Source of the DNA: Streptomyces sp. NRRL S-118
Lineage (GTDB): Bacteria > Actinomycetota > Actinomycetes > Streptomycetales > Streptomycetaceae
DNA length: 43,926 bases
Assembly (NCBI RefSeq): GCF_000716335.1
Contig: NZ_KL591013.1
Coordinates: forward strand, 129,630 to 173,555
Direction of reading: 5' to 3'
The translations under genes and the position numbers were made by a program. Position 1 is the stretch's first letter. The number at the start of each line of letters is the position of its first letter. The notes under the pieces were generated by a model, which was not told where the DNA came from, searched no databases, and saw only the letters and a program-made list of their open reading frames with translations. Of the stretch, positions 1-43,926 are shown in pieces.

Positions 1-164
1 GACACCGCACCTCGCGGCGTTGTCGTCGGTCGCCCATGCTCCGCGGCGGCTCCCTCCTCCGCCCTGCGATGCACGGCGACGGACGCCACTCCGCGATCCA
101 GCCTGAACCACACGACAGACCCCAGGCGTATCGACCCGGAGCACCCGGCCCGCGGGTCCCGGCG

Positions 165-302
165 CTACTCGGCGTCGCCGTCCCCGACCCGGTACGACTT
201 CGTCCAGGTCTCGCCGCAGCGGCAGCGGTAGTGCTCGACGAGCTCACCGGCGTCGGAGACACCCATGCCCTGGTGGACACGGACATGGACATGCTTGCCC
301 AT
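165..302 (-). CDS. Small conserved hypothetical protein, 45 aa
   Basis: A short basic protein beginning MGKHVHVRVHQG and containing a compact YRCRCGETW motif with two closely spaced cysteines, followed by an acidic tail. The frame extends upstream to 401, but I chose the inner ATG at 302 because a purine-rich ribosome binding site (GAGGAAAGAGGG) lies just ahead of it and the upstream part has no coding character. The cysteine pair might bind a metal, but that is inference; I recognise no family function. It sits downstream of, and on the same strand as, the spermidine-synthase-like gene, about 95 bases away, so the two may be cotranscribed. The gene is very short, so confidence is moderate. 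Confidence 0.6.
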   Translation of the reverse strand: MGKHVHVRVHQGMGVSDAGELVEHYRCRCGETWTKSYRVGDGDAE

Positions 303-397
303 GACGGCCCTCTTTCCTCGATCGGGAACAATTGCCCGATTCTGTCCGCCGCTCGTCGCGCCGGGCAACACCCGCCCACCATGCGGACGGGTTCCCC

Positions 398-1270
398 TCA
401 CCCGAAGGCGGAGGCGGGCGGGGCGGGCGAGGGCCGGGCGCTCGCGTCGGTGACGGCCGCGGCACCGCCCGTGAAGTCGGTCAGCGCCCGGCCGTGCTCG
501 ACCCGGCCCGGGTGCGGGTCGGTGGCGACCCGGCGGGTGAGCTCGGCGACCGGCAGCGGGGTGTCCGACGCGACGAGCACGGCGTTGCCGAAGAGGCGCC
601 CGCGCAGCACGGCCGGATCGGCGGCGAGGGCGAGCTCGGGGAAGAGGGCGGCGGCGGTGGCGATCTGTCCGCGCAGATGGGCGAGCGGCGGTCCGTCGGC
701 CAGGTTGGCGGCGTAGTGCCCGCCGGGCCTGAGGACCCGCCGCACCTCGGCGAGGAACTCGGTACTGGTGAGGTGCGCGGGCGTGCGGGCGCCGCTGAAG
801 ACGTCCGCGATGACGAGGTCGGCCCAGCCGTCCGGGATCCTGGCGAGCCCGGCGCGGGCGTCGGCGCCCCGGACGCGTATCCGGGCGCCCGGATCGAGCG
901 GCAGCTCGCGGCGCACCAGCTGCACCAGGGGCGCGTCGAGCTCGACGATCTGCTGGGTGGAGCGGGGCCGGGTGGCGGCGATGTAGCGGGCGAGGGTGAA
1001 GGCGCCGCCGCCGAGGTGGAGGGCGTTCACGGGCCGCCCGGGCGGGGCGGCGAGATCGGCCACGTGCCCCAGGCGGCGCTGGTACGAGAAGCTCAGGCGG
1101 GCGGGGTCGTCGAGGTCGACGTGCGACTGGGGGGCGCCGTCGATGAGCAGGGTCCAGGCGCGGGCGCGCTCCGGGTCGGGTACGAGTTCGGCGAGGCCGC
1201 CGTCCACGGGCTCGGCCACGGTCCCGGGGGCCTGCCGTCCGCGCTGCTTCTGCCGTGCTTTCCTCGCCAT
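398..1270 (-). CDS. Spermidine synthase-like (class I SAM-dependent) protein
   Basis: A 290-residue cytosolic protein of the spermidine/spermine synthase fold. A glycine-rich SAM-binding motif I (ALHLGGGAFTLARYI) is followed by the acidic strand end QIVELDAPLV and by the motif ADVFSGARTPAHLTSTEF, typical of actinobacterial spermidine-synthase-like proteins. The VRRVLRPGG motif is also methyltransferase-like. True aminopropyltransferases carry conserved acidic residues for decarboxylated SAM and putrescine; I cannot confirm those here, so substrate and reaction are open. The start at 1270 (MARKARQKQRGRQ) has a basic tail common in Streptomyces homologues; the frame runs upstream to 1864 but that part is antisense to the next gene. 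Confidence 0.8.
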   Translation of the reverse strand: MARKARQKQRGRQAPGTVAEPVDGGLAELVPDPERARAWTLLIDGAPQSHVDLDDPARLSFSYQRRLGHVADLAAPPGRPVNALHLGGGAFTLARYIAATRPRSTQQIVELDAPLVQLVRRELPLDPGARIRVRGADARAGLARIPDGWADLVIADVFSGARTPAHLTSTEFLAEVRRVLRPGGHYAANLADGPPLAHLRGQIATAAALFPELALAADPAVLRGRLFGNAVLVASDTPLPVAELTRRVATDPHPGRVEHGRALTDFTGGAAAVTDASARPSPAPPASAFG

Positions 1271-1326
1271 CCGCCCATTATCGGCGGATCGGCACGGGGG
1301 CCCGCCGACCGGACCGGCGCGAGGGC

Positions 1327-1794
1327 CTACCGGCAGTTGTCGGCGGCCTCGATGAGGCGGGCGGCCTCGCCCAGTGCCGCGCGCAGCACCACCGGGTCGG
1401 TGACCGGTCCGGTGTCGGCGGGGGGCAGCAGCCAGCCGGATCCGGCGACCGGCGGCTCGGCGCCGCCCTGCGGGGCCTCGGCTCCGGCGATCCGCAGGCC
1501 GCGCCCCGCCGTCTGCGTGCAGGCGCTGCCCGGAACGTCCCAGGCGGCGGCGGTACCGGGCGGTACGAGGAAGCCCAGGGTGTCGCAGTCGCCGTCGTGG
1601 AGGACGGGTCCGACGACGGGGGCGCCGCCGCGGCGCAGGATGTCGACCGCCTCCAGGCCCTGCCGGGTGGGCACGGTGACCAGGTCGCACGGCCCGCCGA
1701 CCGTGTCCGGGGGCGGGGCGCTCGAGTCCTGTGTCGGCCGGTGCTGTGCGGTGGTGTGCGATTCCGGATGCTGCTGCGACTGCCGTGACGCCAT
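1327..1794 (-). CDS. Primase/polymerase-like small protein (catalytically reduced)
   Basis: A 155-residue protein resembling the short Streptomyces relatives of the bifunctional DNA primase/polymerase (prim-pol) N-terminal domain. The recognisable pattern is a strand ending DLVTVPTRQGLEAVDIL, then GPVLHDGD, then LGFLVPPGTAAAWDVPGSACT. I see no clear catalytic DxD/His set, so enzymatic activity is doubtful. The ATG at 1794 is preferred because GGAGGT lies five bases ahead of it; the frame continues upstream to 1887 without such a signal. It is transcribed away from the HTH-TPR regulator that starts at 2044, which suggests shared control. A second protein of the same general type is encoded at 25697. 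Confidence 0.7.
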   Translation of the reverse strand: MASRQSQQHPESHTTAQHRPTQDSSAPPPDTVGGPCDLVTVPTRQGLEAVDILRRGGAPVVGPVLHDGDCDTLGFLVPPGTAAAWDVPGSACTQTAGRGLRIAGAEAPQGGAEPPVAGSGWLLPPADTGPVTDPVVLRAALGEAARLIEAADNCR

Positions 1795-2043
1795 GCCGAC
1801 CTCCAACAAGGGATCCCCTCCTCGCTCGAGTCCCCGTGTGGAGACACGTTCCGTCTCTCCGCACGGTTCAACGCGGGCGGGCGTCAACGGCTACGGCGGC
1901 ACGCCGCCGCAAAGGATGGCATTTCATGGCGGATCACGGGAGAGATATCCGCTTTGTAGCCAAACCCTGCGTGCACGACCCGTCACAGCAGGTACGTTCT
2001 TCCTCCGCCGGACCAACGGCAGCACGCAGGAGAGGGCTCGGCC

Positions 2044-3393
2044 ATGGCGTCGTCTCGGGCAGTTCCCAATCTCGCCTTCCGCCGCCTGCGCGGCCGGCGC
2101 TCCCCCGCGGAGTTCGCGGCCGCTGTCCGCCGCGCCGCCCGGGAGATCGGCGAACAGGTGGCGTGCGACGCCCGCTACATCGGGCGCGTGGAGTCGGGCG
2201 AGATCCGCTGCCCCAACTACGCGTACGAGCGGGTGTTCCTGCACATGTTCCCCGGCCTCTCCCTGGCGGACCTGGGCTTCGCCTCCCGCGAGCAGGTGCG
2301 CGGACGGGCGGCCCGCGCCGCCGTCGCCGCCGGGCCGGCGGCACACATCACCACCCGGAACGATGAGGAGAGCGACGTGCTGCGTCGCGCATTCATGACG
2401 AGCGGCACCGCCACGGTGGCGGCCGCCTCGCTCGGTCTCGGGGCCCTGACGGGTCCCGGCTCCATCCCCTCGCCCCGCGCGGGCGGCACGTTCGGCGACA
2501 CCGAGGTCGCGGCCGTCGAGGAGGCGGTGCGCCGGATCCGGCTGCTCGACGACCGGTACGGAGCGGACGGGCTGTACCGCAGAGCCACCGAACCGCTGCG
2601 CACCGCCTACGCGCTGCTGGACGCGGGAACCCCCGCCCGCCGGACGATCGCCGACCGGATGCAGGCGGGTGCCGGGGAGCTGGCCCTCTCGGTGGGATGG
2701 CTGGCGCATGACTCGGGCCGTCTGGAGGACGCCCGCTCGCACTACGCGGAGGCGCTGGCCACCGCGCGGGTGGCGGGCGACCCGGGTCTGGAGGCGCACG
2801 CCTTCTCCAACACGTCCTTCCTGGCCAGGGACGCGGGCCGGTACCGGGAGGCGGTGCGCGCGGCGCAGGCCGGCCAGCACGCGGCACGGCGGCTCGCCTC
2901 GCCGCGCCTGCTCTCGCTGCTGGCCCTGCGGGAGGCGTGCGCGTGGGCGGGCCTCGGCGACCGCCCGGCGTGCGAGGAGGCCCTGGGCCGCGCGCACACG
3001 TACTTCGGGCGCGGCCCGTGCGACGCGGACCCCGAGTGGATGTCCTTCTTCGGCGAGCCGGAACTGCAGGCTCTGGAGGCGCAGTGCTGGTCCGCGCTCG
3101 GCGACTGGCCCCGGGCGGCCCGCCACGCGCACCGGGCGACGGTCCTCCAGAGCCCCCACTTCGCCCGCAACCTCGCGCTGTACCGCGCCCAGCTCTCCAC
3201 GGACCTGGCCCGCGCCGGCGCCCTGGAGGAAGCCGCGGCGGCCGGCGAGCGGGTCCTGGACCTCCTGGGCGAGGTGCAGTCCTCCCGCATCCGCACAATG
3301 CTCACGGGCACGGTGCACCTCCTCGCCCCGGAGCGGGGCATCCCGGCGGTGGCGGCGTTCCTGGAGCGGAGGGCGGCACTCGGGGAGGCATGA
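2044..3393 (+). CDS. HTH (XRE-like) regulator with TPR-type helical repeats
   Basis: A 449-residue protein. Residues about 10-75 form an XRE-like helix-turn-helix region (FRRLRGRRSPAEFAAAVRRA through RVESGEI), including the FPGLSLADLGF stretch common in Streptomyces regulators of this kind. A hydrophobic segment lies around residues 117-135 (MTSGTATVAAASLGLGAL). The rest is alanine-rich tetratricopeptide-like helices, for example LARDAGRYREAVRAAQ and WSALGDWPRAARHAHRA. This architecture is that of the NsdA-like family, which influences antibiotic production and sporulation; orthology to NsdA itself is not claimed. A GGAGAGGG ribosome binding site precedes the ATG. The gene diverges from the primase/polymerase-like gene. 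Confidence 0.82.
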   Translation: MASSRAVPNLAFRRLRGRRSPAEFAAAVRRAAREIGEQVACDARYIGRVESGEIRCPNYAYERVFLHMFPGLSLADLGFASREQVRGRAARAAVAAGPAAHITTRNDEESDVLRRAFMTSGTATVAAASLGLGALTGPGSIPSPRAGGTFGDTEVAAVEEAVRRIRLLDDRYGADGLYRRATEPLRTAYALLDAGTPARRTIADRMQAGAGELALSVGWLAHDSGRLEDARSHYAEALATARVAGDPGLEAHAFSNTSFLARDAGRYREAVRAAQAGQHAARRLASPRLLSLLALREACAWAGLGDRPACEEALGRAHTYFGRGPCDADPEWMSFFGEPELQALEAQCWSALGDWPRAARHAHRATVLQSPHFARNLALYRAQLSTDLARAGALEEAAAAGERVLDLLGEVQSSRIRTMLTGTVHLLAPERGIPAVAAFLERRAALGEA

Positions 3394-3508
3394 GGCCGAC
3401 GAGCCAATACACCGCCGGGGGCCGACAGGACAACACTCTTGGAGGTGGTGTCTATCACGCTGTTGTTTGCCCGGCTGAGGAGGGAATGTTCCGCTTGAAC
3501 GCACATCT

Positions 3509-3522
3509 GGGTCTAGACCAGT
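3509..3522. promoter_or_regulatory. DasR-like operator (dre) upstream of LamG/Rhs locus
   Basis: The sequence GGGTCTAGACCAGT contains the perfect palindrome GGTCTAGACC and matches 13 of 14 positions of the corresponding part of the DasR-responsive element consensus (ACTGGTCTAGACCAGT). It lies about 70 bases upstream of the chosen start of the LamG-domain gene. DasR is the GntR-family regulator of chitin and N-acetylglucosamine metabolism in Streptomyces. Its action here is inferred from the motif only. Confidence 0.6.
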
Positions 3523-3593
3523 AACTACCGGTCTCATAAGGTCACTCCGCTTACTTGATCTTTACGAAATTCTCAGATTGTGAGTGCGGCGAA

Positions 3594-6500
3594 GTGACGA
3601 GACGTAGGCACCGCGGTGGAGCGGTGCGGGGGGTAGCGGCCACAGCGGTGGCGCTGTTGGCCGCCGGGGGTGTGTTCAACGCGGCCCTCTCCGACGCATG
3701 GGCCGCCACCACGCCCGACGGGGGCGCCGAGTCCCCCGAGAAGACGTCGAGCGTCCGCGCCGACGACGCGGCGCGGGGCAAGGCATTCTGGCAGGACGAC
3801 GTACTGCCGGCCGCGTCGGACGAGCAGAAGGCCTCCCGGCAGGCCGTGGCCAAGGGAGAGCGGGTCGAGGTCGCGTCGCTGACCAACGAGACCAACCAGG
3901 TCTTCGCCAACAGCGACGGGACGTTCACGGTCGAGTCGTCGCCCGTTCCCGAGCGTGTCCGCAAGGACGGGACCTGGGTACCGATCGACACCACGCTCGT
4001 GACCCGCGCGGACGGCACGCTGGCACCCCGGGCGGCCCAGGACGTGGTGCTCTCCGGCGGCGGCTCCGCTCCGCTGGCCACCATCAGCCGGGAGGGCAGG
4101 ACGTACGAGCTGGGCTCGCCGTGGAAGCTTCCCGCACCGAAGGTGTCCGGCTCGACGGCCGTCTACGAGTCGGTGCGCCCGGACGTCGACCTGGTGGTGC
4201 AGGTCCGTCCCGACGGCTTCACCCAGAACCTCGTGGTGCACACGCGCAAGGCCGCAACCGACCCGGCGCTGGCGGCGATACGTTTCCCCGTCCGGACGAC
4301 CGGTCTCTCGGTCAGGACCTCCGACAGCGGCAGCGTGTCCCTCGTGGACGCAGGCGGGCGCGCGGTGTTCTCCAGCAGCGCCGCGCTGATGTGGGACACC
4401 GCCGGTGCCCCCTCGGCGACTCCCGCCGGGACGGCGTCCACCGCCCCGCGTACCGCCCGGCGGGCTCCGCTCGCGGCCGCCGGCCCCGCGCCGGCCGCCA
4501 CCGAGGCCGAAAAGGCCGTGCTGGCCGAGCCGGGCTCGCGCACGGCCGTCGCGGACGTCTCCATGGCGGGCGGCGCTCTGTCGCTCACGCCCGACCGGGC
4601 CTTCCTGACCGCGGCCGACACCGCCTATCCGGTGGTCATCGACCCGCCGGCAGTCAGCGCCACGCTGACCGGCTGGACGACGATCTGGTCGAACTCGGGT
4701 GGCACCTCCTTCTGGCGGACCTCCCATGCCCTCGGCGTCGGTTACGACGCGTACGTGGACAACAAGCAGGCGAAGTCCCTCTTCCAGTTCGACACCCGCA
4801 AGGTCGCGGGCAAGAAGATCCTGAACGCCACTTTCACGGCGTACGAGATCTGGTCGGCCAACTGCGACAAGAGGGATGTCAACCTCTACCGCACCAACCC
4901 GATCTCGGGCTCCACCACGTGGAACAACCCCCCGACCGGCTGGACGTACGTCAGCAAGACGCTGGCGGCGAAGGGCCACTCCTCGGCCTGCCCCGACGGT
5001 GACGTCGAGTTCAACGCCACGCCTGCCGTCGCGTACACGGCCAAGGCGAAGTCGACGACCACGACCCTGGGTCTGACGGCCAGCGCAAGCGACCCCATCG
5101 CGTGGAAGCAGTTCATGTCGCCGGCGGACGACCGGGCGACCTCGGACCGCAAGCCGCGACTGTCCATCACCTACGTCTCTCCGCCGACCGCCGCGCCGTC
5201 CGCGGTCAAGCTGTCGGAGCCGAACGTGGCCTGCTCCGCGTCCACCGCTCCGGCGCTGATCCGCGACACCACCCCGCGGGTGACGGCCACGCCCACGTCG
5301 GCGGACGGCTCGAACGCCAGCCTCCGGCCGAACTTCGAGCTGTACGCGGGCTCCAGCACCACCCCGATCAACCTGAGCCCGGACACCTGGACGGCCAGCG
5401 GGATCGCCGGGTCGGACCCGACACCGACCCTGACGAGCGGTACGACGTACAAGTTCCGCGCCCGTACCCAGTACCGGTACACCTGGTCGGGCACCACGAG
5501 CTACCTGTACGGCCCCTGGTCCTCGTACTGTTACTTCAAGGTGGACGCCACCGCCCCGCCGCAGCCCACGGTGACGTCCGTGGAGTACCCGGAGTGCGCC
5601 GGCACCACGTGCGACGCCTCGCCGGAGACGGGAAGCGTCGGCCAGACCGGCGCGTTCAGGATCAGCGCGGGCGCCACCGACGTCCGGCGCTACGACATCT
5701 GGCTCAACGGCGTGCTGCTGGAGAGCAAGACGTTCACCACCGGAACCGCCAGCTACGAGCGCAAGGTCACGCCGACCAAGCGCCTGACCAACACCCTCCG
5801 GGTGCAGACCTTCGACGCCGCGGGAAACCCGAGCGCCACCAAGGACTACCTGTTCAAGGTCGCCAAGGCGTCCAACCCCGTCGCCCAGTGGAAGCTGGAC
5901 GGATCCGGCACCAACGCGGCCGGCACCGCCCACATCCTGACGCCCGGCGGCGGCGCGGCGTGGAGCTCAGCGGCACGCCTGGGAACGGGCCTGTCCCTCA
6001 ACGGCACCGGCGCGTACGCGGCGGCCCCCGGCCCGGTGGTGGACACCACGGGCAGCTTCTCCGTCGCGGCGTGGACCAGGCTCGGCTCCCGCAGCCAGAT
6101 CAGCACCGTCGCCAGCCAGCAGGGCACGCAGGTCGGTGCCTTCCAGCTGTACTACTCCTCGTCGTACGACCGCTGGGTGTTCAACCGCTACAGCTCCGAC
6201 GGCGCGAGCCTGGTGCGCGCGATCTCGACGCGCCCCGGTGTCATCGGCGCCTGGACGCACCTGCTGGCGGTCTACGACCGTGACGCCCAGCAGATCCGCC
6301 TGTACGTCAACGGCCGTCTGGAGGCGACCACGGCGTACACCACCCCGTGGGCGGCGACCGGTCCGTTCGAGATCGGCCGGATGAAGAGCCCCAGCGGCGG
6401 CGCCCTCGGCAGCTACTTCAAGGGTGACCTGGACCAGGTCCAGGCGTGGAACCGGGTCGTTTTCCCCGACGAGATGTGGGCCCAGTCCAACCTGGAGAGC

Positions 6501-7238
6501 CCCGAGACGGGTCAGCCCCAGCCCGCGCTGCTGGCGCACTGGAACATGGACAACGCCTCGGGCACCACGGCCCCCGACGAGTCCGGCCGCGGCAACCTGC
6601 TCACCCTGGCCTCCGGCGCCGGCTTCACCCTGGCCGACGACCCCGCGCACGGCACCGTGCTGAACCTGCCGGCCACCGCCACGGGTACCGCCAGCGCTCC
6701 GGTGACGCTGGACGAATCCGGCAGCTTCACCGTGGCCGGCTGGGTCAACCTGAACCCCGACGTACTGGAGAACACCACCGGCGCCCACTCGCCGACCGTG
6801 TTCGCCCACCCGGGCCTGCAGCGCAACGCCTTCCGCCTGTGGTACCGGCAGGAAGTCGGCGAGGCGGTCGGTGACTGGAACTTCGGTGTCTACCAGACCG
6901 ACGTGCTCAACGGCCCCGCGGCCACCATCACCTCGGAGCAGGTCAACCCGCCCGGCAACTGGATCCACGTGGTCGGCGTGTTCGACTCCGCGAACCAGTC
7001 GGCCAAGCTCTACCTCGCGGGCGTACGGGAGGGCGCGGAGGACGGCGTCTTCGTCGAGAGCATCTTCCAGTCCGACCAGCCCCTGATGGTCGCCGGAGCC
7101 CGGCGCCACGACACCGGGGCCTGGGGCAACCGTCTGATGGGTCAGCTCGACGACCTGCGCGTGTACGCGGGCGTCCTGTCGGAGGCGGAGATCACGCAGC
7201 TGGCGACCGTGGACGAGCCACCGGTCGACATCGGCTGA
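3594..7238 (+). CDS. Secreted DNRLRE and LamG domain wall protein
   Basis: A 1214-residue exported protein with no obvious catalytic domain. The GTG at 3594 gives a clean signal peptide: an RRRHR n-region, a hydrophobic core GVAATAVALLAAGGV, and likely cleavage after AWA. A TTG at 3555 would add 13 unrelated residues. Residues about 350-530 form a DNRLRE domain (ends RKPRLSITYV), and 540-755 look like fibronectin-type beta domains (KVDATAPPQPTV). Residues about 760-955 and 978-1205 are two LamG/concanavalin-like domains (SFSVAAWTRLG and SFTVAGWVNLN). I see no sortase signal. It lies 89 bases ahead of the Rhs toxin gene; LamG and Rhs genes are often adjacent in Streptomyces, which suggests a role in surface attachment or toxin presentation (inference). 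Confidence 0.88.
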   Translation: MTRRRHRGGAVRGVAATAVALLAAGGVFNAALSDAWAATTPDGGAESPEKTSSVRADDAARGKAFWQDDVLPAASDEQKASRQAVAKGERVEVASLTNETNQVFANSDGTFTVESSPVPERVRKDGTWVPIDTTLVTRADGTLAPRAAQDVVLSGGGSAPLATISREGRTYELGSPWKLPAPKVSGSTAVYESVRPDVDLVVQVRPDGFTQNLVVHTRKAATDPALAAIRFPVRTTGLSVRTSDSGSVSLVDAGGRAVFSSSAALMWDTAGAPSATPAGTASTAPRTARRAPLAAAGPAPAATEAEKAVLAEPGSRTAVADVSMAGGALSLTPDRAFLTAADTAYPVVIDPPAVSATLTGWTTIWSNSGGTSFWRTSHALGVGYDAYVDNKQAKSLFQFDTRKVAGKKILNATFTAYEIWSANCDKRDVNLYRTNPISGSTTWNNPPTGWTYVSKTLAAKGHSSACPDGDVEFNATPAVAYTAKAKSTTTTLGLTASASDPIAWKQFMSPADDRATSDRKPRLSITYVSPPTAAPSAVKLSEPNVACSASTAPALIRDTTPRVTATPTSADGSNASLRPNFELYAGSSTTPINLSPDTWTASGIAGSDPTPTLTSGTTYKFRARTQYRYTWSGTTSYLYGPWSSYCYFKVDATAPPQPTVTSVEYPECAGTTCDASPETGSVGQTGAFRISAGATDVRRYDIWLNGVLLESKTFTTGTASYERKVTPTKRLTNTLRVQTFDAAGNPSATKDYLFKVAKASNPVAQWKLDGSGTNAAGTAHILTPGGGAAWSSAARLGTGLSLNGTGAYAAAPGPVVDTTGSFSVAAWTRLGSRSQISTVASQQGTQVGAFQLYYSSSYDRWVFNRYSSDGASLVRAISTRPGVIGAWTHLLAVYDRDAQQIRLYVNGRLEATTAYTTPWAATGPFEIGRMKSPSGGALGSYFKGDLDQVQAWNRVVFPDEMWAQSNLESPETGQPQPALLAHWNMDNASGTTAPDESGRGNLLTLASGAGFTLADDPAHGTVLNLPATATGTASAPVTLDESGSFTVAGWVNLNPDVLENTTGAHSPTVFAHPGLQRNAFRLWYRQEVGEAVGDWNFGVYQTDVLNGPAATITSEQVNPPGNWIHVVGVFDSANQSAKLYLAGVREGAEDGVFVESIFQSDQPLMVAGARRHDTGAWGNRLMGQLDDLRVYAGVLSEAEITQLATVDEPPVDIG

Positions 7239-7283
7239 CGCCCCACTCCCTTCACCCCTCTCCCCACACTGTTTCATCCATCC

Positions 7284-7319
7284 GCGGTGGTGGGCCGGGC
7301 ACTCCCGGCCCACCACCGC
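7284..7319 (+). terminator. Strong hairpin between LamG gene and Rhs gene
   Basis: The arms GCGGTGGTGGGCCGGG and CCCGGCCCACCACCGC form a perfect 16-bp stem with a four-base loop. There is no T-tract, as is usual for Streptomyces terminators. It ends only nine bases before the annotated Rhs start, so it may also limit readthrough into, or translation of, the toxin gene. Confidence 0.75.
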
Positions 7320-7327
7320 TGTCAAGA

Positions 7328-10300
7328 ATGCGAGAAACCCTTTTGTCCGGCACACCACGCGTGCCGTCGTGGTCATGGAGGAAAGCGAGCCGCCGCCGCA
7401 TAGCGGCGGTCGCCCTGCCCGTGACCACGGCCATCGTCACCACCCTGTTGGGCGCGGCCCCGGCACAGCAGTACGAGCGCGATCCCAGCGCCCTGGAGAA
7501 GCCCGACTTCGGCAAGGCGGAGCCTTTCAGGGCCAAGCACAAGCCGGTCTCCGACCCGACGCGGCGGGCGGCGGCGAAGACCCGGGAGAAGGCCGCCCGC
7601 AAGGTCGCCTGGCCCGAGGCGGGTACCGCGAGCGTCGCGGTACCCTCCCGGCCGGACGCCGAAACCAGGGCCGGCCGCCTGCCGGTCTCCCTCGGCCGGC
7701 CGGTGCCCGCGAAGGCGGGCAAGTCCGCCGCGGCCCGCGCGGCCGCCGCGAACCGCCTGCCGAAGCCGGCGCCGGCCAAGGCCGAGGTACGGATCCTCGA
7801 CCGGGCCAGGACGGCGAAGCTCGGTATCGAGGGCGTGGTGCTCACCGTGCGCCGCGCGGACGGCAAGGCCGATCCGGCCGGGCTCTCCGTCGGCCTCGAC
7901 TACAGCGGCTTCGCCCACGCCTACAGCGGCAACTGGGCTTCCCGGCTCCGGCTGGTGCAGCTCCCCGCCTGTGCGCTCACCACCCCCGAGAAGCCCGCGT
8001 GCCGCACGACCACGCCGGTCCCGTCCTCGAACGACACGGCGGACCGGACCCTCACCGCCCAGGTGACCACGCCGAAGGCCACCACGGCGCAGGCCCGCAG
8101 CGCGAGCGCCTTCACGGTCCTCGCCGCCTCGGCCGGCACCTCCTCGGACCAGGGCACGTACGAGGCCACCCCGCTGTCGCCGTCGGCGACCTGGTCCGGC
8201 GGCGGCTCCAATGGCGACTTCACCTGGTCGTACCCCATGGACGTCGTACCGGCCCCCGCCGGTCCGGCGCCGTCGGTGGCGATCGGCTACTCGGCGCAGA
8301 GCGTCGACGGCCGCACCTCCTCCACCAGCGCCCAGCCCTCCTGGATCGGTGAGGGCTTCGACCTGCCGACCTCGTACATCGAGCGCTCCTACGGCTCCTG
8401 CGACGACGACGGCCAGGACAAGAAGTACGACCAGTGCTGGAAGGAGGACAACGCCTCCATCGTCCTCAACGGCAAATCCAGCAGCCTGATCCTGCTCGAC
8501 AGGACCAAGGGCACCTGGCGCCTCCAGGGCGACGACGGCGAGCGCGTCGTGCGCACCACCGGCGCCGTCAACGGCGACGACGACGGCGAGCACTGGACCG
8601 TCACGACCACCGACGGCACCCAGTACGTCTTCGGCAAGAACCGGCTGCCCGGCTGGGCCGCCGGCAAGGCCGAGACCAACTCGGTGTGGACGGTCCCGGT
8701 CTTCGGTGACGACTCCGGCGAACCCGGCTACGACGCCGGCACCAGCTTCTCCGCCCGCTCCAAGAACCAGGCCTGGCGCTGGAACCTCGACTACGTCGTG
8801 GACCCGCACGGCAACGTCATGACGTACTGGTACGACAAGGAGCTCAACTACTACGCCAGGAACGGCACCACCGGCAACGGCGTGGAGTACGTCCGCGGCG
8901 GCCACCTGAAGCGCATCGACTACGGCCAGCGCACCGACACGATCTTCTCCACCACTCAGCCGGCGGCCGCCCGGGTGAAGTTCACCGTCGCCGAGCGCTG
9001 CGTCCCGGTGAGCGGCGGGGAGACGTGCACCACGCTGACCGAGACCAACCGCAACGCCTGGCCGGACGTCCCGTACGACCAGATCTGCAAGAAGGACACC
9101 GTCTGCACCGACCAGCCGGCCCCGTCCTTCTTCTCCCGCAAGCGCCTCACCGGTGTCACCACCCAGGTCTACAAAGGCACGGGCACCGGCGCGGACACCG
9201 ACTACCGGGACGTCAACCACTGGGCCCTGGACCAGTCCTTCCCGGACCCGGGTGACGGGTCGAACGCCGGCCTGTGGCTGAAGTCCATCCAGCACACCGG
9301 CAAGGTGGGCACCCCCGTCGCCCTTCCGGCCATCACCTTCTCCGGCGTCCAGCTCCACAACCGTGTCGACAAGACCGGCGACGACGTTCCGCCCTTCATC
9401 AAGTGGCGCGTCCGCACGGTGACCTCCGAGACCGGGTCGGTCCTCAACGTCAACTACTCCGACCCCGAGTGCGTCGCCGACACGAACATCCCGGCCGCGC
9501 TCGACAAGAACACCAAGCGCTGCTACCCGGTCAAGTGGATCCCGCCGTCCAACCCCACGGCGGGCACCGACCCGCAGCCGCGCACGGACTGGTTCCACAA
9601 GTACGTCGTCACGCAGGTCACCGAGTCCGACCCGACGGGCGGGGCCCCGCTGAAGCAGACGGACTACACGTACCACGGCGGCGGTGCCTGGGCGTACGAC
9701 GACCAGTCGCCCATCACCCCGGCCAAGTACCGGACGTGGGGCATCTGGCGCGGCTTCCAGAAGGTCACCACCCATACCGGTGAGGCCGCGGGCGTCCGCT
9801 CCAGGTCGACCTCCCTGTTCTACCGGGGCATGCACGGCGACAAGCAGCTCGACGGCACCACCCGCACGGAGACGGTCACCGACTCCACGGGCACCGCGGT
9901 GAACGACGAGGAGCAGTACGCCGGGCAGGTGCGCGAGGCCATCACGTACAACGGCACGACCGGCGGCGAGGTCTCGGGCACGATCACCACGCCGTGGTCG
10001 CAGAACACCGCGACGGCGACGCACTCGTACGGCACTGTCCGTGCCTGGATGACGCGTACGGGCAAGGAGGTCAAGCGGACCCCCGTCACGGGCGGCACGC
10101 CGATCACCTCCACGACGTCCACGACGTACGACACGCAGAGCGGCCAGCCGCTGACGGTGGAGACCGAGGGCGGTGGGGTCAAGGACTGCACGCGGACCGA
10201 GTACGCGAAGAACACCACCGCCTGGCTGCTCACGGCCGTGAAGCGCGTCGAGAAGGTGTCGGTCGGGTGCGGCGTCACGCCGAACCGCACCGGCGACCCG

Positions 10301-13300
10301 GCCACCACGCACGTCGTCTCCGACGTGCGCACGTCCTACGACGGCCAGGCGTGGGGTGTGGCGCCCACGAAGGGGGACAAGACCGCCGTCGAGCGTGTGA
10401 CTGGATACAACAGCGGCATCGCGCAGCTCCAGAAGGTAAGCACGGCGCAGTACGACGCGCTTGGCCGGGCGACCGACGAATGGGACGCCGCCGGCACACA
10501 GGTCAAGCACACGGACTACACGCCCGCATCCGGCGGACCTCTGACGGCCACCAAGGAGTCCAACGCGCTCGGTCACTCCGTCACGACCGAAGTGATCCCG
10601 GACTGGGGCGTCAACAAGGCAAGCACCGACCCGAACAACAAGCGTACCGAGATGGCCTATGACGCCCTCGGCCGCCTGACGGACGTCTGGCTCGCTGACC
10701 GCAACCGGGCCAACGGGGACACCCCGAGCCGCAAGTTCGAGTACAAGATCCAGCGTAGTGCGGCCTCGTGGGTGGCCACCAAGTCGCTCAACAACGACGG
10801 CAGCACGTATCAGACCTCGTACGCCATCTACGATGCCCTGCTCAGGCCACGCCAGTCCCAGGCGCCGGCGGTGGTCGGTGGTGGCCGTGTCATCACGGAG
10901 ACCAAGTACGACACCCGTGGCCTGGAAGTGGAGTCCTCGGCGGACTACATCGACGCCACCGCTCCCTCCGGCCAGCTGGCCACATTGCTGACCGCCTCTC
11001 CCGCCAGCACTCGGAAGGTCTACGACGGAGCCGGCCGGCCGACGATCGAGATCACCCTCGCCCTGGAGAAGGAGCACTCCCGCACCACCACGACGTACGA
11101 GGGCAACGCGACGACGGTCGAACCACCGGCCGGTGCGTCCGCCGTGCGCGAGGAGGTCGACGGCCGGGGCCGCCTCGCCGAGAAGAGGGAATACGAAGGC
11201 AACAAGGCGACGGGGGCCTATACCCGCTTCACCTACTCCTACGGCCGGACCGACCAACTGACAAAGGTGCAGGACAACGACGGCAACGCGTGGGAGTACG
11301 AGCACGACTTCCTGGGGCGCCGGACGAGCATCACCGACCCTGACGCAGGTACGTCGAGGACGGAATACAACCAGCTGGACCAGGTCAGCGTCACCGAGGA
11401 CGCCCGGGGCAACATCCTCAGTCACACCTACGACGCACTGGGGCGGCCGACCGGACGGCTCTCGGGCCGGATCCCGGTCGTCAACGGCGTTCCGACGATC
11501 GATGAGTCCAAGTACCTGGCCCGCTGGTCGTACGACACGATCGCTGTCGGCCGGCCCACTTCCTCGATCCGTTACGAGGGTGGCAAGAGCGGCAAGGTCT
11601 ACGCGACCACCAACGCCGCTTACGACCCGCTCTACCGGGTGCTGAAGGAGCAGTACACCATCAGCACCGCCGAGGGCGCGGTGGCGGGCACCGGCACGTA
11701 CGCCATCACCAACGCCTACAACCTGGACGGCACGCTGCAGAAGAGGACCATCCCGGCCATGGGCGGTCTCGCGCAGGAGGTGCTCACCTACGGGTACAAC
11801 GCGCAGCGCCAGCCCACCACACTCCAGGGCCTGACCGGCATCGTCCGAGGCACGGACTACCTGCCGGCCGGTGAGCGCATCCGCCTCACGCTGGGTGTCT
11901 CCTCCACCTCCAAGTGGACGGAGATCAACACCTCCTACGAGGACGGCACGAAGCGGCTGGCACGCCAGACCGTCGTGTCGGAGTCCAACAGTGGCACGGA
12001 CGCCGACACGTACTACCGCTACGACCCGGCCGGCAATCCGGTCGAGATCGACGACCGTTCCACCGCCGCGGGTGACAAGCAGTGCTTCACCTATGACGGG
12101 CACCGGCGTCTGAAGAGCGCGTGGACCGCCAAGACCGACTGCGCGACGGCGCCCACCGCGGCAGGCGTCGGAGGCCTCGCGCCGTACTGGAAGTCGTATA
12201 CGTACGACAGCGCTGGCAACCGGAAGACGGTCACGGACCATCTGGCCGCAAACGGCGCCGCCACCACGACCTACACGTACGACCAGACCACCGGCGGCAA
12301 GCTCCGTCCGCACCTGCTGTCCTCGACCACGACCAGCCCCGCGGACCCGGCGAAGCCGGCCACGGGTTACACGTATGACGCGTCGGGCAACACCACGACG
12401 CGCACGATCGGAGGCAAGACCCAGAACTTCGAATGGGGCCCGGAGAACAATCTCGCCAAGGTGACCGAGGCGAACAGTTCCGAGACCTCGTTCCTCAACG
12501 ACGCCGACGGCAACCGGCTCATCCGGCGCGACGCCACGGGCACGACGCTGTACCTCGGCGAGACCGAGCTGCGGCATGACAAGGCGACCGGCAAGGTCGA
12601 GGCGACCCGGTACTACACGCACGGCAGCCAGGTCGTCGCGGTGCGCACCCCTCAGTCGCTCACCTGGATGAGCGCCGATCACAATGGCACGGCCAACGTG
12701 CAGATCGACGCGGCGACGCAGGTGGTCACCCGCCGGCACATACAGCCGTTCGGTGAGACACGTGGTACGCAGCCCACCACGTGGGCCGGCGACAAGGGCT
12801 TCGTGGGGGGAACGGAGGACCCCACGGGCCTCACCCACCTCGGCGCACGCGAGTACGACGCGACGACGGGCCGTTTCATCAGCGCCGACCCGGTGGCGGA
12901 TCTGAAGGACCCGCAACAGGTCAACGGATACGCCTACAGCAACAACAACCCCATCACTTTCGCCGACCCGGACGGGAAGTTCTTCCTGTCGTTCCTGTTC
13001 GCGCTGATCAGGCTCATCAAGGCGATCATTCGGTACGTGGCTGCGGCCGCCCATACCGGCTACCGCCAGCAGTCCAGCCAGCGCGCGTCACGGAACGGGT
13101 CTCGTACCGGTATCTCCGCCGCCGGAAGCGCAAACCACGCCAGTGCTTCTGCTGACAGCTGTCCCGCGATACAGCGCAACTATGGGATCTGCAACAACAA
13201 GGAACCCGAGAACGCCAAGGCGCAGGGTAGCTTCGGCGATTTCCTCGGTGGACTCGGTCACAACCTGGCAGCCTCCGGCGAGGCGATGAGCAACTTCAGC

Positions 13301-13912
13301 CCGTGGTGCTGGATCGAGGACTGCAGTGGCGCCACGAAGCAGTACGACGATTTCGTCACGGAACAGGGCGTCGACAAGAAGACCGAGGCATGGGACGCAG
13401 GTGACGCTGTCGTCGAGGTAGCAGGGCTGTTCAGCCTTGCCGGTGCACTGAAGTCGGTTGCCAAGAAACTCCTGAAGGGTGGTACAAGCAGCGGAAAGAA
13501 CCTCGCCGATGACGGCCTGAACACCTCGGGTGGAGCGCATCGGACGGACATGCCGTTCCGTGGTGACGGCCAGACGGTCTTCCATGGACACGGATCGTGG
13601 CGTCCCGAGAACGGCACCACGGTCGTTCCTCCAGGGACCTGGCTGCACCTCTACGAGGAGCATGGGTACACCATCACCCGCCAGAAGGGGATGTCGATCT
13701 CCGGACCCGGCGGCCATCGCAATACACCATGGCAGATCGCCAAGCCCGGCGACGAGATTCCGAACTACACCCTCGCCCCGCTGGGACCCGGGTTCTTCTT
13801 CCGGAACGGCTCCACGGTTGTGGACCAACGGACTCCGCTCAGTGACCTGCTGAAGCCGAACATGGGGGTCTGCCACTGGGCCGCTTGCCGCGGCAACAAG
13901 ACCCGCCGATAA
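7328..13912 (+). CDS. Rhs/YD-repeat polymorphic toxin with Stv-like C-terminal domain
   Basis: A 2194-residue exported contact-toxin candidate. The N-terminus is basic then hydrophobic (RRRIAAVALPVTTAIVTTLL), a likely export signal. Residues about 270-420 form the SpvB/Rhs entry region (SVAIGYSAQSVDGRTSST). Residues about 850-1820 contain many YD repeats such as YDALGRLTDVW and YEHDFLGRRTSITDPDAG. The Rhs core closes near 1824-1882 with LGAREYDATTGRFISADPV and NPITFADPDGK, the usual junction before a variable toxin tip. The tip starts with a hydrophobic stretch (FFLSFLFALIRLIKAIIRYV). It ends (about 2065-2194) in a domain with FHGHGSW, VVPPGTWLHLY, IPNYTLAPLGPG and CHWAACRG, resembling the putative adhesin Stv family. 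Starts at 7343 (TTG) or 7361 (GTG) are possible. The tip's biochemical activity is unknown. Confidence 0.88.
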   Translation: MRETLLSGTPRVPSWSWRKASRRRIAAVALPVTTAIVTTLLGAAPAQQYERDPSALEKPDFGKAEPFRAKHKPVSDPTRRAAAKTREKAARKVAWPEAGTASVAVPSRPDAETRAGRLPVSLGRPVPAKAGKSAAARAAAANRLPKPAPAKAEVRILDRARTAKLGIEGVVLTVRRADGKADPAGLSVGLDYSGFAHAYSGNWASRLRLVQLPACALTTPEKPACRTTTPVPSSNDTADRTLTAQVTTPKATTAQARSASAFTVLAASAGTSSDQGTYEATPLSPSATWSGGGSNGDFTWSYPMDVVPAPAGPAPSVAIGYSAQSVDGRTSSTSAQPSWIGEGFDLPTSYIERSYGSCDDDGQDKKYDQCWKEDNASIVLNGKSSSLILLDRTKGTWRLQGDDGERVVRTTGAVNGDDDGEHWTVTTTDGTQYVFGKNRLPGWAAGKAETNSVWTVPVFGDDSGEPGYDAGTSFSARSKNQAWRWNLDYVVDPHGNVMTYWYDKELNYYARNGTTGNGVEYVRGGHLKRIDYGQRTDTIFSTTQPAAARVKFTVAERCVPVSGGETCTTLTETNRNAWPDVPYDQICKKDTVCTDQPAPSFFSRKRLTGVTTQVYKGTGTGADTDYRDVNHWALDQSFPDPGDGSNAGLWLKSIQHTGKVGTPVALPAITFSGVQLHNRVDKTGDDVPPFIKWRVRTVTSETGSVLNVNYSDPECVADTNIPAALDKNTKRCYPVKWIPPSNPTAGTDPQPRTDWFHKYVVTQVTESDPTGGAPLKQTDYTYHGGGAWAYDDQSPITPAKYRTWGIWRGFQKVTTHTGEAAGVRSRSTSLFYRGMHGDKQLDGTTRTETVTDSTGTAVNDEEQYAGQVREAITYNGTTGGEVSGTITTPWSQNTATATHSYGTVRAWMTRTGKEVKRTPVTGGTPITSTTSTTYDTQSGQPLTVETEGGGVKDCTRTEYAKNTTAWLLTAVKRVEKVSVGCGVTPNRTGDPATTHVVSDVRTSYDGQAWGVAPTKGDKTAVERVTGYNSGIAQLQKVSTAQYDALGRATDEWDAAGTQVKHTDYTPASGGPLTATKESNALGHSVTTEVIPDWGVNKASTDPNNKRTEMAYDALGRLTDVWLADRNRANGDTPSRKFEYKIQRSAASWVATKSLNNDGSTYQTSYAIYDALLRPRQSQAPAVVGGGRVITETKYDTRGLEVESSADYIDATAPSGQLATLLTASPASTRKVYDGAGRPTIEITLALEKEHSRTTTTYEGNATTVEPPAGASAVREEVDGRGRLAEKREYEGNKATGAYTRFTYSYGRTDQLTKVQDNDGNAWEYEHDFLGRRTSITDPDAGTSRTEYNQLDQVSVTEDARGNILSHTYDALGRPTGRLSGRIPVVNGVPTIDESKYLARWSYDTIAVGRPTSSIRYEGGKSGKVYATTNAAYDPLYRVLKEQYTISTAEGAVAGTGTYAITNAYNLDGTLQKRTIPAMGGLAQEVLTYGYNAQRQPTTLQGLTGIVRGTDYLPAGERIRLTLGVSSTSKWTEINTSYEDGTKRLARQTVVSESNSGTDADTYYRYDPAGNPVEIDDRSTAAGDKQCFTYDGHRRLKSAWTAKTDCATAPTAAGVGGLAPYWKSYTYDSAGNRKTVTDHLAANGAATTTYTYDQTTGGKLRPHLLSSTTTSPADPAKPATGYTYDASGNTTTRTIGGKTQNFEWGPENNLAKVTEANSSETSFLNDADGNRLIRRDATGTTLYLGETELRHDKATGKVEATRYYTHGSQVVAVRTPQSLTWMSADHNGTANVQIDAATQVVTRRHIQPFGETRGTQPTTWAGDKGFVGGTEDPTGLTHLGAREYDATTGRFISADPVADLKDPQQVNGYAYSNNNPITFADPDGKFFLSFLFALIRLIKAIIRYVAAAAHTGYRQQSSQRASRNGSRTGISAAGSANHASASADSCPAIQRNYGICNNKEPENAKAQGSFGDFLGGLGHNLAASGEAMSNFSPWCWIEDCSGATKQYDDFVTEQGVDKKTEAWDAGDAVVEVAGLFSLAGALKSVAKKLLKGGTSSGKNLADDGLNTSGGAHRTDMPFRGDGQTVFHGHGSWRPENGTTVVPPGTWLHLYEEHGYTITRQKGMSISGPGGHRNTPWQIAKPGDEIPNYTLAPLGPGFFFRNGSTVVDQRTPLSDLLKPNMGVCHWAACRGNKTRR

Positions 13913-13947
13913 AGTACAGAACTACAATCGGCCACGACGACAGAGAA

Positions 13948-13977
13948 CCTGGGCCCGGCGTACATGCCGGGCCCAGG
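13948..13977 (+). terminator. Intercistronic hairpin between Rhs toxin and immunity gene
   Basis: CCTGGGCCCGGC and GCCGGGCCCAGG form a perfect 12-bp stem around the loop GTACAT, with no T-tract. It lies between the toxin stop codon and the ribosome binding site of the next gene. It could attenuate transcription or stabilise the toxin mRNA end while a separate promoter serves the downstream gene. Confidence 0.6.
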
Positions 13978-14002
13978 CCCATGGCAACCACGGGAGAAAA
14001 CG

Positions 14003-14686
14003 ATGGAGTACCTCGACCTGTCCCCCTACGAGTACACAGACTTCCCGATCCCTATGCGCTGCATCGGGTGGCTCGGCCAAGAGCACGGGATGCAGTCCTC
14101 TCAAAATCCGCCCATGGATCTTCGGACCTACGAAAGATTCAAGTCCGCCTCCCGCCGCCTCAGCGCCGTCATGCTCGGAACCCACGACTGTGAGTTCTGC
14201 CCGGATGATTACTGGTTCGAGGGCAACGGCGAATACCGGTACTACATGCCGGATGGCCAGACTTATGCGGCACCCATGATGGTCGTTCATTATGTCGATG
14301 CGCACGACTATCGCCTGCCCATGCCATTCCGGGAGAGCTTGATGCATCCTGGGGAATTGGTTTGGGATTGGCGAGCGGAACGCCTGTCTGCGGTGCTGCT
14401 CGACGAATCTGCCGACTTCGAAGTCCGTTGTGAGGCCATTATCGACCTCACCAACTGGCAGGACGATCGATCCCTTACCGCCTTGCGGCGTGCTGCGGAA
14501 GACGAACTCCTCGTCGATGTCAGTGGGCACGAACTGGGCCGATCCTTGGCTCTGCTCAGTGCAGGCAGGGGAGAAGGCGGTCGTCACCTTGTCGACGAGG
14601 CGGAACTCCCTTCACCGGTCAGAGAAGGTATCGCCCTGGCCCTTCGGGAGCTGCCGGGCGGGGGGATGCGGTCCACCAGGCATTGA
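14003..14686 (+). CDS. DUF7919-like protein, putative Rhs immunity factor
   Basis: A 227-residue soluble protein. Its first ~115 residues match a family I recall as DUF7919 in Streptomyces: a YLDLSPYEYTDF opening, an IGWL segment, HDCEFCP, GNGEYRY and YAAPMMVVHY. The second half (about 130-227) is alpha-helical and HEAT-like (RCEAIIDLTNWQDDRSLTAL). I chose the ATG at 14003 because GGGAGAAA precedes it. It is directly downstream of the Rhs toxin on the same strand, where immunity genes normally sit. The gene is visibly less GC-rich than its neighbours, as expected for a recently exchanged toxin/immunity cassette. The immunity role is inferred from position; the function of the family is not established to my knowledge. 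Confidence 0.72.
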   Translation: MEYLDLSPYEYTDFPIPMRCIGWLGQEHGMQSSQNPPMDLRTYERFKSASRRLSAVMLGTHDCEFCPDDYWFEGNGEYRYYMPDGQTYAAPMMVVHYVDAHDYRLPMPFRESLMHPGELVWDWRAERLSAVLLDESADFEVRCEAIIDLTNWQDDRSLTALRRAAEDELLVDVSGHELGRSLALLSAGRGEGGRHLVDEAELPSPVREGIALALRELPGGGMRSTRH

Positions 14687-14695
14687 TGCCGCGCC

Positions 14696-15292
14696 TCAGC
14701 CCTCCAGGTGCCCCGTGTCGTTCCAGCGGGAGATCGCCGGGTCCCCGTACGCCCAGCCCAGGACCGACAGGCTCGTGGGGTTGAGGTGGATGCGGGCGGC
14801 GAAGGAGACGTCCTCGCCGAGCCAGCGGGCGCCGATGGAGCGCAGGATGTGGCCGTGCGCGAAGACCAGGACGTCGCGGTCGGCCGAGCGGGCCCACTCC
14901 ACGACCTCGTCGGCGCGGTCGGACAGCTGCCGCAGGGTCTCCCCCTCGGGCACGCCGTCGCGCCAGATGAACCAGTCCGGCCGGATCGCCTTGATCTCAG
15001 CCGGGGTCATGCCCTCGTACGCGCCGTAGTCCCACTCCATGAGCGTGTCCCACCGCTCGGCGCGGTCGCCGAACCCGGCGAGCTCGCAGGTCTCCCGCGC
15101 GCGTGCCAGCGGGCTCGTACGGATCTCGACGCCGTCCAGGCCGCCCCAGGGGCCGCGGTGGAGGCGTTCGCCCAGCAGTTTCGCGCCCCGGCGGCCCTCC
15201 TCGAGGAGGGGTATGTCCGTCCTGCCGGTGTGCTTGCCCAGCAGTGACCACTCGGTCTGGCCGTGCCGGGCGAGCAGGATGCGCGGTGCCAT
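14696..15292 (-). CDS. Histidine phosphatase family protein
   Basis: A 198-residue phosphoglycerate-mutase-like phosphatase. The signature [10 protein letters not shown] provides the catalytic R9-H10-G11 triad. [16 protein letters not shown] follows the usual spacing. [10 protein letters not shown] supplies the acidic proton donor region, and VFAHGHILR near residue 146 provides the second catalytic histidine. Such proteins hydrolyse phosphomonoesters through a phosphohistidine intermediate; the substrate cannot be told from sequence. A GGGAGAGCC ribosome binding site precedes the ATG. Its 3' end is only nine bases from the convergent immunity-like gene, and it diverges from the PAP2 gene. Confidence 0.9.
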
Positions 15293-15439
15293 GGGGGCTC
15301 TCCCTGAGGTTCGAAGCGTTGCCCCTTCATCATCCCGTACGTGAACACGAGGCGGCCGGGAGGCAACCCCGGCCACCATCTCCGCGTCCATGACAGGGGG
15401 TCGGCGAGCGGCCACGGGAGCGCACAGGGGGATGTCCGG

Positions 15440-16351
15440 ATGCCGTACACCGCCACGGCCCGTCGCCCGCGCTGGTGGCCCGAGCTGCTGCTCATCGCGG
15501 TGGTGTACGCGGCCTACTCCGGCGGCCGGCTGCTCGCCCGCGGCGACGTCACGACCGCCGTCGACCACGGGCTGGCGATCCTGCGGCTGGAGCAGCTCCT
15601 CCACCTGGACGCCGAGCACCCGCTGAACCGGCTGTTCACCGGCACCCCCGCGCTCGGCATACCCGCCGACTTCGCGTACGCCACGCTGCACTACCTGGTC
15701 ACCCCGGCGGTCCTGGTCTGGCTCTTCCGCCGCCGGCCGCTGCGCTACCGGGCCGCCCGCACCTGGCTGATGGTGTCCACGCTGCTCGGGCTCGTGGGTT
15801 TCACCCTGATGCCGACCTGCCCGCCCCGGTTGCTCGACGCCGGGCACGGTTTCGTCGACACGATGGCGCAGTTCAGCTCGTACGGCTGGTGGGGCGGCGA
15901 GGCGAGCGCCCCGCGCGGGCTCGGCGGCATGACCAACCAGTACGCGGCGATGCCGAGCCTGCACGTCGGCTGGGCGCTGTGGTGCGGGGTGATGGTGTGG
16001 CGGTACGGGCGTACGCCGCTGCTGAAGGCGCTGGGGGTCGCGTACCCGCTGCTGACGGTCGTCGTGGTCATGGGGACGGCCAACCACTACTTCCTCGACG
16101 CCGTGGCGGGGTGCGCCGTGATGGGCCTCGGACTGGTGCTCGCGCGGCCCGCGACGCGGGGCGCGGACCGGTTGCGGGGTCTGGCGCGGGAACGTTTCGG
16201 CGGACATTTCGGCGGACGTTTCGCCGGGGCCGGTACCACGGGCGCGTCCCCGATTGTCAGTGGCGGATGCGAGACTTCCGCGGGTGAGCGAATACCTGGG
16301 CAGCGGGCCCGATCGGCGTCCGCAGACGACACTCCGGCAGCGGCTCGCTGA
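15440..16351 (+). CDS. PAP2-family membrane phosphatase
   Basis: A 303-residue integral membrane protein of the PAP2 superfamily, in the subgroup often annotated as inositolphosphotransferase or Aur1/Ipt1-like. Several hydrophobic helices are visible, starting with [14 protein letters not shown]. The catalytic motifs are [11 protein letters not shown] and [10 protein letters not shown], which provide the two histidines and the aspartate. The segment [10 protein letters not shown] precedes them as in relatives. The ATG at 15440 is preferred over the upstream 15341 start because the added 33 residues look non-coding and would cross the divergent promoter. The last ~68 bases, an unconserved hydrophilic tail, overlap the start of the nuclease gene. 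The lipid substrate is unknown. Confidence 0.85.
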
Positions 16352-17417
16352 GCTGCGGGGTCCCGCCGCCGCGCCGCATCCGCTGGATGCCCGCGCGCTG
16401 GCCGCGCTGGCCGCGAACCCCGGCTGCCGGCGCCGCGCGCTGCTCGACGGCGCGGGGGTCGACAAGGCCGCTCTGGCGTCCGCGCTCGGGGCGCCGTCGG
16501 GCTTCGGCCAGTCGCAGTTCGCGTTCATGCGCGGCAACGCCTTCGAGGCGAAGGTCAAGGCCGACGGCGGCGCGGAGCTGCTGCGGCTGCTGGGCGTGGA
16601 CGGCCGGGAGGACGTACGCGTACCGGACCTGGCGGCGGCCGGGCCCCAGGGCCGCGCGGCGCGTACGGCGCTGGCGCTGCGCGAGGCGACCGAGGCGGGC
16701 GGCGAGGGCGCCTGGTCGCTGCTCGACCACCCGATGCTGGCCCTGGAGGTCGCCGGGTCGCCCGCGTACCTGGAACCGGACGCGGTCGTGGTGAGCCCCG
16801 ACGGGCGGTGGACGGTCGTCGAGATCAAGTCGTTCCCGATGATCGACGGCTCCGCCGATGCCGCGAAGGTGGGCGCCGCCGCCCGGCAGGCCGCCGTGTA
16901 CGTGCTGGCGCTGGAGCGGGTCGCCGCGCTCACGCAGGGCGCCGAGGTGGCGCACTCCGTGCTGCTGGTCTGCCCCCGGGACTTCTCCAACCAGCCGACG
17001 GGGTCGGTCGTCGACGTGCGCAAGCAGCTGTCGGTGACGCGGCGGCAGCTCGCGCGGCTGACGCGCATCGAGGACATCGCGGCCGCCCTGCCGGAGGGGG
17101 TCACCTTCGATGTCGAGACCTGCTCGGCGGACCAGTTGTCCGCCGCGGTGGACGCGGTGCCGCACGCGTACGCGCCCGAGTGCCTCGCCGCGTGCGAGCT
17201 GGCGTTCCACTGCCGCGACCGGGCGCGGTCGGCGGGCGCGGTGGAGGCGCTCGGGCGGTCGCTGCGCGGCGAGCTGGGCGGGCTGACGACGGTCGGCGCG
17301 GTGCTGTCCGCGGCGCGCGGCGAGACCGGCGACCCGGACGACCCGGCGGTGGCCGCGCTGCGGCGGGCCGCGGCGCTGCGGGCGGAGTCCCTGGAGGAGG
17401 CGGGCGCGTGTCGCTGA
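16284..17417 (+). CDS. Cas4/RecB-type Fe-S nuclease (PD-(D/E)XK)
   Basis: A 377-residue nuclease with a complete RecB-family signature. GNAFEAKV at 84-91 is motif I, EPDAVVV at 164-170 holds D166, VVEIKSF holds E180 and K182, and QAAVY at 202-206 is the QxxxY motif. Four cysteines fit a 4Fe-4S cluster: C48 in [12 protein letters not shown], and C300, C304 and C310 in [11 protein letters not shown] (C-x3-C-x5-C). This is the arrangement of Cas4, AddB and the Dna2 nuclease domain. The GTG at 16284 is preferred; a TTG at 16254 would add ten residues. It overlaps the PAP2 gene upstream and the next gene by 10 bases, so translational coupling is likely. No CRISPR array or other cas gene is present. 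Confidence 0.85.
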
Positions 17418-19003
17418 TCGCCACGCTGGCGCGGCTGGAGGCCATGGAGTCGGGGCGGGCCCAGCCGCTCACCACGGTGCGGCACCGCCACCTGTCGCGG
17501 CGGCCCCTCGTCCTCGTACCGCTGACGACCGCCGGTGAGGCCGGTGCGCCGCTCGGGGCGCTCGTCGGGACGGATCCGGAGGAGCCGCGGCTGCTGGTCG
17601 TGCCGCAGCCGCGCGACCGGGACCTGAGGTTCGCGTTCCTCGCGGACCTGGCCGAGGTGGTCATCCCGTACCTCGACGCGTACGCCGACGACGTCGAGGC
17701 GGCCGAGCGCAGCGAGACCGACCCGGAGACCGGCAAGAAGGTCAAGGTGGAGGTCGAACTGTGCGCGGACGCGCCGCAGCTGATCGTGCCGAGCCGCGCG
17801 GGCATCGAGTACGTCCGGCTGCTGGGCCGGTCCATGCGGTTCCGGCGCACCGCCGAGCAGGACCCGGAGACGCCCTTCCCGGCACCGCCCCGGGTGCCGC
17901 TGCTGGGGCGGTGGCTGACGCACTACGGCGAGCGGGCCCGCGTGCCGGGCTCCTCGCTGCTGCTGGCGGCCACCGACCTGCTGAACCGGCACTGGGCGAC
18001 CGGCCAGTCGTCCCTGGAGGACCAGCACTTGGGGGCGCTGCTCGCCTGGATCGACCCCCCGGCGGGGACGGGACAGGCGGCCGCCGAGGCCGCGCTGCGG
18101 GCCGAGCTCGCGCGGGACCGGGAGGGGCAGCTGCTGTGCCCGCCGGCCGGCCCGGCGACCGACCCGGCGTTCGACAACCGGCTGCTGGCCCCCGCGATCG
18201 AGCGGTACGACCGGGCCCGGCAGGCGCTCGCGGCGGCGGAGGACGGCGGGACGGCGGACGAGCGGCTCGGTGAACTGCACCGCGCCGAAGGGGAGATCCG
18301 GCGGCTGCTCCTCACCCAGCTGCGCCCCACGTGGGAGGCGGTGTGGCGGGCGATCGAGCTGGTGCGCGCGCTGCCGCCGGGCGCCCGCGTGGCGGACCGG
18401 TGGACGCGGGACCGCTGGTCGTTCACCGGCCACCGGGACCGGGTGCGGGCCGGGGAGCCGCCGCAGCCGCGCCGCGACGACGCCGTGACGGCGGCGCAGA
18501 AGCTCGCCGCGCGGGAGAGCGCGCAGGCGCAGCTGGAGGCTCAGGAGGCGCTGGACGACCCGCTGGTGCTGGCGGGGCGTCGGCTCGCGGGTGAGGCGTT
18601 CGTCGCCGAGGTGGTGGACGTGACGATGGCGTGGTCGGAGGCCAGACGGCCGGCGCCGCGGCCGCTGCTGACCGTGCGCACCGACGACCGGCCGCACCTG
18701 GGCGAGGGGACGAAGGCGTACCGCTCGCTGGACGGCAAGCCGCAGACGGCGCAGTTCGTGCGGTACGAGGAGGACGGGACGCTGGTGTTGCGGGTGCTGG
18801 ACCGGATGGGGAGGGGCAAGGAGCCCGCGGAGGGCTCCGTGCCGGAGAAGGGCGACCGGATCGCCTGGACGCTGTTCGAGCACGACCAGCGGGTGGGCCC
18901 GAAGCTGCCGGACCCTGAGGAGACGCCGTGGACCCACGGCGGTCCGCCGCGTACCGACGCCGCCGAGAACCCCGACCCCGTGACGCCGGAGGACCTGCTG
19001 TGA
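17408..19003 (+). CDS. Unrecognised 531-aa partner of nuclease/helicase module
   Basis: I do not recognise this family. The GTG at 17408 overlaps the end of the nuclease gene. Early residues include a beta-rich region ([31 protein letters not shown]) and the segment [19 protein letters not shown]. The middle is long, alanine-rich and helical ([17 protein letters not shown], then [17 protein letters not shown]). The end is again beta-rich ([19 protein letters not shown] and [19 protein letters not shown]), reminiscent of the beta-barrel that precedes the motor core in UPF1/Dna2-type helicases. I see no Walker motif, signal peptide or membrane segment. Its stop overlaps the helicase start by four bases. 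The context implies it bridges or regulates the nuclease and helicase. Confidence 0.75.
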
Positions 19004-20328
19004 CGTTCGATCCTTCCGCGGAGGCCGCCCGGGCGACCCGCGAGATCCTCGACGACACGCTGCACGGCGACGCGCGGGGCGTCGTCGTGGACTCGCCGCC
19101 CGGCGCGGGGAAGTCGACGCTCGTGGTGCGCGCCGCGCTGGAGCTGGCGAACGCGGGCCGGCCGCTGATGGTGGTCGCCCAGACCAACGCGCAGGTCGAC
19201 GACCTGGTGCTGCGGCTCGCCGAGAAGGAGCCCGGCCTGCCGGTGGGGCGGCTGCACAGCAATGACTCCGACCCGTACGACAAGGCGCTCGACGGGCTGG
19301 AGAACGTGCGGAAGTCGGCGAAGGCGGCGGACCTGGCCGGCCTGGACGTGGTGATCTCGACGGCCGCGAAGTGGGCGCACGTGAAGGGCGTCGAGCCGTG
19401 GGGGCACGCCATCGTGGACGAGGCGTACCAGATGCGCTCCGACGCGCTGCTGACGGTGGCGGGACTCTTCGAGCGGGCGCTGTTCGTGGGGGACCCCGGG
19501 CAGCTGGACCCGTTCTCGGTGGTGGGGGCCGAGCAGTGGGCGGGGCTGTCGTACGACCCGTCGGCGAGCGCGGTGTCGACCCTGCTGGCGCACAACCCGG
19601 ACCTGCCGCAGCACCGGCTGCCCGTGTCGTGGCGGCTGCCCGCGTCGGCCGCGCCCCTGGTGTCGGACGCGTTCTACCCGTACACGCCGTTCCGCAGCGG
19701 CACCGGGCACGACGACCGGCGGCTGGCCTTCGGCGTGCCGTCGGACGGGTCGGGGCCGGACCGGGTGCTGGACGAGGCGGCGGAGTCCGGATGGGGGCTG
19801 CTGGAACTGCCGGCCCGGCGCACCCCCCGTACCGATCCGGAGGCGGTACGGGCGGTGGCGCTGGTGGTACGGCGCCTGCTGGACCGCGGCGGGGCGGCGG
19901 TCTCGGAGCGGTCCGCCGGGCCGGTGCCGCTGACTCCCGACCGGATCGCCGTCGGCACGGCCCACCGCGACCAGGCGGCGGCGGTACGGGCGGCGCTGGC
20001 GGAACTGGGCGTGGCGGGCGTGACGGTGGACACGGCGAACCGCCTCCAGGGGCGGGAGTACGACGTGACCGTGGTGCTCCATCCGTTGTCGGGGCGCCCG
20101 GACGCGACGGCGTTCCACCTGGAGACGGGCCGCCTGTGCGTGCTGGCGTCCCGCCACCGGCACGCGTGCATCGTGGTGTGCCGCGCCGGGGTCGCGGACC
20201 TGCTGGACGAGCACCCCTCGACGGAGCCGGTCCGGCTCGGCGTGACGGTGAAGTTCCCGGACGGCTGGGAGGCGAACCACGCGGTGCTGTCCCACCTGGC
20301 GGAACACCGGGTGGTCTGGCAGCCGTGA
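19000..20328 (+). CDS. SF1 (UPF1/Dna2-like) DNA helicase, AAA domain
   Basis: A 442-residue superfamily 1 helicase. Motif I is [10 protein letters not shown] at 31-40, and Ia is [13 protein letters not shown]. Walker B is [10 protein letters not shown], motif III is [10 protein letters not shown], and motif IV is LPVSWRLP. Motif V is [16 protein letters not shown] and motif VI lies in [13 protein letters not shown]. The motif pattern fits the 5'-3' SF1B (Dna2/UPF1) branch better than UvrD. The GTG at 19000 overlaps the previous stop in a GTGA junction and has GGAGG just ahead. It has no nuclease domain of its own; that function is supplied by the gene at 16284. Likely role: ATP-driven unwinding coupled to end processing, in repair or defence. 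Confidence 0.85.
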
Positions 20329-20439
20329 GCGGTTTCCGGGCGGGCGCGGGACCCGGCCGCGCCCGCGGGGTTGCGCGGGGCGGGACAATGGACGGTGGCC
20401 GACCGGAGGGCGGGGGGCCGGGAAGCGGAGGAGACGGAC

Positions 20440-20790
20440 ATGGCGGAGACCGAGCGGAGCGAGCAGCGGCGGCTGAAGCCGGCGCCCCTGCTCTTCGAGC
20501 CTGCGGAGGCCGCCGCTGACCCCGAGCACTTCTTCGACCTGGAGTCGATGGACGATCCACGCGAGCTCCTCGCCCGCTCCACCGAGCTGGCGCTGGCGTT
20601 CCGGGCGGCCACCGACCGGGCCGTGGAGTTCCAGGCGATCGCGGCCGCGCAGCTCGCCGACCCCCGGCGCTTCGACCGGCTCACCGCCGCGGACATCGCG
20701 GAGCGCGCCGACTGGACCGAGGACTACGCCAAACGCATGGTCGAGTTCGGGCGGGACCTGCTGCGGGGCGTCGAGAACGACGGGGCCTGA
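20440..20790 (+). CDS. Conserved hypothetical helical protein, 116 aa
   Basis: A small acidic protein ([17 protein letters not shown]) that is almost entirely helical, with the stretches [35 protein letters not shown] and [23 protein letters not shown] recognise no function. The ATG at 20440 follows a GGAGGAGACGG ribosome binding site; an upstream start at 20371 would add 23 poorly coding residues. It lies 111 bases downstream of the helicase gene and 106 bases upstream of the Trypco1 gene, on the same strand as both. It could therefore be an accessory of either system or independent. I see no HTH signature, although the [17 protein letters not shown] segment superficially resembles one. Confidence 0.7.
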
Positions 20791-20896
20791 CGAAATACCG
20801 GTTTCCGGCCACGGGCGCTCATGGCTGTGGATAGCCTGCCTTACGCCTTGTTCGCTGCGTGACGGGCTGGATACAGCCGGTCGGGGTGGGGGTCCG

Positions 20897-21235
20897 GTGA
20901 CAGTACTTGCGCGTGTTCCGATCGAGGGTGGCGGCACGATCCTCTTCGAGGCGGCACCGCAGCCGCCCTCCGAGGGGCCGGTGAAGGCGGGGCGGCTCGC
21001 GGACTCCGTACGCGACCTGCCGCACACCCTGCAGCAGGTGCTGCAACCTGTCCGGGACGCGTCCGCGGCGGTCCTGGACCAGCTGCGGCAGGCCGGCCCT
21101 GACGAGGTCGAGGTGGAATTCGGGGTGGACCTCTCGGCTCAGGCGGGCGCCGTCATCGCCAAGGGGGAGTCGGCCGTCCACTTCAAGGTGAGAGTGCTGT
21201 GGCAGCGGCAGGAGCCCGCGGGCAACACCGTCTGA
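20897..21235 (+). CDS. Trypco1 domain protein (trypsin co-occurring, CU044_2847 family)
   Basis: A 112-residue protein matching the trypsin-co-occurring domain 1 (Trypco1). It has an N-terminal beta hairpin (ARVPIEGGGTILFEAAP), a central helix (LPHTLQQVLQPVRDASAAVL), and the diagnostic beta strands VEVEFGVDLSAQAGAVIAKG and HFKVRVLWQ. These domains are known from genome-context studies of NTP-dependent conflict systems, where they accompany a trypsin-like protease or a STAND NTPase. That is exactly the arrangement here: the next gene begins 15 bases downstream and fuses both. The GTG at 20897 follows a GGGGTGGGGGT purine stretch. Likely a small regulator or partner of the neighbouring protease (inference from family context). 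Confidence 0.82.
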   Translation: MTVLARVPIEGGGTILFEAAPQPPSEGPVKAGRLADSVRDLPHTLQQVLQPVRDASAAVLDQLRQAGPDEVEVEFGVDLSAQAGAVIAKGESAVHFKVRVLWQRQEPAGNTV

Positions 21236-21250
21236 GGCCCGGGCCGCGGC

Positions 21251-24200
21251 ATGGGCAACGCAGGAGGGCCGGGATCCGGCGCCGCGGACCGTGGCGGCCT
21301 GCCGGACGGCGAGCCGGAGAGCAGGCCGGTGATCGGGATACCGGAAGACGGCGTACCGGAAGACAGCCGCCCGCCGGGGGGCGGTGCGGGCTGGGAACCA
21401 CCGCAGGTCCGCCGGCCGGCGGACCCCGGCGGCGCGGACGGCGTCGCGGCCTCCGTCGCACGGATCGAGACGGAGGACGGCCGCACCGCGGGGACCGGGT
21501 TCCTCGTCGCGCCGGACACGGTCCTCACCTGCGCCCACGTGGTGGACCTGGCCGGGGAGGGCCCTGGCGGCACGCTCCGGCTGGTCTTCCCGCACCTTCC
21601 TGGCATACCGCACACGAGAGCGCACGTCCTGCCCGAGGGATGGCGGGCCCCGGACGCCGAGGACGTGGCGGTTCTGCGTCTGGAGCGGAACGGCCCGCCC
21701 GGCGGTCAACCGGTGAGACTGGGTTCCGCGGCAGGGGTCCGCGGGCACCGGGTGCGTTCCTTCGGCTTCCCCGCCCAGGCGCCCCGCGGCGGGCACTTCG
21801 GCTACGGGCGGGCCGGCGATCTGCTGCCTGCCGCGAGCGGACCGGAAGCCGTCCTGCAGCTGACCGAAGCCAACGACCTGACGACCGGCTTCAGCGGCGG
21901 GCCGCTCGTGGACGATGTCACCGGCCTGGTGATCGGCATGGTCACCTCGATCACCCCTCCGGACGGGCAGAGCCGCGGCCTGAACATCGCCTACGCCACA
22001 CCGGCACACATTCTTCGCGCCGTCCGGCCGGATCTCGCGGAGCACGACTGCTGCCCGTACCGCGCGCTCGAACCGTTCACGGAGCGGCACGTCGGCTGGT
22101 TCCGCGGACGGCGGGCAGCCGTGGCGGAGACGCTGGCCCAGCTCCGCCGGCACCAGCAGGTGCTGTTGCTGCTGGGGCCTTCCGGGTCCGGCAAGTCCTC
22201 GCTCGTCCGGGCGGGGCTGCTGCCGGCTCTGGCGGACGGCGGGCTGCCCGGCAGCGACCGGTGGGAGCCACTGCTGGCGCGGCCCGGCCGGCACCTGGCG
22301 GCCGAGCTTGAACAGGCGGGGCTGACCGGGGCGTCGACCGACGGCATCCTGCCCGCGGTACGGCGGTGGTCCGCGGCTGGGCCGGACGGCCGGCGTCCGG
22401 TCGTCGTCATCGACCAGTTCGAGGAGCTCCTCACCGACTCAGGAGAACAGGCGGACACGCGTCTGGGCGCCGCCGAGGCGCAACTGGTGGACCTGATCCG
22501 CGCCCGGACGGCGGCGACCGTGATCCTCGTCATGCGTGACGACTTCTACCCCTTGCTGGCCGCCCGGGCCCCGCACCTGCTGAAGGAGGCCACGCCCGGG
22601 CTGTTCAACGTGCCGGCCACCTTGAGCGTGCCGGATCTGCACGCCATCATCACCGAACCGGCCCAGGCGGCCAGGCTCCACGTGGAGGCCGGCCTCGCGG
22701 AGCGCATCGTCTCCGACGTCCTGGCGGCCGATCCCTCCTCGGCCACCACCCGCCAGGCACCCGTCACCCTCTTGCCCCTCCTGCAGCTGACGCTCAGCCA
22801 GTTGTGGGAACGCCGTGATGACGGCCGGCTGACGCACCGCGCGTACGACAGGATCGGCGGCGTCACCGGATCCCTCACCACCTGGTGCGACACGGCAATG
22901 GACCGGTTGCCCGCCCCGCGCCGACCCGTCGCCCGGCGCCTCCTCACCGCTCTCGTACGCCCGGCCGATGCCACGCACGCCATCCCCGCGACCCGCCGGC
23001 AGGTGTTTCTCACCGATCTGCGCGCACTGGCCAGAGACGCCCTGGCCCCCGGCCGCGCCGGGGACGAGGAGTTCGACAGGGTGTTCGCAGCCCTGACCCA
23101 CCGGCGCATCGTGACGACCAGGACTGTCCGGCGGCCCGACGGGACGCCCGGCCCCGCAGCAGCCGAGCTCATGCACGAAGCCCTCATCCGCGAGTGGGGC
23201 GACCTGCGGAGCTGGATCGCCGCCGATCACCGGTTCCAGGACTGGCTGGACCGTGCCGGCAAGCAGTACGAGCGTTACGCCAGGAGTTCCGACCCCGGCG
23301 ACCTGCTGGACGGCACCGACCTGGCCGAGGGCACCAACTGGTCGAAGGAACGGGGCCTGCCGAGTGCCGTCTCCTCATTCCTCACGCTGAGCCGGCGGCA
23401 CCAGCAAGCCGAGCTGCGCCGCACGCGCCGGGTGAACGTCGCTCTGTCCTGCCTGCTGGTGCTGGCACTGGTCGCCGCCGGAATCGCCTTCTGGCAACGA
23501 CAGAGGGCTCTCACGGCCCAGCGGGTCGCCCAGTCACAGGAAATGGCGGCGCAGTATGCCGCGATCAAGAACAGCGACCCCGACCTCGCGGCGCTGCTCG
23601 CCGTCCAGGCGTACCGCATCAGTCCCACCGCCGAAGCGGTCGCCACCCTGCACGCCGCTGCCGCGGGCGAACTGCGCGGCGTCCTCACCGGTCACAGTGC
23701 CCCGGTGTACACGGCCGCCTTCAGCCCCGACGGACGGACCGTCGCCACCGGCGGGTTCGACGGCACGGTGCGCCTGTGGAATTCCTCGGACGGGACGCTG
23801 CGCCGGACGTTCACGCGTCACGGCAAGATCGTCGGATCGGTGGCCTTCAGCCCTGACGGGAACCTCCTGGCCTCGTCCAGCGACGACGGGGCGATCCGCA
23901 TCCGGGACGCGCAGACGGGTGACCTGCGAGCGACTCTGACCGGTCACGGAGGAGGCGTGGGCTCGGTGGCCTTCAGCGCCGACGGACGCACTCTGGCGAG
24001 CGGGAGCGGGGACCGTACCGCGCGTCTGTGGGACACGGCGACCTGGCGGATCCGGGCGGTACTGGCGGGGCACACGGAAGCGGTGCGCTCGGTGGCTTTC
24101 ACACCGGACGGCCATACCGTCACCACCGCCGCCCACGACGCGACGGTCCGGGTGTGGGACGCGGCCACGGGCCGGGCGCGCAGGACACTCCGCGCCGACG

Positions 24201-25552
24201 GACCGTTCTACGCCTCGGCCGTCAGCCCGGACGGCCGGACCCTCGCCGCGGGGGGCGACAGCGGCACGATCCTCGTCTGGGACCTGGCCTCGGGGAAGGT
24301 CAAGAAGTCGATCACCACCGACTTCCTCTTCGTCAACGCTCTGGACTTCGGGCGGGACGACCGGTTTCTCGCGGTGGGAAGCAACGACAACGCCGTCACC
24401 CTGTACGACACGACCACCGGCGGACTCCACGACTCCTGGCACGGGCACACGGACTACGTCCAGACGGTGGCGTTCGCCCCGGACGGCCGGACCCTCGTCA
24501 CCGGCGGCCAGGACCACTCCGCCCGCCTGTGGGACACCAGGAGCAACGATCCCGTGCGGGTCCTGACCGAACCCTCCGGGGTGGTGCGGGCGGCGGCGTA
24601 CAGCCCGGACGGCACCACGCTCGCCACGGGCGGCGGCGACGGCACCGTGCGGCTGTGGAACCCTTCCACGGGCCGGGCCCTGCGGCGGCTGACCGGCCAT
24701 AGCACCCTGGTGAGCTCGGTGGCCTTCAGCCCGGACGGCCGGACCGTCGCCACGGGCAGCAGCGACAGGACCGTCCGGCTGTGGGACACGGCCACCGGCC
24801 GGACCGTGCGGATCTTGAAGGGGCATACCGACCAACTCTCGGCCGTGGCGTTCTCGCCCGACGGCCGGACCCTCGTGACGGGCGGCATCGACGACACCCT
24901 GCGGCTGTGGGATGTCGCCACCGGACGCGTCCGCACAATGCTGACCATCCGCGGCGGTGTCCTCTCCGTGGCCTACAGCCCCGACGGCCGGACCCTCGCC
25001 ACCGGCGGTGTCATGGACAGGACCGTCCGCCTGTGGGACCCCGACTCCGCCAGGGTGCGGCGCACCATCACGGTGCGCACGCCGGGCGTGACCTCGCTGG
25101 CCTTCGCCCCGGACGGCCGCAGCCTCGCCACCGGGAGCGTGGTGGACTCGGCGGTGGGCGTGTGGGACGCCGCCACCGGGGCACCCCGCAGAACTCTGGC
25201 GCGACACGACGGGTACGTGGTCGCAGCGGCCTTCAGCCGCGACGGCCGCACGCTCATCAGCAGTACCAAGGAGGGCCAGGTCTACCTCTGGGACATGGCC
25301 ACGGGACGGCCGCACAAGATGCTCATCGGCCACGAGTACGGCGTGTACGCACTGACCGTGAGCCCGGACGGCCGCAACTTCGCCTCGGGCAGCGATGACG
25401 GCACGATCCGGCTGTGGCGTTTGAGCTCCCCCGACCCCGCCGGGGCGATCCGCCGTATTTGTCGGGCCCTGCACCGGGACTTCACGCCCACGGAGCGGAC
25501 GATGTACCTCGAAGGCCGGAAGGTGGACGGTCCGGTCTGCCCGCCGCGGTGA
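21251..25552 (+). CDS. Trypsin-nSTAND1-TM-WD40 conflict system protein
   Basis: A 1433-residue fusion. Residues ~65-258 form a trypsin-like protease with H96 (TCAHVV), D138 (EDVAVLRL) and S215 (GFSGGPLV) all intact. Residues ~269-700 form an nSTAND1 NTPase. It opens with CPYRALEPFTERH and FRGRRAAV, then Walker A GPSGSGKSS (309-317) and Walker B VVVIDQFEELL (D388), followed by winged-helix/helical regions. Residues ~728-748 form one transmembrane helix (VALSCLLVLALVAAGIAFW) preceded by RRTRR, so the positive-inside rule places the WD40 part outside the membrane. Residues ~810-1415 contain 14 WD40 repeats of the form VAFSPDGRTLATG...VRLWD, enough for two seven-bladed propellers. STAND proteins usually oligomerise on sensing a ligand; here that would activate the protease (inference). 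Confidence 0.9.
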   Translation: MGNAGGPGSGAADRGGLPDGEPESRPVIGIPEDGVPEDSRPPGGGAGWEPPQVRRPADPGGADGVAASVARIETEDGRTAGTGFLVAPDTVLTCAHVVDLAGEGPGGTLRLVFPHLPGIPHTRAHVLPEGWRAPDAEDVAVLRLERNGPPGGQPVRLGSAAGVRGHRVRSFGFPAQAPRGGHFGYGRAGDLLPAASGPEAVLQLTEANDLTTGFSGGPLVDDVTGLVIGMVTSITPPDGQSRGLNIAYATPAHILRAVRPDLAEHDCCPYRALEPFTERHVGWFRGRRAAVAETLAQLRRHQQVLLLLGPSGSGKSSLVRAGLLPALADGGLPGSDRWEPLLARPGRHLAAELEQAGLTGASTDGILPAVRRWSAAGPDGRRPVVVIDQFEELLTDSGEQADTRLGAAEAQLVDLIRARTAATVILVMRDDFYPLLAARAPHLLKEATPGLFNVPATLSVPDLHAIITEPAQAARLHVEAGLAERIVSDVLAADPSSATTRQAPVTLLPLLQLTLSQLWERRDDGRLTHRAYDRIGGVTGSLTTWCDTAMDRLPAPRRPVARRLLTALVRPADATHAIPATRRQVFLTDLRALARDALAPGRAGDEEFDRVFAALTHRRIVTTRTVRRPDGTPGPAAAELMHEALIREWGDLRSWIAADHRFQDWLDRAGKQYERYARSSDPGDLLDGTDLAEGTNWSKERGLPSAVSSFLTLSRRHQQAELRRTRRVNVALSCLLVLALVAAGIAFWQRQRALTAQRVAQSQEMAAQYAAIKNSDPDLAALLAVQAYRISPTAEAVATLHAAAAGELRGVLTGHSAPVYTAAFSPDGRTVATGGFDGTVRLWNSSDGTLRRTFTRHGKIVGSVAFSPDGNLLASSSDDGAIRIRDAQTGDLRATLTGHGGGVGSVAFSADGRTLASGSGDRTARLWDTATWRIRAVLAGHTEAVRSVAFTPDGHTVTTAAHDATVRVWDAATGRARRTLRADGPFYASAVSPDGRTLAAGGDSGTILVWDLASGKVKKSITTDFLFVNALDFGRDDRFLAVGSNDNAVTLYDTTTGGLHDSWHGHTDYVQTVAFAPDGRTLVTGGQDHSARLWDTRSNDPVRVLTEPSGVVRAAAYSPDGTTLATGGGDGTVRLWNPSTGRALRRLTGHSTLVSSVAFSPDGRTVATGSSDRTVRLWDTATGRTVRILKGHTDQLSAVAFSPDGRTLVTGGIDDTLRLWDVATGRVRTMLTIRGGVLSVAYSPDGRTLATGGVMDRTVRLWDPDSARVRRTITVRTPGVTSLAFAPDGRSLATGSVVDSAVGVWDAATGAPRRTLARHDGYVVAAAFSRDGRTLISSTKEGQVYLWDMATGRPHKMLIGHEYGVYALTVSPDGRNFASGSDDGTIRLWRLSSPDPAGAIRRICRALHRDFTPTERTMYLEGRKVDGPVCPPR

Positions 25553-25696
25553 GACCCGGGCCCGCTTCCCTGCGGAGAACACCCGGGCATCAGTCATGCG
25601 GCATATGCCGAGCGGGCGAACCATACTCCCGCACGCGCCCGAGCGTCCCGGTTTTCGGCAACTCTGGGAGACCGGGCCGTCACAAGGCGTAGGTCT

Positions 25697-26248
25697 ATGG
25701 GTATGGACGCATGCAACGTAAGCCACGTCACTTCCGACGGCGCCCGGTGGCTGGCGTCGGCCGCCCCCTACCCCCGGGACACGCTCGACCTGTGGGAGAC
25801 CCGCCCCTCCGCGCCCGCCGTCCTGCCGTGCGGCGGCGCCTTCGACGTGGTGAGCGTGCAGGCCGTCTTCGGGCGCCGGCTGCTGGACCGGCTGTGGGAG
25901 GAAGGGCCCGGTTCCGGGCCGGTCGCCGTCCACCGGGGGCGGATGCTGCTGTTCACCGCGCCCGGCACCGCCCAGCGGCTGCCGTCCCTGCTGCGCTGGG
26001 AGGAGTGGGGCGGCACCGTGCCGCCGGTGCTCTGCCACGGCCCGGGTGACGCGGTGACGGTGCCGCCCCCCGCCCCGGCGGCCGTGGCGGACGGGACGCG
26101 CTGGGTGGTGGCGCCGGACTCCCGGCACCCCTGGCTGCCGGGGCCCGAGGTGCTGCTGTGGGCGGTGCGGCGTTATCGATTTCTCCTCGCGCCGAACAGG
26201 GTGCTAAGGTCTACGACGTCAGCAGGCGCCGCTAGCTCAGTTGGTTAG
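25697..26248 (+). CDS. Primase/polymerase-like protein running into tRNA-Lys
   Basis: A 183-residue protein of the Streptomyces prim-pol-like group: FDVVSVQAVFGRRLLDRL, then GPVAVHRGRMLLFTAPGTA, then WVVAPDSRHPWLPGPEVLLW. This is the same layout as the protein encoded at 1327-1794. I see no clear catalytic acidic pair. The ATG at 25697 follows AGGT; the ATG two codons later is an alternative. The oddity is the 3' end: the frame passes through the tRNA promoter and stops 23 bases inside the tRNA gene. The last ~20 residues (NRVLRSTTSAGAASSVG) therefore look unselected. Another frame over the same bases reads KVYDVSRRR then stop, so a frameshift near the 3' end is possible. Confidence 0.6.
   Translation: MGMDACNVSHVTSDGARWLASAAPYPRDTLDLWETRPSAPAVLPCGGAFDVVSVQAVFGRRLLDRLWEEGPGSGPVAVHRGRMLLFTAPGTAQRLPSLLRWEEWGGTVPPVLCHGPGDAVTVPPPAPAAVADGTRWVVAPDSRHPWLPGPEVLLWAVRRYRFLLAPNRVLRSTTSAGAASSVG
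26205..26210 (+). promoter_or_regulatory. -10 element of tRNA-Lys promoter, copy 1
   Basis: TAAGGT begins 21 bases before the tRNA 5' end, at the same distance as the matching elements of the other two tRNA-Lys copies (TAGTAT and TAGAGT). No good -35 hexamer is visible. The leader GTCAGCAG just before the tRNA is identical in all three copies. Confidence 0.5.
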
Positions 26249-26299
26249 AGCAGCTGACTCTTAATCAGCGGGTCCGGGGTTCGAGTCCCTGGCGGCGCA
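26226..26299 (+). tRNA. tRNA-Lys (anticodon CTT), copy 1
   Basis: A complete 74-base cloverleaf without an encoded CCA end. The acceptor arms GCGCCGC and GCGGCGC pair fully. The D-arm is GCTCAGTTGGTTAGAGC. The anticodon stem GCTGA/TCAGC encloses loop CTCTTAA with anticodon CTT at 26260-26262. The T-arm contains GGTTCGAGTCC. The sequence is identical to copy 2. Confidence 0.97.
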
Positions 26300-26306
26300 C
26301 AGACGG

Positions 26307-26340
26307 AAAGAGGCCCCTCGCGGAAGCGAGGGGCCTCTTT
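26307..26340. terminator. Terminator between tRNA-Lys and M6 protease gene
   Basis: AAAGAGGCCCCTCGC and GCGAGGGGCCTCTTT form a perfect 15-bp stem with loop GGAA, ending in TTT on one strand and starting with AAA on the other. It can terminate both the tRNA transcript and the convergent protease transcript. Confidence 0.88.
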
Positions 26341-26357
26341 CGTGCTGCCGGTACGGC

Positions 26358-27599
26358 TCACCGCGGGGTGATCCGGACGGTCCACGCGCCCGTGGGCGTC
26401 CGGTCCCGCACCTCCACCCGCGTGCCCTCCCCCGGCACCGTGAAGGTCTCCCCCACCCCCAGCGGCGCGTCGGCGAGCGGCGCGTACACCGAGCGGCCCA
26501 CGCAGGCGCCGGTGCCCGGGTGGGTGTCCACCACCTCGACCGGTCCGGCACCGGAGGACGCCTCGCCCCGGACGCGGTAGATCAGCACGCCTTCGGTGCA
26601 GGTGTCCACGTCGTTGCCGGTGGCACCCCGCGCCTCGATCGCCAGTGCGCTGTGCTCGCCCGTCCGGACGACGGCCAGCCGGGTGCCGACCGAGACGCCC
26701 CATGCGGGCGCGGCGGCGAGCGGTTCCAGCGTGAGCATGCTGGGGTCGCCCTCCGGCACGCACCGCACCTGGTGCGCTCCGAGCCAGCCCAGCTTCCACT
26801 TGTGCCAGCCGAAGAGCTCCGGGGCCAGCGCGAACTGGCTGCCCATGACGTCCCAGTCACCCACATGGGTGTCCCAGTCGCCCTTTCCGTCCATCGGGCG
26901 GCGGTACAGGTCGGGGAGGTCGAAGACGTGCCCGGTCTCATGGGCCAGCACGTTGCGGTCCGGCGGATGCCGCTCGAACACCGTGACGACCCTGCGGATC
27001 TCCGTGCCGTCTGCGTGCAGCGGGGAGTCGAGGTTGACGACCTTCGTCGCGTCGGAGTCCACCCCCGGCGCGTCCGGGTCGGCGACGAGGTAGACGATGT
27101 CGTACCGCGAGAAGTCCACCAGCGGATCGGCCGCGGCGAGCGCGTCGCGCAGGTAGTTCATGCGCCGCTGCGGCGCCCAGTCGCGCCGTATGGCGTAAGC
27201 GGTGGAGGCACGCGGCATCGGGATCCACTCGCGCCGCAGGTGGGGGCGGAGCGTGAACTTGCCGTACGAGGCCCGCTGGAAGAACCGGCTGGTGGCCGGG
27301 AAGTGGTCGGCGGCGATCTCGTCCGGGTGGGTCAGCGGCTGGGCGTCCGGGAAGGACAGGAAGAGCATGACCGCGTCGAGGTCGCGCACCGGCCGCGGGT
27401 AGGCGCCGTTCCAGGTGTCCAGGCCCAGCGAGTGGTGGGCGCCGGTACGGGGCAGGGCGCACGGCCCCGCCTCCGGCGCGGCGGCCGCGGGGCCGGCCAC
27501 CAGGCCCGTCGCGGCGAGCGCCAGGAGAGAGAAGAAGCCCGCGGCGGCGGACCGCAGGCGGGCGCGGTCCACTCCCTCGGGTGTCTGCTGACTCTCCAC
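26358..27599 (-). CDS. Secreted M6-like zinc metalloprotease
   Basis: A 413-residue exported protease. The N-terminus RARLRSAAAGFFSLLALAATGLVAGPAAAAP is a typical signal peptide region with a likely cut after AAA near residue 41. The zinc site is AHETGHVFDLPDLY (H220, E221, H224, with D230), the extended HExxHxxxxxD form of M6-type (immune inhibitor A-like) metallopeptidases. GDWDVMGSQFALAPELFGWHKWKLGWL downstream contains the Met-turn and matches the family. The C-terminal ~110 residues are beta-rich (LAIEARGATGNDVDTCTEGVLIYRV). Translation starts at GTG 27599 behind CGGAGGTCGAC. It is expected to degrade extracellular protein. It diverges from the cyclic-di-GMP gene. Confidence 0.88.
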   Translation of the reverse strand: MESQQTPEGVDRARLRSAAAGFFSLLALAATGLVAGPAAAAPEAGPCALPRTGAHHSLGLDTWNGAYPRPVRDLDAVMLFLSFPDAQPLTHPDEIAADHFPATSRFFQRASYGKFTLRPHLRREWIPMPRASTAYAIRRDWAPQRRMNYLRDALAAADPLVDFSRYDIVYLVADPDAPGVDSDATKVVNLDSPLHADGTEIRRVVTVFERHPPDRNVLAHETGHVFDLPDLYRRPMDGKGDWDTHVGDWDVMGSQFALAPELFGWHKWKLGWLGAHQVRCVPEGDPSMLTLEPLAAAPAWGVSVGTRLAVVRTGEHSALAIEARGATGNDVDTCTEGVLIYRVRGEASSGAGPVEVVDTHPGTGACVGRSVYAPLADAPLGVGETFTVPGEGTRVEVRDRTPTGAWTVRITPR

Positions 27600-27967
27600 G
27601 TCGACCTCCGGGGTGCGGGGATGCGGAACGTCCCACCACCCTGTGACGTTTTATGGTGATACGCCCTGTTCCGCTGCCCCACATGGGTGAGAGACGCGAC
27701 GCGCCGCACCCGTACCGGTAGTTCACGGACAGTCACAACCGATCAGGGCAGGGCGGGCCCCACCACACCCCTGCCAGACCCGTGCAGAAACGATCGTCCG
27801 GGGGTGTGGACGGCGCGCGGGGTGGGACGCTTCACACCCTCCGCGCCCGTCTCGCCCAGTGGCAACGCTGGAACGGTCACCGCGACAGCCTCTATGATCG
27901 GCACACTTTCGATGGCTGACCATTCCGACCACATCTGTGCGTCACAACTGCCCTGCGGGAGCGAGCG
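27600..27967. other. Intergenic region between divergent protease and cdgA genes
   Basis: These 368 bases hold the divergent promoters of the protease and the GGDEF-EAL gene. The protease ribosome binding site is at the left edge and GGGAG for the diguanylate gene at the right. I looked for a BldD-type box, known at cdgA in S. coelicolor, and found no convincing match. No ORF or RNA gene is supported. Confidence 0.6.
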
Positions 27968-29863
27968 GTGAGCGGAACCTCCAGCGGAACCCCCGAAGGA
28001 CCGGGAGCTGCGACAGTCTCACCGACCGACACCGCCCGGCCCATGATCACGCAGAGTCACGAAGACGGCGGCCCGAGCGACGCCGAACTGCGCGACTACC
28101 GCGCCGCGTTCAACGCCGCCCACCTCGCCATGGCCGTCATCGACCCCGAGGGCCTCGTCGTCAACGCCAACGACGCCCTCGCCACCCTCCTCGGCACCGA
28201 CGCCGCCTCCCTGCGCGAGCAGGCCGCCGCCGACCTCGTCGACCTCGCCTCCGACAGCCGGACCTGGCACGCGTACCGCGAGGTCCTGCGCGGCCGCCGC
28301 TCCCGGTTCCGCTGCACCCGCCGCCTCAAGCACCCCGACGGGCGCTCGCTGTGGGCCGAGGTGACCGTCGCGCCGGTGCCGCACAGCCGCCGCGTGCTGC
28401 TGTCCATCGCGGACATCAGCGACCGGCGGGAGCTCCAGGCACGCCTGCGCCACCTCCAGATGCACGACCCGGTCACCCGGCTGCCCAACCGCACGCTGTT
28501 CTTCGAGCGCCTCGCCTCGGCGCTGGAGAACGCCGCGTACGACGCGGGCGGCGACTCGTACGGGGGGCCGCCGTACGGGGAGGCGTACACGGACGGGTAC
28601 GGCGATGGCGGATCAGGGCGTATCGGCCTCTGCTACCTCGACCTCGACGGCTTCAAGGCCGTCAACGACACCCTCGGCCACCGGGTCGGCGACCGGCTGC
28701 TGGCCGCCGTGGCCTCCCGGCTCACCGAGTGCGCCGACAGCGACGGTTACACGCGCAGCGGCGGTCATCTCGTCGCCCGGCTCGGCGGCGACGAGTTCGC
28801 CATCCTGGTCGAGGACTCGACCGGCACCGAACAGCTCGCCGACCTCGCCCGCTCCGTGCTGGCCGCCGTCCAGCGGCCGTTCGACCTCGCCGGGCAGCGC
28901 CTGTCGGTGTCGGCCTCCATCGGTGTCGTGGAGCGGGCCGCCGCCGGCACCACCGTGACCGGCCTGATGCAGGCCGCCGACACGACGCTGTACTGGGCCA
29001 AGGCCGACGGCAAGGCCCGCTGGACGCTCTTCGACCCCGAGCGCAACGCCCACCGGATGACCCGCCAGTCGCTCTCCTCCACCCTGCGGCCGGCCGTCGA
29101 ACGCGGCGAGTTCGCGCTGGAGTACCAGCCGTTGGTGTGCATGGAGGACGGGACGGTCCGGGGGGTGGAGGCGCTGGTGCGCTGGAACCACCCGCAGTTC
29201 GGCTCACTGGCGCCGAATCGGTTCATCGGAATTGCTGAAGAGGACGGCTCGATCGTCCAGCTCGGCCGGTGGGTGCTGCGCACCGCCTGCCGCCAGGCCC
29301 GGCAGTGGCAGAAGGACCACCCGGGTGAGCGCCCGCTGTTCGTGAGCGTCAACGTCGCGGTACGGCAGGTGTGGGACTCGGACCTGGTGGCGGACGTCGC
29401 CGAGATCCTCGCCGAGACGGGGCTGGCGCCGCACCTGCTCCAGCTGGAGCTCACCGAGTCGGCGGTGATGGGCTCGGCCGGACGGCCGCTCCAGGCGTTG
29501 CAGGCGCTCAGCGACATGGGCGTGCAGATCGCCATCGACGACTTCGGCACCGGGTACTCGAACCTCGCCTACCTCAGCCGGCTGCCGGTCTCCGTGCTGA
29601 AGCTGGACGGTTCGTTCGTACGCGGCTTCCAGGACGAGGAGCACCCCAATCCGGCCGACGAGGTGATCGTCGAGGCGCTGGTGCAACTGGCGCACCGGCT
29701 CGGGCTGACCGTGACGGCCGAGTGCGTGGAGACGTCCGGACAGGCGGCCCGGCTGCGGCGCATCGGCTGTGACACCGGGCAGGGCTGGCTGTACTCGCGG
29801 GCGGTGACCCCGGAGCGCATCGCCGAGCTGATCGACGTGGCCACGGCCGGGGCGAGATCGTGA
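27968..29863 (+). CDS. cdgA: PAS-GGDEF-EAL cyclic-di-GMP enzyme, CdgA-like
   Basis: A 631-residue soluble protein. A PAS domain covers residues ~38-155 (YRAAFNAAHLAMAVIDPEGL). A GGDEF domain (~160-355) has an intact active motif ARLGGDEFAIL near 273-277. An EAL domain (~360-620) has EALVRW near 401 and DDFGTGYSNLAYLSRLPV. Both catalytic motifs are complete, so it could make and break c-di-GMP. There is no RxxD inhibitory site upstream of GGDEF and no membrane segment. The PAS-GGDEF-EAL layout and neighbourhood match CdgA (SCO2817) of S. coelicolor, which affects development and antibiotic production; the symbol rests on that resemblance. Start GTG 27968 follows GGGAG. A TPR-like or membrane sensor is absent, so the PAS domain is the likely input. 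Confidence 0.85.
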   Translation: MSGTSSGTPEGPGAATVSPTDTARPMITQSHEDGGPSDAELRDYRAAFNAAHLAMAVIDPEGLVVNANDALATLLGTDAASLREQAAADLVDLASDSRTWHAYREVLRGRRSRFRCTRRLKHPDGRSLWAEVTVAPVPHSRRVLLSIADISDRRELQARLRHLQMHDPVTRLPNRTLFFERLASALENAAYDAGGDSYGGPPYGEAYTDGYGDGGSGRIGLCYLDLDGFKAVNDTLGHRVGDRLLAAVASRLTECADSDGYTRSGGHLVARLGGDEFAILVEDSTGTEQLADLARSVLAAVQRPFDLAGQRLSVSASIGVVERAAAGTTVTGLMQAADTTLYWAKADGKARWTLFDPERNAHRMTRQSLSSTLRPAVERGEFALEYQPLVCMEDGTVRGVEALVRWNHPQFGSLAPNRFIGIAEEDGSIVQLGRWVLRTACRQARQWQKDHPGERPLFVSVNVAVRQVWDSDLVADVAEILAETGLAPHLLQLELTESAVMGSAGRPLQALQALSDMGVQIAIDDFGTGYSNLAYLSRLPVSVLKLDGSFVRGFQDEEHPNPADEVIVEALVQLAHRLGLTVTAECVETSGQAARLRRIGCDTGQGWLYSRAVTPERIAELIDVATAGARS

Positions 29864-29865
29864 GA

Positions 29866-29904
29866 ACCGCCCCTGCCCGGGTGTGTTCGCCGGGCAGGGG
29901 CGGT
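29866..29904. terminator. Bidirectional terminator between cdgA and chitinase genes
   Basis: ACCGCCCCTGCCCGG and CCGGGCAGGGGCGGT form a perfect 15-bp stem around a nine-base loop, directly after the cdgA stop and between two convergent genes. It probably serves both transcripts. Confidence 0.85.
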
Positions 29905-29933
29905 GGTCGTGGGGGGTGGCGCGAGAGGCGGGA

Positions 29934-31631
<1,698 letters not shown>

Positions 31632-31703
31632 GTGCGGCCTCCGAGAGGGGTGCGCGGTACGGGAGTTGGAGCAGTGATAGCCGCCGCGTGAACGGCGCGT
31701 CAA

Positions 31704-31731
31704 TGGTCCGGACCAAATGAGGACTAGACCA
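31704..31731. promoter_or_regulatory. DasR-like direct/inverted repeats upstream of chitinase
   Basis: TGGTCCGGACCA at 31704-31715 is a perfect 12-bp palindrome, and GGACTAGACCA at 31721-31731 is a second, degenerate copy. Paired repeats of this kind are characteristic of Streptomyces chitinase promoters and fit the DasR-responsive element core TGGTCTAGACCA. The sites lie about 75-100 bases upstream of the chitinase start. Confidence 0.75.
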
Positions 31732-31777
31732 ATTTCGCACCGAAAGCCCTCGTCAGAGGCGTACAAGGGCAGAAAAG

Positions 31778-31807
31778 AACCGCCCGTCACCTGCGTGACG
31801 AGCGGTT
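31778..31807 (-). terminator. Terminator of the LLM oxidoreductase gene
   Basis: AACCGC/GCGGTT and CGTCAC/GTGACG form a 12-bp stem with one internal mismatch and a four-base loop. Read on the minus strand it is followed by CTTTTCT, so it should end the transcript of the upstream oxidoreductase gene. Confidence 0.75.
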
Positions 31808-31873
31808 TAAGACTCTCTTAGGGAGCTTGTGCGGCCGTTCCCGAGGAAGAACCACACACGGCGCCCGCGCGGG

Positions 31874-32950
31874 TCACCGCGCGCCGCCGCCCGGCAGGTC
31901 GTACGCGTCGGCGATCAGCTCGTACGAGCGCAGGCGCGCCTCCGCGCCGTGGGCGTTGGCCGTGATCATGAGCTCGTCCGCGCCCGTGCGCTTCTGCAGG
32001 CCGTCCAGTCCGTCCCGGACCGCGTCCGGCGTGCCGTGGACGACGTTCGACAGCCACTCGTCGACGAAGTCGCGCTCGACGGAGGTGAAGGCGTACGCCT
32101 CCGCCTCCTCCGGGGTCGGGATGAGACCGGGGCGTCCGGTCCGCAGCCGGACCATCGACAGCGCGCCGGTCAGCACCTGCCGGCGCGCCTCGCGCTCCTC
32201 GTCCGCGGCGAGCGCGGAGACGCCGATGAGCGTGTACGGGGCGTCCAGCACGGCCGAGGGGCGGAACGAGTCCCGGTACAGCTCCAGCGCGGGAATCGTG
32301 TTCCGCGCCGAGAAGTGGTGGGCGAAGGCGAAGGGCAGGCCCAGCGCCCCCGCCAGCCGGGCGCTGAACCCGGAGGAGCCGAGGAGCCAGATCGGCGGCC
32401 GGGCCGACGGGCCCTGCACCGGACCGGGCACGGCGTGGATCCGCGCGTACGGATGCCCGTCGGGGAAGTCGTCGTCCAGGAACCGGACGAGCTCGGCGAG
32501 CTGCTGCGGGAAGTCGTCCGCGCCCTCCTGGAGGCGGTCCGTGCGGCGCAGGGCCGCGGCCGTGGCGCCGTCCGTGCCGGGCGCCCGCCCGAGACCGAGG
32601 TCGATGCGACCGGGGGCCATGGCCTCCAGGGTGCCGAACTGCTCGGCGATGACCAGCGGCGCGTGGTTGGGCAGCATGACGCCGCCCGAGCCGAGGCGGA
32701 TGCGCCCGGTGTGGGCGGCGAGGTGCGCGAGGATCACGGCCGGCGACGACGAGGCGACACCCGGCATGGAGTGGTGCTCGGCGACCCAGTGCCGGTGGTA
32801 GCCGCGCCGCTCGGCCAGCCGGGCCAGGGCGACGCTGGTCCCCAGCGCGTCGGCGGCGGTACGGCCACTGCCGACGGTGACCAGGTCCAGCACGGACAGG
32901 GGTACGGGTGCGGATCCGAGCGCCGTGCCTCGTATCGCGTCGTCGTTCAC
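31874..32950 (-). CDS. LLM class flavin-dependent oxidoreductase
   Basis: A 358-residue luciferase-like monooxygenase-family protein. Diagnostic segments are YHRHWVAEHHSMPGVASSSP, IRLGSGGVMLPNHAPLVIAEQFGTLEAM and PGRIDLGLGRAPGTD near the N-terminus, and PIWLLGSSGFSARLAGALG in the middle. These are characteristic of the MsnO8-type LLM oxidoreductases, which use reduced FMN and oxygen; the organic substrate is unknown. I chose GTG 32950 (VNDDAIRG) because GGAGG precedes it at good spacing; the alternative GTG at 32965 would contain that ribosome binding site. It appears to be monocistronic with its own terminator. Confidence 0.88.
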   Translation of the reverse strand: MNDDAIRGTALGSAPVPLSVLDLVTVGSGRTAADALGTSVALARLAERRGYHRHWVAEHHSMPGVASSSPAVILAHLAAHTGRIRLGSGGVMLPNHAPLVIAEQFGTLEAMAPGRIDLGLGRAPGTDGATAAALRRTDRLQEGADDFPQQLAELVRFLDDDFPDGHPYARIHAVPGPVQGPSARPPIWLLGSSGFSARLAGALGLPFAFAHHFSARNTIPALELYRDSFRPSAVLDAPYTLIGVSALAADEEREARRQVLTGALSMVRLRTGRPGLIPTPEEAEAYAFTSVERDFVDEWLSNVVHGTPDAVRDGLDGLQKRTGADELMITANAHGAEARLRSYELIADAYDLPGGGAR

Positions 32951-33487
32951 CGTCGGAACCTCCACTACATGTGCTTGCGTACAGCCGACACAGCAACAGG
33001 AGGCACTCTCCGCTTATTCCCGCGGCGCCGGCACGACGCCCACGCGACGGAACCGGAAGCCCGACCGGCCCCCGCCGACACGACGCCCACGTGAGGGGGA
33101 CGGGGCCGGAGCGTGGGGGGGTGGCCGGACGTAAGACGACCGAACTCGCGCGAAGCGCGGTGAACGAGAGTCCGGCCGCCCCCACCGGAGGCCCCGGCAC
33201 CCGCCCCGGACCGCTGCGGGACCCACCGGACGCCCCCGACCCCCGCGGGACCCACCTGAGACCCCGGCAGCCGCCCCCGACCACCGCGGGACCCACCGGA
33301 CCGCCCCGGCCCGCGCCGCCGGTTCCTCGCGGGCCGGTCCCTCGCGGGCCGGCTCACCGCCCCGGGGCTGCCCCGGACATCAGGCCCCGACGGGCCGACC
33401 CGCACGCCGCGGTCGGACCACAGCCCCGCCGACCAGGCGTCAGGCCCCACGACCCCACGGGCCGGGCGGCCGACCGGCCAGGGGCCG
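32951..33487. repeat. Non-coding C-rich spacer with short direct repeats
   Basis: No gene is supported across these 537 bases. The plus strand is strikingly C-rich and holds several short direct repeats. ACGACGCCCACG occurs at 33033 and 33080. GCGGGACCCACC occurs at 33216, 33245 and 33286. CCTCGCGGGCCGG occurs at 33325 and 33340. The first ~50 bases contain the oxidoreductase promoter. The repeats look like expanded low-complexity sequence; no RNA fold or coding bias stands out. Confidence 0.6.
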
Positions 33488-34207
33488 TCAGGCTTCGCGG
33501 GCGAACAGCCGGCCCAGGTCCGTGGACCAGGCGCCGCGCCGCTCCGCCAGGCGCAGGCCCTCCCACACCGTCACCTGGTTCGCCGTGAGCACCGGCTTGC
33601 CCACCGCCGCCTCCAGCTCGGGCAGGTACGCCACCGTGTGCAGCGCGGTGTCCGGCACCAGCACCGCCTCGGCCTGCGGATGGTCGCCCGTGCGCACCAG
33701 CTGCACCACCTGCTCGCGGTCCCACGCGGCGACCTCGGCCGCGGTCACGATCTCGCTCGACCGGTTCCCGACGACCTCCAGCCCCGCCGCCTCCAGGAAC
33801 CGCACGAAGAGCTCGGTCACGTCACCCGGATAGGTGGCGGCGACCGCCACCCGCTCCGCGCCCACCGCGCGCGCCGCGTGGACGAAGCCGAACGCGGTGC
33901 TGGACGCGGGCAGTCCGGCCGCGGCCGCGAGGGCGCGGATCTGCTCGTGCGCGCCCTCCCAGCCGTACACGAAGGAACCGCTGGTGCAGGCCCACACCAC
34001 GGACTCCGCCCCGGAGAGCCGCAGTTCCTCGACGCCGGCCGCGAGCCGTTCCCGGGAGCCCATCTCCTGGAGCACGTCGACACGGTGGGCGTCCTCGCCG
34101 ATGTCGGTGTGGACGATGGGGAGGTTGAGGCCGTTGAGGAGCGCCTCGACGCGGGGGTAGTCGTCCTCGGCGGAGTGCCCGGGGTAGAGCAGTCCGACAG
34201 TGGTCAT
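33488..34207 (-). CDS. Asp/Glu racemase-fold protein, EutA/maleate-isomerase-like
   Basis: A 239-residue cytosolic protein. The opening MTTVGLLYPGHSAEDDYPRVE and the motif VWACTSGSFVYG with Cys74 place it in the maleate isomerase / arylmalonate decarboxylase / EutA group of the aspartate-glutamate racemase fold. The second active-site region reads VLVPDTALHTV, followed by GKPVLTANQ. At the position where two-cysteine enzymes have Cys there is Asp186, so the usual two-cysteine mechanism may be altered. AGGAGGG precedes the ATG. It diverges from ehuB across 106 bases, which supports a role beside ectoine uptake, as EutA has in other bacteria. The actual reaction is unknown; aspartate racemase-like activity is an alternative. 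Confidence 0.78.
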   Translation of the reverse strand: MTTVGLLYPGHSAEDDYPRVEALLNGLNLPIVHTDIGEDAHRVDVLQEMGSRERLAAGVEELRLSGAESVVWACTSGSFVYGWEGAHEQIRALAAAAGLPASSTAFGFVHAARAVGAERVAVAATYPGDVTELFVRFLEAAGLEVVGNRSSEIVTAAEVAAWDREQVVQLVRTGDHPQAEAVLVPDTALHTVAYLPELEAAVGKPVLTANQVTVWEGLRLAERRGAWSTDLGRLFAREA

Positions 34208-34313
34208 GTCACACCCTCCTGTATGCGGCACCGGCCCGTGACGGCTGCCCGGGCTCACGTCGAATACACCTCGCACAGGCATACCCCGCCCCGAGACGGG
34301 TAGCGGCGCGCCC

Positions 34314-35192
34314 ATGGCTCGAACTGATCGTCGACACAGAACGGGACCGCTGCGGCGGCGCACCCTGCTGCTCGGCTCGGCCGCGGCCGCCCTGGGCGCC
34401 GCCGGCTGCGCCAGGGTCGCCTCCGGCGACGCCCTCGACCGGCTCAGATCCCAGGGCGTCGTGCGCCTCGGCATCGCCGGCGAGGTGCCCTACGGATACG
34501 TCGACGACGACGGCGAGTTCACCGGGGAGGCGCCGGAGCTGGCCAAGGCGGTCTTCCGGCGGCTCGGCATCGACCGGGTCCAGCCGGTCGCCACCGACTT
34601 CGCCTCGCTCATCCCCGGCCTCAACTCGCAGCAGTTCGACGTCGTCTCGGCCGGGATGTACATCAACAAGGAGCGCTGCGAGCAGGTCATCTTCTCCGAC
34701 CCCGAGTACCAGATGCTCGACTCCTTCGTCGTGCGCAAGGGCAACCCCCGCAACCTGCGGTCGTACGAGGACGTGGTGCGCGCCGGGGCGCGGTTCGCCA
34801 CCGGCACCGGCTACGCGCAGCTCGACTACGCGGTGGCGGCCGGGTACCCCGAGAAGGACGCCGTCATTCTCCAGGACCAGGTGGCCGGGCTGAACGCCGT
34901 CGAGTCCGGCCGCGTGGACGTCTTCGCGGCGACCGCGCTCACCGCCCGCCTGGTGGTGGAGAAGAGCGGCAGGGCCGAGGCGACCGTGCCCTTCGCACCC
35001 GTCGTCGACGGCAGGAGGAAGGTCGACGGCGGTGGCTTCGCCTTCCGCGCCACCGACCACGCCCTGCGAGACGCGTTCAACGCCGAGATCCACCGGATGA
35101 AGAAGAGCGGCGAACTCTTCCGCATCATGCGCCGCTTCGGCTTCACGCAGGCCGAGATGACCACGCTGACCGCCGAGGAGCTGTGCCGATGA
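34314..35192 (+). CDS. ehuB: Ectoine-type ABC transporter substrate-binding lipoprotein
   Basis: A 292-residue solute-binding protein of the polar amino acid/ectoine family (SBP_bac_3). The N-terminus RRRTLLLGSAAAALGAAGC combines a twin-arginine-like start with a lipobox ending AAGC, so it is probably a lipoprotein. The segments VRLGIAGEVPYGYVDDDGEF, TGEAPELAKAVFRRLGI and FDVVSAGMYINKERCEQV are the pattern of EhuB, which captures ectoine and hydroxyectoine. The substrate assignment rests on this similarity and on the neighbouring EutA-like gene; another compatible solute or amino acid is possible. It is first in a four-gene operon and its stop overlaps the next start (ATGA). Confidence 0.82.
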   Translation: MARTDRRHRTGPLRRRTLLLGSAAAALGAAGCARVASGDALDRLRSQGVVRLGIAGEVPYGYVDDDGEFTGEAPELAKAVFRRLGIDRVQPVATDFASLIPGLNSQQFDVVSAGMYINKERCEQVIFSDPEYQMLDSFVVRKGNPRNLRSYEDVVRAGARFATGTGYAQLDYAVAAGYPEKDAVILQDQVAGLNAVESGRVDVFAATALTARLVVEKSGRAEATVPFAPVVDGRRKVDGGGFAFRATDHALRDAFNAEIHRMKKSGELFRIMRRFGFTQAEMTTLTAEELCR

Positions 35193-35848
35193 CCGCGGGA
35201 CTCTGGCAGAACTGGGTGCTCCCCGGCATCTGGACGACCCTCGTACTGCTCGTCTGCAGCGCCGTGCTCGGCGCGCTCGTCGCCTTCACGGTCGGCCTCG
35301 CCCGTACGCACCGCTCGATGTTCGTCCGCTTCGTGGCGGGCGCGTACACGGAGATCTTCCGTGGCATGTCGGCACTGGTGCTGATGTTCTGGCTGTTCTT
35401 CGTGGTGCCGCCGCTGCTGGGCTGGCAGTTGGTGCCCATATGGGCGGCCGTTCTCGCGCTCGGTCTGTCGTACGGGGCGTACGGGGCCGAGATCGTCCGC
35501 GGCGCGGTCAACGCCGTACCCCCGGCGCAGCGCGAGGCGGGCGTGGCGCTCAGCTTCACGCCCGGGCAGCGGATGCGGCTGATCGTGCTGCCGCAGGCGG
35601 TGCCCGAGATGATCCCGTCCTTCTGCAACCTCCTCGTGGAGCTGCTCAAGGGGACGGCGCTGGTGTCGCTGCTGGGCGTCGGGGACGTGTCGTTCGCCGC
35701 CTATCTGGTGAGGCTGGCGACGCAGGAGAGCGCGCAGATCTACTCGGTCATCCTGGTGGTCTACTTCGTGATCGCGTTCGTCATCACCCGCTCCATGAAG
35801 GCCCTCGAACGGAAGACCAAGGCCAACATAGGGGTGGTGGCCGCATGA
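35189..35848 (+). CDS. ehuC: Ectoine-type ABC transporter permease
   Basis: A 219-residue inner-membrane permease of the His/Glu/ectoine (HisM-like) type. Hydrophobic helices include WTTLVLLVCSAVLGALVAFTV and LVLMFWLFFVVPPLLGW. The EAA-type coupling loop reads REAGVALSFTPGQRMRLIVL and docks with the ATPase. I chose the ATG at 35189 because it overlaps the ehuB stop in an ATGA junction and has GAGGAG ahead; a GTG at 35183 is less likely. It should pair with the next gene's product to form the channel. Its stop again overlaps the following start by four bases, indicating translational coupling. Confidence 0.85.
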   Translation: MTAGLWQNWVLPGIWTTLVLLVCSAVLGALVAFTVGLARTHRSMFVRFVAGAYTEIFRGMSALVLMFWLFFVVPPLLGWQLVPIWAAVLALGLSYGAYGAEIVRGAVNAVPPAQREAGVALSFTPGQRMRLIVLPQAVPEMIPSFCNLLVELLKGTALVSLLGVGDVSFAAYLVRLATQESAQIYSVILVVYFVIAFVITRSMKALERKTKANIGVVAA

Positions 35849-36484
35849 CCTGGGACTGGTCCGCGGTGGCGGACTTCATGCCGCGCTTCTGGGACGGTCT
35901 GCTGGTCACGCTGCAGATCCTCGTCCTCGGCTCGCTGATCTCGTTCAGCCTCGGCCTGGTCTGGGCGGCCGGGCTGCGCGCGCCGAGCAGGTTCGTGCGG
36001 TGGCCGGTGAACGCGGTGACCGAGTTCATCCGCAACACGCCGCTGCTGGTGCAGCTCTTCTTCCTCTTCTTCGTCCTGCCGGAGTGGGGGGTGCAGTTCT
36101 CCGCGCTGACCACCGGCACGCTCGCGATCGGGCTGCACTACTCGACGTACACCGCCCAGGTGTACCGGGCCGGCATCGACGCCGTCCCGGCCGGGCAGTG
36201 GGAGGCCGCCACCGCGCTGAGCCTGCCCAGGCACCGCACCTGGCTCGCGGTGATCCTGCCGCAGGCGCTGCGCCGGATCGCACCGGCGCTCGGCAACTAC
36301 GTCATCGCGATGCTGAAGGACACGCCGCTGCTGGCCGCGATCAGCGTGCTGGAGCTGCTCCAGCAGTCCCGGCTGGAGAGCGCGGCGACCTTCCAGTACA
36401 CCGAGCCGCTGACGGTCGTCGGTGTCGCCTTCGTCCTCATCGCCTATCCGGCATCCCTTCTCGTCCGAGCCCTGGAGCGCCGCC

Positions 36485-36495
<11 letters not shown>
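35845..36495 (+). CDS. ehuD: Ectoine-type ABC transporter permease
   Basis: A 216-residue second permease. TMs are visible in LLVTLQILVLGSLISFSLGLV and LLVQLFFLFFVLPEWG. The segment TEFIRNTPLLVQ is a strong signature of polar amino acid permeases, and the EAA loop is WEAATALSLPRHRTWLAVIL. The ATG at 35845 sits in an ATGA overlap with the ehuC stop, and its 3' end overlaps the ATPase gene by 11 bases. Two different permeases plus one ATPase gene match the EhuC/EhuD/EhuA composition. Confidence 0.85.
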
Positions 36496-37225
<730 letters not shown>

Positions 37226-37268
37226 CCTCTCACTCTTCCGGGTAAGTGTGCCATTGGCATATGCCAGA

Positions 37269-37309
37269 GTGTCCCGTCCCAGCGTATGACCGGGGGACGG
37301 GACACTTTT
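37269..37309 (+). terminator. Rho-independent terminator of the ehu operon
   Basis: GTGTCCCGTCCC and GGGACGGGACAC form a perfect 12-bp stem with a 13-base loop, followed by TTTTC. It lies 44 bases after the ehuA stop. A separate 12-bp palindrome, TGGCATATGCCA, sits just before it at 37255-37266. Confidence 0.9.
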
Positions 37310-37391
37310 CTGTCAACGGGGCCCCCTGAAACGGTTCTTGGCGGCTATCGTGGTACAGAAGCATGCGGTCACAACCTGGTAGGGGGAAACC

Positions 37392-38150
37392 GTGGCGCTG
37401 AAGCCCGAGCCGACCGCGCCGTTCCATTCGGTGCAGTACGCCCTGCGCGTCCTCGAAACGATCTCGCGGCACGGCGGTGGCGTCACCGACGTCCAGATCG
37501 CGCGTGAGACCGGGCTCCCCACCGGCCATCTGGCCCCCTTGCTCCGCATGCTGCGCCGCGAGGGTTACGTGGAGCAGGTCTCGGACGGGGCGTACGTCGT
37601 CGGCGACTCCCTCGTCCTGCTGGGCTCCGGCGCCACCCGCCGCGAAGCCCTGCAGAACAAACTGCAGGAGACCCTCACCGAGCTGCGGGACACCGTCGGC
37701 GCCGCGGTCTACATCAGCCGCTACATCGACGGCGAGGTCAAGATCACGCAGATGGCCGACGGTCCGCACACGCCCAAGGTCAACGAGTGGGTCGACTTCC
37801 GTTCCGCCGCGCACGCCAGCGCGGTCGGCAAGTGCCTGCTGACGCAGCTGGACGTGAACAGCCGCAAGGACCACCTCTCCCGTCACAAGATCGCGCGGCT
37901 CACCTCGCGGACGATCACCAGCGAGAAGGTGCTGTTCTCCAAGCGGGACAGCCAGCCGCCGACCGTCCCGGTGCTGGACCTCCAGGAGTACGCCGTGGGC
38001 ACGGTCTGCGCGGCCGTGCCGCTGACGGCCGGCTCGGCCGTGGGCTGCCTGGCGCTCTCCCTGCCGATCGAGCACGCGCACCGGCTGCGCTCGGCGGCCG
38101 ACGCCCTCAACCGCAGAGCGGCTCCGGTCGTCCTGTCGCTGGCGCTCTAA
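37392..38150 (+). CDS. IclR-family transcriptional regulator
   Basis: A 252-residue regulator. Residues ~12-70 form the N-terminal winged helix-turn-helix (ALRVLETISRHGGGVTDVQIARETGLPTGHLAPLLRML). The C-terminal IclR ligand-binding domain begins near residue 85 (LTELRDTVGAAVYISRYIDG), with AAHASAVGKCLLTQL being the hallmark IclR segment. The GTG start follows GGGGGAAACC. It is on the same strand as ehuBCDA but separated by a strong terminator, so it is transcribed independently. Position suggests it controls ectoine uptake or the EutA-like gene; this is inference. Many IclR proteins respond to small aromatic or amino acid-like effectors. Confidence 0.88.
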   Translation: MALKPEPTAPFHSVQYALRVLETISRHGGGVTDVQIARETGLPTGHLAPLLRMLRREGYVEQVSDGAYVVGDSLVLLGSGATRREALQNKLQETLTELRDTVGAAVYISRYIDGEVKITQMADGPHTPKVNEWVDFRSAAHASAVGKCLLTQLDVNSRKDHLSRHKIARLTSRTITSEKVLFSKRDSQPPTVPVLDLQEYAVGTVCAAVPLTAGSAVGCLALSLPIEHAHRLRSAADALNRRAAPVVLSLAL

Positions 38151-38214
38151 ACCTCCACCGCCCGAATGTGACCCGGCTCACGCGCCGGTGGTCGGGAGCA
38201 GCCCCCGGACCAGG

Positions 38215-38220
38215 TAGTAT
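38215..38220 (+). promoter_or_regulatory. -10 element of tRNA-Lys promoter, copy 2
   Basis: TAGTAT begins 21 bases before the tRNA 5' end, the same placement as at copies 1 and 3. No strong -35 hexamer is seen. Confidence 0.5.
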
Positions 38221-38235
38221 TAACTCTGTCAGCAG

Positions 38236-38309
38236 GCGCCGCTAGCTCAGTTGGTTAGAGCAGCTGACTCTTAATCAGCGGGTCCGGGGTTCGAGTCCCT
38301 GGCGGCGCA
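38236..38309 (+). tRNA. tRNA-Lys (anticodon CTT), copy 2
   Basis: Identical over all 74 bases to the copy at 26226, with the same GTCAGCAG leader. Acceptor GCGCCGC/GCGGCGC and the anticodon loop CTCTTAA are intact. CCA is not encoded. Confidence 0.97.
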
Positions 38310-38317
38310 CAGACGAC

Positions 38318-38351
38318 AAGAAGGCCCCTCGCGCGAGCGGGGGGCCTTCTT
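38318..38351. terminator. Terminator between tRNA-Lys copy 2 and response regulator
   Basis: AAGAAGGCCCC and GGGGCCTTCTT form an 11-bp stem with a GC-rich loop. It is similar in design but not identical to the terminator after copy 1, and can serve the convergent response regulator gene too. Confidence 0.82.
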
Positions 38352-38371
38352 CGTGTCCGTACCCGAGCGGG

Positions 38372-39037
38372 TCAGGCCCGCAGGTAGGTGAGCACCGCGA
38401 GGACGCGGCGGTGGGTGTCCTCGGCCGGCGGCAGGTTCAGCTTCGCCAGGATGTTGCCGATGTGCTTGCCCACCGCCGCCTCGGTCACCACCAGCCGCCG
38501 TGCGATCGCGCCGTTCGAATGCCCCTCCGCGACCAGCCCCAGGACCTCCCGCTCGCGCGGGGTGAGCGCCTCCAGCGGATCGCGGCGCCGGCGCAGCAAC
38601 TGCCGTACGACCTCCGGATCGACGACCGTGCCGCCCGCCGCCACCCGGGTCAGGGCGTCCAGGAACTCGCCGACCCGGCCCACCCGGTCCTTGAGCAGAT
38701 AGCCGACACCGGTGCCGTCGCCGGCGTCCAGCAGCTCGGCGGCGTACGCGCGCTGCACGTACTGGCTCAGTACCAGCACCGGCAGCGCGGGCCGCTCGGC
38801 GCGCAGCGCGACCGCCGCGCGCAGCCCCTCGTCCTGGAAGCCGGGCGGCATCCGCACATCGGTGACGACGATGTCCGGATCGTGCTCCCCGACGGCGTCC
38901 CGCAGCGCGTCCGCGTCGCCGACGGCCGCGACGACCTCGTGGCCGAAGCGGGCGAGGAGGCCGATGAGGCCCTCGCGCAGGAGCACGCTGTCCTCGGCCA
39001 GGACTATCCGGAGGGAGCTGTCTGGTGCGGTCGGCAC
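38372..39037 (-). CDS. NarL/LuxR-type response regulator
   Basis: A 221-residue response regulator. The receiver domain (residues ~9-125) has the acidic pocket in LAEDSVLL, the phospho-acceptor D60 in DIVVTDVRMPP, and the conserved lysine in YLLKDRV. The C-terminal LuxR helix-turn-helix (~155-218) is LTPREREVLGLVAEGHSNGAIARRLVVTEAAVGKHIGNILAKL. I chose GTG 39037, which follows GGAGATCC and overlaps the kinase 3' end by 34 bases; the frame continues upstream but antisense-like. It is paired with the histidine kinase gene just upstream. The target genes are unknown. Confidence 0.9.
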   Translation of the reverse strand: MPTAPDSSLRIVLAEDSVLLREGLIGLLARFGHEVVAAVGDADALRDAVGEHDPDIVVTDVRMPPGFQDEGLRAAVALRAERPALPVLVLSQYVQRAYAAELLDAGDGTGVGYLLKDRVGRVGEFLDALTRVAAGGTVVDPEVVRQLLRRRRDPLEALTPREREVLGLVAEGHSNGAIARRLVVTEAAVGKHIGNILAKLNLPPAEDTHRRVLAVLTYLRA

Positions 39038-40278
39038 GGGATCTCCACTCGAAGCACGGTCGGCCCGCCCGTCGGGCTGATGATCGTCAGTGTGCCATCG
39101 AGGACGGCGAGCCGGTCGGCCAGGCCGGTCAGGCCGGTGCCCGCCGAAGCCGCCGCGCCGCCCCTGCCGTCGTCCTCCACCTCGACCCGCAGGCGGTCGT
39201 GCGCGTGCCGGGCGGTGAGCCGCACACGGGTGGCGCCGCTGTGCTTGCCGGCGTTGGCGAGGGCCTCGCAGACCGCGAAGTACGCGGCGCTCTCGACGGC
39301 GGGCGGGAGGCGCGGCAGCTCGATGCCGGTGTCCACGGGCACGGCCGACCGGTCGGCGGCGTCGGTGAGCGCGGCGCCCAGACCGTAGTCGGCGAGGACC
39401 CGCGGGTGGATGCCGTGGATCAGCTCGCGCAGCTCCGTCAGGGCCCGGCCCGCCTCGTCGTGCGCCCTGTCGAGCTGATCGGCCAGGGGGCCGGGCGGCG
39501 CGTCCAGCCGGGCCAGGCCCAGGGCCATGGTCAGCGCGACCAACCGCTGCTGGGCCCCGTCGTGCAGGTCCCGCTCGATGCGGCGGCGCTCGGCCTCGAA
39601 GGCGGCCACCAGCCGGGCACGGGAGCGGGTGACCTCGCCGATCCGGTCGCGCAGCTCCGCCTCGCGCGGCGCGAGGAGCACCCGCGTCAGCGCGGCCCGC
39701 GCACCGGCCAGCGCCCCGAGCGGGTACAGCAGCGCGGGCAGCAGCAGGAGCCCGCCGAGCGCCACCGCGAAGGCCACCGGGTAGGTGGTGACGAGGGGTC
39801 CCTTGAGCACCCGCACCTCCTGTCCGTCCAGCGCGAGCTGCACGGGGGCGGCCGCCATCGCCAGCGGAACGCCGAGCACGACGGCCAGCGCCAGCAGTTC
39901 CAGCGGCCACAGCACGAACCCGTGCAGCAGCGCGTACGCCAGCTCCCGCCAGGTGGCCTGCTCCCGCACCCGCAGGCGCAGCCAGGCGGCGAGTCCCGGC
40001 TCGGCGGGCACCCGGTGCGGATCGGGGGCCGGTTCGGTGTCGGCGAGCCGCAGCCGCCGGCGCTCCAGGCCGCCGAGGGCCACCCCGGCGAACAGCAGCG
40101 GCGGCACGCCGACGAGCAGGAGCGAGAACGCGGCCGACACCAGGAGGGCGGCCAGCACGGGCACGCCGACGAGCACACCGCTCGCCAGGTACCCGGCCGA
40201 CCGCCAGGGCCAGCCGCCGCGCAGGTAGTCGCCCCTGGTCAGGGCCTGCCAGGGGGTCCGGGGCGTACGGGGATCCAT
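39004..40278 (-). CDS. NarL-type sensor histidine kinase
   Basis: A 424-residue membrane kinase. Two hydrophobic pairs are visible in the N-terminal half (YLASGVLVGVPVLAALLVSAAFSLLLVG region, and LLALAVVLGVPLAMAA with LLLLPALLYPLGALAG). The HisKA_3 dimerisation motif is ERRRIERDLHDGAQQRLVAL with H239. The ATPase domain ends in DDGRGG and GTGLTGLADRLAVLDGTL. The sensory input is unidentified: there is a short extracytoplasmic loop (around VQLALDGQEVRVL) but no known sensor domain. The ATG at 40278 has no convincing ribosome binding site, so the start is less certain. The response regulator gene overlaps its 3' end. Confidence 0.88.
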   Translation of the reverse strand: MDPRTPRTPWQALTRGDYLRGGWPWRSAGYLASGVLVGVPVLAALLVSAAFSLLLVGVPPLLFAGVALGGLERRRLRLADTEPAPDPHRVPAEPGLAAWLRLRVREQATWRELAYALLHGFVLWPLELLALAVVLGVPLAMAAAPVQLALDGQEVRVLKGPLVTTYPVAFAVALGGLLLLPALLYPLGALAGARAALTRVLLAPREAELRDRIGEVTRSRARLVAAFEAERRRIERDLHDGAQQRLVALTMALGLARLDAPPGPLADQLDRAHDEAGRALTELRELIHGIHPRVLADYGLGAALTDAADRSAVPVDTGIELPRLPPAVESAAYFAVCEALANAGKHSGATRVRLTARHAHDRLRVEVEDDGRGGAAASAGTGLTGLADRLAVLDGTLTIISPTGGPTVLRVEIPCRPHQTAPSG

Positions 40279-40397
40279 GGGGTCACGGTAGGCGCGGGGC
40301 TCCGGGCGCCACCATCTCCCGGGCGGGCGTACGACCGGTATGGCCAGCCCCACCTGCGCGGTGGGCGGACGGTCACCGTCCCTTCGTCGACCACCCG

Positions 40398-40991
40398 TCA
40401 GAACTGGACGTCGGAGCAGGCGTAGAAGGCGTTCGCCGTGTCCGCGATCGTCCAGACCGCCAGGATGAGGTGCTTGCCCGTCTTGCCGCTGGGGATCGTC
40501 CCCTGGTGCGAGAGGGTGGACGGCGGCTGCTGGGCGTTGTACGGGACCGTGAGGAACGGCTGGGGGTCCAGGGCGGCGCGGGTGAGCGGAGCGCTGCTGT
40601 TCCAGCCGTTCCTGGTGATGTAGTACTTGAAGTCGGTCGTACGGTGCCGGGCGGTGAACTGCCAGCGGAAGGTGAAGCTCTGGCCGCCCGTCACCCTGGT
40701 GGCCGGCCAGGTGCCGCCCCGCGGGTCGTCGAGCTGGGCGAACTGCGGGTTGCCTCCGGCGCATATCCGCCCGTCGGCGGGGCCGCCGGACGGGAAGCCC
40801 TTGGGGCCTTCGACCGACTGCGGCTCCCACTGGATGTTGCCGCAGTTGGTGACGGTGCCGTTGGCGCAGAGTTTCTGGCGGCTGATGGGACTGTCGGTGT
40901 AGCCGTGGCTGCTGGCGCTGCTGGTGGCGAGGAGGGAGACGCCGGCGACGCCGAGGGCCACCACGGCCGCGCCGATCCTGCGATTTCGCAT
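40398..40991 (-). CDS. AA10 lytic chitin monooxygenase (chitin-binding protein)
   Basis: A 197-residue secreted copper enzyme. After the signal peptide (RRIGAAVVALGVAGVSLLATSSASS) the mature protein starts at H29 (HGYTDSP). H116 in FTARHRTTDF completes the histidine brace that binds copper. Other AA10 hallmarks are GNIQWEPQSVEGPKGFP, DGRICAGGN, WQFTARH and KHLILAVWTIADTANAFYACSDVQF. It has no extra binding module, like the S. coelicolor protein SCO2833, which cleaves crystalline chitin oxidatively. AGGAGC precedes the ATG. A DasR-like operator sits about 100 bases upstream, matching co-regulation with the chitinase at 29934. Confidence 0.94.
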   Translation of the reverse strand: MRNRRIGAAVVALGVAGVSLLATSSASSHGYTDSPISRQKLCANGTVTNCGNIQWEPQSVEGPKGFPSGGPADGRICAGGNPQFAQLDDPRGGTWPATRVTGGQSFTFRWQFTARHRTTDFKYYITRNGWNSSAPLTRAALDPQPFLTVPYNAQQPPSTLSHQGTIPSGKTGKHLILAVWTIADTANAFYACSDVQF

Positions 40992-41090
40992 GCTGGTGCT
41001 CCTGGTGAACGTGGGGGATCTTCCGTGAGCCGTGCTGCACGCGCGCGTGGTGGTGCGGGTGGTACTCAGTGCTGCGGTGGTACTGGTTCC

Positions 41091-41101
41091 GGTCTAGACC
41101 A
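41091..41101. promoter_or_regulatory. DasR-like operator upstream of AA10 gene
   Basis: GGTCTAGACCA contains the perfect palindromic core of the DasR-responsive element and is preceded by TGGTTCC. It lies ~100 bases upstream of the AA10 start. Binding is inferred from the motif and from known DasR control of chitinolytic genes in Streptomyces. Confidence 0.7.
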
Positions 41102-41142
41102 AGTACCAATGTATGGACGCCGGTTGAACATGTCCATACCAA

Positions 41143-42369
41143 TCACGCGCCTTCGACCGGACCGGTGCGACCCGTGTAGAAGGCCACCGTCAGGTCCTTG
41201 ACCAGCGCCTTGCGGTCGTAGTCGTCCAGCTCGACCAGACCACGCGTGGTCAGCCGGTGGACCATGTCGTCCACCGCGTCGACCACGGACGTCAGCACCA
41301 TGTCCCGGTGCTTGGCGTCGATCGCCGCCACCCGCCGTCGCTGCATCGCGGCAGCGATCTCCGGCGCGTACTCGATCCGCGTCGGCTGCGCCGAGAAGAC
41401 GTCGATCCCCACGGGCGCGCACTCCGCCGACAGCATCCGCGTCAGCGCGTCCCCCACCACCTCGGCGTCCCGCAGGGTCATCGGCGCGTCCTCGTGGAGG
41501 GGAGCCCCGCCGCCGTAGGCAGGGGGCGCGTCGGCCGGAAGCTGCGAGAGCACCCGGGCCATCACCGCCTCCACCTGCTCCCGCAGGTACTGCTCGTGGT
41601 CCGCCACCCCGAGCGCCGCCAGCACGGTGTCCCGGATCCGCCACACCACCAGCACCACGACCCGCAGCGCGGTGCCGTTGGCGTCGACGGCCGCCAGCGG
41701 TTCGCTGCGCCAGTGCCGCAGCCGTACGTCGACACGGCGCCGCAGCATCAGCGGGCTCACCCACACCAGGCCCGTGCGCCGCACGCTGCCCCGGTAGTCG
41801 CCGAAGAGCGTCAGCACCCACGCGTACCCGACGCGCCCGCGCGCCAGCCCGCCGAAGGCGAACAGCCCCACGAGCACGCCGAGCGCGAGCAGCGCCCACC
41901 AGCCGAGCGCGATGCCGTTGTACGGCAGGACGGGCAGCCCCAGCACCAGCTGCACCACGGGTGGCACCACACCCACCCACCACAGCACCGCCGCGCACCC
42001 GGCGAGCGCGGCGGCCCCCACGGCCACCCCCGCCCAGCCGGGGAACACCGGACCGGGCCGCTCGACGAGTGCCGGGCCACCGGAGGGGACGGGCCGCGCC
42101 CGCACGGGCGCCGGCAGGGCCTGCGGCCCGGACCCGGCCGGACGGGGCAGCGTCCCCTCGCGCCCCGCTTCCCTGCCCCCCTCGCGCGTCCCCTCCCGCA
42201 CGGCCGCCACAGGACCGCCGACCACCCCGATGCCGCCCGCCACCCCCGGGACCGTGTCGTCGCCGTCGTCCCGGAACAGCAGGTGGACGGGGATGGGACC
42301 GGTCGTCTCGTTGCCGATCACCGGGACGCGCCGCCCCGCCGCCCCGCCTTCCGGCGTCGCCGTACTCAC
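41143..42369 (-). CDS. SPFH/band 7 domain membrane protein
   Basis: A 408-residue protein. The first ~110 residues are hydrophilic and low-complexity. Two to three membrane helices follow (VAVGAAALAGCAAVLWWVGV and ALGWWALLALGVLVGLFAFGG). The SPFH (stomatin/prohibitin-like) domain covers ~185-380: GLVWVSPLMLRRRVDVRLRH, VDANGTALRVVVLVVWRI, then a helical region with CAPVGIDVFSAQPTRIEYAPEIAAAMQRRRVAAIDAK. Such proteins scaffold membrane microdomains. The GTG at 42369 is preferred because GAGGAG precedes it. An ATG at 42399, overlapping the upstream stop in an ATGA, is possible and would couple it to the cell-wall hydrolase gene upstream. Confidence 0.85.
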   Translation of the reverse strand: MSTATPEGGAAGRRVPVIGNETTGPIPVHLLFRDDGDDTVPGVAGGIGVVGGPVAAVREGTREGGREAGREGTLPRPAGSGPQALPAPVRARPVPSGGPALVERPGPVFPGWAGVAVGAAALAGCAAVLWWVGVVPPVVQLVLGLPVLPYNGIALGWWALLALGVLVGLFAFGGLARGRVGYAWVLTLFGDYRGSVRRTGLVWVSPLMLRRRVDVRLRHWRSEPLAAVDANGTALRVVVLVVWRIRDTVLAALGVADHEQYLREQVEAVMARVLSQLPADAPPAYGGGAPLHEDAPMTLRDAEVVGDALTRMLSAECAPVGIDVFSAQPTRIEYAPEIAAAMQRRRVAAIDAKHRDMVLTSVVDAVDDMVHRLTTRGLVELDDYDRKALVKDLTVAFYTGRTGPVEGA

Positions 42370-42395
42370 CACTCGCTCCTCGTGATCACGATGGG

Positions 42396-43724
42396 TCATC
42401 GGAACAGCCGCCGCCAGGTCTCGGGGCCCGGGTAGCCGTCGGCCTCGCCGCCACGCCAGCCCTGCGCCCGCTGGAACTCCTGGACGTTGCGCCGGTCCGC
42501 CTCCGTCCAGCGCGGGTCGGGACCCGACCGGTAGTGCGTGCCGAACCCGCGCTGCACCAGCCGGCGGCCGAGCTTCTCGACGTGGGCGTTGGACCGGCCC
42601 GGCCGGAAGTGCCCGCGCCCCGGGAACGCGGGCGCCGACGCGGCGGCGCGGCCCCCGCCCGGGATGTCCCGGCCCTGCCCCGCCACCAGCAGCCGCCAGG
42701 TGTCCGGCCCCGGCAGCCCGTCGGCCTCCCGACCGGTCCAGCCCTGCGCCCGCTGGAACGCCCGGGTGGCGCCGCGGTCGGCGTCGCTCCACCGCGGCCC
42801 CGGCCCCGACCGGTAGAACCGCTCGCCGCCCCGGGTCACGAGCATCCGCCCGAGCTGGGTGATGTACCGGTTGTCGGCCCCGGGCCCGAAGGACCCCGGC
42901 CCCGGGAAGGGCGAGGACTCCCGGCTGCCCGTGGAGCCCGCGGCGGGAACGGGGGCGGCGCTCAGGCCCTTGTAGCGGTAGGCGACGTACCGGCTGGAGT
43001 TGTTCCAGTACGCCATGGGCGTGGCCTGCCGGCGGGCGTGCGGCCGGGCCTGCTCGTAAGCCGTGTAGTAGGTGTGCGTGTCGTCGGTCCAGCCGCCGAA
43101 GATGGTGACGTGGGAGCCCTTGTTCGGGTCCTCCGGGTTGTGGAAGAGCAGGATGTCGCCGGGCTGGAGCTCCGCGCGGCTCAGGGCGGTGCCGTACCGG
43201 TGGAGGGTGCCCGTCCATTCGTTGCCGGGCAGGCCCCAGGCCATCGAGACGAACCCCGAGCAGTCCTGCCGGTAGCCGTCGGTCCAGTACGCCTCCAACG
43301 AGTACGGGACCTTGGCCGCGACCCAGCGCTCGGCCCGGTTGATGATGTCGGCGCGGGTCGTCCGGCGCAGCGACGGGGCGGACAGCCCGGCCTGACTGGC
43401 CGTCGGCCCGGGCAGCGGCCGGCCGTGCAGGGGGCCCGCCTGCCCCTGCGGCGTGTCCCGCCCGGGCTCGTCCCGGACCGTGGCGCCGGCCGGGCCCGCG
43501 GGGTGGGCGGCGGGGACGGCGGCGGCCTGGTGGGCCGTGCCCGTACCGAGAGCCACGCCCGCGGCGGTGGCCAGGACCAGGGCGCGGCGGGCGCCGTGCG
43601 CGGCGGGGTGGCCGCCGGCGCGCACGGCGAGCCCGAGGACCAGCTCGCGCCGGTGGCGGGCACAGCCCGGGCAGGGGCAGTCGGCGGCGGGCTCGTACTC
43701 CTCGAAGACCAGGGCGGCGGCCAT
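42396..43724 (-). CDS. NlpC/P60-like amidase with two peptidoglycan-binding repeats
   Basis: A 442-residue wall hydrolase candidate. The N-terminus is cytoplasmic in character and has a cysteine cluster, DCPCPGCARHRR, at residues 15-26. A membrane or signal helix RRALVLATAAGVALGTGTA follows. Residues ~120-250 form a cysteine peptidase-like domain with C155 (QDCSGFVSMAWGLP) and H205 (GSHVTIFGGW). The C-terminus contains two peptidoglycan-binding repeats (~275-350 and 370-440), each ending in FQRAQGW, (E)ADG, PGP(D/E)TWR. ATG 43724 follows GGAGGGG; the frame opens earlier at 43748. It lies directly upstream of the SPFH gene on the same strand. The N-terminal Cys motif is unusual for an exported hydrolase and could bind zinc. 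Confidence 0.85.
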   Translation of the reverse strand: MAAALVFEEYEPAADCPCPGCARHRRELVLGLAVRAGGHPAAHGARRALVLATAAGVALGTGTAHQAAAVPAAHPAGPAGATVRDEPGRDTPQGQAGPLHGRPLPGPTASQAGLSAPSLRRTTRADIINRAERWVAAKVPYSLEAYWTDGYRQDCSGFVSMAWGLPGNEWTGTLHRYGTALSRAELQPGDILLFHNPEDPNKGSHVTIFGGWTDDTHTYYTAYEQARPHARRQATPMAYWNNSSRYVAYRYKGLSAAPVPAAGSTGSRESSPFPGPGSFGPGADNRYITQLGRMLVTRGGERFYRSGPGPRWSDADRGATRAFQRAQGWTGREADGLPGPDTWRLLVAGQGRDIPGGGRAAASAPAFPGRGHFRPGRSNAHVEKLGRRLVQRGFGTHYRSGPDPRWTEADRRNVQEFQRAQGWRGGEADGYPGPETWRRLFR

Positions 43725-43889
43725 GCGGTTCCCCTCCACACTCGTCACGATCTTCTCCTCACTGCGGTACGGGCGTCAGTGTCTCAACCGTCCCGGCATG
43801 TCGCATTTTGGCGGTTGAAAGGGAAAAAACGACCACCTGACAGGCCGGAATGCCGCCGTCGATGGTCAGGACCACCCCCGGGCGTCCGG

Positions 43890-43895
43890 TAGAGT
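43890..43895 (+). promoter_or_regulatory. -10 element of tRNA-Lys promoter, copy 3
   Basis: TAGAGT begins 21 bases before the tRNA start, at the same spacing as in copies 1 and 2. Confidence 0.5.
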
Positions 43896-43910
43896 TGTGC
43901 AGGTCAGCAG

Positions 43911-43926
43911 GCGCCGCTAGCTCAGT
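43911..43926 (+). tRNA. tRNA-Lys (CTT), copy 3, truncated by the window edge
   Basis: The first 16 bases (GCGCCGCTAGCTCAGT) and the preceding GTCAGCAG leader are identical to copies 1 and 2. The rest lies beyond the window, so the anticodon is assumed, not seen. Confidence 0.85.

Follow-up and report, generated by a model that had tools for sequence, protein, structure and literature searches.

We describe three overlapping genes on the forward strand of Streptomyces sp. NRRL S-118, encoding a nuclease (A), a bridge protein (B) and a helicase (C), which we judge with somewhat better than even confidence to form a three-subunit Dna2-type helicase-nuclease that would be induced by DNA damage and would work on chromosomal DNA ends, flaps or stalled forks. 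The genes lie in a window of 43,926 nt, i.e. the whole stretch of DNA analysed (Table 1), and probably represent an overlooked DNA repair enzyme assembled from three proteins, other organisms making do with one.

Table 1. Positions of the three genes and associated features within the window
Feature	Position	Strand	Remarks
RecA-NDp/PafBC-type DNA-damage promoter element TTGTCAGTGGCGGATGCGAGACT	16254..16276	+	candidate, by motif match and conservation
A: PD-(D/E)XK nuclease with four-cysteine (iron-staple) pattern	16284..17417	+	GTG start, 377 aa
B: bridge subunit	17408..19003	+	GTG start, 531 aa
1B-like beta-barrel part of B (predicted)	18578..18880	+	aa 391-491; coordinates computed from the aligned fold range
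C: SF1B (Upf1/Dna2-type) helicase core 1A+2A	19000..20328	+	GTG start, 442 aa; without stalk or 1B barrel
Small conserved gene 3' of C	20440..20790	+	116 aa; no Pfam family

A predicted nuclease, helicase core and bridge

The reading frames, the coordinates and the overlaps of 10 bp between A and B (17408-17417) and 4 bp between B and C (19000-19003) given by a first-pass annotation of this DNA were all correct on rechecking. It had also assigned a PD-(D/E)XK signature and four cysteines in the Cas4/AddB/Dna2 arrangement to A, and the residues D166, E180, K182, Q202xxxY206 and C48/C300/C304/C310 are indeed present and conserved across 166 aligned A sequences, some of which stem from one genome fetched twice, so that not all rows are independent. 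All nine motif residues, catalytic and cysteine, are unchanged in 156 of these, and the four cysteines are kept in 165, the remaining sequence having an X. Altered catalytic residues, as would be expected of the pseudoenzymes considered by the annotation, occur just in one accessory clade of six and three single sequences of the 166. Sequence searches gave little for A: the Pfam match to PDDEXK_1 (E 0.0098) stays below the cut-off, no NCBIfam model reaches its cut-off, no PADLOC-DB 2.0.0 model matches and the PDB contains nothing real, two hits of the A profile on engineered proteins, at low E, being dropped as they span just 31 residues. The best fold matches of the predicted A structure are DNA nucleases. 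We regard A as a putative Fe-S-stabilised RecB/Cas4-type nuclease, with a predicted cluster and a predicted activity.

C matches Pfam AAA_11 (1e-10) and AAA_12 (2e-7), both above cut-off, while a UvrD-type SF1A motor finds no support (UvrD_C_2 E 0.19, 12.1 bits vs the 27.4 cut-off). PDB sequence matches include SMUBP-2 (2e-8) and DNA2 (1.2e-6), UPF1 and SEN1 also being among the nearest solved relatives, and 13 helicase motif residues are unchanged in 165 of 167 sequences, all in agreement with the UPF1/Dna2-type SF1 helicase originally proposed for the third gene. No NCBIfam model reaches its cut-off for C, the best being a PLuB helicase-like model (2.1e-14). The Pfam search suggested in the first pass recognised C in this way and left A and B below cut-off.

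B is annotated merely as hypothetical. Its single Pfam match, to GPAT_C (0.0098), is below cut-off, no NCBIfam model reaches cut-off, no PADLOC-DB 2.0.0 model matches, the PDB yields nothing real by sequence, and Foldseek returned nothing at E<=0.001 in the PDB or BFVD. The predicted fold comprises an RNase H-like N-terminal part, long helices and a C-terminal beta-barrel (aa ~391-491) resembling helicase domain 1B, and the sequence carries the signature W-x2-G-Q-S-x2-E-D. A search with 61 B sequences at E<=0.1 did not match RNase_H_2 (PF13482), and profile comparison with B gave no signal for it either, the likeness lying in the fold alone. The best match of the predicted barrel is that of Senataxin/Sen1, i.e. 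of Upf1-type helicases, and because of this match B likely completes the helicase begun by C. As the barrel of B would be the part missing from C, the gene order A, B, C corresponds to the Dna2 domain order of nuclease, stalk/barrel and 1A/2A. The "split Dna2-like module" of the first-pass annotation is consequently supported by conserved linkage, motifs and predicted folds, except for its unrecognised third subunit, since B, with a barrel resembling the Upf1 type, is probably no wholly new subunit.

Conserved linkage and an upstream damage-type element

Of 132 Streptomyces genomes 129 have B, and its flanking genes are shared by 12/12 core loci opened (L088-L099). The 116-aa gene 3' of C is present at all twelve and belongs to the conserved core neighbourhood; it has no Pfam match, its relation to the machine being one of position. 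A, B and C stand in this order on one strand at 50/50 order-level loci, comprising the best-scoring order matches (L002-L031) and 20 mostly divergent places of our own choice (L032-L051). The order is kept at 26/28 class-level loci (L060-L087; 28 of 31 class matches outside Streptomyces) and at 78 of 80 loci representing the best 80 of 550 confirmed, four of those having a B-C gap of 0.9-2.4 kb; some genomes are represented by two loci (e.g. L003 and L088). Adjacency, the rarity of which would have spoken against a common module, is the rule, and linkage of A, B and C is far above chance. The only locus with an apparent natural A-B fusion, L150, owes it to N runs, i.e. to an artefact.

This linkage bears on the possibility that A, B and C are functionally separate proteins sharing transcription alone, with no heterotrimer being formed. 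The complex is a prediction, plasmid loci hold relatives of C and B without A, and C is unlinked from A-B in three genomes searched for it (G236, G327, G513), all of which fits such an arrangement. However, in these three genomes C is intact elsewhere (E 2.6e-210 or better), no C match better than 6e-6 was obtained in 8/8 B-less genomes searched, the genes overlap, and a domain missing from C is apparently held by B. Given this co-presence even without linkage, the co-absence and the complementary domains, we consider separate functions improbable.

The candidate promoter element ends 7 nt 5' of the GTG of A, a spacing suggesting a leaderless mRNA. Within the window it is the sole match at <=1 mismatch; shuffled sequences gave a chance mean of 0.09, 9/100 having one. 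We take the RecA-NDp/PafBC consensus to be TTGTCAGTG-N8-TANNNT, from which the element departs at a single specified base, the first of the -10 box: it is G here, and each of the 82 core sites has G, C or A at this position. These sites stem from 92 core Streptomyces loci, of which 82 have the element with <=1 mismatch, vs 0/74 other loci, in a survey that dropped A loci with <150 bp around the upstream region and in which some genomes are duplicated. A looser score was reached by 12/840 random windows, which may themselves contain genuine sites, and the count of 73 motifs in 1.88 Mb of joined loci is no clean background, as it includes core sites and motif-centred loci. The element is placed and conserved like a promoter, which predicts control by DNA damage.

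The pattern has 43 exact sites in this genome and none with the reversed-pattern control. One of them lies in front of recA, others in front of UDG, a PolI-type 5'-3' exonuclease, Lhr and a RadA/Sms-like gene; these belong to ten genes hand-picked for a repair-like look from 30 of the 43 sites, two of the ten having no family. Further sites precede genes that by our reading are not repair-like (ABC transporter, HtpG-like, a ribosomal-protein-like ORF) or no clear gene. RecA-NDp promoters in Streptomyces are treated in PMC5087735, and the 43-site set bears on the question of a PafBC damage response existing in Streptomyces, left open in PMC9380542.

Single-chain counterparts and divergent copies

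Actinomycetes contain single-chain nuclease-RNase_H_2-AAA_11/AAA_12 proteins, which we take to be the "TM0106 family RecB-like" proteins. They share the three-part order with A-B-C, the N-terminus of B being RNase H-like in its predicted fold, but consist of one chain (1105-1435 aa at 20 loci opened) and have an RNase_H_2 domain undetectable in the B sequence. The C profile matches their helicase part with E 7e-24, the match beginning just upstream of Walker A; for A and B sequence comparison gave no signal, although weak local alignments fell on the barrel and the Cys region. Split and single-chain forms seldom occur in one genome: in family f20, the only one with totals (none exist for f19 and f6), 15/29 genomes have B, 12/29 have strong RNase_H_2 fused proteins (E<1e-12) and one has both, this one holding the most divergent B found. 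RNase_H_2 was detected in 0/21 relatives near Streptomyces.

AddAB/AdnAB are likewise heteromeric helicase-nucleases with a RecB-family nuclease (Fe-S in AddB) and a role in end resection, but their motors are of the UvrD-type SF1A, whereas C is Upf1-type SF1B. A Pfam Dna2 (PF08696) search matched 34/246 class genomes, four above cut-off, with no Streptomyces among the matches listed; these proteins were rejected as A, their long ORFs looking like UvrD-plus-nuclease (AdnAB-type) proteins separate from it. Eukaryotic DNA2, according to the available text of PMC4716839, has the order nuclease, stalk/beta-barrel, 1A and 2A and an iron-sulfur nuclease similar to AddB, both with predicted counterparts in A-B-C, but is one chain with an N-terminal OB fold, and no counterpart of the large N-terminal part of B is described there. 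The bacterial Bad of Geobacillus, a rare and sporadic single-chain DNA2-like helicase-nuclease, also combines an Fe-S RecB-family nuclease of the four-Cys pattern with an SF1B helicase and has an extra conserved region between them, missing from eukaryotic DNA2, which may correspond to B (available text of PMC7430649). A-B-C resembles both enzymes in the motifs of A and C but is encoded by three separate overlapping ORFs instead of one polypeptide, and unlike Bad is near-universal in one genus and preceded by a damage-type element.

Divergent copies have other surroundings: their neighbours are pPIWI_RE, sbcDC or Wadjet-type genes, and an extra gene, F3, often lies upstream (in genome G079 the F3 match lies away from its listed B). 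Among 48 loci outside the core, pPIWI_RE-island genes occur at six, sbcD at 11 and sbcC at nine; L048-L050 hold a type IIG-like helicase, and a plasmid copy sits between SbcCD and DUF3375-DUF4194-ATPase genes. The six pPIWI_RE-linked copies have A proteins with altered catalytic residues and all cysteines retained, next to pPIWI_RE_Z-family and PprPDDEXK-family genes and, in 3/6, a called Y/REase gene (gene calls by a simple script of our own); core loci opened lack such neighbours. The published pPIWI_RE three-gene neighbourhood consists of REase, DinG helicase and PIWI, A-B-C not being mentioned in the available text (PMC3702460). The divergent relatives probably serve defence, and in them B-C may act as a motor with a replaceable cutter.

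Repair, defence and a working model

End resection and defence had both been proposed in the first pass. DNA end/flap repair fits the core locus better, since it is near-universal in the genus, syntenic and preceded by a RecA-NDp-type element, although divergent copies elsewhere do have defence-type surroundings. That the core locus itself is an anti-phage/anti-plasmid system fixed in Streptomyces, unwinding and degrading foreign DNA, is unlikely in our view. The accessory neighbourhoods above point in this direction, as do the weak partial helicase matches of C to MkoC/MkoA in PADLOC-DB 2.0.0 (best MkoC, 1.5e-8), the foreign-DNA degradation proposed for Bad from its methyltransferase neighbour in Geobacilli (available text of PMC7430649) and Trypco1 and trypsin-nSTAND-WD40 genes 0.6 kb downstream in the window. 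However, Trypco1/nSTAND are unmatched at 12 other core loci, the damage-type element is restricted to core copies, and searches of IMG/VR viral contigs and phage records gave no relatives, which speaks against a viral or phage origin. A CRISPR array was correctly called absent, the direct-repeat scan of the window giving four families (two low-complexity, two two-copy), none CRISPR-like. That A-B-C processes RNA or R-loops, as an Upf1/Sen1-type helicase joined by a nuclease, is very unlikely, since the relation of C to SMUBP-2, UPF1 and SEN1 besides DNA2, the Senataxin/Sen1-like barrel of B and the action on DNA-RNA hybrids proposed for pPIWI_RE systems (available text of PMC3702460) are set against DNA nucleases as best fold matches of A and an element indicating DNA damage. 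R-loop removal remains compatible with a repair role.

Our data are consistent with a model for the Dna2-type repair enzyme in which transcription would start just 5' of A, at the promoter of RecA-NDp (PafBC) type. C, as the 1A/2A motor, would travel 5'-3' along single-stranded DNA, and B would dock on C, providing the stalk and 1B barrel, which are part of one chain in Dna2/Upf1, and joining the motor to A, through which the strand would be threaded and then cut. More tentatively, and with slightly less than even confidence, we propose a wider picture: a core Streptomyces DNA-damage-response heterotrimeric Dna2, with its helicase split over B (stalk, 1B barrel) and C (1A/2A) plus an Fe-S nuclease, would replace the single-chain nuclease-RNase_H_2-helicase enzyme that other Actinomycetes have. 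B-C would be an exchangeable motor. In repair it would work with a live A under a damage promoter; in pPIWI_RE islands its A would be altered and probably dead, a separate PDDEXK nuclease lying next to it; other relatives would pair it with sbcDC or Wadjet-type genes, and on actinobacterial plasmids MoxR-VWA would take the place of A.

A near-universal operon of an industrially important genus, with a hypothetical middle protein, would thereby gain a testable job in DNA repair. A three-chain Dna2 would allow nuclease, barrel and motor to be removed singly, which is impossible with a single-chain enzyme, and accessory copies in which the nuclease residues have changed would document, in nature, how a repair motor enters conflict systems.

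The A-B-C gene set and its linkage

The first-pass annotation had read a split Dna2-like module from three overlapping genes encoding a putative PD-(D/E)XK nuclease with four cysteines (A), a bridge protein (B) and an SF1B helicase core (C), and its three open reading frames, their starts and their overlaps of 10 bp (A/B) and 4 bp (B/C) are all correct. Pfam searches yield AAA_11 (1e-10) and AAA_12 (2e-7) for C, PDDEXK_1 under the cut-off for A (0.0098) and one match under the cut-off for B. None of the three proteins passes the cut-off of any NCBIfam model; in PADLOC, A and B have no match and C has weak, partial matches to helicases. Judged by listings, no published description of the system was found in the open-licence PMC literature.

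Features of the window and an example of the F3 family
Feature	Position	Length	Remark
Promoter-like element	16254-16276		upstream of A
A	16284-17417	377 aa	putative nuclease
B	17408-19003	531 aa	bridge protein
C	19000-20328	442 aa	helicase core
Small protein gene	20440-20790	116 aa	no Pfam match
Trypco1 and trypsin-nSTAND1-WD40 genes	20897-25552	1433 aa (trypsin-nSTAND1-WD40)	conflict-type pair
F3 example	L041:4277-5131		beside A, as in 25 other loci

In the order-level survey 129 of the 132 Streptomyces genomes carry B, as do 7 of 15 other genomes of the order (136/147 in total); at class level it is present in 70 of 394 genomes and 15 of 137 genera. Among the best 80 of 550 matches, it also occurs in named genomes of Streptosporangium, Nonomuraea, Micromonospora, Dactylosporangium, Nocardia, Actinomadura, Parafrankia, Kibdelosporangium, Actinospica and Streptacidiphilus. 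The gene-neighbourhood survey that the first-pass annotation had proposed finds the same-strand order A-B-C in all 50 loci L002-L051, in 26 of 28 class-level loci and in 78 of 80 named loci (best 80 of 550), the exceptions among the latter being L181, with A not found and B at the contig edge, and L157, with C absent nearby; four named loci show a B-C gap of 0.9-2.4 kb. Three genomes without C beside A-B (G236, G327 and the L157 genome, G513) carry a full-length C match elsewhere (E 1e-213 to 2.6e-210), and a search for C in eight genomes in which B was not found gave nothing in four and matches of 6e-6 or weaker in four. Thus, A, B and C travel as a set, even where unlinked.

The core Streptomyces copies fall into one 96-tip clade of the B tree, every tip being Streptomyces, with a low printed support of the node after re-rooting (0.286). 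All 12 core loci opened (L088-L099) share a histidine phosphatase gene, A-B-C, the 116-aa gene downstream of C and the ORF at 26358-27599, with the ORF at 27937 being kept in 11 and PAP2 in four. The Trypco1 and trypsin-nSTAND1-WD40 genes lying directly downstream in the window have no match at these 12 loci.

Relation to Dna2 and to single-chain enzymes

Dna2 has a stalk and a barrel between its nuclease and helicase domains (PMC4716839). The Walker A motif of C starts at residue 32, leaving no room for a Dna2-like stalk and barrel. The C profile matches the helicase part of actinomycete single-chain nuclease-RNase_H_2-helicase proteins, starting just before Walker A (E 7e-24). Among 167 C sequences, 165 keep all 13 motif residues, among them the Walker lysine, DE and the arginine of motif VI.

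A match to RNase_H_2 was found in 80 of 246 class genomes but in none of 21 relatives. Each of 20 such loci opened has an ORF of 1105-1435 aa bearing a Walker A motif, and in L227, by our reading of its sequence, the long ORF has an N-terminal Cys-rich nuclease-like part too. Among the non-Streptomyces genomes of the class-level surveys for B and RNase_H_2, 71 carry a strong RNase_H_2 match (E<1e-12) and 15 carry B, with no overlap; at E<=0.001 both are present in three genomes (G176, G269, G329). Within one family of 29 genomes (f20), B occurs in 15 and a strong RNase_H_2 match in 12, both being found in a single genome, G426, whose B is the most divergent found and adjoins sbcDC (L086); two further genomes of this family have both, at 5e-4 and 6.7e-4. 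From this we infer that A-B-C replaces the single-chain enzyme; as the split follows genera, the events counted are few.

A promoter-like element upstream of A

The element TTGTCAGTGGCGGATGCGAGACT ends 7 nt upstream of the GTG of A and is the sole match in the window (mean expected 0.09). Among 92 core loci, the exact 9-mer and the -10 box A and T are present in 58, with one mismatch in 24, two in seven and four to eight in L097, L150 (N runs) and L165 (contig edge); the other 74 loci always show at least three mismatches. Under looser scoring, 82 of 168 upstream regions reach a score of at least 2, compared to 12 of 840 random windows. In S. coelicolor, a RecA-NDp promoter precedes both recA and SCO6735, which is UV-inducible (PMC5087735), and mycobacterial PafBC acts through the RecA-NDp motif (PMC6789036). 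We read the element as a probable RecA-NDp promoter, with predicted induction of the genes. Two points speak against it: none of the 82 core sites has T as the first -10 base, and in S. venezuelae the PafBC motif seemed not to be conserved in an initial search (PMC9380542).

The window's genome holds 43 pattern sites (L240-L269 and 13 others), the reversed control none. Of the 30 sites looked at, ten repair-like downstream genes were chosen for a family scan, comprising recA, uracil-DNA glycosylase, a PolI-type 5'-3' exonuclease, Lhr, a RadA/Sms-like protein, two RNase_T exonucleases, a family A polymerase and two genes without family; other sites precede genes of non-repair appearance. The 43-site set is possibly a LexA-independent damage regulon of Streptomyces.

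Divergent copies and plasmid relatives

At least 12 Streptomyces of the order-level survey carry a second copy of 41-50% identity. Across 48 loci outside the core, F3, an unnamed family of about 200-290 aa as called, stands beside A in 26; SbcD is present in 11 of the 48 and SbcC in nine. Pfam gives no convincing match for F3, which is found in 20 of 147 genomes of the order (16 strong, 1.8e-38 or better) and has no match in the window's genome. Six copies (L036, L038, L040, L043, L044, L045) adjoin PprPDDEXK-family and pPIWI_RE_Z-family genes, as assigned by scanning one representative per neighbour family, and in three a pPIWI_RE Y/REase gene was called as well; a separate PDDEXK_1 nuclease lies beside the six copies. 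They form one clade of the B tree (support 0.996), and their A proteins retain the cysteines and carry altered nuclease residues, E180L and K182R in five and D166Q, K182R and Y206S in the sixth (L045). A residues are altered as well in L042, L078 and L155.

C matched in 47 plasmid records, mostly of Rhodococcus and mycobacteria, three of which have a true B. One plasmid copy is flanked by SbcCD on one side and by DUF3375-DUF4194-ATPase genes, which we take to be Wadjet JetABC, on the other. Five plasmid loci with C relatives (to 5e-37) were opened, in which A was not found (best A match E 0.055). In four, a B relative lies just upstream of the C relative, detected by hhalign as a group (E 1.4e-6) and by tblastn for the Euzebya one alone (1e-8), and in three MoxR-type and VWA genes lie upstream. 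The plasmids of Mycolicibacterium alvei (L198), Rhodococcus sp. 008 (L199) and Mycobacterium avium (L201) show the order MoxR-type ATPase, VWA, small protein, B-like and C-like, without A. By our reading, long ORFs at L102, L103 and L105 look like fusions of a caspase-type peptidase domain with an SF1 helicase.

The most likely reading, which we consider somewhat probable, is that core Streptomyces A-B-C is a DNA-damage-induced three-subunit Dna2-type helicase-nuclease with mobile relatives in conflict systems. Our confidence in this and the following reading is slightly lowered by the -10 base, which departs from the consensus throughout, and by the weak B/RNase_H_2 co-occurrences. More tentatively, the core system may jointly be a heterotrimeric Dna2 which replaces the single-chain enzyme and in which B-C would serve as an exchangeable motor.
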